Assembly: GCA_017307855.1 (NCBI GenBank)
Contig: JAFKGD010000010.1
Span: forward strand, 124,001-188,000
DNA from: Burkholderiales bacterium
GTDB lineage: Bacteria > Pseudomonadota > Gammaproteobacteria > Burkholderiales > Burkholderiaceae_C
Length of the DNA stretch: 64,000 bases
Reading direction: 5' to 3'
Shown: in pieces, positions 1 through 64,000 of the stretch
Numbering within the stretch: the stretch's first letter is position 1
Layout of the letters: each line of letters begins with the position of its first letter
Notes under the pieces: generated by a model
Database searches by the model: none
Told to the model about the DNA's origin: nothing
What the model saw: the letters and a program-made list of their open reading frames with translations, nothing else
Position numbers and translations under genes: made by a program

Positions 1-855
1 GACGAAGTGATGACCCAGGCCGGTCGCACGCTGGCCGATGTCGACGTGGTCGCCTTCACGCGCGGCCCGGGGCTGGCCGGTGCGCTGCTGGTCGGCGCGG
101 GCGTGGCCTGCGCGCTGGGTGCGGCGCTCGACCGGCCGGTGCTGGGCGTGCACCACCTCGAAGGGCATCTGCTGTCGCCCTTCCTCTCGGCCGATCCGCC
201 CGAGTTTCCGTTCGTCGCGCTGCTGGTGTCGGGCGGCCACACCCAGCTCATGCGGGTGGACGGGGTCGGGCGCTACGAACTGCTGGGTGAGACGATCGAC
301 GACGCGGCCGGCGAGGCGTTCGACAAGTCGGCCAAGCTGCTGGGCCTGGGTTATCCGGGCGGGCCCGCGTTGTCGCGCCTGGCGGAGCAGGGCGATGCCG
401 CTGCCTTCAAGCTGCCGCGGCCGCTGCTGCACAGCGGCGATCTCGACTTTTCCTTCGCGGGGCTGAAGACGGCGGTGCTCACGCAGGTGAAGAAGCTCGG
501 CGACGGGCTCGATGCGCGGCGCGCCGACGTCGCGGCCAGCACCGAGGCCGCCATCGTCGACGTGCTGCTGGCCAAGTCGCTGGCGGCCCTCAAGGTCACC
601 GGACTCCAGCGGCTGGTCGTGGCCGGTGGCGTGGGCGCCAACCGGCACCTGCGCATGCAGCTGGACGAAGCCTGCGCGCGCCGGGGCGTGCGCGTGCACT
701 ACCCCGAACTGGCGCTGTGCACCGACAACGGCGCCATGATCGCCATGGCCGCCGCCATGCGCCTGCAGGCGGGCGTCGGGACGGCACGGCGCGACTACGC
801 GTTCGACGTGCGGCCGCGCTGGCCGCTGGCCGAGCTGGCCGCCGACGCGGCCTGA
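1..855 (+). CDS. tsaD: tRNA threonylcarbamoyladenosine transferase TsaD (3' part, start outside window)
   Basis: Catalytic subunit that transfers threonylcarbamoyl from threonylcarbamoyl-AMP to A37 of ANN-decoding tRNAs, working in the cytoplasm with TsaB and TsaE. The visible 284 residues include the metal-binding HHLEGH motif (around nt 151-168), the ATP/sugar-kinase-fold motif LVSGGHTQL, the [19 protein letters not shown] segment, and the C-terminal [11 protein letters not shown] and CTDNGAM motifs. All are typical of the TsaD/Kae1 family. The frame is open to the first base of the window, so the N-terminal part, about 50-60 residues by family length, lies upstream; no start codon is chosen here. 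It ends at TGA 853-855 and faces the convergent heat-shock gene. Identification is secure. Confidence 0.95.
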
Positions 856-872
856 AGCCCGGCCGGCCGCGC

Positions 873-906
873 AAAAAAAAGGCCGCACGCCCGGGGGCAT
901 GCGGCC
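873..906 (-). terminator. Rho-independent terminator of the small heat-shock gene
   Basis: Read on the minus strand, a GC-rich hairpin (arms GGCCGCA/TGCGGCC, 881-906) is followed by eight consecutive T (A873-A880 on the plus strand). It lies 47 bp after the minus-strand stop at 953. On the plus strand there is no T-run, so it serves the heat-shock gene rather than tsaD. Confidence 0.85.
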
Positions 907-952
907 TGCAAGGGGGCGCGAGGGCCCCACGAGGAGTTTCGGGTAACCGGCC

Positions 953-1330
953 TTACTTGATGGCCAGCGTGGTGACGTTGGAAACCGGCACCTGCTTGGC
1001 CAGCCGGAGCGTCAGCACGCCGTTGTCCAGGCGCGCCTCGCTGGCCTGGGTGTCGATGGCCTGAGGCAGCTCGTAGGCCGCCTTGTACTGCCGGGGCGCT
1101 TCGGCCTTGGTGGCAACGCGCACCACAGCGCCTTCGATGCCGATGTCCAGCTGCTCACGGCTCACGCCGGGCACGTCGAGCGTGATGGTCCAGTGCGTGT
1201 CGTCCTGCTGCACGTTCGCGCCGGCGGCGAAGCCACCCAGCGCATCGGCGAAGAAGCGGTCGAAGCCGCGATCGAAGGAACGCAGCGAAGGGGTGTAGCC
1301 GCGGGTACGGAGAACGGGTGCGAAGAACAT
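953..1330 (-). CDS. Hsp20/alpha-crystallin family small heat-shock protein
   Basis: ATP-independent holdase chaperone that binds unfolding proteins in the cytoplasm. The 125-residue product has a short N-terminal arm (about 1-35) and then an alpha-crystallin domain. Visible in it are the beta-strand motif TITLDVPGVSREQL, the A-x3-NGVLTL box near residue 105 and a C-terminal VPV triplet that resembles the oligomer-linking I/V-x-I/V motif. Start is the ATG at 1330, with AAGGAG 9 nt upstream. It is monocistronic, has its own terminator and a heat-shock-like promoter. Family is clear; no paralogue-specific symbol (ibpA or hspA) is assigned. Confidence 0.92.
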   Translation of the reverse strand: MFFAPVLRTRGYTPSLRSFDRGFDRFFADALGGFAAGANVQQDDTHWTITLDVPGVSREQLDIGIEGAVVRVATKAEAPRQYKAAYELPQAIDTQASEARLDNGVLTLRLAKQVPVSNVTTLAIK

Positions 1331-1355
1331 GATGGAAGGCTCCTTGTGTCAGTCA

Positions 1356-1383
1356 ACGTGGGGCGCGAGGCACTTTGTGCAAC
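1356..1383 (-). promoter_or_regulatory. Candidate sigma-32 (heat-shock) promoter for the Hsp20 gene
   Basis: On the minus strand, GTTGCA (1383-1378) and CCCCACGT (1363-1356) are separated by 14 bp. This resembles the sigma-32 pattern CTTGAA-N13/14-CCCCATNT. It is placed 26 bp before the Hsp20 start codon. The -10 match is good and the -35 only partial, so this is a candidate. Confidence 0.4.
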
Positions 1384-1471
1384 ATCGCGTCCCGTACACT
1401 GCGCGGCTTTCGACCGTGATCGCCGCATGCCTCCAACATGCGCGCAAGCCGTTGTTTTTCAAGGGAAAAGT

Positions 1472-2743
1472 TTGTCTGAGAATTTTCGCCGCCGGCTCTT
1501 GAAATCACTCGCCGCAGCGCTATTTGTTCCGCCCCTCGCGCAGGCCCAGCCAGCCGGCGTGCCCATCAAGGTGGCGTTGATCGAAAGCCTCTCCGGGCCT
1601 GCCGGCAACACCGGTGAAGCCGTCTTCCGCAACCTGCACTGGGCCATGGAGCGCGTGAATGCGCGCGGCGGCATCGCATTGCCGGGCGGTGCCCGGCCGC
1701 TCACCCTGGTGCGCTACGACAGCAAGGGCCAGACTGAAGAGGCGCTATCGGTGCTTCGGGCGGCCATCGACGGTGGTGCCCGCTTCATCGCCCAGGGCAA
1801 CAGCTCGGCGGTGGCGTCGGGCCTGCTCGAGGCCATTGCCCGCCACAACGAACGCGACCCGGCGCGGCGCGTGGTGTTCCTCAATTACTCCGCGGTCGAT
1901 CCGCCGCTGACCAACGAGCGCTGCAATTTCTGGCATTTCCGCTTCGATGCCCATGCCGACATGCGCATGCGCGCGCTGATGAGCGTGCTGGGCGAGGACC
2001 GCGGCGTGAAGGGTGTCTACCTGATCGGGCAGGACTACAGCTTCGGCCAGGCCGTGCTGCGCGAGGCGCGCCGCCAGTTGGGCGAACGCCGCCCCGACGT
2101 GCGCGTGCTGGCCGAGGAGCTGCACCCCATGATGCGGGTGAAGGACTTCGCGCCCTACGCCGCCAAGATCCGGGCCAGCGGTGCGCAGGCCGTGATCACC
2201 GGCAACTGGGGCAACGACCTCACACTGCTGGTCAAGGCTGCGCGCGAGGCTGGCTTCGAGGGCAAGTTCTACACCTTCTACGGCAACGCGCTCGGCGCGC
2301 CGGCCGCGCTGGGCGACGCCGGCGTGGGCCGTGTCATCGCCGTGGCCGACTGGCTGCCCAACGTCGCCACGCGCGAGAGCGAGGAGTTCTACCGGTCGTT
2401 CCGCGAGCGTTTCCCCAACCCGGCCGACGACTACGTTCACATGCGCATGCAGTTGCTGATCGAGTCGTTGGCGCAGGCCATCGGCCGTGCCGGCTCGGTC
2501 GAGGCGGGCGCCGTCGCCGCGCAACTGGAGAACGCGTCGGTGACACTGGCCGGCCAGACCGGCACCATGCGCGCGGCCGACCACCAGTTCCAGCAGACGC
2601 TGGTGGTGGGGGTGATGGACAAACAGGGCACACCCGGCGTCAAGTTCGACGTCGAGGGCTCGGGCTATGGCTTCCGCGTGATCCGCACGCTGTCGTCCGC
2701 CCAGGCCGAAATGCCCCACAGCTGCGTCATGGCGCGGCCCTGA
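1472..2743 (+). CDS. ABC transporter substrate-binding protein, branched-chain amino acid (LivK) type
   Basis: Periplasmic binding protein of the type I (Leu/Ile/Val, urea or aromatic acid) fold, expected to deliver a ligand to an ABC importer. The TTG at 1472 is preferred as start: it has AAGGGA just upstream and gives a compact signal peptide (SENFRRRLLKSLAAALFVPPLAQA, quoted as the region up to the AQA cleavage site near residue 25). ATG 1427 would add 15 residues and has no clear ribosome site. The mature part opens with IKVALIESLSGPAGNTG, the usual first strand of this family, and contains YDSKGQTEEAL and QDYSFGQ motifs. Length 423 residues is normal. No permease or ATPase genes adjoin it, so it is an orphan and its ligand is unknown. 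Confidence 0.8.
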   Translation: MSENFRRRLLKSLAAALFVPPLAQAQPAGVPIKVALIESLSGPAGNTGEAVFRNLHWAMERVNARGGIALPGGARPLTLVRYDSKGQTEEALSVLRAAIDGGARFIAQGNSSAVASGLLEAIARHNERDPARRVVFLNYSAVDPPLTNERCNFWHFRFDAHADMRMRALMSVLGEDRGVKGVYLIGQDYSFGQAVLREARRQLGERRPDVRVLAEELHPMMRVKDFAPYAAKIRASGAQAVITGNWGNDLTLLVKAAREAGFEGKFYTFYGNALGAPAALGDAGVGRVIAVADWLPNVATRESEEFYRSFRERFPNPADDYVHMRMQLLIESLAQAIGRAGSVEAGAVAAQLENASVTLAGQTGTMRAADHQFQQTLVVGVMDKQGTPGVKFDVEGSGYGFRVIRTLSSAQAEMPHSCVMARP

Positions 2744-2762
2744 AAACGGAAAGGCAGCCGAC

Positions 2763-3929
2763 ATGCGCCAGGCCATCGTCGATCTCGAGGCGTCCCGCAT
2801 CCGCGAAGTGGCCAACGCCGGGCTGGGGCGCGAGGACGTGCTGGCGTTCTGGTTCGGCGAAAGCGACGAGGTCACGCCCGAATTCATCCGCCAGGCCGCC
2901 AGCGACTCCATCCTGCGCGGCGAAACCTTCTACGCCCACAACCTCGGCCTGCCCGAGCTGCGCGAGGCCATCGCCGGCTACACCACGGCGCTGCATGGGG
3001 CGGTGGGCGCCGACCGCATCGCCGTCACCTCGGGCGGCGTCAGCGCGCTGATGCTGGCGGTGCAGGCGCTGGTGAATGCGGGCGACGAAGTGGTCGCGGT
3101 CACACCCGTATGGCCCAACCTCACGGCGCAGCCGGCGATACTGGGTGCCTGCGTTCGCTGCGTGGCGTTGCAGGTGATCGACGGGGCGTGGCGGCTCGAC
3201 CTGCCCGCGCTGCTGAGGGCTGTGACACCGGCCACGCGCCTGCTGATCGTCAACGCGCCCAACAACCCCACGGGCTGGACGTTGAACCCGGCCGAGCAGC
3301 AGGCCATCCTCCAGCATTGCCGCGCCACTGGCACCTGGATCCTGGCCGACGAGGTGTACGAACGGCTGTATTACGAGGGGGGCGAGACTCGGGCCGCCCC
3401 CAGCTTTCTCGATGTGGCCGGGCCCGACGATCGCCTCGTGGTCGCGCAAAGCTTTTCCAAGAGCTTCCTCATGACCGGATGGCGGCTGGGCTGGCTGGTG
3501 ATGCCGGCCGCGATGACGCCGCACATGGGCAAGCTGATCGAGTTCAACACCTCGTGCACCAGCGTGTTCGTGCAGCGCGCCGGCCTGGCGGCGCTGGCCA
3601 GCGCGGACGAGGTGACGCCGCGCGTGGTGGCCCACCTGCGCCGCTGCCGCGACACGCTGGTGCCGCTGCTGCAGGCCGTGCCAGGCGTGCATGTCTCGCC
3701 GGCGCCGGGCGGCATGTACGCCTTCTTCCGCATCGACGGGCAGGCCGACTCGCTGGCGACGGCGAAACGGCTCGTCACCGAGGCTGGGCTGGGAATCGCG
3801 CCGGGCAACGCCTTCGGCGAAGAGGGGCAGGGCTGGTTCCGATGGTGTTTCGCCACGCAGGAGCTCGGCCGGCTGGCCGAAGGCGTGCGGCGCCTTGAGC
3901 GCTGGCTCGCCGCGCAGCCGCGTGGCTGA
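2763..3929 (+). CDS. PLP-dependent class I/II aminotransferase
   Basis: Cytoplasmic fold-type I aminotransferase, 388 residues. Visible are the NAPNNPTGW motif that contacts the cofactor, the ADEVYERLYY segment (Asp and Tyr of the PLP pocket), and SFSKSFLMTGWRLGW, where Lys233 is the predicted Schiff-base lysine. Near the C-terminus is FRWCFA, carrying the Arg expected to bind the substrate carboxylate. The start ATG has GGAAAGG upstream and lies 19 bp after the preceding gene, so the two may be co-transcribed. The amino-donor specificity (aspartate, aromatic or branched-chain) cannot be judged from sequence alone. Confidence 0.9.
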   Translation: MRQAIVDLEASRIREVANAGLGREDVLAFWFGESDEVTPEFIRQAASDSILRGETFYAHNLGLPELREAIAGYTTALHGAVGADRIAVTSGGVSALMLAVQALVNAGDEVVAVTPVWPNLTAQPAILGACVRCVALQVIDGAWRLDLPALLRAVTPATRLLIVNAPNNPTGWTLNPAEQQAILQHCRATGTWILADEVYERLYYEGGETRAAPSFLDVAGPDDRLVVAQSFSKSFLMTGWRLGWLVMPAAMTPHMGKLIEFNTSCTSVFVQRAGLAALASADEVTPRVVAHLRRCRDTLVPLLQAVPGVHVSPAPGGMYAFFRIDGQADSLATAKRLVTEAGLGIAPGNAFGEEGQGWFRWCFATQELGRLAEGVRRLERWLAAQPRG

Positions 3930-3961
3930 GGAAGCGGGGGCAGGGCGGCCGCCCGCCGCGC

Positions 3962-3967
3962 TATAAT
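3962..3967 (+). promoter_or_regulatory. -10 box (TATAAT) of the rpsO promoter
   Basis: A perfect TATAAT lies 85 bp before the rpsO start, right after the aminotransferase gene. The -35 region is GC-rich and has no good TTGACA match. The following leader contains a small TTGC/GCAA inverted repeat. S15 represses its own translation in other bacteria through a leader structure, and the long leader is compatible with that. Confidence 0.55.
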
Positions 3968-4052
3968 CCCAAAGCTTTGCATTCCGCAAGGTACACGCAC
4001 ACGGCATTTCCGGCTGTCTGCGCAAGTCAAACATTCACTGGAAAACACTGAC

Positions 4053-4316
4053 ATGACCACCCTGAACAAGGCCGAGATCGTCCAGGCCAACGCGCGCGCC
4101 GCCAACGACACGGGCAGCCCCGAAGTGCAAGTCGCACTGCTCACGGCCCGCATCAACGAACTCACCCCCCACTTCAAGCAGCACGCCAAGGACCACCACG
4201 GCCGCCGCGGCCTGCTGCGCATGGTGAGCCGCCGCCGCAAGCTGCTGGACTACCTCAAGTCCAAGGACGTGACCCGTTACAGCGCGCTGATCGCCAAGCT
4301 GGGCCTGCGCAAGTAA
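4053..4316 (+). CDS. rpsO: 30S ribosomal protein S15
   Basis: Primary 16S rRNA-binding protein of the small-subunit platform. The 87-residue product is near the usual 88-89 residues and contains the conserved [14 protein letters not shown] and [21 protein letters not shown] segments that contact the rRNA three-way junction. It is followed by pnp, the conserved rpsO-pnp order in many bacteria, with a stable hairpin between them. Confidence 0.98.
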
Positions 4317-4334
4317 GCGGCAACCGCACGTAGC

Positions 4335-4369
4335 AAACGCCTGGGTTGGCTGGCTGACTCAGGCGTTTT
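4335..4369 (+). terminator. Rho-independent terminator or attenuator after rpsO
   Basis: Nine-bp perfect arms AAACGCCTG (4335-4343) and CAGGCGTTT (4360-4368) with a 16-nt loop are followed by a short T-rich tail. It sits 18 bp after the rpsO stop and can end rpsO transcripts while allowing some read-through into pnp. Confidence 0.75.
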
Positions 4370-4452
4370 GCACTTTGAAGCATTGAAAACTGCCGGTGGC
4401 GCCCCGCGCTGCCGGCCCCTCCCGGAGAACGTCAGGCAGATCGAAGCTGTGT

Positions 4453-4497
4453 CATTCCAACGGTATTCGCGCCCCGCGTGCGAGCTTCGCTGGAATG
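4453..4497 (+). promoter_or_regulatory. Long hairpin in the pnp leader
   Basis: Arms CATTCCA (4453-4459) and TGGAATG (4491-4497) enclose a further self-complementary TCGCGC/GTGCGA core, making a long interrupted stem 82 bp before pnp. In Escherichia coli an RNase III-cut stem in the pnp leader mediates PNPase autoregulation; this element is in the right place for the same role. The function is inferred. Confidence 0.45.
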
Positions 4498-4578
4498 GCA
4501 TCGTGTTCTGCGGCGCGGTTTCCGGATCCTGCTGAGGGGTGGTCCGCCACCTCTCGCCATCCAACTCAAGGAGCCAAC

Positions 4579-6915
4579 ATGAGCCTCTTCAACAAAGTCA
4601 CCAAGACCTTCCAGTGGGGCCAGCACACGGTCACCATGGAAACCGGCGAAATCGCCCGCCAGGCCACCGGTGCCGTGCTGGTCAACATCGACGACACCGT
4701 GGTGCTCGCCACCGTGGTCGCCTCCAAGTCGGCCAAGCCCGGCCAGGACTTCTTCCCGCTGACCGTCGACTACATCGAGAAGACCTATGCCGCCGGGAAG
4801 ATCCCCGGCAGCTTCTTCAAGCGCGAAGCCAAGCCCAGCGAGCTCGAAACGCTGACCAGCCGCCTGATCGACCGCCCGATCCGCCCGCTGTTCCCCGAGG
4901 GCTTCTTCAACGAAGTCCATGTGGTGATCCACACCGTGTCGCTCAACCCCGAAGTCGACGCCGACATCGCCGCGATGATCGCGTCGAGCGCCGCCCTGGC
5001 CATCTCGGGCATCCCGTTCGCGGGCCCGATCGGCGCCGCGCGCGTGGGCTACATCAACGGCGAATACGTGCTGAACCCGGGCCAGACCCAACGCAAGGAC
5101 TCGCAGATGGACCTCGTGGTCGCGGGCACCGAAGCGGCCGTGCTGATGGTCGAGTCCGAAGCGCAGCAACTGTCCGAAGAAGTCATGCTTGGCGGTGTCG
5201 TGTTCGGCCACGAGCAGGCCAGGACGGCCATCAACGCCATCCATGAACTCGTCCGTGACGCCGGCAAGCCGGCCTGGGACTGGCAGCCGCCCGCCCAGGA
5301 CGAAGCCTTCGTCGCCAAGATCAAGGCCCTGGCCGAAGACAAGCTGCGTGCCGCCTACCAGCTGCGCAACAAGCAGGCCCGCACTCAGGCCCTGCGCGAG
5401 GCCTCGGCCTCGGTGCTGGCCGGCCTGAAGGAAGAGGGCGCCGAATTCGACGCGGTGAAGGTGGGCGACCAGCTGTTCGCCCTCGAGGCCGCCATCGTGC
5501 GCAGCCAGATCCTGGCGGGTGAGCCGCGCATCGACGGCCGCGACACGCGTACCGTGCGCCCGATCGAAATCCGCAACGGCGTTCTGCCCCGCACCCACGG
5601 TTCGGCCCTGTTCACGCGCGGCGAAACCCAGGCCCTGGTGATCGCTACGCTGGGCACCGAGCGCGATGCGCAGCGCATCGACGCGCTGGCCGGCGAGTTC
5701 GAGGACCGCTTCCTGTTCCACTACAACATGCCTCCCTTCGCCACCGGCGAAGTGGGCCGCATGGGCTCGACCAAGCGCCGCGAAGTCGGCCACGGCCGGC
5801 TGGCCAAGCGCGCGCTGGTCGCGTGCCTGCCCACGAAGGAAGAATTTCCCTACACCATCCGCGTGGTCTCGGAAATCACCGAATCCAACGGTTCCTCGTC
5901 GATGGCGTCGGTCTGCGGTGGCTGCCTGGCCATGATGGATGCAGGCGTTCCGATGAAGGCCCACGTGGCCGGCATCGCCATGGGCCTGATCAAGGACGGC
6001 AACCGCTTCGCGGTGCTGACCGACATCCTGGGCGACGAAGATCACCTGGGCGACATGGACTTCAAGGTGGCCGGCACCACGGCCGGCATCACCGCCCTGC
6101 AGATGGACATCAAGATCCAGGGCATCACCAAGGAAATCATGCAGGTCGCCCTGGCCCAGGCCAAGGAAGCGCGCGTGCACATCCTGGGCAAGATGCAGGA
6201 AGCCATGGGCGAAGCCAAGGCCGAGGTGTCGAGCTTCGCGCCCAAGCTCTACACGATGAAGATCAATCCCGAGAAGATCCGCGACGTGATCGGCAAGGGT
6301 GGCGCCGTGATCCGCGCGCTGACCGAAGAGACCGGCTGCCAGATCAACATCGAGGAAGACGGCACGATCACCATCGCCGCCACCGACGCCGCCAAGGCCG
6401 ATGTGGCCAAGCAGCGCATCGAGCAGATCACGGCCGAAGTCGAGATCGGCAAGATCTACGAAGGCCCGGTCACCAAGATCCTGGACTTCGGCGCCCTGAT
6501 CAACCTGCTGCCCGGCAAGGACGGCCTGCTGCACATCAGCCAGATCGCCCACGAGCGCGTCGAGAAGGTCACCGACTACCTGTCGGAAGGCCAGGTCGTC
6601 AAGGTCAAGGTCCTCGAGACCGACGACAAAGGCCGTGTCAAGCTGTCGATGAAGGCCCTGACCGAGCGCCCCGCCGGCATGCCCGAGCGCGAAGAGCGTT
6701 TCGATCGTGGTGATCGCGGCGACCGCGCCCCGCGTGGCGATCGCGCGCCGCGCGAAGACCGTGGCGGCTACCGCGAAGACCGCGCGCCGCGTGAAGATCG
6801 CGCCCCGCGCGAGGAGCGTGCTCCGCGTGAAGAGCGCGCCGCGCGCGACGACCAGTCGCAACAGCAGCAGTCGGAGGGCGACGTGCCGCGCGCCCCGTCG
6901 GCTCAGCAGGAGTAA
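4579..6915 (+). CDS. pnp: Polyribonucleotide nucleotidyltransferase (PNPase)
   Basis: Phosphorolytic 3'-to-5' exoribonuclease of the RNA degradosome, active as a trimer in the cytoplasm. The 778-residue product has two RNase PH-like halves (about 1-220 and 310-545), a KH domain (about 559-615, with the [10 protein letters not shown] loop) and an S1 domain (about 624-693, with [11 protein letters not shown]). The start ATG at 4579 has AAGGAG at ideal spacing; the longer open frame upstream is untranslated leader. Residues after about 697 form an unusual low-complexity tail of repeated D/E-R-A-P-R-E units ending in a glutamine run. It extends the protein beyond the ~710 residues of E. coli PNPase. 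Confidence 0.98.
6690..6860 (+). repeat. Degenerate in-frame repeat encoding the Arg/Asp/Glu-rich PNPase tail
   Basis: Imperfect tandem units around gcgccgcgcgaagaccg encode about ten variations of (D/E)RAPR(E/G)(D/E)R. The copies diverge in sequence, so this is a protein-level low-complexity tail and not a recent DNA duplication or CRISPR-like array. Confidence 0.7.
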
Positions 6916-6936
6916 TCCCGCCCCGCCTTCGGCCCA

Positions 6937-6960
6937 GAGCTCCCGCCACGGCGGGCGCTC
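6937..6960 (+). other. GC-rich hairpin between pnp and the quinone oxidoreductase gene
   Basis: GAGC and CCCGCC arms pair with GGCGGG and GCTC around an AC loop, 22 bp after the pnp stop. No T-run follows, so it is probably a 3'-end-stabilising or processing hairpin, not an intrinsic terminator. Confidence 0.45.
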
Positions 6961-6975
6961 GCCCCGGATCCACAG

Positions 6976-7980
6976 ATGCAAGCAATAGAGATCAGCCAAC
7001 CCGGCGCGCCTGACGTGCTGCGTGTCGTTGTCCGCCCCGATCCCACGCCAGCGGAAGGCGAACTGCTGATCCGCGTCGCGGCCAGCGGCGTGAATCGCCC
7101 CGACGTGCTGCAGCGCACCGGCAATTATCCCGTTCCACCCGGCGCGTCTGACATCCCCGGCCTCGAAGTCGCGGGTGTCATCGTCTCGGGTGACGCGGAC
7201 GCCATGCGCCAGGCGGGCCTGGCGGTCGGCGACCGCGTATGCGCGTTGGTGGCGGGCGGCGGCTATGCCGAACTCTGCGTTGCGCCCGTGGGCCAGTGCC
7301 TGCCCGTTCCGGCCGGTCTGTCGGACGTCGAGGCGGCGTCGCTGCCCGAGACGTTCTTCACCGTGTGGAGCAATGTGTTCGACCGGGGCCGGCTGCAGAA
7401 GGGCGAGACCCTGCTCGTGCAGGGCGGCACCAGCGGCATCGGCGTCACTGCCATCCAGATGGCCAAGGCGTTCGGCGCGACGGTGATCGCCACGGCGGGC
7501 TCGGACGACAAGTGCCGCGCCTGTCTCGAGCTGGGTGCCGATCACGCCGTCAACTACCGCACGCAGGACTTCGTCACCGAAGCCCGGCGCATTACCGAAG
7601 GGCGTGGCGTCGACGTCGTGCTCGACATGGTGGCCGGCGACTACGTGGCGCGCGAAGTCGATGTGCTGGCCGAAGATGGCCGCCTGGTCATCATCGCGGT
7701 ACAGGGCGGGATCAAGGCGGGCTTCAATGCCGGACTTGTGTTGCGTCGCCGGTTGCTCATCACGGGCTCGACCCTGCGTCCGCGCCCGGTGGCCTTCAAG
7801 GCCGCCATTGCCCAGGCGTTGCGCCACAACGTCTGGCCACTGATCGAGGCCGGTTCGATCCGGCCCGTCATCCATTCCACCTTCGCGGCCACAGAGGCCG
7901 CGCGGGCGCACGAACTCATGGAGTCCAACCAGCACGTCGGCAAGATCGTGCTGGACTGGTCCGATACCGATAGACCATGA
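6976..7980 (+). CDS. NAD(P)H:quinone oxidoreductase, zinc-independent MDR family (PIG3/QOR type)
   Basis: Cytoplasmic NADPH-dependent quinone reductase of the medium-chain dehydrogenase/reductase superfamily, 334 residues. The N-terminal GroES-like domain contains the family signature [12 protein letters not shown] and PGLEVAG. The Rossmann domain carries [15 protein letters not shown] (nucleotide-binding loop, about 153-167). Cysteine zinc ligands of alcohol dehydrogenases are absent. The stop overlaps the tpiA start by ATGA, so the two genes are translationally coupled. The physiological quinone is not known. Confidence 0.9.
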
Positions 7981-8720
7981 TCCGCAAACTGATCGCCGGC
8001 AACTGGAAGATGAATGGCAGCCTCGAGGCCAACGAGGTGCTGGTGCGCGCCATCCTGGCGGGCGTGGGCACGCCAGGCTGCGACATCGCGGTCTGCGTGC
8101 CGGCGCCGTATCTCGCGCAGGTGGCTGGTCTGCTCAAGGGCCAGCAGTCCGTGGCGCTGGGGGCGCAGGATATCTCGCGCCATGCGCAGGGCGCCTACAC
8201 GGGCGAGGTGTCCGGCAGCATGCTGCGTGACTTCGGCACACGCTATGCGCTGGTGGGCCATTCCGAGCGCCGCCAGTACCACGGCGAAACCGATGAAGCA
8301 GTCGCGCTCAAGGCCAAGGCCGCGCTCGACGTCGGCATCACGCCCATCGTCTGCGTGGGCGAAACGCTCTCCGAGCGCGAGGCCGGCCAGACCGACGACG
8401 TGGTGCGGCGTCAGCTGGCGGCCGTGATCCATGAAAACGGACACTGCATCACCGAGATCGTGGTGGCCTACGAGCCCGTCTGGGCCATCGGCACCGGCAA
8501 GACCGCCACGCCGGCGCAGGCGCAGCAGGTGCACGCGGTATTGCGTTCCCAGCTGCATGCGGCCAGCACGGCCGCCGCCGGCATCCGCATCCTCTACGGC
8601 GGCAGCATGAATGCGGCGAATGCGGCTGAACTGCTGGCCCAGCCGGACATCGACGGCGGCCTGATCGGCGGCGCGTCGCTCAAGGCGCCTGATTTCCTCA
8701 CCATCGCAAGCGCGGCCTGA
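7977..8720 (+). CDS. tpiA: Triose-phosphate isomerase
   Basis: Interconverts dihydroxyacetone phosphate and glyceraldehyde 3-phosphate in glycolysis and gluconeogenesis. The 247-residue TIM barrel shows all catalytic elements: GNWKMNG (catalytic Lys near residue 12), GHSERR (catalytic His), [14 protein letters not shown] (catalytic Glu and flexible loop 6) and the phosphate-binding YGGS and GGASL loops. The ATG overlaps the quinone oxidoreductase stop by four bases. secG follows 42 bp downstream, a common neighbour order. Confidence 0.98.
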
Positions 8721-8762
8721 GGCCGCCCCGCGACGACAGAACCCCCCCGGAGTCTCCAGACC

Positions 8763-9167
8763 ATGAACATCCTCCTGAACCTCATCCTGGCCGTCCAGCT
8801 GCTGTCGGCCCTGGTCATGATCGGCCTGATCCTGATCCAGCACGGCAAGGGCGCCGACATGGGCGCAGCTTTCGGCAGCGGCGGTGCTGGCAGCCTGTTT
8901 GGCGCCAGCGGCAGCGCCAACTTCCTCTCGCGTACCACGGCGGTGCTGGCGACGGTGTTCTTCGTGTGCACGCTGTCGCTGGCCTACTTCGGCACGCCCC
9001 GCCAGACGGGCATGGGCAGCGTGCTGGACAACCAGCCACCGGCCGCCGCCCCTTCAGCTCCGGCCGAAGTCCCGGGTGCTGCCTCGCAGGTGCCCGGCGC
9101 GGCACCCGCCGCTGCGCCCGCGCCCGCCGCCGCGGCTTCGGACGCAGGCCAGGTGCCGACCAAGTAA
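8763..9167 (+). CDS. secG: Protein-export membrane protein SecG
   Basis: Small subunit of the SecYEG translocon in the inner membrane. Two transmembrane helices (about 3-23 and 55-75) flank the conserved loop with GKGADMGAAFGSG and SLFGASGSANFLSR, the SecG hallmark. The product has 134 residues; the last 55 or so form an Ala/Pro-rich cytoplasmic tail seen in many betaproteobacterial SecG proteins. A strong terminator follows at once. Confidence 0.95.
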   Translation: MNILLNLILAVQLLSALVMIGLILIQHGKGADMGAAFGSGGAGSLFGASGSANFLSRTTAVLATVFFVCTLSLAYFGTPRQTGMGSVLDNQPPAAAPSAPAEVPGAASQVPGAAPAAAPAPAAAASDAGQVPTK

Positions 9168-9176
9168 TTCGCTCTG

Positions 9177-9213
9177 GAAAAAACCCGCGCCAAGGGGCAA
9201 AGCGCGGGGTTTT
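9177..9213 (+). terminator. Rho-independent terminator after secG
   Basis: Arms AAAACCCGCGC and GCGCGGGGTTTT form a long GC stem that ends in TTTT, starting 10 bp after the secG stop. The flanking A- and T-tracts make it potentially bidirectional. Confidence 0.85.
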
Positions 9214-9231
9214 CAGGGTAAACTCTGAGGC

Positions 9232-9275
9232 TGTCCGGAGAGCCATAACCGCAAGGCCCTCATGCCATCCGGACA
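9232..9275 (+). other. Inverted repeat upstream of tRNA-Leu
   Basis: TGTCCGGA (9232-9239) and TCCGGACA (9268-9275) are perfect 8-bp arms separated by 28 bp, lying 13 bp before the tRNA. It may fold in the 5' leader of the precursor tRNA or bind a regulator. The role is unknown. Confidence 0.4.
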
Positions 9276-9288
9276 AGCTCAGAAAACC

Positions 9289-9373
9289 GCCGTCGTGGTG
9301 AAATTGGTAGACACGCTATCTTGAGGGGGTAGTGGCGAAAGCTGTGCGAGTTCGAGTCTCGCCGACGGCACCA
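9289..9373 (+). tRNA. tRNA-Leu (anticodon GAG)
   Basis: Acceptor arms GCCGTCG and CGACGGC pair perfectly, with discriminator A and an encoded CCA (9371-9373). The anticodon stem CTATC/GGTAG closes a 7-nt loop with GAG at 9323-9325, and a T-loop TTCGAGT is present. The extended variable arm typical of class II tRNA-Leu lies between them. It decodes CUC and CUU codons. It sits between secG and nuoA, a frequent arrangement in Comamonadaceae. Confidence 0.97.
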
Positions 9374-9378
9374 AATAT

Positions 9379-9408
9379 GGCTGGCCGGGTGCATGCGCCG
9401 GGCCAGCC
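9379..9408 (+). other. Hairpin between tRNA-Leu and nuoA
   Basis: GGCTGGCC (9379-9386) pairs with GGCCAGCC (9401-9408). There is no T-run, so termination is unlikely. It may mark the 3' processing site of the tRNA or protect the 5' end of the nuo transcript. Confidence 0.45.
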
Positions 9409-9430
9409 CCAGCGGTAGCAGCGCCCCAAG

Positions 9431-9790
9431 ATGAACCTAGACCAGTACCTTCCCGTCCTATTGTTCATCCTCGTGGGCATCGCGGTGGGTGTGCTGCCCC
9501 AGGCGCTCGGCTACATCCTCGGCCCGAACCGCCCGGATGCCGCGAAAAACTCCCCTTACGAGTGCGGCTTCGAGGCCTTCGAGGACGCGCGCATGAAGTT
9601 CGACGTGCGCTACTACCTCGTCGCCATCCTGTTCATCCTGTTCGATCTGGAGATCGCTTTCCTCTTTCCTTGGGCCGTCGCGCTCAAGGACGTGGGGATC
9701 GTCGGCTTCTGGTCGGTGGTGATCTTCCTGGGCATCCTCGTCGTGGGCTTCGTCTACGAGTGGAAGAAGGGCGCGCTGGACTGGGAATGA
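9431..9790 (+). CDS. nuoA: NADH-quinone oxidoreductase subunit A
   Basis: Small membrane subunit at the junction of the peripheral and membrane arms of complex I. The 119 residues show three transmembrane helices. The conserved loop [34 protein letters not shown] is cited here by its key pieces: YECGFE, with the redox-switch cysteine, and FDVRYY. It is the first gene of the 14-gene operon and is separated from the tRNA by 57 bp. Confidence 0.97.
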
Positions 9791-9832
9791 TGAGGGTACG
9801 GACGACACACGGCCGACTCGGAAGGAAGCACG

Positions 9833-10312
9833 ATGATTGAAGGTGTGATGAAAGAAGGCTTCATCACCACGAGCTATGACGCCGTGGTGAACTGGGCCAA
9901 GACCGGCTCGCTCTGGCCCATGACCTTCGGTCTGGCCTGTTGCGCGGTCGAGATGATGCATGCGGCTGCTGCGCGCTACGACATCAGCCGCTTCGGCGCC
10001 GAGGTGTTCCGCGCCAGCCCGCGCCAGTCCGATCTGATGATCGTGGCCGGCACGCTGTGCAACAAGATGGCGCCGGCGCTGCGCAAGGTCTACGACCAGA
10101 TGTCCGAGCCGCGTTGGGTGCTCTCGATGGGCTCTTGCGCCAATGGCGGTGGCTACTACCACTACAGCTACTCCGTCGTGCGAGGTTGCGACCGCATCGT
10201 GCCGGTCGACGTCTACGTGCCGGGCTGCCCACCCACGGCCGAAGCGCTGCTCTACGGGATCATCCAGCTTCAGCAGAAGATCCGGCGCACCAACACCATT
10301 GCGCGCGTCTGA
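9833..10312 (+). CDS. nuoB: NADH-quinone oxidoreductase subunit B
   Basis: Carries the terminal [4Fe-4S] cluster N2 that passes electrons to ubiquinone. Ligands are visible as adjacent Cys36-Cys37 in [10 protein letters not shown], Cys102 in SMGSCANGG and Cys132 in VPGCPP. Length 159 residues is normal for the family. The start ATG is preceded by GGAAGGA. It lies between nuoA and nuoC in the standard order. Confidence 0.98.
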
Positions 10313-10321
10313 GGGGATCGC

Positions 10322-10933
10322 ATGAGTGAAATTGCCATCCGTCCCGAAGCCCTGCGGGACGCTGTCGCTGCTGCGCTGGGCGAACGTGCCCGCAGCGTGA
10401 CCGTCGCCCTCGGCGAGGTCACTGCGGTCGTCAACGCCGCCACCTATTACGAAGCGATGCAGATCCTGCGCGATGCGCCGGGCTGCCGTTTCGATCTGCT
10501 GTCCGACCTGTGCGGTGTCGATTACTCCACCTATGGCGATGGCCTGTGGGAAGGCGCGCGTTTCTGCGTGGTGTCGCACCTGCTGTCGATCGAGCTGAAC
10601 CAGCGCGTGCGCGTGAAAGTGTTCTGTGCCGACGACGACCTGCCGGCCGTGGCTTCGGTCAATCCCCTGTGGAACTCGGCCAACTGGTTCGAGCGCGAGG
10701 CGTTCGATCTGTACGGCATCGTGTTCGAAGGCCACGAAGATCTGCGCCGCATCCTGACCGACTACGGTTTCATCGGTCACCCGTTCCGCAAGGACTTCCC
10801 GATCTCGGGCCACGTCGAGATGCGCTACGACGCCGAGCAGCGCCGCGTGGTCTACCAGCCCGTGACCATCGAGCCGCGCGAGATCATTCCCCGCGTCATC
10901 CGTGAAGACAATTACGGTGAAGGCCTGAACTGA
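10322..10933 (+). CDS. nuoC: NADH-quinone oxidoreductase subunit C
   Basis: 30-kDa-type subunit of the complex I connecting fragment, 203 residues. The conserved signature ERE(A)[23 protein letters not shown] is recognised by ERE, DLYGI and HPDLRR-like pieces near residues 123-147, and PFRKDFP follows. It is encoded separately from nuoD, unlike the fused nuoCD of enterobacteria. This is the usual betaproteobacterial state. Confidence 0.97.
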
Positions 10934-10934
10934 C

Positions 10935-12188
10935 ATGGCCGAAATCAAGAACTACACCCTGAACTTCGGCCCGCAGCATCCGGCCGCGCACGGCGTGCTG
11001 CGTCTGGTGCTCGAGCTGGACGGCGAAGTCGTCCAGCGTGCCGATCCGCACATCGGCCTGCTGCACCGCGCCACCGAGAAGCTGGCCGAGACGCGCACGT
11101 ACATCCAGTCGCTGCCCTACATGGACCGGCTCGACTACGTGTCGATGATGTGCAACGAACACGCCTACTGCCTGGCTGTCGAGAAGCTGCTGGGCCTGGA
11201 AGTGCCGCTGCGCGCGCAGTACATCCGCGTGATGTTCTCCGAGATCACCCGCATCCTCAACCACCTGATGTGGCTGGGCTCGCACGGCAACGACTGTGGC
11301 AGCTCCACCATGCTGATCTACGCGTTCCGCGAGCGCGAGGACCTGTTCGATGCCTACGAGGCAGTGTCGGGTGCGCGCATGCATGCGGCCTACTTCCGTC
11401 CGGGTGGCGTGTACCGCGACCTGCCGGACACCATGCCGCAGTACAAGGCGAACAAGATCCGCAATGCCCGTGGCATCGCGAAGCTCAACGAGAACCGCCA
11501 GGGCTCGCTGCTGGACTTCCTGGAAGACTTCACGCAGCGCTTCCCGAAGCTGATGGACGAGTACCACACGCTGTTCACCGACAACCGGATCTGGAAGCAG
11601 CGCACGGTCGGCATCGGCGTGCTCACGCCCGAGCGCGCCATCAATCTCGGCATGACGGGTCCGATGTTGCGCGGTTCCGGCGTCGCCTGGGACCTGCGCA
11701 AGAAGCAGCCCTACGACGTCTACGACCGCGTGGACTTCGACGTCCCCGTGGGCAAGACCGGCGACAGCTTCGACCGCTACCTGGTGCGCATGGAAGAGAT
11801 GGCGCAGTCCAACCGCATCATCAAACAGTGCATCGACTGGCTGCGCGCCAACCCGGGCCCGGTGATCACGGACAACCACAAGATCGCGCCGCCCGCGCGC
11901 GAGGCCATGAAGGCCAACATGGAAGAGCTGATCCACCATTTCAAGCTCTTCACCGAAGGCTTCCACGTGCCGCCGGGCGAGGCCTATGCCGCCGTCGAGC
12001 ACCCGAAGGGCGAGTTCGGCATCTACTTCGTCAGCGACGGTGCCAACAAGCCCTACCGCATGAAGATCCGTCCGCCCGGGTTCGTGCACCTGGCCGCGCT
12101 CAACGAGATGACCGTGGGCCACATGCTGGCCGACACCGTGGCCATCATCGGCACGCTGGACATCGTTTTCGGAGAGATTGATCGATGA
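10935..12188 (+). CDS. nuoD: NADH-quinone oxidoreductase subunit D
   Basis: 49-kDa-type subunit forming most of the ubiquinone-binding cavity next to cluster N2. The 417 residues begin with the typical [22 protein letters not shown] region (key pieces GPQHPAAHG and ELDGE), and [12 protein letters not shown] and the quinone-pocket YMDRLDY follow. It starts one base after the nuoC stop and overlaps nuoE by ATGA. Confidence 0.98.
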
Positions 12189-12727
12189 GCTCGCATCACG
12201 CACCTTCCGACGCTGCGCCGGTGCCACCGCTCGCGGCGTCCACGCTCGCGCGCTTCGACCGCGAGGTCGCCAAGTACCCGAAAGAGCAGGCCCTGTCGGC
12301 CGTGATGGCCTGCCTGGCCATCGTTCAGCAGGAGCATGGCTGGGTCAGCCCCGCGCACGAACGCGAGATCGCCGCGCACCTGGGCGTCGCGCCCATGGCC
12401 GTGCACGAGGTCACGACCTTCTACAACATGTACAACCAGCGCCCGGTGGGCCGGTTCAAGTTGGGCGTGTGCACCAACCTGCCGTGCCAGTTGCGCGGCG
12501 GTGCCGATGCGTTGCACCATCTCGAGCGCAGGCTTGGCGTTGAGATGGGCGGCACGACGGCCGACGGCCTGTTCACGCTGCAGCAGAACGAGTGCCTGGG
12601 CGCGTGTGCCGATGCGCCGGTGATGCTGGTCAACGACCGCAACATGTGCAGCTTCATGAGCCATGACAAGCTCGATCAGCTGATCGATGCGCTCACGGCC
12701 GAAGCCGGCAAGACGGAGGCCCAGTGA
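12185..12727 (+). CDS. nuoE: NADH-quinone oxidoreductase subunit E
   Basis: Thioredoxin-fold subunit of the NADH-oxidising module that binds the [2Fe-2S] cluster N1a. The four ligands are visible as C-x4-C in [11 protein letters not shown] and C-x3-C in [11 protein letters not shown]. Length 180 residues is normal. The ATG overlaps the nuoD stop (ATGA) and its own TGA overlaps the nuoF ATG (TGATG), so the three are translationally coupled. Confidence 0.97.
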
Positions 12728-14118
12728 TGTCGGTCGACCAGATCCTCTCGCAATTCGCGGCCACGGGCCTGCAGACCTGCTTCCACGACCGCCACATAGA
12801 GCCGCAGATCTACAAGGATCTCAACGGCAGCAACTGGCGCCTCAAGGACTACGAGGCGCGCGGCGGCTACCAGGCGCTGCGCCGCATCCTCGGGCAGGAC
12901 GGTTCGCCGCCGGCCGAGGACGGCAGCGTGGGCCTCACGCAGGACCAGGTCATCGCCACGCTGAAGGAGTCCGCACTGCGCGGCCGCGGCGGCGCGGGCT
13001 TCCCCACGGGCCTGAAGTGGAGCTTCATGCCCCGCCAGTTCCCGGGCCAGAAGTACCTGGTGTGCAATTCCGACGAGGGCGAGCCCGGTACCTGCAAGGA
13101 CCGCGACATCCTCATGTACAACCCGCACATCGTGATCGAGGGCATGGCCATCGCCGCCTACGCGATGGGCATCTCGGTGGGCTACAACTACATCCACGGC
13201 GAGATCTTCGAGGTGTACGAGCGCTTCGAGGAAGCCCTGGAAGAGGCCCGCGCGGCCGGCTATCTGGGCGACAACCTGCTGGGCAGCAAGTTCAGCTTCC
13301 AGCTGCACGGCCACCATGGTTTCGGTGCCTACATCTGCGGTGAGGAAACCGCGCTGCTCGAATCGCTGGAAGGCAAGAAGGGCCAACCGCGCTTCAAGCC
13401 GCCGTTCCCGGCCAGCTTCGGCCTGTACGGCAAGCCGACCACCATCAACAACACGGAGACGTTCGCGGCCGTGCCGTGGATCATCCGCAATGGCGGTGCA
13501 GCGTACCTCGCCTGCGGCAAGCCCAACAACGGCGGCACCAAGATCTTCTCGGTGTCGGGCGACGTCGAGAAGCCGGGCAACTACGAGATTCCGCTGGGCA
13601 CGCCATTCTCCAAGCTGCTCGAACTCGCGGGCGGCGTGCGCGCCGGCCGCCAGCTCAAGGCCGTGATCCCCGGCGGGTCGTCCGCCCCGGTGCTGCCGGC
13701 CGCCGTGATGATGGAATGCACGATGGACTACGACTCCATCGCCAAGGCGGGCTCGATGCTCGGCTCGGGTGCCGTCATCGTGATGGACGACAGCCGCGAC
13801 ATGGTCGAGAGCCTGCTGCGCCTGTCGTACTTCTACATGCACGAATCGTGCGGCCAGTGCACGCCGTGCCGTGAGGGTACCGGCTGGATGTGGCGCGTGA
13901 TCGAGCGCATCCAGCACGGGCAGGGCAGGGCCGAAGACCTCGCGCTGCTCAACTCGGTGGCCGACAACATCCAGGGCCGCACCATCTGCGCCCTCGGCGA
14001 CGCTGCGGCCATGCCGGTGCGCGCCATGATCAAGCACTTCCGCCCCGAGTTCGAGGCGAAGATCGCCCGCGCCGCGCAAGCCCGCGCCGCAGCAACGCAA
14101 GCGCCGAGCGCCTCCTGA
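12727..14118 (+). CDS. nuoF: NADH-quinone oxidoreductase subunit F
   Basis: 51-kDa-type flavoprotein that oxidises NADH through FMN and holds [4Fe-4S] cluster N3. The glycine-rich [13 protein letters not shown] region binds NADH and FMN, with [14 protein letters not shown] continuing the FMN site. Cluster ligands are in [12 protein letters not shown] and a later Cys in TICALGD. The ATG at 12727 is chosen; a GTG three bases earlier is in frame but would sit within the nuoE stop overlap. The length is 463 residues. Confidence 0.97.
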
Positions 14119-14120
14119 CC

Positions 14121-16262
14121 ATGATCGAAATCGAACTCGACGGCCGCAAGGTCGAAGTCGCCGAAGGCAGCATGGTGATGCATGCGGCCGAGAAGGCCGG
14201 CACCTACATCCCGCACTTCTGCTATCACAAGAAGCTCTCGATCGCCGCCAACTGCCGCATGTGCCTGGTGGACGTCGAGAAGGCGCCCAAGCCCATGCCG
14301 GCCTGCGCCACGCCGGTCACGCAGGGCATGATCGTGCGCACCAAGAGCGAGAAGGCCATCAAGGCCCAGCAGTCCGTGATGGAGTTCCTGCTGATCAACC
14401 ACCCGCTCGACTGCCCCATCTGCGACCAGGGCGGCGAATGCCAGCTCCAGGATCTGGCCGTGGGCTATGGCGGTTCTTCTTCCCGCTACGAGGAAGAAAA
14501 GCGCGTGGTGTTCCACAAGGACATCGGCCCGCTCGTCTCGATGGAGGAGATGAGTCGCTGCATCCATTGCACCCGCTGCGTGCGCTTCGGCCAGGAAGTG
14601 GCCGGCGTGATGGAGCTGGGCATGTCCAACCGCGGCGAGCATTCCGAGATCGAATCCTTCCTGGGCGACTCGGTCGACTCCGAGCTGTCGGGCAACATGA
14701 TCGACATCTGCCCCGTGGGCGCGCTCACCAGCAAGCCGTTCCGCTACAGCGCCCGCACCTGGGAACTGTCGCGACGCAAGTCGGTCAGCCCGCACGACGG
14801 CACCGGCGCCAACCTGATCGTGCAGGTCAAGAACCACAAGGTCATGCGCGTGGTGCCGCTGGAGAACGAAGCCGTCAACGAATGCTGGATCGCCGACCGC
14901 GACCGCTTCTCGTACGAAGCCGTCAACAGCGAAGACCGCCTCACGCAGCCCATGATCAAGCAGGGCGGCCAGTGGCAGACGGTCGACTGGCAGACCGCGC
15001 TCGAATACGTGGCCAACGGCCTGCGCAAGATAAAGTCCGACCACGGCGCCGCTTCCATCGGCACGCTGGCCAGCCCGCACAGCACGCTCGAAGAGCTGCA
15101 CCTGGCCGGCGCCTTCATGCGTGCCCTGGGCAGCGAGAACATCGACACGCGCCTTCGCGCCGCCGACTTCACGGCCACGGCGGGCACGGCCCGCTGGCTG
15201 GGCACGCCGATCGCTTCGCTGTCGCAACTTCAGCGCGTGCTGGTGGTGGGCTCCAACCTCCGCAAGGACCATCCGCTGTTCGCGCAGCGCATCCGCCAGG
15301 CCGTGCGTCGCGGCGGCAAGCTGTCGGTGGTGAATGCCGCCGAGCAGGATTGGGCCATGCCCGTCGCGCAATCGCTGCTGGCCGAGCCCGGCCAGTGGGC
15401 GCAGGCGCTGGCCGACATCGCCGCCGCCATCGCTGGCGAGAAGGGCGTCGCCGCTCCGACAACCGGCAACGCCACCGATGCCGCCCAGGCCATCGCGAAA
15501 TCGCTGCTGGGCGGTGACCGCAAGGCCGTGTTGCTGGGCAACGCCGCGGCCCATCATCCGCGCGCCTCCAGCCTGCTGGCCCTGGCCAACTGGATCGGTG
15601 AGCAGACCGGCGCCACCGTCGGCTACCTCACCGAAGCCGCCAACACCGTGGGCGCACCGCTGGCCGGCGCGCTGCCGGGCGAGGGCGGCCTCAACGCGGC
15701 CCAGATGCTGGCCGGTGGCCTGAAGGCCGTGCTGCTGCTGGCCACCGAGCCCGAGTTCGACTCGGCGGCCGGTGCTGCCTCGGCTGCGGCACTGGCACAG
15801 GCCGAGATGGTCGTCACGCTGAGTCCGTTCAAGGCCAACCTCGCCTTCAGCGACGTGCTGCTGCCCATCGCTCCCTTCACCGAAACCTCGGGCACGTTCG
15901 TCAATGCCGAAGGCCGTGCGCAGGGCTTCCACGCCGTCGTGCGCCCGCTGGGCGAGACGCGCCCGGCCTGGAAGGTGATCCGCGTGCTGGCCAACCTGCT
16001 GGGCCTGCCCGGCTTCGATTTCGAAGCCTCCACCGACGTGCTGGCCCGCGTGGCCGGCGGCCAGGTGAAGGCGGGCGAGACTGTGCCGGCCACGCTGCTG
16101 TCCAATGCCGCCACGGGCGCGATCGACCTGTCCACGACGGCGGCAGCGCCCGTGTCCGCGTCGATCTACCAGCTCGACGGCCTGGTGCGCCGTGCCACCT
16201 CGCTGCAACTCACGGCCGATGCCCGCGCCGCGCTCACCGCCGCCGAAGGAGTCACGCCATGA
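14121..16262 (+). CDS. nuoG: NADH-quinone oxidoreductase subunit G
   Basis: Largest peripheral-arm subunit, 713 residues, with an electron wire of iron-sulfur clusters. The N-terminal [2Fe-2S] ligands lie in [18 protein letters not shown]. The His/Cys cluster is in [18 protein letters not shown], and the next [4Fe-4S] in [10 protein letters not shown] with ICPVGAL. The molybdopterin-oxidoreductase-like domain follows. The four cysteines of the extra cluster N7, present in E. coli NuoG, are not seen after residue 220, so this is the shorter form. The start ATG is two bases after nuoF, and the end overlaps nuoH by ATGA. Confidence 0.97.
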
Positions 16263-17335
16263 TCGACGCGCTCTACAACGGCGGCCTCGGCCTGGTGGCC
16301 GCCCCGTGGTGGACCAACGCCGCCTGGCCCGTCATCTGGGCCATGATCAAGATCGTCGCCGTGCTGGCGCCGCTGATGGGCGCCGTGGCCTACCTCACCC
16401 TCTGGGAGCGCAAGCTGCTGGGCTGGATGCAGGTGCGCGTGGGCCCCAACCGCGTGGGACCGCTGGGCCTGTTGCAGCCGATCGCCGACGCGCTGAAGCT
16501 GCTGACCAAGGAAATCATCAACCCCAGCGCGGCCTCCAAGGGGCTGTTCCGCCTGGGCCCGATCATGGCCATCATGCCGGCCCTGGCCGCCTGGGTCGCG
16601 ATACCGTTCGGTCCCGAGGCGGTGATCGCCAACGTGAATGCCGGACTGCTGCTGATCATGGCCATCACCTCGATCGAGGTGTACGGCGTGATCATCGCGG
16701 GCTGGGCCTCCAATTCGAAGTACGCCTTCCTGGGCGCGCTGCGCGCCTCGGCCCAGATGGTCAGCTACGAAATCGCCATGGGTTTCTGCCTGGTGGTGGT
16801 CATCATGGTGTCGGGCAGCATGCACCTGGGCGAGATCGTGGCCCAGCAGGGCCGCGGCATGATGGCCGAGCAGGGCATGACCTTCCTGTCCTGGAACTGG
16901 CTGCCGCTGCTGCCGATCTTCTTCGTCTACATCATCTCGGGCATCGCCGAAACCAACCGCCACCCCTTCGACGTGGTGGAAGGCGAGGCCGAAATCGTGG
17001 CCGGCCACATGGTCGAGTACTCGGGCATGGGCTTCGCCATCTTCTTCCTGGCCGAATACGCCAGCATGTGGCTGGTGTCCATCCTGGCCGCGCTGATGTT
17101 CCTGGGCGGATGGCTGCCTCCGTTCGCTTTCCTCGACTTCATCCCGGGCTGGATCTGGCTGGGCCTGAAGACCTGCTTCGTCGTGTCGCTGTTCATCTGG
17201 TTCCGCGCCACCTTCCCGCGCTTCCGCTACGACCAGATCATGCGTCTGGGCTGGAAGATCTTCATCCCCGTGACGCTGGTCTGGCTGCTGCTCATCGGCG
17301 GCTGGATGCAGACGTCCTGGAACATCTTCAAATGA
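16259..17335 (+). CDS. nuoH: NADH-quinone oxidoreductase subunit H
   Basis: Eight-helix membrane subunit that forms the quinone-entry channel and links the arms of complex I. Visible are the conserved [20 protein letters not shown] loop (key pieces ERKLLGWMQ and GPNRVGP) and [20 protein letters not shown]. The latter carries the acidic residues of the E-channel. The 358 residues are standard. It is coupled to nuoG by a four-base overlap. Confidence 0.98.
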
Positions 17336-17346
17336 GGTCGAGCCCC

Positions 17347-17865
17347 ATGACGACCCAGACCACGATCGCTCCTTCGACGTTCTCGCTCAAGGACTTCCTG
17401 TCCAGCTTCATGCTGGCCGAACTCTTCAAGGGCATGGCGCTCACGGGCCGCTATCTCTTCAGCCGCAAGGTGACCGTGCAGTTCCCCGAGGAGAAGACGC
17501 CGCTGTCGCCGCGCTTCCGCGGCCTGCACGCCCTGCGCCGCTACGAGAACGGCGAAGAGCGCTGCATCGCCTGCAAGCTGTGCGAGGCCGTGTGCCCCGC
17601 CATGGCCATCACGATCGAATCCGACGTGCGCGACGACGGCAGCCGCCGCACCACGCGCTACGACATCGATCTGACCAAGTGCATCTTCTGCGGCTTCTGC
17701 GAAGAAAGCTGCCCGGTGGACTCCATCGTCGAGACGCACATCTTCGAATACCACGGCGAAAAGCGCGGCGACCTGTACTTCACCAAGGACATGCTGCTGG
17801 CCGTGGGCGACCGCTACGAGCCCGAGATCGCGGCTGCCAAGGCGGCCGACGCCAAGTACCGCTGA
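17347..17865 (+). CDS. nuoI: NADH-quinone oxidoreductase subunit I
   Basis: Ferredoxin-like subunit with two [4Fe-4S] clusters (N6a and N6b). Ligand motifs are [16 protein letters not shown] and [16 protein letters not shown], about 40 residues apart. An amphipathic N-terminal helix anchors it to the membrane face. The ATG at 17347 gives 172 residues; the longer open frame upstream overlaps nuoH and is a shadow. Confidence 0.97.
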
Positions 17866-17886
17866 CGTCACCACAAGAACGACACC

Positions 17887-18537
17887 ATGGACGCCAAGAC
17901 CGGTTTCTTCTACCTGTTCTCGCTGGTGCTGCTGTTCGCAGCCTTTCGGGTCATCACGTCGCGCAATCCCGTGCACGCCGTGCTCTACCTCATGCTCGCC
18001 TTCTCGCAGGCTTCCGCCGTGTGGCTGCTGCTCAAGGCCGAGTTCCTCGCCATCGTGCTCGTGCTCGTCTACCTGGGCGCGGTGATGGTGCTGTTCCTGT
18101 TCGTCGTGATGATGCTCGACCTGAACGTCGATGCACTGCGGCGCGGGTTCTGGAAGCATTTCCCGCTGGCGGCGCTCTTCGCCGCGATCATCGCGCTCGA
18201 GATGGCGCTGGTGGTGCTGGGTGGCGCCTTCAACTGGTCCACGCCGATCGCTGCCTCGCCGGCCGACAACACCCGTGCCCTCGGGATGCTGCTCTATACC
18301 GAGTACCTGTTCCCGCTGGAAATCGCCGCCGTGCTGCTTCTGGTGGCCATCATCGCTGCCATCGCCCTGACGCTGCGCCAGCGCAAGGACAGCAAGTTCA
18401 TCGATCCCTCCGATCAGGTCCGCGTGAAGGCACGCGACCGCCTCGAAGTGGTCAGGGTTGCCGTGACGCGCGCGCCCGCCGAGCCGGTGGCCGATGCTGC
18501 GGCCGACGGTTCGACCCCCGTGGAGAAGAAGGCATGA
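17887..18537 (+). CDS. nuoJ: NADH-quinone oxidoreductase subunit J
   Basis: Membrane subunit with five helices. The conserved third-helix stretch [27 protein letters not shown] is identified by [12 protein letters not shown], which contains the pi-bulge segment important for proton coupling. The length of 216 residues includes a charged cytoplasmic tail. Overlap with nuoK is ATGA. Confidence 0.96.
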
Positions 18538-18842
18538 CGCTCACCCTCGGACATTTCCTCGCCCTGGGCGCGATCCTGTTCGCGCTGTCGGTTCTGGGCA
18601 TCTTCCTGAACCGCAAGAACCTGATCGTGCTGCTCATGGCCATCGAGCTGATGCTGCTGGCGGTCAACATGAACTTCGTCGCGTTCTCGCACTACCTGGG
18701 CGACATGCACGGCCAGATCTTCGTGTTCTTCATCCTGACCGTGGCCGCGGCCGAATCGGCCATCGGCCTGGCGATCCTCGTGCTGCTGTTCCGCAACAAG
18801 TCCAGCATCAGCGTGGACGAGATCAATACGCTCAAGGGTTGA
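18534..18842 (+). CDS. nuoK: NADH-quinone oxidoreductase subunit K
   Basis: Three-helix membrane subunit, 102 residues, homologous to MrpC. Two conserved glutamates of the proton-translocation path are visible in [11 protein letters not shown] and [11 protein letters not shown]. The chosen ATG overlaps the nuoJ stop. nuoL follows seven bases later. Confidence 0.97.
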
Positions 18843-18849
18843 AGCAGAA

Positions 18850-20907
<2,058 letters not shown>

Positions 20908-20920
20908 GGAGAAGAAGAAC

Positions 20921-22396
20921 ATGGGTTTGCTCAGCCTTGCCATCTGGACGCCGATCTTCGTCGGTGTGCTGCTGCTGGCACTCGGGCGCGATGAACATGC
21001 CGGCGCGGTGCGCTGGCTCGCGCTGGCCGGCGCCATCGCCGGCTTCCTGGTCACGCTTCCGCTCTACACCGGCTTCGACACCGCCTCGGCGGCCATGCAG
21101 TTCGTCGAGAAGGCGTCCTGGATCGACCGTTTCAGCATCAACTACCACCTGGGCGTCGACGGCATCTCGATGTGGTTCGTGCTGCTCACCGCGTTCATCA
21201 CCGTGATCGTGGTGATCGCCGCGTGGGAAGTGATCACCGAACGCGTGAACCAGTACATGGGCGCGTTCCTTATCCTCTCGGGGCTCATGATCGGCGTGTT
21301 CAGCGCGCTCGACGGTGTGCTGTTCTATGTGTTCTTCGAGGCCACGCTGATCCCGATGTACCTGATCATCGGCATCTGGGGCGGCCCCAACCGCATCTAC
21401 GCGGCGTTCAAGTTCTTCCTGTACACGTTGCTGGGCTCGCTGCTGATGCTGGTGGCCCTGGTCTACCTGTACAACGTCTCCGGCGGCAGCTTCGACATCC
21501 TCACCTGGCACAAGCTGCCACTGTCCTCGCTGGCGCAGACGCTGCTGTTCTTCGCTTTCTTCGCCGCCTTCGCCGTCAAGGTGCCGATGTGGCCGGTGCA
21601 CACCTGGCTTCCCGACGTGCACGTCGAGGCGCCCACGGGTGGCTCGGCCGTGCTGGCGGCCATCATGCTGAAGCTGGGCGCCTACGGCTTCCTGCGCTTC
21701 TCGATGCCGATCGCGCCCGATGCCGCGCACGAATGGGCTTGGCTCATGATCGCGCTGTCGCTCATCGCCGTGATCTACGTGGGCATGGTGGCCATGGTGC
21801 AGCAGGACATGAAGAAACTGGTGGCGTATTCGTCCGTGGCGCACATGGGCTTCGTCACGCTGGGCTTCTTCCTGTTCAACGACCTGGGCGTGGCCGGCGG
21901 CATCGTGCAGATGATCGCGCACGGCTTCGTCTCGGGCGCCATGTTCCTCTCGATCGGCGTGCTGTACGACCGCGTGCATTCGCGCCAGATCGCCGACTAC
22001 GGCGGGGTGGTCAACACCATGCCGAAGTTCGCCGCGTTCGCGCTGCTGTTCGCCATGGCCAACTGCGGCCTGCCGGGCACGGCCGGGTTCGTGGGCGAGT
22101 GGATGGTGATCCTGGGCGCCGTGAAGTACAACTTCTGGATCGGCGCGCTGTCGGCCACCGCGCTGATCTTCGGCGCCGCCTACACGCTGTGGATGTTCAA
22201 GCGTGTCTACCTGGGTCCGGTCACCAACGACAACGTGCGCGAGCTGCAGGACATCAACGCCCGAGAGTTCCTCGTGCTGGCGCTGCTGGCGATCGCCGTG
22301 CTCTACATGGGCATCCATCCGAAACCGTTCACCGACGTCATGGATGCGTCGGTGGCCGAGTTCCTGAGACACGTCGCGGTCTCCAAACTGAACTGA
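20921..22396 (+). CDS. nuoM: NADH-quinone oxidoreductase subunit M
   Basis: Antiporter-like membrane subunit, 491 residues and about 14 helices. Conserved elements are FFEATLIPMYLIIGIWGG (channel glutamate), KVPMWPVHTWLPDVHVEAPTGGS (key lysine and TGGS turn) and MVQQDMKKLVAYSSVAHMGF. It begins 13 bp after nuoL. Confidence 0.97.
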   Translation: MGLLSLAIWTPIFVGVLLLALGRDEHAGAVRWLALAGAIAGFLVTLPLYTGFDTASAAMQFVEKASWIDRFSINYHLGVDGISMWFVLLTAFITVIVVIAAWEVITERVNQYMGAFLILSGLMIGVFSALDGVLFYVFFEATLIPMYLIIGIWGGPNRIYAAFKFFLYTLLGSLLMLVALVYLYNVSGGSFDILTWHKLPLSSLAQTLLFFAFFAAFAVKVPMWPVHTWLPDVHVEAPTGGSAVLAAIMLKLGAYGFLRFSMPIAPDAAHEWAWLMIALSLIAVIYVGMVAMVQQDMKKLVAYSSVAHMGFVTLGFFLFNDLGVAGGIVQMIAHGFVSGAMFLSIGVLYDRVHSRQIADYGGVVNTMPKFAAFALLFAMANCGLPGTAGFVGEWMVILGAVKYNFWIGALSATALIFGAAYTLWMFKRVYLGPVTNDNVRELQDINAREFLVLALLAIAVLYMGIHPKPFTDVMDASVAEFLRHVAVSKLN

Positions 22397-22411
22397 GTAG
22401 AGAGAACTGCC

Positions 22412-23902
22412 GTGGTTGACAAGACAAGCCTCCTGGCCGTCCTGCCCGAGATCCTGCTGCTGGCGATGGCCTGCCTGGTCACGCTGGTGGATCTGGGCGT
22501 CAGATCCCCGCTGCGCCGCGTCACGTACGCGCTGACCATGCTGTCGCTGGCCGCCCTGGCCGCGCTCAACGCACAGATGGCGATGAACGTCGACGGTACC
22601 GTGTACGCCTTCGGCGGCATGGTGGTGGTCGACAGCATGGGCAGCTGGCTCAAGTGCTTCGCCACGCTGGCCGTGATGGTCACGCTGGTCTATGGCCGGC
22701 CTTACGCGGCCGACCGCGGCATGCTGCGCGGCGGCGAGCTGTTCTCGCTGTCGATGTTCTCGCTGCTGGGCATCTACGTGATGATCGGCGGCCATAACTT
22801 CCTCGTGATCTACCTGGGCCTCGAACTGCTCACGCTCTCGAGCTACGCACTGGTTGCGCTGCGCCGCGACAACGGCACGGCGACCGAAGCCGCGATGAAA
22901 TACTTCGTTCTCGGTGCCATGGCCAGCGGTTTCCTGCTGTACGGCCTGTCGATGATGTATGGCGCCACCGGCTCGCTCGACATCAACGACGTCTTCAAGG
23001 CCATCGCCAGCGGCGAGGTGCGCCACGACGTGCTGGTGTTCGGCCTGGTGTTCGTGGTGGCAGGCCTGGCGTTCAAGCTGGGCGCAGCGCCATTCCACAT
23101 GTGGATCCCCGACGTGTACCAGGGTGCGCCCACGGCCGTCACGCTGATGATCGGCGCGGCGCCCGAACTGGCCGCCTTCGCCATCGCCATCCGCCTGCTG
23201 GTCGAGGGCATGCTGCCGCTGGCCATCGACTGGCAGCAGATGCTCATGGTGCTGGCTGTCGCCTCGCTGCTGGTGGGCAACCTCGCCGCCATCGCGCAGA
23301 CCAACCTCAAGCGCATGCTGGCGTACTCCACCATCGCGCAGATGGGCTTCATGCTGCTGGGCCTGCTGGCCGGCGTGATCGATGGCGACACCGCCAACGC
23401 GCCCAACGCGTACAGCGCCGCGATGTTCTACATCGTGACCTACGTGCTGACCACGCTGGCGAGCTTCGGCGTCATCCTCCTGCTGGCCCGCGAGGGCTTC
23501 GAGAGCGAGGAGATCGCCGACTTCGCCGGACTCAACCAGCGCAGCCCGCTGTATGCCGGTGTGATGGCCGTCTGCCTGTTCTCGCTGGCCGGCGTGCCGC
23601 CGCTGGTGGGCTTCTATGCCAAGTTCGCGGTGCTGCAGGCGCTGATCGCTTCGGGCAGCGTGTTGCATATCGGCCTGGCCGTGTTCGCCGTGGTCATGTC
23701 GCTGATCGGCGCGTTCTACTACCTGCGCGTGGTCAAGGTCATGTACTTCGACGACCCGATCACGGCCACCACCGTGGCCGCGCCGACCGACGTGCGCGTG
23801 GTGCTGAGCCTCAACGGCGCGCTGGTGCTGGGCCTGGGCATCCTCCCCGGCGGCCTGATGACGCTGTGCGCAGACGCCGTGCTGCGCACGCTGACCACCT
23901 GA
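22412..23902 (+). CDS. nuoN: NADH-quinone oxidoreductase subunit N
   Basis: Third antiporter-like subunit, 496 residues. Conserved pieces include [39 protein letters not shown] and [18 protein letters not shown]. The start is GTG at 22412, preceded by GAGAGAA; no ATG gives a complete N-terminus. It closes the nuo set, which is complete and in canonical A-N order. Confidence 0.96.
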
Positions 23903-23939
23903 GCGCGCGCGCCGCGCCTGGCCCCGGGGTTACCGCCTC

Positions 23940-24251
23940 ATGCAGTCGTCGCAGACCGCATTCGTCTGGCTCGTGCTGGTGCTCGCGCTGGTGTCGGCCA
24001 ACCTGCCGTTCCTGAACCAGCGCCTGTTCGGCGTGCTGGCGCTGCCCTCGGGCCGCAAGCTGCTGGCCGTCCGACTGGCCGAACTGGTGGTGATGTACTT
24101 CGTGGTCGGCGCCATCGGCCTGCTGCTCGAGCAGCGCCTGGGCCGCATCGCGCCGCAGACCTGGGAGTTCTACGCCGTGACGGCCGCGCTGTTCGTCACG
24201 CTGGCCTTTCCGGGTTTCGTCTGGCGCTACCTACTCAAGCACCGTGACTGA
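23940..24251 (+). CDS. DUF2818 family inner-membrane protein
   Basis: 103-residue protein with three predicted membrane helices (about 6-24, 44-66 and 80-98). It matches the DUF2818 family, which in betaproteobacteria is usually encoded directly after nuoN. That position suggests a link to complex I assembly or the membrane arm, but no function is established. The last eight bases overlap the NUDIX gene. Confidence 0.8.
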   Translation: MQSSQTAFVWLVLVLALVSANLPFLNQRLFGVLALPSGRKLLAVRLAELVVMYFVVGAIGLLLEQRLGRIAPQTWEFYAVTAALFVTLAFPGFVWRYLLKHRD

Positions 24252-24837
24252 CCGCGCCGGCGACCACGGCCACCTGATCGAGCACACCGTGCGCAGCGAG
24301 GAGCTGCTGCGTGGCCGCTTCCTGCACGTGATGCGCGATGAGGTGCGCCTGCCCGACGGCACGCTCACCACGCGCGAGTACGTCGTCCATCCTGGTGCCG
24401 TGATGGTGATCCCGATGCTGGACGACGGCCGGCTGGTGCTGGAGCGGCAGTACCGCTATCCGGTGCGGCAGGCCATGATCGAATTTCCTGCCGGCAAGCT
24501 CGATGCGGGCGAATCGACGCAGCGCTGCGCCCAGCGCGAGCTGCTGGAGGAAACCGGCTACACCGCGCGCGAATGGGCATGGGCGGGCGTGATGCACCCG
24601 GTCATCTCCTATTCCACCGAATTCATCGAGATCTGGTTCGCACGCGGCCTCGTGGCGGGCGAGCGCCAGCTCGATGCGGGCGAGTTCCTCGACGTGTATG
24701 CCGCCACGCCGGCCGAACTGCTCGACGATTGCCGCACGGGCCGCGTCACCGATGCCAAGACGCTCGCCGGCGCGCTCTGGCTGCAGAACGTCCTGTCGGG
24801 TGCGTGGACTCTCGACTGGCAGCCGGCCCTCGGCTGA
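24244..24837 (+). CDS. NUDIX hydrolase, ADP-ribose pyrophosphatase type
   Basis: Hydrolyses a nucleoside diphosphate linked to another moiety, probably ADP-ribose to AMP and ribose 5-phosphate. The NUDIX box G-x5-E-x7-REx2EExGY is complete at GKLDAGESTQRCAQRELLEETGY, cited as residues about 85-107, with REL-LEE as the metal ligands. The preceding EFPAG and RQYRYPVRQ are typical of the NudF/ADPRP subgroup. The GTG start at 24244 overlaps the DUF2818 gene by eight bases. Length is 197 residues. Confidence 0.88.
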   Translation: MTDRAGDHGHLIEHTVRSEELLRGRFLHVMRDEVRLPDGTLTTREYVVHPGAVMVIPMLDDGRLVLERQYRYPVRQAMIEFPAGKLDAGESTQRCAQRELLEETGYTAREWAWAGVMHPVISYSTEFIEIWFARGLVAGERQLDAGEFLDVYAATPAELLDDCRTGRVTDAKTLAGALWLQNVLSGAWTLDWQPALG

Positions 24838-24860
24838 CCGGTCGGCCGATAATCGGCGCC

Positions 24861-25322
24861 ATGAAAGTCCTCGACCTTCAGTGCGAACACGCCCATGCCT
24901 TCGAAGGCTGGTTCGCGTCCGAGGACGACTTCCGGTCGCAGCTCGCGCGCGGCCTGGTCACCTGCCCGCTGTGCGGCAACGCCTCGATCTCCAAGAAGCT
25001 GTCGGCGCCGCGCCTGAACCTTGGCGCGGCCGAGCCTGCATCGCGCGCACCGGCCAGCGCGCCCGGGGGCGCAGGGCAGGGCGCCACGACACCGCCGCAG
25101 CCGCAGGAGCTCTTCATGCGCATGGTGCGCCATGTGATGGAGAACACCGAGGACGTCGGCGAACGCTTTGCCGAGGAAGCGCGTCGCATCCATTACGGCG
25201 AGACGGCGGGGCGCGGCATCCGTGGCCAGGCCTCGCGCGAGGAAACCGAGGCTCTGCTCGACGAGGGGATCGACGTGGTCCCGCTGCCGTTGCCGGGCAT
25301 CCTCAAAGGACCGCTGCAATAG
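24861..25322 (+). CDS. DUF1178 family protein
   Basis: Small cytoplasmic protein, 153 residues, unknown function. The N-terminus KVLDLQCEHAHAFEGWF and the CPLCGN motif near residue 38 suggest a zinc site built from Cys and His. A variable Ala/Pro-rich linker follows. The C-terminal half has the family-typical VGERFAEEARRIHYGE. It starts 23 bp after the NUDIX gene on the same strand and probably ends the nuo-associated transcription unit. Confidence 0.85.
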   Translation: MKVLDLQCEHAHAFEGWFASEDDFRSQLARGLVTCPLCGNASISKKLSAPRLNLGAAEPASRAPASAPGGAGQGATTPPQPQELFMRMVRHVMENTEDVGERFAEEARRIHYGETAGRGIRGQASREETEALLDEGIDVVPLPLPGILKGPLQ

Positions 25323-25338
25323 GCGTCCCCGGCCCGGT

Positions 25339-27138
25339 TCACGACATGAACTGCAGGGCCGCCAGCTTCGCGTAGGCGCCGCCCGCAGCCACGAGGTCGG
25401 CGTGCCGTCCCTCTTCGATGATGCGCCCGCGTTCCAGCACCACGATGCGGTCGGCGCGCTGGACCGTGGCCAGCCGGTGCGCGATCACAAGCGTGGTGCG
25501 GCCCTGCATCACGGTTTCCAGTGCGGCCTGCACCATGCGTTCGCTTTGCGCGTCCAGCGCGCTGGTGGCCTCGTCCAGCAGCAACAGGGGCGCGTCCTTG
25601 AGCATGGCCCGCGCGATCGCGATGCGCTGGCGCTGGCCACCCGAAAGGCGCACGCCGCGCTCGCCCAGGAAGGTGTCGTAGCCCTGCGGCAGACCGGCGA
25701 TGAACTCGTCGGCGAACGCGGCTTTCGCGGCGGCCAGCACCTGCGCGTCGGTGGCGCCAGGCCGGCCATAGCGGATGTTCTCGCGCGCGGTGCCGGAGAA
25801 GATCACGGCGTCCTGCGGCACCAGACCCACGCGCGCGCGCAGGGCCTGCAGGTCTTGCGCCTGCACAGGCACGCCGTCGATGCGCACCTCTCCGGCCTGG
25901 GGATCGTGAAAGCGCAGCAGCAGCTGGAACACCGTGGTCTTGCCCGCGCCGCTGGCGCCCACCAGCGCTACGGTCTCGCCCGGCGCCACCGACAGGCTCA
26001 CGTCGTCGAGCGCGGCCACTTGCGGGCGCGAGGGGTAGGAAAAGCGGACGTGGTGCAGGACCACCGCGCTGCCGGCGGCGGGAACCGGCGCGGCCTGCGG
26101 CTCGCGCGGTGACTCGATGGCCGGTTGTGCATGCAGCAGTTCCATCAACCGCTCGGTCGCGCCAGCGGCGCGCAGCAGGTCGCCCCACACCTCCCCCAGC
26201 ACGGCGAAAGCGCTGGCCAGGATCAGCACGTAGATCACGGTCTGCCCCAGCTCACCCGCGCCCATGCGGCCGGCCAGCACCGCCTGCGTGCCCTGGTACA
26301 GGCCCCACAACAGGGCAGCCGAGGTGGCGATGATGATGAAGGCGATCAACGCCGAACGCGCCGCCGTGCGGCGGATGGCGGTACCGAAGGCCGCCTGGGT
26401 GGCGTCGGCGAAGCGGGCCGCTTCGCGCGCCTCGGCCGTGTGGCTCTGCACCACGGGCACGGCGGCCAGCACTTCCGATGCGATGGCGCTGGCATCGGCC
26501 ACGCGGTCCTGGCTGGCGCGCGAGAGCCGCCGCACGCGCCGGCCGAACCACGCGGCCGGCACCACCACCAGCACCAGCACGCCCAGCACCTGGGCCATGA
26601 CGCCCGGGTGCGTCCACACCAGCATGGCAAGCGCGCCCAGGCCCATCACGGCGTTGCGAAGTCCCATCGACAGCGATGAGCCCACCACCGTCTGCACCAG
26701 CGTGGTGTCGGTGGTCAGGCGCGAGAGCACCTCCCCGCCCTGCGTGGTCTCGAAGAAGGCCGGGCTCTGCCGCAGCACCCGGTCGTAGACGGCGTTGCGC
26801 AGGTCGGCCGTGACGCGCTCGCCCAGCCAGCTCACCATGTAGAAGCGCGCGGCGGAGAAGACGCCCAGCAGCACCGCCACGCCGAATAGCAGCAGGAAGT
26901 GCCGGCCCATGGGCGGCGCCGCCGCGCCCGGCGGGCCCGACAACGCGGCCAGCCCGCCGTCGATCAGTCCGCGCAGCGCCACCGGGAACACCAGCGTGGC
27001 CAGCGCCGCCAGCAGCAGGAATAGGCCGGCCAGCGCGATGCGGCCCGTGTACGGGCGCAGGAACGGCAAAAGGCCGCCGAGAGCGCGGGGGGCGGCAGCG
27101 GCAGCGGGCGCCGCAGGAGGCAGGGGAGCAGAAGCCAT
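25339..27138 (-). CDS. ABC-type exporter, fused membrane and ATPase domains (MsbA-like)
   Basis: Half-transporter of the lipid A/multidrug exporter family, expected to act as a homodimer in the inner membrane. Six transmembrane helices span about residues 28-310. The nucleotide-binding domain (about 345-590) has Walker [10 protein letters not shown], signature [14 protein letters not shown], Walker [13 protein letters not shown] and the H-loop AHRLATV. Length 599 residues is standard. It is divergent from the marR-led efflux operon and shares its 77-bp control region. The substrate is not deducible; msbA itself is less likely, because no lpxK or kdsB genes are nearby. Confidence 0.9.
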
Positions 27139-27179
27139 GGTGCGAGTTTAGGTCAAAGATTGCCGATGCAGAAACTGCC

Positions 27180-27208
27180 TTGACAATAGTTGCCTAGGCA
27201 AATATATT
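27180..27208 (+). promoter_or_regulatory. Near-consensus sigma-70 promoter for the marR-efflux operon
   Basis: TTGACA (27180-27185) and TATATT (27203-27208) are separated by exactly 17 bp. This is the best promoter match seen in the window. The expected start of transcription is 27214-27216, at or next to the ATG of marR (27216), implying a leaderless or nearly leaderless message. Confidence 0.8.
27190..27201. promoter_or_regulatory. Palindromic operator in the marR promoter spacer
   Basis: TTGCCTAGGCAA is a perfect 12-bp palindrome lying wholly between the -35 and -10 boxes. Binding there would block RNA polymerase, so the natural candidate ligand is the MarR protein encoded directly downstream (autorepression). 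It could also affect the divergent ABC exporter gene, which starts 51 bp away. Confidence 0.7.
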
Positions 27209-27215
27209 TGCACCC

Positions 27216-27776
27216 ATGAATTCGCGCCGCACGCCCGACGAATCCGCCCAGCCCGCCCCGGCCGGCGCCGCCGTGTTCTACCGGCCGAATGGCTATGCGC
27301 CCGAGGAGAGCGCCGCGTACATGATGCGCCGCATCATCACGCTCACCGCGCAGCAGGTGGAGCGCGCGCTCGAGCCCGCCGGCCTGACCAACGCCCAGTG
27401 GGTGCCGCTGTTCAAGCTCTACGCGGGCAAATGCTCGACCGTGGCCGAACTCGCCCGCGAGACGCATCTGGATGCCGGCGCTATGACGCGCCTGCTCGAC
27501 CGGCTCGAGGCCAAGGATCTGTGCCGCCGCGTCCGCAGCACCTCCGACCGCCGCGTGGTCAACATCGAACTCACCGATGCCGGGCGCGAGGCCGCCAGCG
27601 CCATCGCGCCCGTGCTGTGCGACACCCAGAACGCCCACCTCGAAGGCTTCAGCGCCGAGGAATGGCAGACCCTCAAAGGCCTGCTGCGCCGCGTGCTGGC
27701 CAATGCCGAACGGCTGGCTGGTGCGCAGCCCGCCACAGCCCCCACTTCTTCCGATGGAGAGAACAATGAACCGTGA
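27216..27776 (+). CDS. MarR family transcriptional regulator
   Basis: Winged-helix repressor, 186 residues, probably a dimer. The HTH and wing region includes TVAELARETHLDAGAMTRLLDRLEAKDLCRR, cited by AGAMTRLLDRLE (recognition helix, about residues 88-99), followed by the wing STSDRRVVNIELT. The N-terminal 35 residues precede the MarR fold. It heads an operon for an OMF/HlyD/EmrB pump and overlaps the OMF gene by 11 bases, so it is likely the ligand-responsive repressor of the pump. There is no ribosome-binding site; see the promoter entry. Confidence 0.9.
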   Translation: MNSRRTPDESAQPAPAGAAVFYRPNGYAPEESAAYMMRRIITLTAQQVERALEPAGLTNAQWVPLFKLYAGKCSTVAELARETHLDAGAMTRLLDRLEAKDLCRRVRSTSDRRVVNIELTDAGREAASAIAPVLCDTQNAHLEGFSAEEWQTLKGLLRRVLANAERLAGAQPATAPTSSDGENNEP

Positions 27777-29271
27777 TCCGCGACCCCTGGGGGTTGCCGG
27801 CCGGCCGCTGCGGTGGCCGGCTTTTTCGTTGGCGCTGGTCGCCGTCGCCGTGCTCGCCGGCTGTGCCGACATGTCAGGCATCGCGCCCGTGGCCCGGCTG
27901 AACGAGCCCGCGTTGCCGGCCGCACCCGCAGCTTCCGGCGCTGATGTCACGCCCGCGCTCGGCGCGCGCTGGTGGCAGGGTTTTGGCGACGCGCAGCTCG
28001 ACACGCTGATGGACCGCGCGCTGGCCGGCAATCCCAACCTGCGTGTGGCCCAGGCCAGGCTGGCGCGCGCGCAGGCCGTGATCGAGGTGGCCGACGCCGC
28101 CACGTTGCCTCAGCTCAATGGTTCGTTCGATGCCACGCGCCAGCTGTACACGAAGAACGGTGCCGTCCCCGCGCCGCTGGCGGGCAGCATTCGCGAGTCG
28201 GGCACGCTGCAACTGTCGGCCAGCTGGGAAATCGATTTCTTCGGCCGCCATCAGGCGGCGCTCGACGCGGCCCTGGGACAGGCCCGCGCCGCCGTGGCCG
28301 ACCGCGACGCGGCGGCCGTGCTGCTGTCCACCAACGTCGCGCGCGGCTGGTTCCAGCTCGCCCGCATCGAAGCGCAATTGCAGGTGGCGCGCCGCACGCT
28401 GGCGCAGCGTGAGGAAACCCTCCGGCTCGTCGGCGACCGCGTGAGAGCGGGCCTGGACACCCGCCTGGAACTCAAGCAGGCCGAAACGAATCTGCCCGAC
28501 GCACGCGTGCAGATCGAAGCGCTTGCCGAGCAGGCGCAACTGGCGCGCCACGCGCTCGCTGCGCTGGCGGGCGACATGTCGCTGGCCGACTCGCTCGCAG
28601 CGACCTCGCTCGATGCGCTGCGCCCCGTCGCCCGCGCCACCCGGGTGCCGGCCGATCTGCTCGGCCGCCGCGCCGACATCGCGGCCGCTCGCTGGCGCGT
28701 CGAGGCCGCGGGCCGTGACGTCGACAACGCCAAGACCCAGTTCTATCCAAACATCAACCTGGTGGCCTTCGCCGGCCTCTCGAGCATCGGGCTGGACCGC
28801 CTGACCGAATCGGGCAGCCGTCAGTGGGGCATCGGCCCGGCGATCCGCCTGCCGATCTTCGATGCCGGCCGACTGCGTGCCAATCTGCGCGGCAAGACGG
28901 CCGACCTCGACGCCGCGGTCGAGAGCTACAACGCCGCCGTGCTCGATGCCGTGCGCGAAGCGGCCGACCAGATCGCCTCGCAGCAGTCCATCGAACGCCA
29001 GCAGGCCGAACAGCGCCGCGCTCAGGAGGCCGCCGAGGCCGCCTACGACATCGCGCTGCAACGCTATCGCGGCGGGCTGGGCAATTACCTGCAGGTGCTG
29101 ACGGCCGAGAACGCCGTGCTGGCGCAACGCCGCGCGCAGGTCGACCTGGCCGCGCGCGTGCTCGACAACCAGGCCGGCCTGATCCGGGCCCTGGGCGGCG
29201 GCTGGCAGGCCGACGCGCCCCCGGTCGCGGCAGGCCCCGTCAACGTTTCCGCCGCGGTGGCCACGCGCTGA
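27766..29271 (+). CDS. Outer-membrane efflux lipoprotein, NodT/OprM (TolC-like) family
   Basis: Outer-membrane channel of a tripartite efflux pump, 501 residues. The N-terminal signal ends in the lipobox LAGC (Cys near residue 29), so it is lipid-anchored. The mature part has the two OEP repeats of the family, for example WWQGFGDAQLDTLMDRAL, SWEIDFFGR and ALQRYRGGLGNYLQVLTAEN. The ATG at 27766 lies inside the end of marR. The membrane-fusion and inner-membrane genes follow in order. Confidence 0.92.
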   Translation: MNRDPRPLGVAGRPLRWPAFSLALVAVAVLAGCADMSGIAPVARLNEPALPAAPAASGADVTPALGARWWQGFGDAQLDTLMDRALAGNPNLRVAQARLARAQAVIEVADAATLPQLNGSFDATRQLYTKNGAVPAPLAGSIRESGTLQLSASWEIDFFGRHQAALDAALGQARAAVADRDAAAVLLSTNVARGWFQLARIEAQLQVARRTLAQREETLRLVGDRVRAGLDTRLELKQAETNLPDARVQIEALAEQAQLARHALAALAGDMSLADSLAATSLDALRPVARATRVPADLLGRRADIAAARWRVEAAGRDVDNAKTQFYPNINLVAFAGLSSIGLDRLTESGSRQWGIGPAIRLPIFDAGRLRANLRGKTADLDAAVESYNAAVLDAVREAADQIASQQSIERQQAEQRRAQEAAEAAYDIALQRYRGGLGNYLQVLTAENAVLAQRRAQVDLAARVLDNQAGLIRALGGGWQADAPPVAAGPVNVSAAVATR

Positions 29272-29312
29272 AGCGCCGCACCGCAGCCACCCTCATCAGA
29301 CGAGAACACAAC

Positions 29313-30668
29313 ATGAATACGTCACAACCGGCCGCATCGGCCAACCCTTCTTCCAGCGCCCGCCGTCAGGGCCTCACGCTCGTGGCCGCCGTGGTCGCCG
29401 TCGTGGGCATCGCCTGGGGCTTCTACGAATGGCGCGTGGCCAGCCACTACGAAGGCACCGACAACGCCTACGTGCAGGGCAACGTCATCCAGATCACGCC
29501 GCAGGTGGGCGGCACGGTGATGGCCATCCTGGCTGACGACACCGATTTCGTGAAGGCCGGCCAGCCGCTGGTCAAGCTCGACCCCGCCGATGCGCGCATC
29601 GCGCTCGACCAGGCCGAGGCCGCGCTGGCGCAGACGGTGCGCCAGGTGCGCACGCTCTATGCCAACAACGGATCGCTGTCGGCCCAGGTGTCGCTGCGCG
29701 AGGCCGACGTGACCAAGACGCAGAGCGACGTCGCCCGCGCCCGCAGCGAAGTGGCGCGTGCGCGCGATGACCTCTCGCGCCGCGAAGCGCTGGGCGGCAA
29801 CGGTGCCGTGTCGGGCGAAGAGCTCAACCACGCACGCACGCAGCTGGCCAATGCGCAGAGCGCGCTCGCCGCGGCCGAGGCAGGCGTGACCGCCTCGCAG
29901 GCCGGCGTGCGCGCGGCGCAGGAGCAACTCGCCAGCAACCAGGCCATGACCGAAGGCACGACGGTCGAGCAGCATCCCAGCGTGCTGGCCGCCTCGGCCA
30001 AGGTGCGTGAAGCGTGGCTGGCCTCGCAGCGCGCCGCGCTGCCCGCGCCGGTGGATGGCTACGTCGCGCGCCGCACGGCCCAGCTGGGCCAGCGCGTGGC
30101 CGCCGGCACGCCGCTGATGTCGGTGGTGCCGCTGTCGCAGGTGTGGGTCGATGCCAACTTCAAGGAGAACCAGCTGCGCAGCATCCGCCTGGGTCAACCC
30201 GCCAGGCTCACCGCCGACGTCTATGGCCGCAAGGTCGAATACACCGGCCGCGTGGCCGGCCTCGGCGTGGGCACGGGCTCGGCGTTCGCGCTGCTGCCGG
30301 CGCAGAACGCCACCGGCAACTGGATCAAGGTGGTGCAGCGTGTGCCCGTGCGCATCGCGCTCGAGGCAGCCGAGGTCGCTGCGCATCCGCTGCGCGTGGG
30401 CCTGTCGATGGACGTGGAAGTGGATGTGAGCGACACCAGCGGCAAGACGCTGGCCGACGCACCGCGCGACGCGCCCGCCGCGCGCACCGAGGTGTACGCC
30501 CAGGCCGACGCTGGTGCCGACGCGGAAGTGCGCCGCATCATCGCAGCCAACCTGGGTCGCGCGCCGCACCCGGCCGCTGCCGCAAAGTCCGCTGCGCAGC
30601 ACAGGGCCGACACGTCCACGCCGGCTCAGCGCCCGGCCGTGCACGCGCAGGCCACCACGACGAACTGA
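29313..30668 (+). CDS. HlyD/EmrA family periplasmic adaptor (membrane-fusion protein)
   Basis: Links the inner-membrane transporter with the outer-membrane channel. The 451 residues begin with a short cytoplasmic segment and one transmembrane helix (about 22-42). EGTDNAYVQGNVIQITPQVGG follows, represented by the EmrA hallmark TDNAYVQGN. A long coiled-coil hairpin spans about 105-225, then the half-lipoyl motif APVDGYVARRTAQLGQRV. The C-terminal 60 residues form an Ala-rich tail that is longer than in E. coli EmrA. It starts 41 bp after the OMF gene. Confidence 0.92.
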   Translation: MNTSQPAASANPSSSARRQGLTLVAAVVAVVGIAWGFYEWRVASHYEGTDNAYVQGNVIQITPQVGGTVMAILADDTDFVKAGQPLVKLDPADARIALDQAEAALAQTVRQVRTLYANNGSLSAQVSLREADVTKTQSDVARARSEVARARDDLSRREALGGNGAVSGEELNHARTQLANAQSALAAAEAGVTASQAGVRAAQEQLASNQAMTEGTTVEQHPSVLAASAKVREAWLASQRAALPAPVDGYVARRTAQLGQRVAAGTPLMSVVPLSQVWVDANFKENQLRSIRLGQPARLTADVYGRKVEYTGRVAGLGVGTGSAFALLPAQNATGNWIKVVQRVPVRIALEAAEVAAHPLRVGLSMDVEVDVSDTSGKTLADAPRDAPAARTEVYAQADAGADAEVRRIIAANLGRAPHPAAAAKSAAQHRADTSTPAQRPAVHAQATTTN

Positions 30669-30708
30669 CCCGAGGGGCGCGCGGCTACCGCGCCGCGCGC
30701 CGCATCGC

Positions 30709-32274
30709 ATGTCGACATCTCCGGCCCAACACATCCCGCCCGCGCCGCTCACCGGCGCGGCCCGCACCTGGGGCACGATCGCGCTCTCGGCTGCGGTGTT
30801 CATGAACGTGCTCGACACGTCCATCGCCAACGTCTCGCTGCCCGCCATCGCGGGCGACCTCGGCGTCAGCCCCAACCAGGGCACCTGGGTCATCACCAGC
30901 TTCGCGGTGGCCAATGCCATCGCCGTGCCGCTCACGGGGTGGCTGTCGCAGCGCTTCGGCCAGGTGCGCCTGTTCGTGGCCAGCGTGATCCTGTTCGTGA
31001 TCTCGTCGTGGCTGTGCGGCTTCGCGCCCAACATGCCCATGCTGATCGCTTTCCGCGCTCTGCAGGGCTTCGTCGCCGGCCCCATGATCCCGCTGTCGCA
31101 GACGCTGCTTCTGTCCAGTTATCCACGCGCCATGGCCGGCACCGCGATGGCGATGTGGGCCATGACCACGCTGGTGGCACCCGTCACCGGGCCGCTGCTG
31201 GGCGGCTGGATCACCGACAACATCTCGTGGCCGTGGATCTTCTACATCAATGTGCCCGTGGGCATCTTCGCGGCGCTGGCCACCATCGGCATCTACCGCA
31301 AGCGCGAGAGCCAGATCCAGCGCCTGCCCATCGACACCGTGGGCCTGGTGCTGCTGGTCACCTGGATCGCCGCGCTGCAGCTCACGCTCGACCTGGGCAA
31401 GGAGCACGACTGGTTCCACTCGCCGCTGATCGTGGGGCTGGCCGCCGTGGCCGTGGTGGGCTTCGCGTTCTTCCTGGTCTGGGAGCTGACCGACCGGCAT
31501 CCGGTGGTGGACCTGCGCCTGTTCATGCGGCGCAACTTCTGGGCCGGCACGCTCACCACGTCGGTGGGGTATGCGCTGTTCTTCGGCAATCTGGTGCTGC
31601 TGCCGCTGTGGCTGCAGCAGTTCATGGGCTACACCGCCACCGAGGCCGGGATGATCATGGCGCCCGTGGGGCTGCTGGCCATCGTGTTCTCGCCGGTGGT
31701 CGGGAAGAACATCACCCGGGTCGATCCGCGCAAGTTCGCCAGTTTCTCGTTCATGGTGTTCGCCCTGGTGCTGTGGCTGCGCTCGCGCTTCAACACGCAG
31801 GCCGACTTCGTCACGCTCATGGTGCCTACCATCATCCAGGGCCTGGCGCTGGCGTTCTTCTTCATCCCGCTGGTGACACTCACACTGTCGGGCATCGAGC
31901 CCGCGCGCATTCCGGCGGCCTCGGGCCTGTCCAACTTCGTGCGCATCACGGCCGGGGCGCTGGGCACGTCGGTCAGCACCACGGTGTGGGAAAGCCGCGC
32001 CGCCATGTACCACGCGCAACTGGCCGAGTCGGTGAACCTGGGCAACAGCGCGGCCACGGGCGCGCTGCAGGGCCTGGGCGGCGCGGGCCTCACGCCCGAG
32101 CAGGCACTGGCGCAGATCAACCGGCTGGTGGATCAGCAGGCCTTCATGCTGGCGGCCAACGACATCTTCCTGTGGTCGTCGGTGATCTTTGTGCTGCTGA
32201 TTCCGCTGGTATGGCTGGCGCGGCCGGTGAAGGCGGGCGCTGGCGCCGCCGACGCGGCGGCAGGGGCGCATTGA
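30709..32274 (+). CDS. DHA2 family MFS multidrug transporter, EmrB/QacA type
   Basis: Proton-coupled drug exporter of 521 residues with about 14 transmembrane helices. Motif C of DHA antiporters, motif A (GWLSQRFGQVRLF), and the first-helix motif VLDTSIANVSLPAIAGDLG are visible, all characteristic of EmrB. It is the last gene of marR-OMF-emrA-emrB, separated from the adaptor gene by 40 bp. Substrates are likely hydrophobic or aromatic compounds, by family only. Confidence 0.93.
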   Translation: MSTSPAQHIPPAPLTGAARTWGTIALSAAVFMNVLDTSIANVSLPAIAGDLGVSPNQGTWVITSFAVANAIAVPLTGWLSQRFGQVRLFVASVILFVISSWLCGFAPNMPMLIAFRALQGFVAGPMIPLSQTLLLSSYPRAMAGTAMAMWAMTTLVAPVTGPLLGGWITDNISWPWIFYINVPVGIFAALATIGIYRKRESQIQRLPIDTVGLVLLVTWIAALQLTLDLGKEHDWFHSPLIVGLAAVAVVGFAFFLVWELTDRHPVVDLRLFMRRNFWAGTLTTSVGYALFFGNLVLLPLWLQQFMGYTATEAGMIMAPVGLLAIVFSPVVGKNITRVDPRKFASFSFMVFALVLWLRSRFNTQADFVTLMVPTIIQGLALAFFFIPLVTLTLSGIEPARIPAASGLSNFVRITAGALGTSVSTTVWESRAAMYHAQLAESVNLGNSAATGALQGLGGAGLTPEQALAQINRLVDQQAFMLAANDIFLWSSVIFVLLIPLVWLARPVKAGAGAADAAAGAH

Positions 32275-32341
32275 TCACACGGGTCTGCGGCGCGGCGCGC
32301 CAACGGCGTGCGGCCCCGGGCCCGAGCGGCGACAATCACCC

Positions 32342-32686
32342 ATGCGCAAGACTTTCCCCCTCGCCGTAGAAGGCAAGCACCCCGACCGCCTGCTCGACGC
32401 GACCAAGCACGACATCCGCAAATACCTGGCGCGCGAGCGCCGCCGCACGCTGCCCGAGGGCATGGACTACTGGGACTTCGATTGCCGTTTCGGCACCACG
32501 AAGGAAACTGCCGAACCCGCCCACGTGGCCAGCCTGATCGAGCGCATCGATGCGGCGGCCCAGGCGGGCGAGCCGCAGTTCTACGTGGAGATCCTCGCGC
32601 GGGCGGCCAGGCGCGGCCCGAAGGGCCCGAGCCGTGTGCAGCGCGGCGAGCCGTCGGAAGACGGCAGCGGCGACGAAGCCGCCTGA
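32342..32686 (+). CDS. DUF6172 family protein
   Basis: Basic 114-residue cytoplasmic protein. The core KTFPLAVEGKHPDRLLDATKHDIRKYL, seen here as HPDRLLDATKHDIRKYL and ERRRTLPEGMDYWDFDCRFG, matches the family I recall as DUF6172, of unknown function. The C-terminal 25 residues are a variable polar tail. It starts 67 bp after emrB and is convergent with the helicase gene. Confidence 0.7.
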   Translation: MRKTFPLAVEGKHPDRLLDATKHDIRKYLARERRRTLPEGMDYWDFDCRFGTTKETAEPAHVASLIERIDAAAQAGEPQFYVEILARAARRGPKGPSRVQRGEPSEDGSGDEAA

Positions 32687-32726
32687 GCCCGGAGCGATCG
32701 CTCGACCGCGCGCCGCGTGATCGGGT

Positions 32727-34145
32727 TTACCGCGCTCGCGGTGGGCGCGGGCGGACTTCGCCCACGCGAGCCGTACCGGCATCGTTGCCGGTCGAAGCAT
32801 CGGCAGACGCGTCGGCAGAGGCGCCAGCCGCCGCAGCCGCGGCGCGTGCCTTGTCCTTCTTGCTCGGGCGCTTGCCCTTGATGCCACCCGTGCCGGCCGC
32901 CAGGACGGCGGCCTCGGCGGCCTGCACGGCTGCCGGATCGGGTGCGAATCCCTCGATCACTTCACGCGCCACGCGCAGCCCCTGGCGTTTCTCGATCAGG
33001 CGGAAGTGAGCCTCGGCGGCCGGCGGCACCAGGCTCACGGCCAGGCCGCTCTCGCCCGCGCGGCCGGTGCGGCCGATGCGGTGCACGTAATCGATGGCGG
33101 AGCGTGGCAGGTCGTAGTTGATGACGACGGCCAGCTTTGCGATGTCGATGCCGCGCGCGGCGAGATCCGTGGTCACCAGCACGTCCCATTGCTCGTTGCG
33201 CAGTTCGGACAGGCGCTGTTTGCGCGCGCCCTGGCTCAAGCCGCCGTGGAAAGGCGCGGCCATGACGCCACGGCTGTAGAGCTTCCAGGCCACGTGGTCG
33301 GCAGTGTGCTGCGAAGCCACGAACACCAGCACCTGCGTCCAGCCTTCCTGCGTGAGCAGATGGCGCAACAGCTCGGTGCGGCGGCGCTCGTCCACCACGA
33401 TCGCGCGCTGCGCGATGTCCGGCAGCGTGGCGGGCGTGTCGTCGATCTCCACGCGCACGGGCTCGCGCAGCAGGCTGTCGGCCAGCGCCTGCACGGCCGG
33501 CGGGAAGGTGGCGGAAAAGAACAGGTTCTGCCGCATCGGTGGCAGCAGGGCCAGCACGCGCGCGAGCTCGTCGGCGAAGCCCAGGTCGAGCAGGCGGTCG
33601 GCCTCGTCCAGCACGAGGTGGCGCACATCGCCCAGGTGCAGCGCGTTGTGGTCCAGCAGGTCGAGCAGGCGGCCCGGTGTGGCCACCACCACCTCGGCAC
33701 CGCCGCGCAGCCGCAGCATCTGCGGGTTGATCGACACGCCGCCGAACACGATGGCGATCTTCAGGCGGCCGGGCAGGGGCTCGGCCAATGACTGCAGCAC
33801 CTCGCCCACCTGCGCGGCCAGCTCGCGCGTGGGCACGAGCACCAGCGCGCGCGTGCGGCGGCCGGGCCGCGAGGCGATGGCGGCCGCATCGTGCAGCAGG
33901 GCCTGCAGCAGCGGCAGGGCGAAGGCGGCCGTCTTGCCCGAGCCGGTCTGTGCCGTGGCCCGCAGGTCGGCGCCGCGCAGGGCCACCGGGATCGCGGCTA
34001 CCTGAACGGGTGTGGGCGCGTCGAAGCCCTGGCGGGCGGCCGCCTGCACCAGCGCGGCGTCCAGGCCGAGCGCGGCAAAGCCTGTGGCTGAAGGCATGGC
34101 CTCGCCTGCGAGGGCGGATTCGGGATGTTCGGGAATGTCGTTCAC
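32727..34145 (-). CDS. DEAD-box ATP-dependent RNA helicase, RhlE type
   Basis: RNA helicase for ribosome assembly or RNA turnover, cytoplasmic, 472 residues. All motifs are visible: Q motif (FDAPTPVQ), motif I AQTGSGKT, Ia PTRELAAQ, II VLDEAD, III SATF, IV to VI including TDLAARGID and HRIGRTGRAG. The C-terminal tail is basic and Ala-rich, as in RhlE. The GTG at 34145 is the longest start; ATG 34097 (MPSATGFAALGLD) is also credible and would bring the Q motif nearer the N-terminus. Confidence 0.93.
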   Translation of the reverse strand: MNDIPEHPESALAGEAMPSATGFAALGLDAALVQAAARQGFDAPTPVQVAAIPVALRGADLRATAQTGSGKTAAFALPLLQALLHDAAAIASRPGRRTRALVLVPTRELAAQVGEVLQSLAEPLPGRLKIAIVFGGVSINPQMLRLRGGAEVVVATPGRLLDLLDHNALHLGDVRHLVLDEADRLLDLGFADELARVLALLPPMRQNLFFSATFPPAVQALADSLLREPVRVEIDDTPATLPDIAQRAIVVDERRRTELLRHLLTQEGWTQVLVFVASQHTADHVAWKLYSRGVMAAPFHGGLSQGARKQRLSELRNEQWDVLVTTDLAARGIDIAKLAVVINYDLPRSAIDYVHRIGRTGRAGESGLAVSLVPPAAEAHFRLIEKRQGLRVAREVIEGFAPDPAAVQAAEAAVLAAGTGGIKGKRPSKKDKARAAAAAAGASADASADASTGNDAGTARVGEVRPRPPRAR

Positions 34146-34167
34146 GGCGCGATCGGGCAGATGGCGT

Positions 34168-34395
34168 TCACGGCGCGCGATGCAGGCGCGGGGCCGACAG
34201 CAGCGCGAGGTTGTCGTCCACGGCTGCGTCCACGTCGCGCCAGCGGCCGGTGAGCTGGCCCACGATCATCGCGGCCTTGAGCGCCTTCAGGTCCTTCACG
34301 GTGGGAGCCACCTTGATCTGCGCGACGGCGGCGCTGGTGTTGCCACCCTTGAGGAGAACCAGGATGCGGCTGGTCCAGTCGTTCGTTCTTGCCAT
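34168..34395 (-). CDS. Small hypothetical protein
   Basis: 75-residue soluble protein that I cannot assign to a named family. It begins ARTNDWTSRILVLLKGGNTSAAVAQIKVAP and looks helical with a basic, amphipathic character. It lies 22 bp upstream of the helicase gene on the same strand, so it may be co-transcribed with it. The compact start, good codon usage and lack of a competing frame support it as real. Function is unknown. Confidence 0.6.
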   Translation of the reverse strand: MARTNDWTSRILVLLKGGNTSAAVAQIKVAPTVKDLKALKAAMIVGQLTGRWRDVDAAVDDNLALLSAPRLHRAP

Positions 34396-34428
34396 GTGCC
34401 GATTGTCGCCGCGCGCCGTGCTCGCTGA

Positions 34429-35514
34429 TCAGAGCCGCAAGGCACTGGCGTAACCGGTCATTTCCAGATAGCCACGCCCCACGCTGCGCCCGGTTTCATC
34501 GCGCAGTTCCGACAGGCCTTCCCAGTAGATCGCGCCGGTGGAGCCACGGCTGTCGAGTTCCTGGTCGTCGAGCAGGGCGTCGACGGTGAAGCTGCCTGCG
34601 GGCGTGCGCACGCGCCACTGCACGGGGTAGTCGGCGCGGCTGGCGGGGCTGCGCCAGCGGCGGCCGGGCTCGAAGGCGACTTCGGCCGCGTCGAAGATGC
34701 GCAGTCGCCCGTCGGCCGCGCGCAACGATCCGCCGGCCCACAGCGTGCCGCCATCGCGCGTGCGCAGGCGGAACGCGGTGAGCGCGCCGCCATCGTCCAG
34801 GTTCATTCCGATCCAGTCCCAGCCCACGGCGTCGGGGTGCAGCAGTTCCTCGCTCCACTCGTGGTCCAGCCAGGCGCGGCCCGCGACCTCGAGCGGCGTG
34901 CCCCCGGTGGCCAGCCGCCCCTGCACGGCCAGTTGCGGCTGGCTGTAGTAGTAGCTGGCCTGCTTTTCCTCGGGGCCCTTGCGCGAGAGGCCGGAGCGGC
35001 CCTGCAGCAGCAGTGGCTGCGTCGCATCGAACCGCAGGTCGAACGTGAAGTCGCCCGCCTGCACGCGGGCACGCCAGCGTTCGGGTACCGCGCCCTGCGG
35101 GTCGTGGCGCGACAGCGACCAGTCGCCGAGCTTCAGCGCCGCGTCACGCGTGTCGGCCTGCGCGATGCCGAAACCCTCGCGTGCGATGCGCTGGTCGTGC
35201 AGCAGGCGGCGACCTGCCACGTCGGTGACGGCCGCATGCGCGAACAGCAGTTGCCGCGCCGCGAACGCGGAGCGCAGGCTCTCGGTGCCATCGACGCGCG
35301 AACGGAAGAACGTCACCTGGAAGCCGAACGCGCGCCGCGCGCTGCCTTCGCCCGCCGATGCGTGCCCGGTGATGTACCACCACTCGGTGCGCAGCTCGGG
35401 ATGCGCGCCGTGGTCGCGCGGGAAGACCAGCGTGCGCGCGGGCAGGGCGCGGGCCGTCGGTGCCAGCGCCGGCAGCAGCAGGCCCATTAGCAGGGCGCGG
35501 CGGTGCGGGTGCAT
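34429..35514 (-). CDS. AttH/CrtC-like lipocalin-type periplasmic protein
   Basis: 361-residue protein with an N-terminal signal (about 1-24, RRALLMGLLLPALAPTARAL) and two lipocalin-like barrels of the carotenoid 1,2-hydratase/AttH superfamily. Conserved pieces are TEWWYITGH near residue 44, FFRSR, and HEWSEELL with WDWIGMNLDDG. In many bacteria such genes directly follow a FtsX-type permease and a LolD-like ATPase. Here the ATG overlaps the permease stop (ATGA), so coupling with that permease is likely. An export-partner role is inferred; true carotenoid hydratase activity is unlikely, as no carotenoid genes are present. Confidence 0.82.
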   Translation of the reverse strand: MHPHRRALLMGLLLPALAPTARALPARTLVFPRDHGAHPELRTEWWYITGHASAGEGSARRAFGFQVTFFRSRVDGTESLRSAFAARQLLFAHAAVTDVAGRRLLHDQRIAREGFGIAQADTRDAALKLGDWSLSRHDPQGAVPERWRARVQAGDFTFDLRFDATQPLLLQGRSGLSRKGPEEKQASYYYSQPQLAVQGRLATGGTPLEVAGRAWLDHEWSEELLHPDAVGWDWIGMNLDDGGALTAFRLRTRDGGTLWAGGSLRAADGRLRIFDAAEVAFEPGRRWRSPASRADYPVQWRVRTPAGSFTVDALLDDQELDSRGSTGAIYWEGLSELRDETGRSVGRGYLEMTGYASALRL

Positions 35515-38105
35515 CACCAGTCCTCCTTCACGGCCAGGACGGCGTCGCGGCCTGCGGCGGCGCGGCCGGCCAGCCAGGCGGTGACGGTGCCGGCCGCCAC
35601 CACGGCGGCGCACAGCGCGGCCAGCCGCAGCCAGGGCACCTGCAGATCCATCGTCCAGTGGAAGCTCTGCGGATTGACCACGTGCACCAGCACCACCGAC
35701 ACCGCCAGGCCCAGCACCGCGCCGGCCGCCGCGCCCACCAGCGTCCACGCCGCGCCTTCGCCCGCCACCACGGCGAGGATCTGCCGGCGCGTGAGGCCCA
35801 GGTGCGCCAGCAGGCCGAATTCCTTGCGGCGCGACAGTACCTGTGCGCTGAAACTCGCGGCCACGCCGAACAGGCCGATGCCGATGGCCACGGCCTGCAG
35901 CCAGTAGGTGACGGCGAAGCTGCGGTCGAAGATGCGCAGCGAATTGGCGCGCAACTGTGCCACCGACACGATGTCGGGCGCGGGGCCGCCGGACTCGGCC
36001 GCCAGTGCGGCCAGGCGCGCGCGCACGGCAGCCTCGTCGGCTCCTTCGTCCAGCCACACCGACAGGTCGTTGATACGCGTGTCGCCCGACAGGCGCTGCC
36101 AGGCGCCCAGGTCGATCACGATGCTGCCGCTCTGGCGCGCGTAATCGCGCCACACGCCGGCCACGAAGAATTCAGGCGCGGGCGCGCCCTGCTCGCCGTG
36201 CGCGTGGGGCAGGGCCTGTGCCAGCGCGGGCAGACGCTGCCCCACGCGCGCGCAATGCAGATCGAGCATCGCCTCGCTCACGTACACCGGCAGCGTGCCC
36301 GGCGGTGCGTCCAGCGCCGTGCCCACCAGCGGCAACTGGCGCGCGGCGTCTTCGGCGGTCGGCGTGGCGCGCCCGGACAGCGGCCGGGCGATCAGCACCA
36401 CCGGCGGCAGGCCGGCGCCCAGCAGCACCTGGGTGTGGCGCTGCCCGGCCACGCGCGCCACACCGGGGACGGCCGCTGCACGCGCGGGCAGGGCGGGGTC
36501 GAAGAACACGGCTTCGCCCTGCGCCGTGGTGGCCGCGCCGCGCAGGTAGAGCTGCGCGGGCAGCACCGTGTCCAGCCACTGCGTGACCGAACCGCGGAAG
36601 CTCGACACCATCACCGTGAGCGCCACCGACAAGGCCAGCGAAGCCACCACGCCGCTCACCGCGATGGCCGCCACCGAGCGCATGCGGCGCGCGCGTTCGA
36701 TGGCGAGCATGGGCAGGGCGCGCCGCGCGAAAGCCGCCAGCAGCGCGCCCCGCGCGTAGAGCAGCGCCACCAGCGCGGGCAGGGCCACGATGCCGCCTAC
36801 CAGCAACAGGCCGACCGAGGCGTAGGCCGCAATGGGCAGGCCGCCCACCGGCGGGGCCAGCGCCAGCAGCGCACCGCCGGCCATCAGAAGCGCGCCCGTG
36901 CGGCCGGGCCGCAGGCGGGCGTGTTCACCCGCATCGACGCTGCCCAGTCCCTTGAGCGCCTGCGCGGGCGCCAGGCGCGCCGCGGCGCGTGCCGGCCACC
37001 AGCCGCCCGCCAGCGATGCCGCCACGCCCAGCGCGCCGTAGATCAGTGCCGCCGCGCCGCTCCATTGCAGCGGCGGCGTCTCGCCGCGGAAGTAGCCGCC
37101 GCCCAGGTCGCCGCCCAGCAGGCGCAGCGCCACCCAGGCCAGCAGCGTGCCCAGCAGCAGCCCGGCCGCGCTGCCCAGCGTGCCCATTGCCAGCGATTCG
37201 CACAGCACCAGCCGCAGCCGCTGGCGCGCGGTCAGGCCCAGCACGCCGAGCAGCGCGAACTGCGGCTGGCGCCGCGCCACCGAGAGCGACAGCACCGAGA
37301 ACACCAGGAACGCGCCCGTGAACAGCGCCACCAGCGCCAGCACCGTGAGGTTGACGCGGTAGGCGCGCGACAGGTTGCTGGCGCGCTGCGCCGCGTCGCC
37401 CGGCTCGGCCGCGATCACGCCGGGGCCGGCCTGCAAGTCCTTCAGCAGCGCGGCCACGTCGGTGCCGGGCGCCAGCCGGAGGTCGAGGCGCGTGAGCTGA
37501 CCCGTGCGGCCGAACAGATCCTGGGCGGCGGCGATGTCCATCACGGCCAGCGGTTCGCCGGGCGCGCCCACGTCGCCGGCCATGCGCAACGCCTGCCAGC
37601 GCGCGCCGGCCTGCAGGCGCACATCCGCCGTGCCCAGGCGCTGCCGCGCGGCGGGGTTGAGGAAGACGGTGTCGGGCTGGAACATCGCCAGCCGTCCCTG
37701 GCCCGCGGGCAGGCCGGTATCGGCGCGCGGCATCAGCGCGGGCGCGATGCCCGCCACCACCAGGCCGTCGACGCCCTGCACGCGCAGCGGCACGCGCGTG
37801 CCGTCGGGCGCCAGGGCCTGCGTGGCCATTTCGAGCACGGGGCTGGCCAGTCGCACGGCGGGGTGCGCGGCCGCGCGCGCATAGAGCGATTCGTCGAAGC
37901 CGCCCTGCGTGGCGCGCAGTTCAAGATCAGGCTGGCCGCCGACAGCGCGCACCGCGGCCGCGAACTCGGCCAGCGCCGAGGCATTGATCAGGTGCACCGA
38001 GAACGCCAGTGCCACGCCCAGCATCACCGCCACGCCCGCGGCCGCGGTGCGCCAGGGGTGGTGGCGCAGTTCCTGCCAGGAGAAGGTGGTGAACAGGCGG
38101 CGCAT
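35514..38105 (-). CDS. ABC transporter permease, FtsX/MacB-like, duplicated domain form
   Basis: 863-residue inner-membrane protein with about ten helices arranged as two FtsX domains (C-terminal halves near residues 255-385 and 730-855) separated by periplasmic MacB-PCD-like regions. Features include the N-terminal WRTAAAGVAVMLGVALAFSV helix and the ASFSAQVLSRRKEFGLLAHLGL motif, cited as RRKEFGLLAHLGL, which is typical of MacB/FtsX permeases. It needs a separate ATPase. None is adjacent; the nearest candidate is the LolD-like gene at 44862-45524. It is coupled to the AttH-like gene by ATGA. Confidence 0.88.
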   Translation of the reverse strand: MRRLFTTFSWQELRHHPWRTAAAGVAVMLGVALAFSVHLINASALAEFAAAVRAVGGQPDLELRATQGGFDESLYARAAAHPAVRLASPVLEMATQALAPDGTRVPLRVQGVDGLVVAGIAPALMPRADTGLPAGQGRLAMFQPDTVFLNPAARQRLGTADVRLQAGARWQALRMAGDVGAPGEPLAVMDIAAAQDLFGRTGQLTRLDLRLAPGTDVAALLKDLQAGPGVIAAEPGDAAQRASNLSRAYRVNLTVLALVALFTGAFLVFSVLSLSVARRQPQFALLGVLGLTARQRLRLVLCESLAMGTLGSAAGLLLGTLLAWVALRLLGGDLGGGYFRGETPPLQWSGAAALIYGALGVAASLAGGWWPARAAARLAPAQALKGLGSVDAGEHARLRPGRTGALLMAGGALLALAPPVGGLPIAAYASVGLLLVGGIVALPALVALLYARGALLAAFARRALPMLAIERARRMRSVAAIAVSGVVASLALSVALTVMVSSFRGSVTQWLDTVLPAQLYLRGAATTAQGEAVFFDPALPARAAAVPGVARVAGQRHTQVLLGAGLPPVVLIARPLSGRATPTAEDAARQLPLVGTALDAPPGTLPVYVSEAMLDLHCARVGQRLPALAQALPHAHGEQGAPAPEFFVAGVWRDYARQSGSIVIDLGAWQRLSGDTRINDLSVWLDEGADEAAVRARLAALAAESGGPAPDIVSVAQLRANSLRIFDRSFAVTYWLQAVAIGIGLFGVAASFSAQVLSRRKEFGLLAHLGLTRRQILAVVAGEGAAWTLVGAAAGAVLGLAVSVVLVHVVNPQSFHWTMDLQVPWLRLAALCAAVVAAGTVTAWLAGRAAAGRDAVLAVKEDW

Positions 38106-38141
38106 GGCCGCATTGTGTCCCCGGTACCGGGGCGGTGCTTG

Positions 38142-39068
38142 TCAGCCGGCGGCTCGCACGGTATTGGTCAGCGTGCCGATGCCCTCGATGCGGCATTCGA
38201 TGACGTCGCCATGCGCGAGGTAGCGCCGCGGGTCCATCGCGTAGCCCACGCCCGAGGGCGTACCGGTGGCGATCACGTCGCCCGGCTCCAGCGTGAGGCC
38301 GGCCGACAGCGACTCAATGATCGGCTCGATGCGGAAGATCATGTCGCCCGTGGTGGCGTGCTGGCGTCGCTCGCCGTTGACCGACAGCGAGATCGTCAGT
38401 GCGTGCGGGTCGGCAATCTCGTCGGCCGTGACGATCCAGGGACCCATGGGGCAGCTGGTGTCCAGGCCCTTGCCCTTGAACCACTGGTCGTGACGGCGCT
38501 GCAGGTCGCGCGCGGTGATGTCGTTGACGATGGTGTAGCCGAAGACGTGCGAGAGCGCATCGGCGGCACGGATGTCGCGCCCGCCCGTGCCGATCACGAC
38601 GGCGAGCTCGACTTCGTAATCCAGTCGCCGGGTGACCCGCTCGTCGAGGCGGACCGACGCGCCATCGCCGACGATCGCGGACGCCGGCTTGGTGAAGAAC
38701 TGCGGGTACTCGGGCAGGGCCGTCTGCTTGTCGCGCGAGAGGTTGTCTTCCTTGACGTGGTCGGCGTAGTTGCGGCCCAGGCAGAACACATTCCGCGGTG
38801 TGCGCGGGATCGGCGCCAGGGCGGTGAAGCCGCCCTGCGGCACGAGGGCGCGGGCGCGCAGCGCTGGCTCGCCAGCCACCCGTCGCAGCAGCGCGAGCGC
38901 GGGGCCGCCAGCGGCGATGAGGTCCAGCAGCGAGAGGCGGTGCAGGTCGAATCCGGCGCGCTCGCCAGCCGGTAACTGCGCCAGCGCCTCGCGGAGATGG
39001 ACGACGCCGTCGTCGCCGAAGAGCGCAGGCACGGCCTCGCCGCGAAGTTCAATGGTTCCGAGTTTCAT
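38142..39068 (-). CDS. Fumarylacetoacetate hydrolase family protein
   Basis: Metal-dependent hydrolase or decarboxylase of 308 residues. The family core is visible: CLGRNYADHVKE, RLDYEVELAVVIG (Glu ligands), GYTIVNDITARDLQ and TGTPSGVG. Such enzymes cleave C-C bonds in aromatic meta-cleavage or related keto acids. It is divergent from an IclR gene 67 bp away, the typical arrangement for catabolic control. The exact substrate is unknown. Confidence 0.9.
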   Translation of the reverse strand: MKLGTIELRGEAVPALFGDDGVVHLREALAQLPAGERAGFDLHRLSLLDLIAAGGPALALLRRVAGEPALRARALVPQGGFTALAPIPRTPRNVFCLGRNYADHVKEDNLSRDKQTALPEYPQFFTKPASAIVGDGASVRLDERVTRRLDYEVELAVVIGTGGRDIRAADALSHVFGYTIVNDITARDLQRRHDQWFKGKGLDTSCPMGPWIVTADEIADPHALTISLSVNGERRQHATTGDMIFRIEPIIESLSAGLTLEPGDVIATGTPSGVGYAMDPRRYLAHGDVIECRIEGIGTLTNTVRAAG

Positions 39069-39135
39069 CGGTCAGGGTTCCTGTGGAGATGGGAAAAGTG
39101 GTGGAGCGGCGCCTGCCGCTTGCTAGCATCGGGAC

Positions 39136-39927
39136 ATGGCCCCGGTGAAATCTGCACAACGCGTGGTGGAGGTGTTCGAGTACTTCGCGCAACGCCGCGC
39201 CCCCGCGACACTGTCTCAGGTGAGCAGTGCGCTCGGCTACCCGGCGTCGAGCACGTTCGCATTGCTCAACACCTTGCGCGATCTCGGCTACCTCGACTAC
39301 TCGCGCGAGGAGCGCACTTTCGTGCCCACTGTGCGCGCCGCGTTGCTGGGCATCTGGGTCAACGATGCGTTGCTGGCCGACGGCACCATCGTGCGGCTCA
39401 TGTACCGCCTGCGCGACGAAACCGGCTGCACCGTGGTGCTGGGCATCCAGAGCGGCCTGCAGGTCCAGTACATCTCGGTCGTCAAGGGCAGCACGGCCAC
39501 CACCGGCGCCACCGACGTCGCCGCCGGGGCGCTGCGGCCGCTGCTGCGCTCGGCCGTCGGGCGCGTGATCCTCACGCTGAAGACGCGGGCCGAATTGCGC
39601 GCGCTCGTGAGCCGCATCAACGCCCAGGAGCCGGCCGCGCGCAAGGTGGGTCTGGCCGACCTGCAGGCCAGGCTCGACGAATGCCGCGCGCGCGGATGGG
39701 ACTACAGCGAGGGTGCGACCACGCCGGGTTCCGGCACGGTGACCATGCTGCTGGCGGCGCCGCGCCACCAGCCGCCGATGGTGCTGGGCCTGGGCGCGCG
39801 CATCGGCGTGCTGCGCGAGAACCGCGAGCGCTTCGTCGAGTCGCTGCGCACTGTCGTCGATCTTCATCGCGAACACATGGAGGCGCTGCCGCAGACGTTC
39901 GTGGCCTCGCGCACCGCAGGGCGCTAG
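39136..39927 (+). CDS. IclR family transcriptional regulator
   Basis: 263-residue regulator with an N-terminal winged HTH (about 7-68, TLSQVSSALGYPASSTFALLNTL, cited by ASSTFALLNTLRDLGYL) and a C-terminal IclR effector domain that binds small organic acids. It is divergent from the FAA hydrolase gene and convergent with the Bug-CaiB-hydratase operon, whose last stop is two bases from its own. It is probably the local regulator of one or both. Confidence 0.9.
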   Translation: MAPVKSAQRVVEVFEYFAQRRAPATLSQVSSALGYPASSTFALLNTLRDLGYLDYSREERTFVPTVRAALLGIWVNDALLADGTIVRLMYRLRDETGCTVVLGIQSGLQVQYISVVKGSTATTGATDVAAGALRPLLRSAVGRVILTLKTRAELRALVSRINAQEPAARKVGLADLQARLDECRARGWDYSEGATTPGSGTVTMLLAAPRHQPPMVLGLGARIGVLRENRERFVESLRTVVDLHREHMEALPQTFVASRTAGR

Positions 39928-39929
39928 CG

Positions 39930-40913
39930 TCATTCGGGCTTCATGCCCGCGGCTTCGGCCACGCGGCGCAGCGTGTCGATCTGCGCGACCTGGTACTTGC
40001 GCATCTCGCCCGTGGTGCGCGAGAGCAGTTCGGAGCCCGCCTTCTTCGCGAACTCCTGGCCTTCCGGCGAGGTCAGGATCTTCTGCACCTCGTCGGCCAG
40101 GCGCTGCACGATCGTGTCGGGCACCTCGGTGCGCACCATCAGCGCCGACCACCCGTAGATCGAGTACTCGGGCCACGTTTCCCTGAGCGTGGGCACGTTG
40201 GGGAATTCCGCGTGCCGCTGCTCGCCCGTGACGGCCAGCATGCGCAGCTGGCCCGACTTCACCAGGGCGGCCATCGATGTCACGCCGTCCATCGCCACGT
40301 CGATCTGGCGACCGGCGAGATCGGTGTTCATCTGGCTGGTGGCGCGGTAGGGCACGTGCGTGAACTGCACGCCGGCCAGGCCCGAGAACCATTCGGTCGC
40401 CAGCCGGTAGCCGGTGGCGAAATTCCCGAAGTTCAGCTTCTTCGGGTTCCGCTTGGCAGCCGCCACAAGGTCGGCGATGGTCTTGATATCGGATTGCCCC
40501 GACACCGCGATGCCCAGCATGCTGCGGCCGATGCCGGCCACCGGCTTGAAGTCCTTGAGCGGATCGTAGGGCAGGTCCTTGATCAGCACGGCGTTGACGG
40601 CCAGGTTGGTCCAGCTGCCCAGCACCATGGTGTAGCCGTCCGGCGGCGCGTTCTTCGCCTGCATCATCCCCAGGCGGCCGTCGGCGCCCGGAATGTTGTC
40701 GACCGTCACGGCCTGGCCCAGCGCGGTCGAGAGATGTTGCGCGACGAATCGCGCCGAAGTGTCGCTGGTACTGCCCGCCGCGAATGGCGAGACCAGCCGG
40801 ATCGGACGCGCAGGCCAGTCGCGCGGCTGCGCGGCGGCCCACAGCGGCGATGCCGCCAGCGGGGCCATGGCCAGGGCGCGCAGGAAATGCCTCTTGTCGA
40901 AGTCGGGGTTCAT
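39930..40913 (-). CDS. Tripartite tricarboxylate transporter (Bug family) substrate-binding protein
   Basis: Periplasmic binding protein, 327 residues, with a Tat-like/Sec signal (RHFLRALAMAPLAASPLWAAA) and the family motifs PIRLVSPFAAGSTSDTSARFVA and VDNIPGADGRLGM. Bug proteins capture carboxylates for TctAB-type or other importers. None is encoded in the window, which is common for expanded Bug families in Burkholderiales. AAGGAG precedes its ATG. It is the last gene of the operon hydratase-CaiB-Bug. Confidence 0.9.
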   Translation of the reverse strand: MNPDFDKRHFLRALAMAPLAASPLWAAAQPRDWPARPIRLVSPFAAGSTSDTSARFVAQHLSTALGQAVTVDNIPGADGRLGMMQAKNAPPDGYTMVLGSWTNLAVNAVLIKDLPYDPLKDFKPVAGIGRSMLGIAVSGQSDIKTIADLVAAAKRNPKKLNFGNFATGYRLATEWFSGLAGVQFTHVPYRATSQMNTDLAGRQIDVAMDGVTSMAALVKSGQLRMLAVTGEQRHAEFPNVPTLRETWPEYSIYGWSALMVRTEVPDTIVQRLADEVQKILTSPEGQEFAKKAGSELLSRTTGEMRKYQVAQIDTLRRVAEAAGMKPE

Positions 40914-40958
40914 GTCTGTCTCCTTCTCGGGTTGATGTTTCTCTGGGATTGATCGGCA

Positions 40959-42137
40959 TCAGGCGCAGAGCTGCTCGATCTCGGCGGGCGCGCAGCCCAG
41001 CTCTGCAAGGACCTGCCGGGTGTGTTCGCCCAGGCGCGGCGGCGGTGCGCTGTCGGCCGCCTCGTGGCCGCGCCCGGTGAAGCCCGCGCCCAGCACCTGC
41101 GTCAACTGTCCGTCGGGCAGGCGCACGTTGCGCCTGAGCCCACGCTGGGCCACCTGCGGATGCTCCAGCGCTTCGTGCACCTCGCGCACGGCGCTGGCGG
41201 CCACGCCCGCGCGTCCGAGCCGCAGCTCCCATTCGAGCGCCGTGTGCCTTGCCAGCGTGGCGATCAGTTCGCTGCGCAATGCGGCGCCGTTCTTCTGGCG
41301 TGCGTGGCGGTCCAGGAAACGCTCGTCCTCCGGCAGGTCGCTGCGTTCGATGGCGTGGCAGAACTTCTCGAACTGGTCCTGGCGCACCACACCCAGCGTG
41401 ATCTCTCCTGACGCGGTGGGAAAGGTGTCGGCGGTCGGCGAATTGCTGTAGCCCAGGTTGCCCTGTTTGCGCGGGCGCACGCCGGCCGCCAGGCACGGTC
41501 CGGCCACCGAGACCATCATCACCAGCGCCGCATCGAGCATGGCGACGTCCACCATCTGCCCCTGGCCCGTGCGCGCGCGCTCGAGCAGCGCGGCCGTGGT
41601 GGCGAATGCGGCGAGCAGGCCGGTGAATGTGTCGACGATGGGAAAGCCCACGCGCATGGACGGACTGCCGGCCTCGCCGGACAGCGTCATCAGGCCCGAC
41701 ATGCTCTGGATGATCTGGTCGATGGCCGGATGGCCCTTGAGCGGCCCGGCCTGGCCAAAGCCCGACACCGAGCAGTAGACGATGTCCGGCCGGAGGGCGC
41801 GGCACGCGTCGTAGCCCAGGCCCAGCCGGTCCATCACGCCGGGCCGGAAGTTCTCCATCACCACATCGGCGCGGGCGACCAGCCGGCGTGCGATGTCCAG
41901 GTGGTCACCGCGCTTGAGGTCGAGCACGATCGACCGCTTGCCCGCGTTGACCGAGACGAACGAAGGCGCCAGCCCGTCCGCGAAAGCCTGGCCGCCGTAG
42001 TTGCGCATGGTGTCGCCAGCGGCGGATTCGACTTTGATCACGTCCGCGCCCTGAAGTGCGAGGTGGTTGGTGGCGATGGGACCCGCCAGCACGTGCGTGA
42101 AGTCCAGCACCTGGATGCCCTTGAGCGCTTGGGTCAT
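40959..42137 (-). CDS. CaiB/BaiF family CoA-transferase (family III)
   Basis: Transfers CoA between organic acids through an aspartyl-CoA intermediate. The 392-residue protein has the N-terminal GIQVLDFTHVLAGP, the NAGKRSIVLDLK motif, and the catalytic-Asp segment MVDVAMLDAALV (Asp near residue 197). It is second in the operon, 12 bp after the hydratase gene, and would activate a carboxylic acid for the hydratase. Substrate is not known. Confidence 0.92.
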   Translation of the reverse strand: MTQALKGIQVLDFTHVLAGPIATNHLALQGADVIKVESAAGDTMRNYGGQAFADGLAPSFVSVNAGKRSIVLDLKRGDHLDIARRLVARADVVMENFRPGVMDRLGLGYDACRALRPDIVYCSVSGFGQAGPLKGHPAIDQIIQSMSGLMTLSGEAGSPSMRVGFPIVDTFTGLLAAFATTAALLERARTGQGQMVDVAMLDAALVMMVSVAGPCLAAGVRPRKQGNLGYSNSPTADTFPTASGEITLGVVRQDQFEKFCHAIERSDLPEDERFLDRHARQKNGAALRSELIATLARHTALEWELRLGRAGVAASAVREVHEALEHPQVAQRGLRRNVRLPDGQLTQVLGAGFTGRGHEAADSAPPPRLGEHTRQVLAELGCAPAEIEQLCA

Positions 42138-42149
42138 TCCATTGCTCCG

Positions 42150-42938
42150 TCAGTCGGCCACGCGCGGGTAGTCGCCGGTGAACGACGGCTGGCGCTTCTC
42201 CGCAAAGGCGCGCTTGGCCTCGCGGCCGTCGGGCGTGAGGCCCAGGTACCGCTGCATGGGGCCGCCGGCCTCCAGATGCGTGGTGAAGCCGGCGTTGTCC
42301 AGCAGCAGGTTGGTGGCGCTCTTGGTGTAGCGGATGGCCAGCGGAGGCAGGGCGGCGAGCGCCTGCGCATAGTCCTCGACCGCCGCGTCGAAGTCGGCCG
42401 CGCTGGCGACGCGGTTGATCAGGCCCCAGTCGAGCGCCTGCTGCGCGTCGATCTTGCGGCCCAGCAGCGACATCTCGAGCGAGCGCGCGCGGCCCACCGT
42501 GAACACAAACGCCCCGCCGCTGTGGTTGCCGGCCTGGATTTCGCGCATCTGGAAGTACGCGGTGTCCACCGCGACGATCAGGTCGCACGCGGTGGCCAGG
42601 TAGCAGCCGCCACCGATGGCCGGTCCGTTGACGGCGGCCACCACTGGCTTGAAGTTGCGCTGGATGCGCTGGCGCGCCGCCACATTCCACCGGCCATAGG
42701 CATCGATGGCGCGCGCGTCGGCGCTGCGGGTGAAGCGCAGGTCCTGCCCTGCGCTGAACATGTCGCCGGCGCCCGTGAGGACGGCGCACCGGCAGGCCGG
42801 ATCGTCCTCGACCTCGTCGAAGGCGCGCACCAGCTCGCGGAACATGTCGAGATCGTGCGCGTTGCGCACTTCGGGACGATTGAGGATGACGCGCCAGACG
42901 CCGTCGGCGCGCTTGTCGATGTGAAGGCTGTTGAACAT
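42150..42938 (-). CDS. Enoyl-CoA hydratase/isomerase family protein
   Basis: Crotonase-fold enzyme of 262 residues. Oxyanion-hole motifs are AGDMFSAGQDLRF (about 61-73) and NGPAIGGGCYLATACD (about 101-116). Start ATG at 42938 is chosen because GGAG lies 8 bp upstream and the crotonase N-terminus is then complete; a longer in-frame start at 43001 would cover the promoter. It is first in an operon with a CoA-transferase and a Bug protein, suggesting catabolism of an unsaturated or aromatic carboxylate through CoA esters. Confidence 0.9.
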   Translation of the reverse strand: MFNSLHIDKRADGVWRVILNRPEVRNAHDLDMFRELVRAFDEVEDDPACRCAVLTGAGDMFSAGQDLRFTRSADARAIDAYGRWNVAARQRIQRNFKPVVAAVNGPAIGGGCYLATACDLIVAVDTAYFQMREIQAGNHSGGAFVFTVGRARSLEMSLLGRKIDAQQALDWGLINRVASAADFDAAVEDYAQALAALPPLAIRYTKSATNLLLDNAGFTTHLEAGGPMQRYLGLTPDGREAKRAFAEKRQPSFTGDYPRVAD

Positions 42939-42961
42939 GTCTTTGGCTCCGTGATGCCAAA

Positions 42962-42991
42962 AGTATGTTTTGCAGCCTGAGGCGCAGGCAA
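42962..42991 (-). promoter_or_regulatory. Candidate sigma-70 promoter of the hydratase-CaiB-Bug operon
   Basis: On the minus strand TTGCCT (42991-42986) and CATACT (42967-42962) are 18 bp apart. The predicted transcription start near 42955 gives a leader of about 17 nt that still contains the GGAG ribosome site. The spacer holds a small GCCTG/CAGGC inverted repeat. Confidence 0.5.
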
Positions 42992-43010
42992 TGGCCGGCA
43001 TACCTCAATT

Positions 43011-43040
43011 CATGGATGTGAAAATGTTTTCACATCCATG
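43011..43040. promoter_or_regulatory. Perfect 30-bp palindrome, likely operator
   Basis: Arms CATGGATGTGAAAA and TTTTCACATCCATG, 14 bp each, surround a 2-bp centre (TG). It lies 72 bp upstream of the hydratase start and about 70 bp before its predicted transcription start, in the position of an activator site. It is also 97 bp after the luxR-type gene. No T-run follows on either strand, so it is not a classic terminator. Confidence 0.7.
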
Positions 43041-43137
43041 CAGGATGGATCAGGGTTTTACCAGGGTGGCGTGCGCCAGCGCCACGCGGCGTTCGCGTTC
43101 TCGTTCGCGCTGGCGGCCGGCGCGCCGAACCGAGCCG

Positions 43138-44121
43138 CTACTGCGCCTCGCGCAGCGCCTCGATCAGCCCGGCCACGTGGGCGACGCCGAGCTTGCCGTA
43201 CACCGAGCGGATCTGGTTGCGCACCGTGGCTGGTGAGCGCTGCAGCACGCGTGCGATCTCCTTGTAGGTGTCGCCGCGCGCCATCAGCGTGGCGACGGTG
43301 CGCTCGCGTGGCGTCAGGCGGTCGGCGCGGCAGCGCGGGCGAGCCGTCACGAACATCAGTCCGTGATCGATGCGCTGCGATATCACCACGTCGCCACCGG
43401 CCAGTGCGGCATGCCCGCGCAGGAAATGCTCGAGCACCGGCGCGGGCAGCCGGCCGGCGGGGCCGTGAGGCCATTCGCGCCGCCGCAGCTCGTCGAACGC
43501 CTCGTCGGCGTGATAGATCACGCCGCGCAGGTCGCAGATGGCCGTGCCGCGCCCGGCGCGCGCGGGTGACTGCAGCCGGTCGAGGTGGGCGATGCGGTTG
43601 AGCGTCAGCGCCTGCATGACGTGCGGCGCCAGCAGCGAGAGCAGCTCGCGCTCGGCTGGCCGGCAGTGCGCATCCTCGTCTTCGCGGAACAGCGTGATCC
43701 AGTGCACGAAATCGGTGGCCGCGTCGAAGTCGCTGGTGATGAAGAAGTTGGCCTGCCCGTGGCGCCGGCCGTGTTCGCGCAACTCGGCCTGTGCGGGCTG
43801 GTCGAACCAGTGGTTGGCGTTGAATCCCAGCGTATGGCGCGGGCGCGCGCCGGCCTGCTGCGCCGCGGTGTCGAGGTGCTTGAGCCGCTCGTAGCCCGCC
43901 AGCATTTCCTCGGACTGGCGGTGCAGGTGAATGGTGTGGATGTCGATGCCGTGGGGCGTGCTGGTGGCCGTGCCCCACATCGACGAATCGAAGGGCAGCA
44001 CGCTGCGCACCAGGGCGAGGGTGGCGTCCTGGAACTGGTCGAGCGGACGTTCATGCGACAGCCGGTACAGACGCAGCAGCAGATCGCTGAACCCGGCCGG
44101 TGCGCAGAGCGGGGGTGTCAT
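43138..44121 (-). CDS. LuxR-type helix-turn-helix transcriptional regulator
   Basis: 327-residue regulator. The C-terminal 60 residues form a GerE/LuxR HTH: LTPRERTVATLMARGDTYKEIARVLQRSPATVRNQI, cited by LTPRERTVATL and SPATVRNQIRSVYGKLG. The N-terminal 260 residues have no recognised autoinducer or response-regulator receiver motif, though a GAF/PAS-like sensor is possible. It stands alone, upstream of the hydratase operon on the same strand with a 199-bp gap, and may control it. Confidence 0.85.
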   Translation of the reverse strand: MTPPLCAPAGFSDLLLRLYRLSHERPLDQFQDATLALVRSVLPFDSSMWGTATSTPHGIDIHTIHLHRQSEEMLAGYERLKHLDTAAQQAGARPRHTLGFNANHWFDQPAQAELREHGRRHGQANFFITSDFDAATDFVHWITLFREDEDAHCRPAERELLSLLAPHVMQALTLNRIAHLDRLQSPARAGRGTAICDLRGVIYHADEAFDELRRREWPHGPAGRLPAPVLEHFLRGHAALAGGDVVISQRIDHGLMFVTARPRCRADRLTPRERTVATLMARGDTYKEIARVLQRSPATVRNQIRSVYGKLGVAHVAGLIEALREAQ

Positions 44122-44235
44122 GGCAGCGCTTCTTGATGGAGTTGTTTCGCGGGCCGGATGGCAGGGCCATCATGCGCCCGTTACCGGGGAGCGCGCAATC
44201 ACGCGTTTGCAGGAGGCCGCGCGGTCGTGGCGGCG

Positions 44236-44861
44236 TCAGGCCGCGGCCAGACGGGCGAAGTCGGCCGGCGTGGCGAACACATGGGCCGGATCCGCGCCAC
44301 GCAGCGTGCCGGCGTCGTTATAGCCCCAGGTCACGGCGCAGAAGGCCATGCCCGCTTCGCGTGCGGCTTCGGCGTCGCGCAGTTCGTCGCCGACGTAGAC
44401 CGCTTCGGCGGGCGTGCAGGCCGTGTGGCGCAGGATGCGCCGCAGGCGCTGCGGCTTGCCGAACAGGCCGGTGCCGCATTCGAGCGCGCGCATGCGCGCC
44501 ACCAGATCGTCGCCCAGCACGGCGCGCACGTTGTCTTCCGTGTTGGAACTGGCGATGGCCAGATCGATGCCTGCATCCAGCAACTGCCGCAACGCCTGGG
44601 GCACGCCCTCGAAGGGCTTCACCTCGGCGATGCGGCCGGACACGATGCGGCGCAAGTCCATCGCCACGGCCGGCACCCGCCACAGCGGCAGGCGCAGCTC
44701 GCGCAGCACCTGCGAAGCGCCCAGGCGGCGCAGCCGTTCATGCTCGCCGGCGCCGATCGTGCGGAAGCGGTGCCGCACGGCCAGCGTGTTGACCGACTGC
44801 GCGAACACCGCCCACGAATCGGCCAGCGTGCCGTCGAAGTCGAAGATCGCCAGCCGGACGC

Positions 44862-44865
<4 letters not shown>
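44236..44865 (-). CDS. HAD family hydrolase, phosphoglycolate phosphatase-like
   Basis: Cytoplasmic phosphatase of the haloacid dehalogenase superfamily, 209 residues. Motif I FDFDGTLADS (residues 8-17) gives the nucleophile Asp, motif II is ASSNTED, motif III Lys is in GKPQRL, and motif IV is VGDELRDAEAA. The ATG at 44865 overlaps the stop of the upstream ATPase gene (ATGA). The substrate is not defined; it may remove phosphate from a metabolite by-product. Confidence 0.88.
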
Positions 44866-45520
<655 letters not shown>

Positions 45521-45524
<4 letters not shown>

Positions 45525-46492
45525 GGCGCACTGTCCTGCGTGCCATGCACGTGCTGCCGCACCTGCGCCAGCAGCCGCGGCAGCGCATCGGGCGCGTCGC
45601 AGGCGATCACGCGGCGCTCGGGCATGCTGCGCAGCCAGGTGATCTGGCGCTTGGCCAGCTGGCGCGTGGCGGCGATGCCGCGTTCGCGCAGCACAGACAG
45701 CGCAACGGGCTTGCCAGCGGCCTGCGAGTCCAGCCATTCCCACGACTGGCGGTAGCCCACGCAGCGCATCGACGGCAGGTCGGCGTGCAGGTCGCCGCGC
45801 GCGCGCAGGGTGCGCACTTCGTCGAGCAGGCCACTGTCCAGCATGGTGTCGAAGCGCGCGGCGATGCGCTCGTGCAGCCAGGCGCGGTCGGCCGGTTCGA
45901 GCGAGAGCAGCGGAGGGGCGTCGTCGCGCCGCTTGCGCGCGGTGAAGAACGACGACAGCGGCCGGCCGGTGGCGTGCCACACCTCCAGCGCGCGCTGGAT
46001 GCGCTGGCTGTCGCCGGGCGCCAGGCGCGCGGCCGTGAGCGGGTCGACCTGCGCCAGCTCGGCGTGCATGGCGGGCCAGCCGCGTGCGGCAGCCTGCGCG
46101 TCCAGCCGGGCACGCAGGATGGCGTCGGCTCGCGGTAGGTCGTCCAGGCCCTCGAACAGCGCCTTGAAGTAGAGCATGGTGCCGCCAGCCAGCAGCGCGA
46201 TGCGGCCGCGCGCGTGGATGCCGGCGATCAGCGCGCGCGCATCGGCCACGAACTCGGCCGCCGAATAGGCCTGCGACGGATCCCGGATGTCGATGAGATG
46301 GTGCGGCACGGCGGCGCGCTCCGCCGCGGTGGGCTTGGCGGTGCCGATGTCCATGCCGCGATAGACCAGGGCCGAGTCGACCGAGATCACTTCGGTTGGA
46401 AATTCGGCCGCGATGGCCAGCGTGGCCGCCGTCTTGCCGGAAGCCGTGGGCCCGGCCAGGGCGAGCGTGATGCCGGGGCGGGTATCGGCCAT
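45521..46492 (-). CDS. miaA: tRNA dimethylallyltransferase
   Basis: Adds dimethylallyl to N6 of A37 in UNN-decoding tRNAs. The 323-residue product has the P-loop GPTASGKT (14-21), [16 protein letters not shown] with the catalytic Asp, the [14 protein letters not shown] region and the [12 protein letters not shown] insertion contacting tRNA. It is coupled by ATGA to the ATPase gene downstream and preceded by a transporter gene. Length is normal. Confidence 0.96.
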
Positions 46493-46508
46493 GGGGCGCC
46501 TTCCCGCC

Positions 46509-47750
46509 TCAGTCGGCGCGCGGCGCGCCGTGGCGGCGCACCAGCGTCCACGCGGCCAGTGCGATGCACAGGCACCAGAAGCTCATGCCCTCGACCATGG
46601 GCATCACCGTGCCGTCCAGCCGCCAGCCCATCCACAGGCCGATGGCGAAGGCCAGCAGCATCATGAAGAAGCCGTTGAGCGCCGACGCCGCGCCAGCCGC
46701 GCGCGGAAACGGGCCCACCGCGCCGCTCTGGCTGCAGGGCTGGTGCACGCCGTGCGCCAGCATGAACAGCAGCATGGGCAGCAGCAGCGCCCACAGGCTC
46801 TCGCGCACGCCGGCCGCGGCCAGGCCCGCCATGATCAGGCCGGCCGCGAGCGTGCAGCAGGCCGCCAGCGCCACCGAGCGCTGCACGCCCAGCCGCACCA
46901 GCAGCCGCCGGCACACCATCGTGCCCGCCACGTACACGGCCGACACGCAGAACAGCGCCGCGCCGTACTGCAGCCGCGACAGCCCCAGCACACCGATCAG
47001 CACGAACGACGACGAAGCGAGAAAGGTGAACAGCGCGCCGTACGACGCCGAGGCCAGTGCGCTGTAAGCCAGGAAGGTGGGATTGCGCACGATGGTGCCC
47101 CAGGTGCGCAGCAGCGTGGCGGGCTCCAGCGCACGCGGATTCAACTGCGGCAGCGTCTCGGCAAAGCGCAGCGCGATCAGCGCCAGGCTGGCCGCGCCGA
47201 ACAGCGCCAGCGCCAGCAGTGCTGCGCGCCAGCCCAGCAGGTCGGCCAGCACGCTACCCAGCGGGACCGCCAGGCAGGCGATCACGCCCAGCCCCGTGAG
47301 GCCGCGCGACATGGCGCGCGCGCCCTGCTCGGGCGTGTAGAGATCGCGCACCACCGCGCGTGCGCACATCACGGCCGCGCCCATGGCCGCGCCCTGCACG
47401 GTGCGCGCGACGATCAGCAGCACCATGTCGGGCGCCAGCGCACCCAGCACCGACGCGAGCGTGTACGCCGCCAGGCCCCACAGCAGCACGGGGCGGCGGC
47501 CGAACCGGTCCGACAGCGGCCCCCACACCAGCTGGGAGATGCCGAAGGCCAGCAGCAACGCCGACAGCGTGAGCTGCGACTGCGCCACCGGCGCGCCCAG
47601 CTCCACGGTCAGCGCCGGCAGCGCGGGCAGGTAGAGGTCGGTGGTGACGGGCTGGATGCCCAGCAGCAGGGTGAGCACCAGCACGACGAGCGAATCGGGC
47701 ATGGGCATGGCGCGCGGCACGCCGGCCTGAGCGCGGAAGGCGGAAGACAT
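46509..47750 (-). CDS. MFS transporter, Bcr/CflA family drug exporter
   Basis: 413-residue inner-membrane exporter with 12 predicted helices. The first-helix motif [11 protein letters not shown], motif [15 protein letters not shown] and motif C-like stretch [19 protein letters not shown] are typical of the Bcr/CflA drug-resistance group. It is encoded 16 bp upstream of miaA on the same strand. Substrate unknown; no local regulator is seen. Confidence 0.88.
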
Positions 47751-47816
47751 CCGGTCGAGGTTAGCAGAAGGTGGCGCGTGCGACGCTACCGGCAGGCCAT
47801 GCCCCGCCCGCGTGCG

Positions 47817-48716
47817 TCAGAGCGCCGAGGCCTGCAGCGTGTCGGCCGCCTGCGGCTGGAACGCGGGCTGCTCGCCGAACAGCGTGCGCAGCGCCTCGCG
47901 GTACTGCGTGTGGCCGATGGTGTTGGTGCTGAAATGCGAGCCGCCCTCCACCAGCACGAACAGCTTCGGGCCCACGGCGGCTTCGTAGAGCTTCCTGCCC
48001 AGCGAGGGGAGGATCAGGTTGTCGGCCGAGCCGTGCACCACCATCAGCGGCGAGCCGATGCGACTGACCTTGGCCGTCGATTCGAAGCGCTGCGTGATCA
48101 GGCCCGACAGCGGCAGCCAGCCCCACTTGAAGGTGCTGACCACTTCGGGGATCGAGGTGAACGTGCCTTCGACGATGGTGCCGGCCTCGTCCTTCACCTG
48201 CGCGGCCAGGTCGATGCCGATGGCGCCACCCAGCGAGTGGCCGAAGATGTAACGCGGCCGGCCGGGATAGTTCTTCGCCAGCCAGTCCCACGCGGCGCGC
48301 GCGTCTTCGTAGGCGGTCTTCTCCGAGGGCAGCAGCGACGTGCTCTTGCCGAAGCCCCGGTAGTCGATGGCCAGCACCGAGAAGCCCAGCTCCTGCATGC
48401 GGCGGATGCGCGGCGCCGAGCCGGCCACGTTCCACTTGGCGCCATGCAGGAACAGCAGCACGGGACCCAGCGCGCCGGCTTCGGGCGGGCCGTCCATCCA
48501 CAGGCCGTGCAGCCGCGTGGATTCGCCCGAAACGCGCGAATCGAAGTCGATCCAGACGTCCTTCATGTCCGACGCCATGGCGGCGCTGTTGCCCCAGCTG
48601 GCGTCGCTGGGCTGGAAGATCCACTGGCGCTGTTTCTCGTCAAGCGACGAGCATCCCGCCAGCAACAGCAGGGCAGCGAACATGGCGACGAGGGGGTGGC
48701 GCAGCAGGCGGCTCAT
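47817..48716 (-). CDS. Alpha/beta hydrolase lipoprotein
   Basis: 299-residue hydrolase with a lipoprotein signal (LLLLAGCSS, Cys near residue 22). The alpha/beta-fold is recognised by the oxyanion region LFLHGAKWN, the nucleophile elbow GHSLGGAIG (Ser near residue 146), an Asp in GSADN and a late His in SHFS. Start ATG 48716 gives the signal peptide; the upstream open frame is not needed. Family resembles BEM46/DUF1749-like serine hydrolases. Function is undefined. Confidence 0.85.
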   Translation of the reverse strand: MSRLLRHPLVAMFAALLLLAGCSSLDEKQRQWIFQPSDASWGNSAAMASDMKDVWIDFDSRVSGESTRLHGLWMDGPPEAGALGPVLLFLHGAKWNVAGSAPRIRRMQELGFSVLAIDYRGFGKSTSLLPSEKTAYEDARAAWDWLAKNYPGRPRYIFGHSLGGAIGIDLAAQVKDEAGTIVEGTFTSIPEVVSTFKWGWLPLSGLITQRFESTAKVSRIGSPLMVVHGSADNLILPSLGRKLYEAAVGPKLFVLVEGGSHFSTNTIGHTQYREALRTLFGEQPAFQPQAADTLQASAL

Positions 48717-48751
48717 GGGGCGACAGAGTCCGGTGATTTGACAAAGTTCAA

Positions 48752-48831
48752 GCACGTAACGTGCCGTTGCCAGACCGGTCTGACAGGGTTGACCCCGAGC
48801 GCCGCACTGTTACACGCCCAGTGTGTAACAG
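48752..48831. promoter_or_regulatory. Cluster of three palindromes upstream of the hydrolase lipoprotein gene
   Basis: In 80 bp there are GCACG-TAA-CGTGC (48752-48764), the perfect 12-mer CAGACCGGTCTG (48771-48782), and CTGTTACAC (48807-48815) paired with GTGTAACAG (48823-48831) around 7 bp. All lie in the 215-bp gene-free stretch before the alpha/beta hydrolase start and after the Mpo1-like gene. They look like operator sites, but no regulator gene is adjacent and no strong promoter box was found. Confidence 0.5.
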
Positions 48832-48931
48832 CGCCGAGGCCATGGCCGCGCGCGCTGCCTGAACATTCATGCGCGCCCGCGTGTATGTAAACGCAGGCGA
48901 TGCACCGGCGTGGAGCGCCGGCGGTGGTGCC

Positions 48932-49282
48932 TCAGAACGGGATGCGGCCCCGCCAGATGTCGCGGTACATCGCCCAGTCGCCCATGAAGCTGTAGAGCGG
49001 GCGCTTGAACGAGGCCGGCCGGTTTTTCTCGAAGCCGAAATGGCCGATCCATGCGAACCCGTAGCCGCACAGCAGACCGGCCAGCAGGAAGCCCGGGCGG
49101 CCCGTGAGCACGAGCGCGGCCAGGCAGGCCAGCGCCAGCGTCGAGCCCACGAAGTGCAGGCGCCGGCAGGTGCGGTTGGAATGCTCCGTCAGGTAGAACG
49201 GATAGAACTCGGCGAAGCTTGCGAAGCTGCGCGGGTCGGGCGCGGCGTGCGCACCGGTGGGGGATGGCGTCGTGGTGTCCAT
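48932..49282 (-). CDS. Mpo1-like (DUF962) membrane protein
   Basis: 116-residue protein with two or three helices and the family motifs FYPFYLTEHSNRTCRRLHFVGS, cited by EHSNRTCRRLHFVGS, and GFAWIGHFGFEKNRPASFKRPL, cited by WIGHFGFEKNRPA. The conserved His residues match yeast Mpo1, an Fe(II) dioxygenase that shortens 2-hydroxy fatty acids. Bacterial function is not established. It is divergent from the thioredoxin-like gene. Confidence 0.88.
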   Translation of the reverse strand: MDTTTPSPTGAHAAPDPRSFASFAEFYPFYLTEHSNRTCRRLHFVGSTLALACLAALVLTGRPGFLLAGLLCGYGFAWIGHFGFEKNRPASFKRPLYSFMGDWAMYRDIWRGRIPF

Positions 49283-49398
49283 GGCATGTCTCCTGGAGCG
49301 GGAAGGCCTCTGGCGGGCCGGTCCGTCCATTCTTGCGGCCGAGTCACAATAGTCAAGCCAGTGCGCGACAGCGCGCCGCCATTCCTGACCTGCCGCCG

Positions 49399-49749
49399 AT
49401 GACCCCGTTGCCGCCCACCTCCCGCCTGATCGCCTGCCTCTGCGCCGAATGGTGCGGTACCTGTCGCGACTGGCGCGCGCTGTTCGACGAGGTGACGGCG
49501 CGACACCCCGGCGCGCGCGTGCGCTGGATCGACATCGAGGACGAGGCCGACCTGGTGGGCGACATCGACGTCGAAACCTTTCCCACGGTGCTGGTGGTGG
49601 ATGGCGGAGAGCGCGTGCGTTTCTTCGGCCCGCTGCTGCCGCATGCGCAGACGCTGGCCCGCCTGCTCGATTCGCTCGAGCCCGGCGGCGCGGATCAGGC
49701 CGTGGATGGTGAAGTGAAGGCGCTGGCGCGGCGGCTCGCGGCGGGCTGA
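49399..49749 (+). CDS. Thioredoxin-like protein
   Basis: 116-residue cytoplasmic thioredoxin-fold protein with a WCGTC active site (CGTC, near residues 20-23; classical thioredoxin is CGPC) and a cis-proline in ETFPTVLVVDGG. There is no signal peptide. The ATG at 49399 is chosen from the fold boundary. It is convergent with cofD, whose stop is 9 bp away. The role is likely disulfide reduction of an unknown partner. Confidence 0.85.
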   Translation: MTPLPPTSRLIACLCAEWCGTCRDWRALFDEVTARHPGARVRWIDIEDEADLVGDIDVETFPTVLVVDGGERVRFFGPLLPHAQTLARLLDSLEPGGADQAVDGEVKALARRLAAG

Positions 49750-49758
49750 TCCGGCCCC

Positions 49759-50700
49759 TCAGCCGCAGCGCGCGATCAGTTCGAGCGAAGCGCGGGCCAC
49801 GCGCTCGCGCGAGTCGGCATCGGTCATCAGCGTGTCGGTCACCCCCACCCGGATGCCCAGCGCCTCGATGGCGGGCGCCTGCGCGGCATCGCGTCGGTCG
49901 AGCACCAGGCCGTCGATCAGGCCCGCGTAGCGCCGCGCCACGCCCAGCGCCGACACCTCCAGGCCCAGCTCGGCCATCATCTTGGCAGCCGGGCCCTTGA
50001 CGGCCTGGCCCGCGATGATCGGGCTCACGGCCACGCAGGGCGCGCGGCGTTGGCCGAGCCGATCGCGCAGCCCGGGCACGGCCAGCATCGGGCCGATGCT
50101 CACGAACGGATTGGAGGGGCAGATCACCCAGCCTTGCACCGCGCCGGCATCGGCCTGCCGCGCCAGCGGCGCAGCCAGCCGGGCCGTGCCCGCGCCCTCG
50201 AAGCGGATGCCGCGGCACAAGGGCTCGCAGCGCCGTCGCACGAAGTAGTCCTGAAACGCAAGCACGCCCTCGGGCGTGTCGACATGCGTGCGCACGGCGT
50301 CGTCGCTCATGGGCACGATGTCGAACGCCAGGCCCAGCGCATGCGCCATGCGCGCCGTCACCTCGGACAACGTCGCCCCCTGGCGCAGCCAGTCGGTGCG
50401 CAGCACGTGGGTGGCCAGGTCGCGGTCGCCCAGCATGAACCAGCTCTCGAAGCCCAGCTGCGGCAGGCTGTGGTGGAAGTTCCAGCTCTCGTTCTCGCGG
50501 CCCCATCCGCGCACGCTGTCGTTGAGCCCGGCCGCGGCGTAGAGCACGCTGTCGATGTCGGGGCACACGCGCAGGCCGAGGTAGTCGAAGTCGTCGCCCG
50601 TATTGACCACGGCCATGAGTTCGCCCGGCCCGCACACGCCGGCCAGGCCGCTGACGAGTTTGGCGCCGCCCACGCCGCCGGACAGTGCAACGAGGGTCAT
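49759..50700 (-). CDS. cofD: 2-phospho-L-lactate transferase (F420 biosynthesis)
   Basis: Joins the activated phospho-acid (lactyl, glyceryl or enolpyruvyl) to the deazaflavin FO to give F420-0 or its analogue. The 313 residues include SGGVGGAKL (7-15), VVNTGDDFDYLGLRVCPDID with the CofD signature NTGDDF, GDRDLATHV and a C-terminal ADSRERVARASLELI region. It is the last gene in the operon cofC-fbiC-npdG-cofE-cofD and overlaps cofE by ATGA. FbiA is the actinobacterial name. Confidence 0.95.
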   Translation of the reverse strand: MTLVALSGGVGGAKLVSGLAGVCGPGELMAVVNTGDDFDYLGLRVCPDIDSVLYAAAGLNDSVRGWGRENESWNFHHSLPQLGFESWFMLGDRDLATHVLRTDWLRQGATLSEVTARMAHALGLAFDIVPMSDDAVRTHVDTPEGVLAFQDYFVRRRCEPLCRGIRFEGAGTARLAAPLARQADAGAVQGWVICPSNPFVSIGPMLAVPGLRDRLGQRRAPCVAVSPIIAGQAVKGPAAKMMAELGLEVSALGVARRYAGLIDGLVLDRRDAAQAPAIEALGIRVGVTDTLMTDADSRERVARASLELIARCG

Positions 50701-51455
50701 CGGAACAGGTCTTCCTTGAGCGGGCGTTGCAGGTCGCGGGCAGACGCGCCCGCGTTCGCCTGCCACGCAAAGCCACGGATCACCACGGCCGGCGTGCCCT
50801 CGCTGCCCTGGCCCATGACGGCCGACGCGGCGGCGGCCAGCTCGTCGGCCGTGCCCACTTCGGAGGACACCAGCCGGTAGCCGTACAGGTCGGTGTCGCC
50901 GCGCAGGTCGTTCAGGCATACCAGGCCGCTGGCGCCGATGGCCTGGCCCACAGTGCCGCGCCGCCAGGCCCGGCCCAGGCTGTCATTGATGATCACCGGC
51001 ACGTCGAAGCCGCAGCGCGCAGCCAGCGCCGCCGACAGCCGTGCGGCCGACGCATCGGGATCGCGCGGCCATGTCACCACCCACTCGCCGGGGCCCAGTT
51101 GCGGCACGTTGGAGCGGTCGACACCGGCGTTGGCCAGCACCACGCCGCTGCGGTGGCGCGTGATGATCACGTGCGGCGTGCAGCGCACCACCTCGTCCGA
51201 TTCGGACAGCACCACCTGGACCAGGCGCGGGTCGCGCTTCATCAGGGCGCCCAGTTCGCGCGCGCGGTCGGAAGGCTCCACCGCCTCGACGTTGACGAAG
51301 CAGTTCTCGGTCTTGGAGACCACCTTCTGCGCGAACACCAGCAGGTCGCCGGCCGCGAGGCCGCCGGCCTGCGTAGCGGCGGCCTCGAAGGCGAGCTGGC
51401 AGAGGTCGTCGCCCGGCCCCAGGCGGGGCGGCAGGCGCAGGGCGATCAATTGCAT
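50697..51455 (-). CDS. cofE: Coenzyme F420-0:L-glutamate ligase
   Basis: Adds gamma-linked glutamates to F420-0 using GTP. The 252 residues show the family pieces ALRLPPRLGPGDDL, DLLVFAQKVVSKTEN, GVVLANAGVDRSNV, and VIINDSLGRAWRRGTVGQAIGASGL, cited by DSLGRAWRRGTVGQ. It has the archaeal-type stand-alone length: the C-terminal flavin-binding nitroreductase-like domain fused in mycobacterial FbiB is absent. The ATG overlaps into cofD (ATGA). A 66-bp gap with a hairpin separates it from npdG. Confidence 0.94.
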   Translation of the reverse strand: MQLIALRLPPRLGPGDDLCQLAFEAAATQAGGLAAGDLLVFAQKVVSKTENCFVNVEAVEPSDRARELGALMKRDPRLVQVVLSESDEVVRCTPHVIITRHRSGVVLANAGVDRSNVPQLGPGEWVVTWPRDPDASAARLSAALAARCGFDVPVIINDSLGRAWRRGTVGQAIGASGLVCLNDLRGDTDLYGYRLVSSEVGTADELAAAASAVMGQGSEGTPAVVIRGFAWQANAGASARDLQRPLKEDLFR

Positions 51456-51500
51456 CGTCGGGTCGGCAGGATCATGCGCGGTGTGTCGGTAACCCCCGAT

Positions 51501-51523
51501 GATGCCTGCGCCGCGCGGGCATC
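51501..51523 (-). other. Hairpin between npdG and cofE
   Basis: GATGCC (51501-51506) and GGCATC (51518-51523) form a stem around a GC-rich loop at the end of npdG. There is no T-run. It could modulate expression of cofE and cofD relative to the upstream genes. Confidence 0.4.
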
Positions 51524-52202
51524 ACGACGCCTGCGGCGGCAGGCCCGTGATGCGGATGCCGGAGTCGGGCACCTTGTAGTTGCGGTTGAGCCAGATCAGC
51601 ACCGAGGTGAGCGCCTCGGCCACCACGGAGTTGGCCAGCGCACCGGCTTCCACCGCGCTCATGCCGATGCCGCGGATGAGACCGGCCACGGCGCGGCGCG
51701 CGTCAGCATCGTCGGCGCAGACCAGCACGTCGCAGTCCACCGCGTGGTCCAGATCCAGCAGCGCATGGGCCGATACGTTCTGGAACGCCGACACGACGCG
51801 CACGTCCGCGCCCAGCTGTTCCTGCAATTGCTTCACGCACGACTGGCCGCCAGGCAACTGCGCCACGCTGACCTTGGGTGGCACCAGCGGCACCGTCACG
51901 TCGATGAGGATCTTGCCGGCCAGCGCGGCCTTCAGCGCCAGCGCCGTGGCCTGCTGTGCACTGAACGGCACGGCCAGGATCACGATGTCGCCCGCCGCCG
52001 CGGCCTCGGCCAGGCTGGCGCCGCGCAGGTTCGTGGTCTGGGTGAGCGTGTTCAGTTCGGCGGCCTTGTCGGCCGCGCGTTGCGCGTCGCGCGAGCCGAT
52101 GACGACCGCGTGGCCGCCCAGGGCCAGGCGCGCCGCGATGCCGGCACCTTCGTGGCCGGTGCCGCCGAGCACGGCAATGGTCGTGGATGTGGGAAGCGTC
52201 AT
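51522..52202 (-). CDS. npdG: NADPH-dependent F420 reductase
   Basis: Reduces F420 with NADPH to supply F420H2 to LLM-type enzymes. The 226-residue Rossmann protein begins with TIAVLGGTGHEGAGIAARLA, cited by VLGGTGHEG, and has IGSRDAQRA with the NADP phosphate-binding Ser-Arg, ILAVPFSAQ and DVTVPLVPP. Length and motifs match the F420H2:NADP oxidoreductase (Fno) family. It lies between fbiC (overlap ATGA) and cofE, so its partner is fixed by context. The symbol fno is used in methanogens. Confidence 0.9.
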   Translation of the reverse strand: MTLPTSTTIAVLGGTGHEGAGIAARLALGGHAVVIGSRDAQRAADKAAELNTLTQTTNLRGASLAEAAAAGDIVILAVPFSAQQATALALKAALAGKILIDVTVPLVPPKVSVAQLPGGQSCVKQLQEQLGADVRVVSAFQNVSAHALLDLDHAVDCDVLVCADDADARRAVAGLIRGIGMSAVEAGALANSVVAEALTSVLIWLNRNYKVPDSGIRITGLPPQAS

Positions 52203-54571
52203 GCCTGGAGGATCTCCTGTTTGTGCGGGTATTGCATGGGAAGGTCGGCCGGCACGATCGGGCGCGCCTGGGTGACGGGTTGGTAGAGGGTGGTGCGCTG
52301 CTGCAGGCGGCGGCCGGTGGCCTCGGCGATGGCCTGCAACTGGCCCAGCGTCATTTCCTGGCCCCAGTCGGCGCCGGCGGCGCGCGAGATGCTCTCGTTC
52401 ATCAGGATGCCGCCGAAGTCGTTCACGCCCGCGGCCATCGTCTCCCGCATCCCGGCCGGGCCGAGCTTGACCCACGAGGTCTGGATGTTGGGAATCAGCG
52501 GATTGAGCACCAGGCGCGACACCGCGTACATCAGGATGTTTTCGCGCCACGTGGGCCCGCCGCGCGAGACGTGGCGCTTGAACATCGGCGTGTTCATGGG
52601 CACGAAGGGCAGGGGCACGAATTCGGTGAAGCCGCCCGTGCGTTGCTGCACGTCGCGCACGGCCAGGATGTGGCGCGCCCAGTGGATGGCGCGGTCCACG
52701 TGGCCGAACATGATGGTGGCCGTGGTGGCGATGCCCTCGCGATGCGCGTCCTCGATCACCGACAGCCATTCGGACGTGTTCACCTTGTCGGGGCAGATGA
52801 TGGCGCGCACCTCGTCGTCGAGGATCTCGGCGGCCGTGCCCGGCAGCGAGCCCAGGCCGTGCGACTTCAGCTCGCGCAGCAGTTCGCGGTGGCTGATGCC
52901 GAGTGTTTGCGCGCCGTGCCAGATCTCCAGCGGCGAGAACGCATGCACGTGCATGTCGGGCACGGCGGCCTTCACGGCCCGCAGCAGGCCGATGTAGGTG
53001 TTGCCGTCGAAGCTGGGGTGGATGCCGCCCTGCATGCAGACCTCGGTGGCACCGCGCTGCCAGGCCTCCGCCGCCATGCCGGCGACTTCGGCGTAGGCCA
53101 GGTTGTAGGGGCCGTCCACCTTGCGCTCGCCGCCCGTGCGCTTGGAGAACGCGCAGAACGAGCACTTGTAGCCGCACACGTTGGTGTAGTTGATGTTGCG
53201 GTTGACCACGTAGCGGGCCACGTCGCCGCTCACGCGCTGGCGCACCTCGTCGGCGCTGCGCACGATGTGGCGGTAGTCGGCGCCACGGGCTTCGAAGAGC
53301 CGGGCCACTTCGTCTTCATGAAGGCGCTGGCCGGCCACGGCGCGCGCCACCAGGTCGCGCACGTCGGCCGAGGGGCGTTCGGCCGCGTGCACCGGGGCCG
53401 AACCCAGGGGCGGCTGCGCGCAGGCCACGTCGCCCGGGCGCCATTCGCCCTCGCGCGCCAGGCCCGACACGTCGCTGCGCAGCATCACGCGGCCGAGCAG
53501 CGCGGGTGCGATCCAGGTGGCGGCGTCGCGCACATAAGCCGGGTAGACGGGCAGGCGCTGGGCCAGGGTGAAGTCGGCTTCTTCCAGCTCGCGCGCCAGC
53601 ACGGGCAGTTGCGGCCAGGCGGCCTCGGGGTTGACGTAGTCGATGGTGACGGGCGAGATGCCGCCCAGGTCGCTCACGCCCGCATCCAGCAGGTCGAGCA
53701 CTTCGCTGCCGGCGGTGAGATTGGGCGGCGCCTGCACGGCGATGCCGGCGGGCAGCATCAGCCGCGCGGCGGCGATGGTCCACAGGTGCTCGGCGTGCGA
53801 GGGCTCGGCCCAGTCGCGCATGGGCGTGTTGTCCTTGGCGCGGAAGTTCTGCACGATCACTTCCTGGATGTGGCCGAACTCGTCGTGCAGCGCGCGGATG
53901 GCGGCCAGTGCCTGCAGGCGCTCTTCACGCGTTTCGCCGATGCCGATCAGGATGCCGGTGGTGGTGGGGATGCGAAGGCGCCCCGCGTCGCGCAGCATGG
54001 CCAGTCGCAGCACGGGCTGCTTGTCGGGCGAGCGGTAGTGCGCACCGCCCTTGAGCATCAGGCGGTCCGAGGTGCTTTCCAGCATCAGGCCCATCGACAC
54101 GCTGTGCTCGCGCAGCGCGGCCAGTTCGTCGGCGGTCAGGATGCCGGCGTTGACGTGCGGCAGCAGCGTGCTGTTGCGATTGACCTCGCGGCAGGCGGCC
54201 AGCAGGTAGTCGAAGGTGGACGCATGGCCGTGCGCCTGCAGCCACTGGCGCGCGACTTCGAAGCGCAGCTCGGGCTTGTCGCCCAGCGTGAACAGCAGTT
54301 CGGTGCAACCCTGTTTGTGGCCGTCGCGCGCCAGCTTCACCACTGCGTCCATGTCCATGTAGGGCGGCGTGCTGGCGCGCGGCGGGCGCGAGAAGGTGCA
54401 GTAGCCGCAGAAATCTCGGCACAGCATGGTCAGCGGCGCGAACATCTTGCGCGAGTACGTGATGACCGGACCGTGCAACGCGCGGGCGCGCTCACCGGCG
54501 GCGGCCAGAAGTGTGGCCGCGGGCGTGGCCAGCACCTGGCTGGCGTTCCATGCGGGATGGGCGAGGGACAT
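52199..54571 (-). CDS. fbiC: FO synthase, fused CofG/CofH radical-SAM protein
   Basis: Makes the deazaflavin chromophore FO from tyrosine and a ribityl-diaminouracil. The 790-residue protein contains two radical-SAM domains. The CofG half has C51-x3-C55-x2-C58 in CRDFCGYCTF; the CofH half has C-x3-C-x2-C in CGYKCSFCAF near residue 466. Other pieces are TTTGILIGIGETREER and TATIMFGHVDRAIHW. AGGAG precedes the ATG. Fused FbiC is the arrangement of actinobacteria and some other bacteria, while methanogens have separate genes. It is second in the operon. Confidence 0.97.
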   Translation of the reverse strand: MSLAHPAWNASQVLATPAATLLAAAGERARALHGPVITYSRKMFAPLTMLCRDFCGYCTFSRPPRASTPPYMDMDAVVKLARDGHKQGCTELLFTLGDKPELRFEVARQWLQAHGHASTFDYLLAACREVNRNSTLLPHVNAGILTADELAALREHSVSMGLMLESTSDRLMLKGGAHYRSPDKQPVLRLAMLRDAGRLRIPTTTGILIGIGETREERLQALAAIRALHDEFGHIQEVIVQNFRAKDNTPMRDWAEPSHAEHLWTIAAARLMLPAGIAVQAPPNLTAGSEVLDLLDAGVSDLGGISPVTIDYVNPEAAWPQLPVLARELEEADFTLAQRLPVYPAYVRDAATWIAPALLGRVMLRSDVSGLAREGEWRPGDVACAQPPLGSAPVHAAERPSADVRDLVARAVAGQRLHEDEVARLFEARGADYRHIVRSADEVRQRVSGDVARYVVNRNINYTNVCGYKCSFCAFSKRTGGERKVDGPYNLAYAEVAGMAAEAWQRGATEVCMQGGIHPSFDGNTYIGLLRAVKAAVPDMHVHAFSPLEIWHGAQTLGISHRELLRELKSHGLGSLPGTAAEILDDEVRAIICPDKVNTSEWLSVIEDAHREGIATTATIMFGHVDRAIHWARHILAVRDVQQRTGGFTEFVPLPFVPMNTPMFKRHVSRGGPTWRENILMYAVSRLVLNPLIPNIQTSWVKLGPAGMRETMAAGVNDFGGILMNESISRAAGADWGQEMTLGQLQAIAEATGRRLQQRTTLYQPVTQARPIVPADLPMQYPHKQEILQA

Positions 54572-54605
54572 GAAGGGGCTCCTGGCGGGAGTTCGCTTCG
54601 CGCCG

Positions 54606-55259
54606 TCAGGCGTGCAGCGTCGGTTCTGGCCGTGATGCCGCCGTGGCGGCGGCGACGTCGCCGGTGGGACGCCAGCGCAGGTAGTCGGCCGGTTCGTCGA
54701 TGTCGAAGGCGAACACGGAATCGCGCTGCACCACGGGCTGCAATCCTTCGCGCCAGGCCATCAGCCGGTGGCGAACGAGGCTGCCGGGTCCGAAGGCGTA
54801 GTCATCCAGCGCCACCGGCGACTGGAACAGCAGGTTCGTGCCCTGGCCGTGGTGGTCGGGCACCAGCACGCACACCGGGCCGCGGGGGGCCGTCTCGACC
54901 AGGCGCCGCAGGTCGTCGCCGCTGCCGCAGGGCAAGTCCACCGGCATGACGAGGACGGCATCGGCGCCGCACTCGCGCGCATGCAGCGCGCCCCATTGCA
55001 CCGCCGCGTTCAGGCCGTGAGGAGGCGGCTCGGACAAGGCCTGGCAGCCGTGCTCGCGGGCGATGCGCAGCACCTCGCGCGAGCGGCTCACCACCACCGT
55101 GCGGGCAGCGCCCGGGTAGGTGCTGGCGCGCTCCAGCGTGCGCAGCAGCAGCTGGCGATTGAGCGCCACGCGTTCGGACGGCGAGAGCATGCCGGCCAGG
55201 CGCGTCTTGCCCTCCTCGAAAGGCTTGACGGGAATGACCGCATGGAGCTGGCGGGGCAT
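54606..55259 (-). CDS. cofC: 2-phospho-L-lactate guanylyltransferase
   Basis: Activates the phospho-acid (2-phospholactate, 3-phosphoglycerate or PEP) with GTP for CofD. The 217-residue nucleotidyltransferase has VIPVKPFEEGKTRLAGML (GTP-binding, about 7-24), SEPPPHGLNAAVQWG, VMPVDLPCGSGDDLRRLV (metal Asp) and GTNLLF. Start ATG 55259 is chosen because the conserved VIPVK strand then begins at residue 7 and it lies after the predicted promoter; its ribosome site is weak. It is first gene of the operon. Which acid it uses cannot be told from sequence. Confidence 0.93.
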   Translation of the reverse strand: MPRQLHAVIPVKPFEEGKTRLAGMLSPSERVALNRQLLLRTLERASTYPGAARTVVVSRSREVLRIAREHGCQALSEPPPHGLNAAVQWGALHARECGADAVLVMPVDLPCGSGDDLRRLVETAPRGPVCVLVPDHHGQGTNLLFQSPVALDDYAFGPGSLVRHRLMAWREGLQPVVQRDSVFAFDIDEPADYLRWRPTGDVAAATAASRPEPTLHA

Positions 55260-55316
55260 GGCGGGTGGCAGGTGGCGGGAGCTGGAAGGGGCAGCGGAAC
55301 AGGCTCGTGTGGAACC

Positions 55317-55345
55317 AGTATCGGCAAGCCGCAGGGTCGCCTCAA
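55317..55345 (-). promoter_or_regulatory. Candidate promoter of the F420 operon
   Basis: On the minus strand TTGAGG (55345-55340) and GATACT (55322-55317) are 17 bp apart. The predicted start of transcription is near 55310, giving a leader of about 50 nt before cofC. Confidence 0.55.
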
Positions 55346-55365
55346 CAGCCGGCCCTATTTGGGCG

Positions 55366-55380
55366 ATAAGCACTGCTTAT
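55366..55380. promoter_or_regulatory. LysR-type operator (T-N11-A box) upstream of the F420 operon
   Basis: ATAAGCA-C-TGCTTAT is a perfect 15-bp inverted repeat with the LysR-family form T-N11-A. Its centre is about 63 bp before the predicted cofC transcription start, the usual activation site for LysR regulators. A lysR gene ends 40 bp upstream. Confidence 0.7.
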
Positions 55381-55420
55381 GCGTGTCCGGCCCCGCGGCG
55401 GCCGACGACCGGTGCGTCAG

Positions 55421-56365
55421 TCAGGCCACGCGCAGGCGTGGCGAGGCGTCGCCCTGGCCGCGCAGGGTGCGCAGCTTTTCCTGGTCGTCGGCCAGCTGCA
55501 TGCGCATGCAGCGCAGCAGGGTCTTGCTGGCTTCGGACATCAGCACGCCCGGGCGGGACACCATCACGCACGAGAACAGCACGTTTAGCGAGAACGGACG
55601 GATCACCAGGCCACGCTCGACGAAATCGATGGCGACGATGGGATTGACAAGCCCGATACCCACGCCGGCCAGCGCCAGCTCGCAGATGGTGCTGGCGTAC
55701 GGGGTTTCGACCACGGGAGCGAGGCGGTGGTCGGTCGCCTGCAGCATCTTCTCCAGCCGCAGCCGCGAGGCATCCTCGGGGTTGAGCCCCACGTGCGGGT
55801 GCGACACCAGGTCGGCCGGCTCGATCACGCTCTTGCGCGCCAGCGCATGGCCGGGCGCCATCACGATCACGCCGTTCATGTGCGCGAAGGCGTGGTGCTC
55901 CAGGCCCGAGGCCGGCGTCTCGTCGGCCATCAGTCCGAAGTCGTACTGGCCGGCCAGCACGTTCTGGTAGACGTCGCGCGAACTCATCACCTGCAGCGAG
56001 ACCTTCATGTTGTCCAGTTGCGGCTGCATGCGCGCGATGGCGCGCGGCACGAAGCTGGTGCCATAGGCCGGATACGCGGCGATGCGCAGGCGGCCCATCA
56101 CGCCCGAGCGCAGGCTGCGGATGCGGTGCTGGATCAGTTCGAGGCCCACGAAGCACTGGTTCACCTCGGCCAGCAGCGCCTCGGCTTCCTGCGTGGGCAC
56201 CAGCCGTCCGCGCACGCGCTCGAACAGGCGGAACTCGGCGCTGGTCTCGAGCTTGCGGATGATCTGGCTCACTGCCGGTTGCGAGATGCCGAGCAGGGTG
56301 GCCGCCTTGCTGGTGCTGCCCGCCCCCATCACGGCCCGGAAGACTTCGATTTCGCGCAGCAGCAT
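55421..56365 (-). CDS. LysR family transcriptional regulator
   Basis: 314-residue regulator with an N-terminal winged HTH (KAATLLGISQPAVSQIIRKLE, cited by ISQPAVSQIIRKLE, about 28-41) and a periplasmic-binding-like effector domain. It sits directly upstream of cofC on the same strand, not divergently, with a 161-bp gap containing a T-N11-A box and a promoter. It is the likely regulator of the F420 operon, but could also control distant genes. Effector is unknown. Confidence 0.9.
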   Translation of the reverse strand: MLLREIEVFRAVMGAGSTSKAATLLGISQPAVSQIIRKLETSAEFRLFERVRGRLVPTQEAEALLAEVNQCFVGLELIQHRIRSLRSGVMGRLRIAAYPAYGTSFVPRAIARMQPQLDNMKVSLQVMSSRDVYQNVLAGQYDFGLMADETPASGLEHHAFAHMNGVIVMAPGHALARKSVIEPADLVSHPHVGLNPEDASRLRLEKMLQATDHRLAPVVETPYASTICELALAGVGIGLVNPIVAIDFVERGLVIRPFSLNVLFSCVMVSRPGVLMSEASKTLLRCMRMQLADDQEKLRTLRGQGDASPRLRVA

Positions 56366-56583
56366 GGTGATATCGCCTGTGAGTTCGCCACCCTCGGCAG
56401 AACGCCTCGGGCTTCGAAGTCCAATCTAGCAACTTGCATGCCGCGGGCGCGAGCGGGCGAGTCCGGTTGCCGTCGTCGTCAAACGGAGTTAGGCACTTGT
56501 CTGGATGTGTACTTTTGGATTGATGCCTGCGCCCGCGAGGGTGGCAGGGACCGCCGGGTTCCGGCCGCGAAGCGCGTCGACGT

Positions 56584-57591
56584 TCAGTGCGGGGGCGTCG
56601 CGGTCCAGCGTGCCGCGCTCGCGTCATACACCGTGCGCCGGATGCGGTTGAGGTTGCCGAGTGGGCGGAACGCGTCCGGTGCATTCCATGGATTGAATGG
56701 CGTAGCGTCGACGGCCTGCGCTGTCGCCATTGCCGCAGGTGACCGCAGATCGCGCGTGGACAGCGTGAGCGTGGCAATCTTCACGAACGGCACCGTGCTT
56801 TCGTCCCAACCCGTGCAGCCGTCTTCGATCGGCGTCATCACGTCATCGACGTATCGCTGGGCCGACAGCTGATAGAGCACGTCGCCCTGCAGCAGGGTCT
56901 GCGCGAAATCGGACGACAGATCCGGCGGTGCGTGCATTCCAGAGACCGGCGGCACGGCCGGATGCAGTTTGAGTCGCACCGGCCCTGCATCGCCCCAGAG
57001 CAGGGCCCCCCGGCTCCAGAAGCTTTCGTCGGCAAGTCGCCGCGTTGCGCCCGTTGCCGACTTGAGGTTGCGCAGGATGCGCAGCATCTCCGCCGGCCCG
57101 AAGGTGAACAGCAGCCGCGGCAGCAGCAGCGACCTGGCCCCCGACATGATCGATGCGAACTGGACGGACTGCACAGCGTCCCGCGCATGCGATACCGGGT
57201 AATTCGTCAGCAGGAGTTCATGCACGTTGCCGTCCGGCAGATGAAGCCGCAAGGCAGCACCCCGCATGTCAGGCTTCCTGCCGCCGTGGGGAATGCCACT
57301 GGCATTGGACAGGCGGACGGTGCAACGCAGACGCGCACCGGGCTGGAAATGATGCTGTCGCAGATCGGGCGGAACGTCGTCTGCCACCTCGAAGATCGCG
57401 TCATCGACGCCGGCCAGGATTTCCGCGTGCAGCGTGCGCAGTTTGCGGCCGTCGGAAACCTGGGCCTGGTTGCGCAGTTGCACGTCGCGCATGCGCATGA
57501 CCAGTTCTTCGAAGAGCCGCGATTCCGCAGCTTCGGATCCATTCATCCATGTTTCGCGCCACTGCCGGGCCGGGGTGGTGGTGTCGCTCAT
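56584..57591 (-). CDS. Catalase-like protein (y4iL-type, short)
   Basis: 335-residue protein related to the heme-catalase fold. RTLHAEILAGVDDAIFEV aligns with the distal-His strand of catalases (His near residue 53), VRLSNASG and MRGAALRLHLPDG follow the core, and LLLTNYPVSHARD matches the distal Asn. The protein ends with FRPLGNLNRIRRTVYDA, before the segment that carries the proximal heme-ligand Tyr in true catalases. Activity is therefore uncertain. No neighbour suggests its role. Confidence 0.75.
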   Translation of the reverse strand: MSDTTTPARQWRETWMNGSEAAESRLFEELVMRMRDVQLRNQAQVSDGRKLRTLHAEILAGVDDAIFEVADDVPPDLRQHHFQPGARLRCTVRLSNASGIPHGGRKPDMRGAALRLHLPDGNVHELLLTNYPVSHARDAVQSVQFASIMSGARSLLLPRLLFTFGPAEMLRILRNLKSATGATRRLADESFWSRGALLWGDAGPVRLKLHPAVPPVSGMHAPPDLSSDFAQTLLQGDVLYQLSAQRYVDDVMTPIEDGCTGWDESTVPFVKIATLTLSTRDLRSPAAMATAQAVDATPFNPWNAPDAFRPLGNLNRIRRTVYDASAARWTATPPH

Positions 57592-57655
57592 CGTCGCTCC
57601 AGGTTCGTTGACTCGTGCCGCGTGTCTGGCACCGGCAGCCCTGCAAGTACCCGGC

Positions 57656-58063
57656 CTAGGGTTGGCCGTCGAAGGAGGGTGTGCCGGGAGGGAGTTTCAC
57701 CCATGCCTGCCGGCGGCGCGTCCAGATCTCGCGCTGCGGGGCGCCGAGCTCGTGGCGCTGCGCCAGCGTGCCGGTGCGCAGCGAGTACGACGGCGGATCC
57801 TGCACCGCGCAGGCGTACAACTGCGTGCCGCAGACCTCGCAGAACGCGGTGAGACGCTGCCTCCCGCTGGCCGCTGTCTTGACGTAGGTGCGCGGCGTGC
57901 CTCTGACGAGCCGGAAGCCCGCCGCAGGCGCCGGGATGTTGGCCCGGAACGCCGAGCCGGATTGCACCTGGCAATCGATGCAATGGCAGACGGTGACGGT
58001 GCCGGTCTCGACCTCGGCTTCGTACGCCACCGCGCCGCAGTGGCAAGCGCCTTCGACTTTCAT
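57656..58063 (-). CDS. GFA (CENP-V) family zinc protein
   Basis: 135-residue member of the glutathione-dependent formaldehyde-activating-like family. Zinc-binding cysteines are in GACHCGAV, VCHCIDCQ and FCEVCGTQLY. In this family the activity is often unproven; some are S-hydroxymethyl-glutathione synthases and others dechlorinases. The ATG at 58063 with GGAG upstream is chosen. It lies 181 bp beyond the LLM gene on the same strand, so it may be the end of the catabolic cluster. Confidence 0.88.
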   Translation of the reverse strand: MKVEGACHCGAVAYEAEVETGTVTVCHCIDCQVQSGSAFRANIPAPAAGFRLVRGTPRTYVKTAASGRQRLTAFCEVCGTQLYACAVQDPPSYSLRTGTLAQRHELGAPQREIWTRRRQAWVKLPPGTPSFDGQP

Positions 58064-58244
58064 GGAGGATCTCCTGGTATTCGCGACCGCGCGTCGTCGG
58101 CGGCCGGATGGTGATGCTCCCACGATATCGCCGTTCGCGTCAGCCGTGATTGGCTGCCGAACCCATCGCGTGCATGCGCATGGAGGCACCACGCCGCTAC
58201 TGGACGGCGAGGTGGCGGAGCGGGCCGGCCCCGCCGCCGCCCCG

Positions 58245-59252
58245 TCAGCGCACCACCGCCAGCGCCTGGCCGATCCCCGCCCGGTCGTCGATGCCGCCGA
58301 TGGTGACTTCGTCCAGCCCCAGCGCCATGTATTCGCCGTAGCGCGCGCGCACCTGCTGCGGCGTGCCGGCGGCGGCGTGCGCGCGGATCACGTCGTCGGT
58401 GACCAGGCGTTCGAGCGTGGGCCAGTCCTCGTCGCGGAAGGCGTTCCACACGGCCGCCTGGTCCAGCCGCGTGCCCGAGAGTTCCACGTTCTTCGCATGG
58501 TGCGGACCCCGCAGGATGAAGCCCATGGTGCGGCGGATCCCGCCCAGCGCTTCGGGCTCGGTGGCGGCGATGCGCGTGTACACGATGGCCGTGCGGCTGC
58601 AGCGGCCCGGGGCGCTGCGATGGGCCTGGCCGCGATCGACCTGCTCCAGGCACCAGCGGATGAAGGGCGTGCCGGTGGCGGCCGAGATCAGCACGCCGTC
58701 GGCTTCGGCGCCGGCCAGCTCCAGCATCTGCGGGCCCGATGCGGCCAGCACGATGGGCACGCGGTCGGTGGGGTTGGGCAGGCGGCGGCCCTGCACCGTG
58801 AACACCTCGCCGGCGTGCGCCATGGTCTCGCCGGCCAGCAGCGCGCGGCAGACACGGATGGCCTCGCGCAGCGTGGCCAGCGGACGCGGCGCCTCGATGC
58901 CTGCGGCGGCCAGGTCGCCCGGCGCGCCCACGCCCAGGCACAGCACCACGCGGCCCGGAAACAGTTCGTCGAGCGCAGCCGCCGACATGGCGATGTACAC
59001 GGGGTGCACCGTGAACGGGCTCATCGCCATCAGGGCGACCTTGATGCGCGAGGTGGCGGCCAGCGCGGCGTGCGCGGCGGTCACCGGGTCGCGCAGGAAC
59101 AGGTGGCAGGCGACCCAGAGCGTGGAGGCGCCGCCGGCCTCGGCCGCCCGGGCCTGCTCGACGAATTCGGCCAGCGTGGCGCGGCCATCGGAAGCCACGC
59201 CGATCCGGCCGGCGGGGGAGAGAGCGTGAGCGTCAGGCGACGTCGAAACCAT
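58245..59252 (-). CDS. LLM class oxidoreductase, Mer-like (possibly F420-dependent)
   Basis: 335-residue TIM-barrel protein of the luciferase-like monooxygenase class, related to methylene-tetrahydromethanopterin reductase. Visible are FVEQARAAEAGGASTLWVACH, VALMAMSPFTVHPVYIAMSAAALDELFPGRVVLCLG, cited by PGRVVLCLGVG, and VPIVLAASGPQMLELAG. Such enzymes use F420 or FMN. Its 20-bp overlap with the PLP-enzyme gene and the AAGGA site inside that gene indicate one transcript. Confidence 0.85.
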   Translation of the reverse strand: MVSTSPDAHALSPAGRIGVASDGRATLAEFVEQARAAEAGGASTLWVACHLFLRDPVTAAHAALAATSRIKVALMAMSPFTVHPVYIAMSAAALDELFPGRVVLCLGVGAPGDLAAAGIEAPRPLATLREAIRVCRALLAGETMAHAGEVFTVQGRRLPNPTDRVPIVLAASGPQMLELAGAEADGVLISAATGTPFIRWCLEQVDRGQAHRSAPGRCSRTAIVYTRIAATEPEALGGIRRTMGFILRGPHHAKNVELSGTRLDQAAVWNAFRDEDWPTLERLVTDDVIRAHAAAGTPQQVRARYGEYMALGLDEVTIGGIDDRAGIGQALAVVR

Positions 59253-60483
59253 AGTGTTCCTTGAGCGTGGCGAGCGCCGCGTCCAGCCGGGGCGCGGTAC
59301 GCGGCACCGGTGGCAGATGGCGCTCGGCCACAGGGTTGTCCTTGAGGCCGGAGGCGGTGAGCAGCGACACCACGCGATCATGCGGTGCGATGGTGCCGTC
59401 GGCGCGCAGCCGCTCGATGGCCGGCAACGTGGCCACTGAGGCGGGCTCGGCATACACGCCTTCGGCGGGGCCCAGGCGCGCGTGCCAGCGCAGGATGTCC
59501 TCGTCGGGCACGTGCACGGACACGCCGCGCGAGGCGCGCAGGGCCATCAGCCCCTGCAGCGTGCCCTGGGCGGCGGCGATCGACGCCGCCGACGAGGGTG
59601 CCGCCAGCGGGCGCACGGGCGGCACGTCGCCACCCTCGGCCATGGCGCCGGTGATCGAGCCCGACACCTCGGCGGCCAGCAGGCGCGGCATGCGCCGTGT
59701 CCAGCCCAGCGCGCGCAGGTCGTCGAAGCCCTTCCAGATACCGTAGAGCGAGTCGCCGTAGCAGGCCGGGACGGCGCACCACTCGGGCACGTCCCAGTCC
59801 ATCGCCTCGGCGATCTCGTAGGCGATGGTCTTGTAGCCCTCGATGCCCAGCGGACTGCTGCCGATCACGGGCCCGAAGTACGCCGTGGTGGGAAACCAGC
59901 CATGGCGCGCCACGGCCTCGACCAGCACGGTCCAGCGGTCGGCGCTGGTGGGCACCTTGAGCAGCAGCGCGCCATAGGCCTGCATCTGCGTGACCATGGC
60001 GCCGCCCGCGTTCTCGGTGGTCAGCACCACGCAGGGCAGCCCCGCGCGCGCGGCGTACGCGGCGGTGGCCGCACCCGCATTGCCCGACGAGCTGCAGGCG
60101 ATCACGCGCGCGCCCATGCGGCGCGCCATCGTCACGGCCGCGCTGGCCAGCCGGTCCTTGAACGACCAGGTGGGGTTGCGGCTCTCGTCCTTGAACCACA
60201 GCGGGCCCAGGCCCAGGCGAGGCATGTCCAGCAGCGGCGTGAGCCCTTCGCCCAGGCTCACGGCCGCGTCGGCGGGCGCGTGCAGCAGGTCGGCGTAGCG
60301 CCACATCGAGTGCGGCCCGCGCGGCAGGCCCTCGGGCCGCAGCGCGGGCCAGGGCGCGTCGTAGCCCACCGTGAGGTTGGCCGCGACACCCTGCGCGGCA
60401 CAGGCGTCGCAGCCGCGCACGTGGTCAGCCAGCGCGAACCGCTTGCCGCAGCGGATGCAGGTCAGGTGGGTCGACTCGCGCAT
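59233..60483 (-). CDS. Threonine-synthase-like PLP-dependent enzyme
   Basis: 416-residue fold-type II PLP enzyme. A Cys-rich N-terminus (CIRCGKRF and CDAC, residues 9-32) precedes the catalytic-lysine motif NPTWSFKDRLA and the cofactor loop SSGNAG; GSSPLGIEGYKTI follows. Classical ThrC shares this fold, but gene context is catabolic: LLM enzymes, hydantoinase and a binding protein surround it. It may instead eliminate or cleave an amino-acid-like intermediate. Start ATG is at 60483. Confidence 0.82.
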   Translation of the reverse strand: MRESTHLTCIRCGKRFALADHVRGCDACAAQGVAANLTVGYDAPWPALRPEGLPRGPHSMWRYADLLHAPADAAVSLGEGLTPLLDMPRLGLGPLWFKDESRNPTWSFKDRLASAAVTMARRMGARVIACSSSGNAGAATAAYAARAGLPCVVLTTENAGGAMVTQMQAYGALLLKVPTSADRWTVLVEAVARHGWFPTTAYFGPVIGSSPLGIEGYKTIAYEIAEAMDWDVPEWCAVPACYGDSLYGIWKGFDDLRALGWTRRMPRLLAAEVSGSITGAMAEGGDVPPVRPLAAPSSAASIAAAQGTLQGLMALRASRGVSVHVPDEDILRWHARLGPAEGVYAEPASVATLPAIERLRADGTIAPHDRVVSLLTASGLKDNPVAERHLPPVPRTAPRLDAALATLKEHYGFDVA

Positions 60484-60500
60484 GGGCCGGGCGATCGTGC

Positions 60501-61640
60501 TTACTTCAGCTCGTAGGTGTCGAGCACCGACACCTTGCGGTCCTTGACCTGGTTGATCACCACCAGGCGGCCGGCCTGGTTGTTGGCGTCGAAGGACAGC
60601 TTGCCGCCGTGCAGGCCGGTGATGCTGGCCTTGGCCATGGCATCGCGCACCTTGACCGGGTCGTCGCTCTGCGCATCGCGGATCGCGGCGGCGATCATGC
60701 GCACGCTGTCGTAGCCCGCCCAGGCCTGCAGGTTGGCGGGAATCTTGTGGCGCGCGAGGATGGTGGCGGCGAACTTCTTGTTGGCCGGGTTGTCGATCTC
60801 GGGCGCATACGTCCACGCCGAGATCGATCCGTTCAGGCCGCCGGCCTGGATCAGTTCCACCGTCTTGCCCGAGAGGTCAGCGCGGCCGGTGAAGGGAATG
60901 TTCACGCCCATCTGCATCGCGGTGCGGAAGAAGTTGAGCGAATCCGCGCCCAGCATGAACATGGCGATGGCGTCCGGGCGGCGCTGCGTCACGCGTGTGA
61001 GCAGCGGCGTGAAGTCCGGCGTCATCTGCGGCGCGAAATCGGTGGAGACGATGGTGAGCCCGGCCTTCTGTGCCAGCGGCGCGAAGGCGGCGGCGCCGCC
61101 ACGGCCGAAGTCAGAATCCTCGCCCACCACGGCGATGGTCTTGAACACCTTCTTCTGGCCGAGGTACTCGGTCAGGCCCTGGGCCATGCGCAGGTCGTCC
61201 GGGCTCAGGCGGAACATGTAGGGGTTGCCGCCCGCGCCCGAGAGTTCGCCGATCTTCGGGCTCGACGAGACGGCCGTGACCATGGGGATCCTGGCCTCGG
61301 CAATGATCGGCATCATCGCCAGCGTGGCGCTGGAGCAGTGCGCGCCCACGATGGCGCTGACTTTGTCCTGCGCTAGCTTGCGCGCGGTGTTGGCGCCTTC
61401 GGTGGGGTTGCAGCGGTTGTCGGCGGTGATGACTTCGATCTTCTTGCCCAGCAGGCCGCCGGCCGCGTTGATCTCTTCGACCGCGAGGTCGACGCCCCAC
61501 TTCTCCCATTCCGACGCGGCGGCGGCCGGGCCGGTGAAGCCGCTGGAGAAGCCGATGCGGATGGTGTTCTGCGCCTGGGCACCGAACGAGGCGAGGGCCA
61601 TGGCGACAGCCACGGCGGATGCGGAACAGAAATACTTCAT
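60501..61640 (-). CDS. ABC transporter substrate-binding protein, branched-chain amino acid type
   Basis: Periplasmic type I binding protein, 379 residues, with a signal peptide (YFCSASAVAVAMALASFGAQA, residues 3-23) and a mature start NTIRIGFSSGFTGPAAAASE. Core pieces are VGAHCSSATLAM and VVGEDSDFGRGGA. AGGAG precedes the ATG. No permease or ATPase is seen in the window; they may lie beyond the right edge. It lies between LLM and PLP-enzyme genes, so its ligand is probably the substrate of this cluster. Confidence 0.92.
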   Translation of the reverse strand: MKYFCSASAVAVAMALASFGAQAQNTIRIGFSSGFTGPAAAASEWEKWGVDLAVEEINAAGGLLGKKIEVITADNRCNPTEGANTARKLAQDKVSAIVGAHCSSATLAMMPIIAEARIPMVTAVSSSPKIGELSGAGGNPYMFRLSPDDLRMAQGLTEYLGQKKVFKTIAVVGEDSDFGRGGAAAFAPLAQKAGLTIVSTDFAPQMTPDFTPLLTRVTQRRPDAIAMFMLGADSLNFFRTAMQMGVNIPFTGRADLSGKTVELIQAGGLNGSISAWTYAPEIDNPANKKFAATILARHKIPANLQAWAGYDSVRMIAAAIRDAQSDDPVKVRDAMAKASITGLHGGKLSFDANNQAGRLVVINQVKDRKVSVLDTYELK

Positions 61641-61710
61641 GGAATGCTCCTGGGGTTGGGATGGAACGCGGGGACGGACGGAGGGATGACGAGGCGAGGC
61701 CGCACGTGCC

Positions 61711-62718
61711 TCACTTGATGTGCGGCATCACCTCTTCGGCGAACAGCTGCATCTGCTCGATCAGGTCGGGCACGGAGCTGGCGGCGAAGTAGATGCCCAG
61801 CAGGTGCGTCACGCCGGCTTCGCCCAGTGCATTGCACTTGTCGATGATTTCGGCGGGCGTGCCGACGAGGTTGGAATCGGTCATGCTGATCGCGCCCTGG
61901 TCCTTGAGCGTGGACTTCTTCAGCGACACGAGGTGCTTGTACATCTGGCTGGCCTCGAAATCGGCCACGGCCTTCTCGCGGTTCCGGTCGATGCGGCAGA
62001 TGAACTGCGGCGCCACCTCCAGCGTGCGCCAGTCGCGGCCCACGCGCTCGCAGTGCTCGCGCAACTGGGCCACGCCTTCGCGCACCTTGCTCACGTGCAG
62101 GCCGGCCGGCAGCCAGCCGGTGCCGTACTCGGCCGCACGGCGGATGTTGTTGGGGTTGTTGCCGCCCACCAGGATGGGAATCTGCTTTTGCAGCGGCTTG
62201 GGCCACAGCTCGACGTCGCGGTAGTTGTAGAACTTGCCTTCGCAGGAGGCCACGCGCTCGGTCAGCAGCTTGATGAGCGCATGCGCGCCTTCTTCCACGA
62301 TGTCGCCGCGCTGCAGCGGCGAGTCGGGCTGCAGCGCGTCGAACTCCTCGCGATAGGCGCCGATGCCCAGGCCCAGTTCCAGCCGGCCGCCGCTGAAGTG
62401 GTCGAGCGTGCAGATCTGCTTGGCCGTGACCACGATGTCGCGCCGCATCGGCAGCACCAGGATGCCGGTGCCGAAGCGCAGCTTCTTCGTGATGGAAGCG
62501 AGGTAGGCGTAGGTGATCAGCGGCTCCCAGAAGCGCGGTGGCGTCGGGAACTCCTCGCGCACGTAATGCTGCGTGGTCATGTGGTCGTTGCCCCAGACCG
62601 AGTGGTAGCCATATTTCTCGGCGGCGAGGGCGATGTCGATCACGGCTTGCGGATCGGAGAACGGGATCGGGTAGGTGAGGCCCTCCATGCCGGTGGGCAG
62701 TCCTGCGCTGACTTTCAT
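61711..62718 (-). CDS. LLM class F420-dependent-type oxidoreductase
   Basis: 335-residue luciferase-like flavin/F420 enzyme. Conserved elements include YGYHSVWGNDHM, FGTGILVLPMRRDIVVTAKQICTLDHFSGGRLELGLGIG, cited by HFSGGRLELGLGIG, and IPILVGGNNPNNIRRAAEYGTGWL. These fit the F420-dependent LLM subclass more than FMN-only monooxygenases. It lies 45 bp after the hydantoinase gene and 70 bp before the binding-protein gene. With F420 biosynthesis genes nearby it is the strongest candidate user of F420H2. Substrate unknown. Confidence 0.88.
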   Translation of the reverse strand: MKVSAGLPTGMEGLTYPIPFSDPQAVIDIALAAEKYGYHSVWGNDHMTTQHYVREEFPTPPRFWEPLITYAYLASITKKLRFGTGILVLPMRRDIVVTAKQICTLDHFSGGRLELGLGIGAYREEFDALQPDSPLQRGDIVEEGAHALIKLLTERVASCEGKFYNYRDVELWPKPLQKQIPILVGGNNPNNIRRAAEYGTGWLPAGLHVSKVREGVAQLREHCERVGRDWRTLEVAPQFICRIDRNREKAVADFEASQMYKHLVSLKKSTLKDQGAISMTDSNLVGTPAEIIDKCNALGEAGVTHLLGIYFAASSVPDLIEQMQLFAEEVMPHIK

Positions 62719-62763
62719 GTCGGTCTTTCTGGGGTGGTCGGGGTGGATCGGTGGATGGCCCTG

Positions 62764-64000
62764 TCAGGCCGGGGTGGCGGCGGCGCGCCGGCGGGCGGTG
62801 GCGTCGGTATCGGGCGTGCCGTCGGCGGCCAGCACGACGCCATAGTCGCGCTCGGCCGCCTCGCGCGAGACGAGGCCGAAGCGCACGTCCTCGGCCACGC
62901 GCGCCGGGTCGCGCTTCATCGGGTCGCCCAGGCCGCCGCCGCCGGGCATTTCCATGAGGAAGGTCTCGCCCGGCTGGATGGTCTGCTGGCCCTTGCCGCG
63001 CAGGGTGCGGCCGGCACTGGTGGTGAGCACGCCGCGCGCGCCGTCGTGGCCGCCTTCGCGCCCGCGCGGCGGGAAGGTCACGCGGTCGTAGTTGGCGCTG
63101 ATGAGGAAGGGCGCGTCGTCCAGGTGCACGGCCTCCATCACCTGGCCCAGGCCGCCGCGGAATTCGCCCGCGCCGCCCGAATCCACGCGGTACTCCTTGC
63201 GCCGCACCAGGATGGGCGAGAGCGCCTCGGTGATCTCGATCGGGCAGTTCTTCACGCCGCTGGGAAAGGCCGTGGCCGACATGCCGTCCAGCCCCGGCCG
63301 CGCGCCCGTGCCGCCCGAGTGGAAGCTCATCACGTTGAAGGCGCGCGACTTCGCGATCAGCTCCAGGTCGGCCTCGATGCGGCTGTCGCCGCCCATGGCG
63401 AACAGGTTCCACAGGCACGAGGTGCCTTCGGCCGGCACGCCGTTCTTCACCGATTGCGCGAGGCAGCCGAACATCAGGTCGGGCAGCAACTGGCCGGTGA
63501 TGTGGCGCGTGGCCACGGGCGAGGGGTGCTGCGCGTTGAGGATGCAGCCTTCGGGCGCCCGGATGCGGATGATCGAGAGCGACCCCGCGTTGTTGGGCAC
63601 CTTGGGCGAGACGATGCACTTGATGCCGAAGCTGGCGTACGCCTCGGTGTAGCAGAAGGGCACGTTGATGCCGAAGGCCGACACGCCCGAGGTGCCGTCG
63701 AAGTCCACGTCGATGCCGGTGGCGCTCACCGTCATCGTGGCCACCAGCGTCACGGGCTTGTCGTAGCCGTCCACCGTCATCTCGTGGCGGAAGGTGCCGG
63801 CGGGCAGTTGCGCCACCGCTTCCAGGCTGGCCTCGCGCGAGCGGTCGAGGATGTGCGTGGCCAGCGTGTCGAGCGAGTCGAGCCCGAACTCGTCCATCAT
63901 CGACAGCAGCCGGCGCGCGCCGATCTTGTTGCAGGCGGCCAGCGAGAACAGGTCGCCGATCACCTGCGTGGATTCGCGCACGTTGCCGCGGATCACTTCC
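62764..64000 (-). CDS. Hydantoinase B/oxoprolinase family protein (5' part outside window)
   Basis: Partial, 412 codons visible on the minus strand, open to the right edge (a GTG at 63996 lies inside the family domain and is not a true start). Family pieces are IRGNVRESTQVIGDLFSLAACN, GTSGVSAFGINVPFCYTEAYA, and FHSGGTGARPGLDG, with EMPGGGGLGDPMKRDP near the C-terminus. Such proteins work with HyuA to cleave hydantoins, 5-oxoproline or related lactams or to carboxylate ketones, using ATP. It is the first visible gene of the catabolic cluster; HyuA would be expected beyond the edge. Confidence 0.9.
   Translation of the reverse strand, partial: EVIRGNVRESTQVIGDLFSLAACNKIGARRLLSMMDEFGLDSLDTLATHILDRSREASLEAVAQLPAGTFRHEMTVDGYDKPVTLVATMTVSATGIDVDFDGTSGVSAFGINVPFCYTEAYASFGIKCIVSPKVPNNAGSLSIIRIRAPEGCILNAQHPSPVATRHITGQLLPDLMFGCLAQSVKNGVPAEGTSCLWNLFAMGGDSRIEADLELIAKSRAFNVMSFHSGGTGARPGLDGMSATAFPSGVKNCPIEITEALSPILVRRKEYRVDSGGAGEFRGGLGQVMEAVHLDDAPFLISANYDRVTFPPRGREGGHDGARGVLTTSAGRTLRGKGQQTIQPGETFLMEMPGGGGLGDPMKRDPARVAEDVRFGLVSREAAERDYGVVLAADGTPDTDATARRRAAATPA

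What the first reader, a model, noticed from the sequence alone, without database searches (positions are those of the whole stretch)
49759..55259. Coenzyme F420 biosynthesis operon in a betaproteobacterial genome
Five minus-strand genes in one operon (cofC, fbiC, npdG, cofE, cofD) carry all family motifs for making F420 and reducing it with NADPH. F420 is best known from actinobacteria and archaea and is sparsely reported in proteobacteria. The overlaps between fbiC, npdG and between cofE, cofD argue for a functioning unit. This is the clearest unusual system in the window.
Basis: partly seen in the sequence, partly recalled or inferred. Interest (0 to 1): 0.9.

Follow-up and report, generated by a model that had tools for sequence, protein, structure and literature searches.

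The report
F420 cofactor genes inside catabolic regulon
A bacterium related to Variovorax carries a complete gene set for the rare redox cofactor F420, and these genes appear to be switched on together with neighbouring genes for taking up and breaking down an unknown nitrogen-containing compound, which suggests what the cofactor is for in such bacteria.

Summary
Window 49759-55259 (minus strand) encodes CofC, FbiC, NpdG/Fno, CofE and CofD, each supported by curated models, with the two claimed 4-nt overlaps. F420 in betaproteobacteria is already in print, so the operon alone is a new member of a known kind. CofC has the residues of 2-phospholactate/PEP enzymes, not of the 3PG-F420 enzyme.

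What is new lies outside the given coordinates. The operon is one end of a 23-kb same-strand island with three luciferase-like (LLM) oxidoreductases, a Liv-type ABC transporter, HyuA/HyuB and two PLP enzymes. A LysR-type dyad, ATAAGCAGTGCTTAT, precedes cofC. In the 4.99-Mb genome three sites match it within two mismatches; all three lie in this island, upstream of cofC, livH and a cystathionine-lyase-like gene, each followed at equal spacing by GAYACT. I infer one LysR regulon that makes F420 together with its client enzymes for catabolism of an unidentified substrate.

LLM genes also cluster beside fbiC elsewhere: 38 observed, 2.84 expected, in 26 genomes. Regulator binding, F420 production, F420 use and the substrate are inferred, not shown.

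The parts
49759..50700 (-). cofD, 2-phospho-L-lactate transferase
   Evidence: TIGR01819 300.5 bits, cut-off 257.45; nearest solved chain is the archaeal CofD 3c3d, 235 bits
50697..51455 (-). cofE, F420-0:glutamate ligase, no fused nitroreductase domain; ATGA overlap with cofD
   Evidence: TIGR01916 243.3 bits, cut-off 180.65; Pfam F420_ligase only; overlap
51522..52202 (-). npdG (Fno), NADPH-dependent F420 reductase; ATGA overlap with fbiC
   Evidence: TIGR01915 178.9 bits, cut-off 149.8; overlap
52199..54571 (-). fbiC, FO synthase (CofG and CofH halves fused)
   Evidence: TIGR03550 and TIGR03551 above cut-off; two CX3CX2C motifs
54606..55259 (-). cofC, guanylyltransferase with 2-phospholactate/PEP-type residues (L, V, Q, G)
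   Evidence: TIGR03552 128.2 bits, cut-off 105; residue alignment
55317..55345 (-). predicted promoter of the cof operon: TTGAGG (55345-55340), 17 nt, GATACT (55322-55317)
   Evidence: same spacing at three island promoters; too weak for the plain sigma-70 scan
55366..55380 (-). predicted LysR operator ATAAGCAGTGCTTAT
   Evidence: perfect 7-bp arms; one of three genome sites within 2 mismatches, all in this island
55421..56365 (-). lysR-type regulator gene, predicted to act on the three operators
   Evidence: Pfam LysR_substrate and HTH_1; OccR among the closest solved relatives
56584..57591 (-). catalase-related gene, role unknown; membership of the regulon not shown
   Evidence: Pfam Catalase 20.4 bits, below its cut-off of 25
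57656..58072 (-). GFA-domain gene; membership of the regulon not shown
   Evidence: Pfam GFA 99.6 bits
58245..59252 (-). LLM1, luciferase-like oxidoreductase, Mer-like (start estimated)
   Evidence: Pfam Bac_luciferase 190.4 bits; best NCBIfam PRK02271 152.6, below cut-off 276
59233..60483 (-). threonine-synthase-like PLP enzyme (start estimated)
   Evidence: Pfam PALP 201.3 bits; PRK08197 240.3, below cut-off 303
60501..61640 (-). Liv-type periplasmic binding protein
   Evidence: Pfam Peripla_BP_6 247.7 bits
61711..62718 (-). LLM2, F420-type LLM oxidoreductase
   Evidence: TIGR03619 191 bits, cut-off 166.9
62764..64000 (-). HyuB (gene runs past the window end to C17:188500); beyond it HyuA, LivF, LivG, LivM, LivH, LLM3 and the lyase-like gene, to C17:196549
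   Evidence: Pfam Hydantoinase_B 479.6 bits; the other genes

Best explanation
This is a complete, probably working F420 biosynthesis and reduction operon that belongs to a dedicated catabolic regulon. Shown by sequence: FbiC, CofC, CofD, CofE and NpdG are present; a LysR gene, three LLM oxidoreductases, a Liv-type transporter, HyuA/HyuB and two PLP enzymes lie on the same strand in the same 23 kb; and the only three genome sites within two mismatches of one operator motif lie upstream of cofC, livH and a cystathionine-lyase-like gene. Inferred: the LysR protein binds these sites when it senses the substrate or an intermediate, and activates uptake, the degradative enzymes and F420 synthesis together. 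FbiC would make FO; CofC and CofD would attach a 2-phospholactate- or PEP-derived linker; CofE would add glutamates; NpdG would reduce F420 with NADPH; the LLM enzymes would use F420H2 (or F420) on a substrate that HyuA/HyuB opens as an ATP-dependent amide or lactam hydrolase and the PLP enzymes process further. The host would thus build the cofactor on demand for one nutrient. The substrate is not identified.
For: Family matches. Three of the genome's six PF00296 genes lie in the island. LLM2 and LLM3 pass the F420-type model TIGR03619. The dyad found before cofC, used alone, hits the genome at three places within 2 mismatches, all in this island and each in front of a gene. The three sites share a 25-position pattern (built from these sites), a 20-nt step and a 17-nt spacer to GAYACT. 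Dyad position about -63 fits LysR-type sites at -64 (OccR) and -66 (CynR) (PMC5002191 passages). LLM genes near fbiC in 26 genomes: 38 against 2.84 expected. G271, another genus of the family, has LLM3-like (71%), LLM1-like (47%) and lyase-like (62%) genes around its cof genes.
Against: No binding, expression or metabolite data. The reversed-pattern control also gives two sites in the genome, so the number of sites is not remarkable, only their placement. The third site has 2 mismatches and imperfect symmetry. The predicted promoter is too weak for the sigma-70 scan. The operator was not found near the cof genes of G271, G392 and G141, and G381 has only a 3-mismatch hit. LLM1 is below the cut-off of every model listed, and LLM enzymes may use FMN. 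HyuA/HyuB are far below the caprolactamase cut-offs. LLM3 is too rare for a profile test.
Confidence: 0.66

Rival explanations
1. An ordinary, horizontally acquired F420 operon that serves general redox needs and merely lies beside an unrelated amide-catabolism cluster.
For: F420 genes are patchy in the family (9 of 399) and the tree is compatible with several acquisitions. HyuA/HyuB lie near only 7 of 80 other FbiC loci.
Against: The shared operator-promoter architecture and the clustering of LLM genes beside fbiC in other genomes.
Confidence: 0.2
2. The island is a catabolic regulon, but its LLM enzymes use FMN; F420 is made for another enzyme or as FO for light or signalling.
For: The LLM superfamily includes FMN enzymes; FMN-type models also match LLM1-3, with lower scores. 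FO from Mycetohabitans controls sporulation of its fungal host (PMC11104420, abstract read).
Against: LLM2 and LLM3 pass the F420-type model; NpdG is in the operon; I found no other F420 client class, though that search had no positive control.
Confidence: 0.09
3. The product is 3PG-F420, as in Mycetohabitans.
For: By sequence the nearest solved CofC is the 3PG enzyme 7p97 (71.3 bits against 36.1 for 6bwg); the host is also a betaproteobacterium.
Against: The four discriminating residues are L, V, Q and G instead of M, C, H and S.
Confidence: 0.05

Closest known systems
F420 biosynthesis genes of proteobacteria (Mycetohabitans/Paraburkholderia rhizoxinica, Oligotropha, Paracoccus)
   Same: Same enzyme set, from FO synthase to glutamate ligase; NADPH-dependent Fno is the known F420 reductase of betaproteobacterial producers (PMC8498797)
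   Different: CofC residues are not of the 3PG type; probable client enzymes lie alongside, whereas P. rhizoxinica is reported to lack known F420-dependent enzymes; a shared operator is predicted
Actinobacterial F420-dependent picrate degradation (Fht LLM reductases with Fno)
   Same: LLM reductases plus NADPH:F420 oxidoreductase serving catabolism (PMC8498797 passages)
   Different: Here cofactor synthesis itself appears to be in the regulon, and HyuA/HyuB, a Liv transporter and PLP enzymes are present; that Fht clusters lack these is recalled, not tested
Alphaproteobacterial F420 islands (L012, L028, L039, L055, L057; L014 and L016 similar)
   Same: HyuA/HyuB, LLM and cof genes side by side
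   Different: They carry an acyl-CoA-synthetase-like gene and TRAP-type transporter genes; HyuB is about 28-29% identical to this one
LysR-type regulators OccR and CynR
   Same: Dyad centred near -65; the ATAA-n7-TTAT form is described for CynR (PMC5002191 passages); OccR is a close solved relative of the effector domain
   Different: The predicted regulon includes a cofactor biosynthesis operon; the ligand is unknown

Membership tests
F420 biosynthesis pathway | FO synthase with CofG and CofH domains and two radical-SAM CX3CX2C motifs | tested here: met
   TIGR03550 and TIGR03551 above cut-off; the fused model PRK09234 is 3.2 bits below; motifs
F420 biosynthesis pathway | CofC, CofD and CofE | tested here: met
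   Equivalog models above cut-off
F420 biosynthesis pathway | F420 made by the host | not testable with these tools
   Needs LC-MS or fluorescence
3PG-F420 subtype | CofC residues M91, C95, H145, S162 | tested here: not met
   L, V, Q, G
Dehydro-F420 route with FbiB-type reductase | Nitroreductase domain fused to CofE, or an FbiB C-terminal homologue in the genome | tested here: inconclusive
   Not fused; best genome match 25.9 bits against 249.55, but none of the 14 control genomes passed either
Fno/NpdG | NpdG equivalog match | tested here: met
   TIGR01915 178.9/149.8
F420-type LLM oxidoreductases (TIGR03619) | Model cut-off of 166.9 bits | tested here: met
   LLM2 191, LLM3 193.4; LLM1 is not a member (61 bits)
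F420-type LLM oxidoreductases (TIGR03619) | F420 binding and use | not testable with these tools
LysR-type regulon | T-N11-A dyad near -65 of each target promoter, confined to the target set | tested here: met
   Three sites, all in the island; transcription starts are predicted, not mapped
LysR-type regulon | Regulator binding and ligand response | not testable with these tools
   Needs gel shift and reporter assays
Caprolactamase CapA/CapB | NF050156 and NF050157 cut-offs of 1000 bits | tested here: not met
   HyuA 481.9 and HyuB 190.3 bits: relatives, not caprolactamase by this test

The most novel reading that the evidence does not exclude
A previously undescribed F420-dependent catabolic pathway in which a bacterium synthesises a whole redox cofactor only when one nutrient is present: a LysR regulator switches on uptake, F420 synthesis, F420 reduction, three F420-dependent LLM enzymes and ATP-dependent ring or amide opening as one substrate-inducible module. 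Comparable modules recur on proteobacterial chromosomes and on at least one conjugative plasmid.
Probability: 0.4. Interest if true: 0.75.

Novelty: new variant of a known kind. Interest (0 to 1): 0.58.

Why it matters
[quoted passage not shown] This locus gives a concrete, testable answer for one host: named client enzymes, a transporter, a regulator and its three predicted binding sites. The regulator offers a route to the substrate (find the inducer), and the LLM enzymes are candidate low-potential reductases. If F420 synthesis is substrate-induced, screens in standard media would miss such producers, which may bear on the trace amounts reported for some proteobacteria (inference).

Tried and rejected
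3PG-F420 as the product: rejected on CofC residues. FbiB-type nitroreductase: none fused to CofE and nothing above cut-off in the genome, but the control was uninformative. F420H2-dependent quinone-reductase family PF04075: no match in the genome, but it rang in no control genome, so absence is not shown. Operator conservation in relatives: not found around the cof genes of G271, G392 and G141; G381 has one 3-mismatch hit; the other four FbiC-bearing family genomes were not scanned. LLM3 as a phylogenetic-profile test: too few carriers, 2 of 399 at E 1e-40 (this genome and G271, both with FbiC) and 1 of 369 at E 1e-50 (this genome). LLM2 on plasmids: no match at E 1e-40. Sigma-70 and terminator scans of 49000-58000: no promoter-like site near cofC, and terminators no more than in shuffles. 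Actinobacterial origin: not tested properly; the tree holds two Rhodococcus plasmid FbiC (L111, L113), which sit beside this clade with support 91 under a midpoint root. Substrate: not named. An ectoine-like pathway was considered for G271 because of its M24-peptidase and aspartoacylase-type genes and dropped as speculation. Paper searches on F420 with hydantoinase, with betaproteobacteria, gene cluster, degradation and luciferase-like, with catabolism and Gram-negative, F420 biosynthesis with LysR and regulon and F420 with Comamonadaceae listed no paper whose title or abstract start describes such a regulon. Of the listed papers I opened only those cited; listings were cut at 20; most subscription journals are missing from that library.

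Full report
Observation. Each passes an equivalog model (E-values from 2.9e-37 to 6.3e-160). The fused-FbiC model PRK09234 is missed by 3.2 bits (1014.8 against 1018), while both half-models are far above their cut-offs. FbiC has two CX3CX2C motifs. The overlaps at 52202-52199 and 50700-50697 are both ATGA.

Host. The window is part of a 4.99-Mb, 17-contig genome. Part of its 16S gene is 95.7% identical over 750 bases to a Variovorax paradoxus record and 92.7% to Comamonas odontotermitis, so a betaproteobacterium of the Comamonadaceae is likely. No other genome of its genus is held. In the family sample FbiC matches in 9 of 399 genomes, 7 of 141 genera, this one included; two of the nine matches are partial. 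In a quick tree of 89 FbiC sequences this one groups with G271 and G381 of the same family (support 100); other family members (G141 with G094; G392; G339) fall elsewhere, which suggests several acquisitions, although G392 and G339 are long branches. The best relative among the named GTDB contigs is 57% identical; records very near this genome may be left out of that list.

Which F420. Published work makes Ser162 the diagnostic residue, with M91, C95 and H145, of the CofC that yields 3PG-F420 (PMC8764529, passages read). This CofC has G, L, V and Q there. Of the 57 CofC proteins in my alignment, this one included, 50 have G and 7 have D at the Ser162 place and none has S. By overall score the 3PG enzyme is nevertheless the nearest solved CofC (71.3 against 36.1 bits). 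The nearest solved CofD is the archaeal 2-phospholactate enzyme. CofE has no fused nitroreductase, and no FbiB-type nitroreductase passed its cut-off in the genome, though no control genome did either. I predict ordinary F420, or dehydro-F420 if PEP is used; which of the two is open.

The island. Upstream of cofC on the same strand come lysR, a catalase-related gene, a GFA-domain gene, LLM1, a threonine-synthase-like PLP enzyme, a Liv-type binding protein and LLM2. Beyond the window come HyuB, HyuA, LivF, LivG, LivM, LivH, LLM3 and a cystathionine-lyase-like PLP enzyme; divergent from these lie a carboxyltransferase-domain protein and a biotin carboxylase. LLM2 and LLM3 pass the cut-off of the F420-type model TIGR03619 (191 and 193.4 against 166.9). 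LLM1 is nearest a Mer model but below cut-off. The genome has six PF00296 matches and three lie here.

The shared operator. The 161-bp gap between lysR and cofC holds a perfect dyad, ATAAGCA-N-TGCTTAT. Used alone as a query with up to 2 mismatches, it hits the whole genome at three places: here (0 mismatches), C17:196542-196556 (1) and C17:194199-194213 (2). The reversed-pattern control gives two places, so the count is about what chance gives; the placement is not. By my own arithmetic, two further random hits would both fall in this 17-kb stretch with a probability near 1 in 80,000. The second site precedes the lyase-like gene (likely start C17:196459), the third precedes livH. The three sites share the 25-position pattern ATAAGCNGNGCTTNTCGNNCAANTA; the next genome match has 3 mismatches and the reversed control has none, but the pattern was built from these sites. 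They also share a 20-nt step, a hexamer (TTGAGG, TTGGGA, TAGCCG), a 17-nt spacer and GAYACT. GAYACT occurs 15 times in 244,000 strand positions of this stretch of contig, and three of the 15 are these. The promoter hexamers are too weak for the sigma-70 scan, which would suit an activated promoter but is not evidence for one. The dyad centre lies about 63 nt upstream of the start inferred from GATACT; LysR-type sites are reported at -64 for OccR and -66 for CynR, and the 15-bp ATAA-n7-TTAT repeat for CynR (PMC5002191, passages read). OccR is the second-best solved match of this LysR protein, over its effector domain. The simplest reading is three LysR-activated transcription units: lyase-LLM3; livHMGF-hyuAB-LLM2-binding protein-PLP-LLM1; and cofC-fbiC-npdG-cofE-cofD. 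The unit boundaries are inferred.

Is the clustering general? Around 80 GTDB FbiC loci (the 80 kept of 386; flanks cut by contig ends), LLM-like genes were found in 51 of 80, HyuA/HyuB in 7 of 80 (titles all alphaproteobacterial, similar arrangements), carboxyltransferase or PxpA-like genes in 4 of 80 and an FbiB-like nitroreductase in 2 of 80. For 26 genomes (this one, 4 of the 8 other FbiC-bearing family genomes, and 21 of the 80, chosen mainly for long flanks) I compared LLM genes near fbiC with genome totals: 38 near against 2.84 expected, at least one in 22 of 26. In the 19 genomes with at most 16 LLM genes it was 26 against 0.71, 17 of 19 loci. Four loci (L004, L005, L023, L075) had none. 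Leaving this genome out gives 35 near. G271, in another genus of the family, has LLM3-like (71%), LLM1-like (47%) and lyase-like (62%) genes around cof genes that run on into transhydrogenase pntA/pntB-type genes, a plausible NADPH supply for NpdG. On plasmids FbiC was found in 58 records, 18 typed as conjugative; one of them, from Agrobacterium rubi, carries cof genes with an LLM gene, PxpA, carboxyltransferase, biotin carboxylase and GABA transaminase genes.

What is and is not new. F420 production by betaproteobacteria is in print. The review I read in part (PMC8498797, passages and section 23) says no F420-dependent enzymes had been studied in non-actinobacterial bacteria by 2021 and that P. 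rhizoxinica lacks homologues of known ones. In the searches named in Tried and rejected I saw no description of an F420 operon under the same operator as a catabolic pathway. I file the operon as a member of the known F420 pathway and the regulon as a new variant.

Limits. Regulator binding, F420 production, cofactor use by the LLM enzymes and the substrate are inferred. The operator was not found near the cof genes of three of four scanned family relatives, and only with 3 mismatches in the fourth, so it may be specific to this lineage.

Noticed in passing
L096:4448-7301 (genome G271): Transhydrogenase pntA/pntB-type genes directly follow cofC in G271, as if to supply NADPH to NpdG; pntA passes one cut-off (412.9/383), pntB does not (513.6/689).
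   Followed up: partly
L012, L014, L016, L028, L039, L055, L057: Seven alphaproteobacterial loci place HyuA/HyuB, LLM and acyl-CoA-synthetase-like genes before npdG-cofE-cofD-cofC-fbiC, with TRAP-type transporter genes alongside: perhaps a related F420 catabolic module.
   Followed up: partly
L112 (Agrobacterium rubi plasmid pW2_73_1): A plasmid typed as conjugative carries cof genes with an LLM gene, PxpA, carboxyltransferase and biotin carboxylase genes and a GABA transaminase gene between fbiC and cofE.
   Followed up: no
L004:14076-14717; L023: Two betaproteobacterial F420 loci (Herminiimonas and Cupriavidus) have a stand-alone nitroreductase-like gene near the cof genes, a candidate dehydro-F420 reductase that the window's operon lacks.
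   Followed up: partly
L013, L041, L060, L062, L073, L076, L080: Seven CofC proteins, in loci titled gammaproteobacterial, Pseudomonadaceae or Pseudomonadales, have Asp at the place of the substrate-determining Ser162/Gly; the substrate is unknown.
   Followed up: no
L085:11040-14935: Divergent carboxyltransferase-domain and biotin carboxylase genes share the intergenic region with the lyase-like gene and its operator; they may belong to the same pathway.
   Followed up: no
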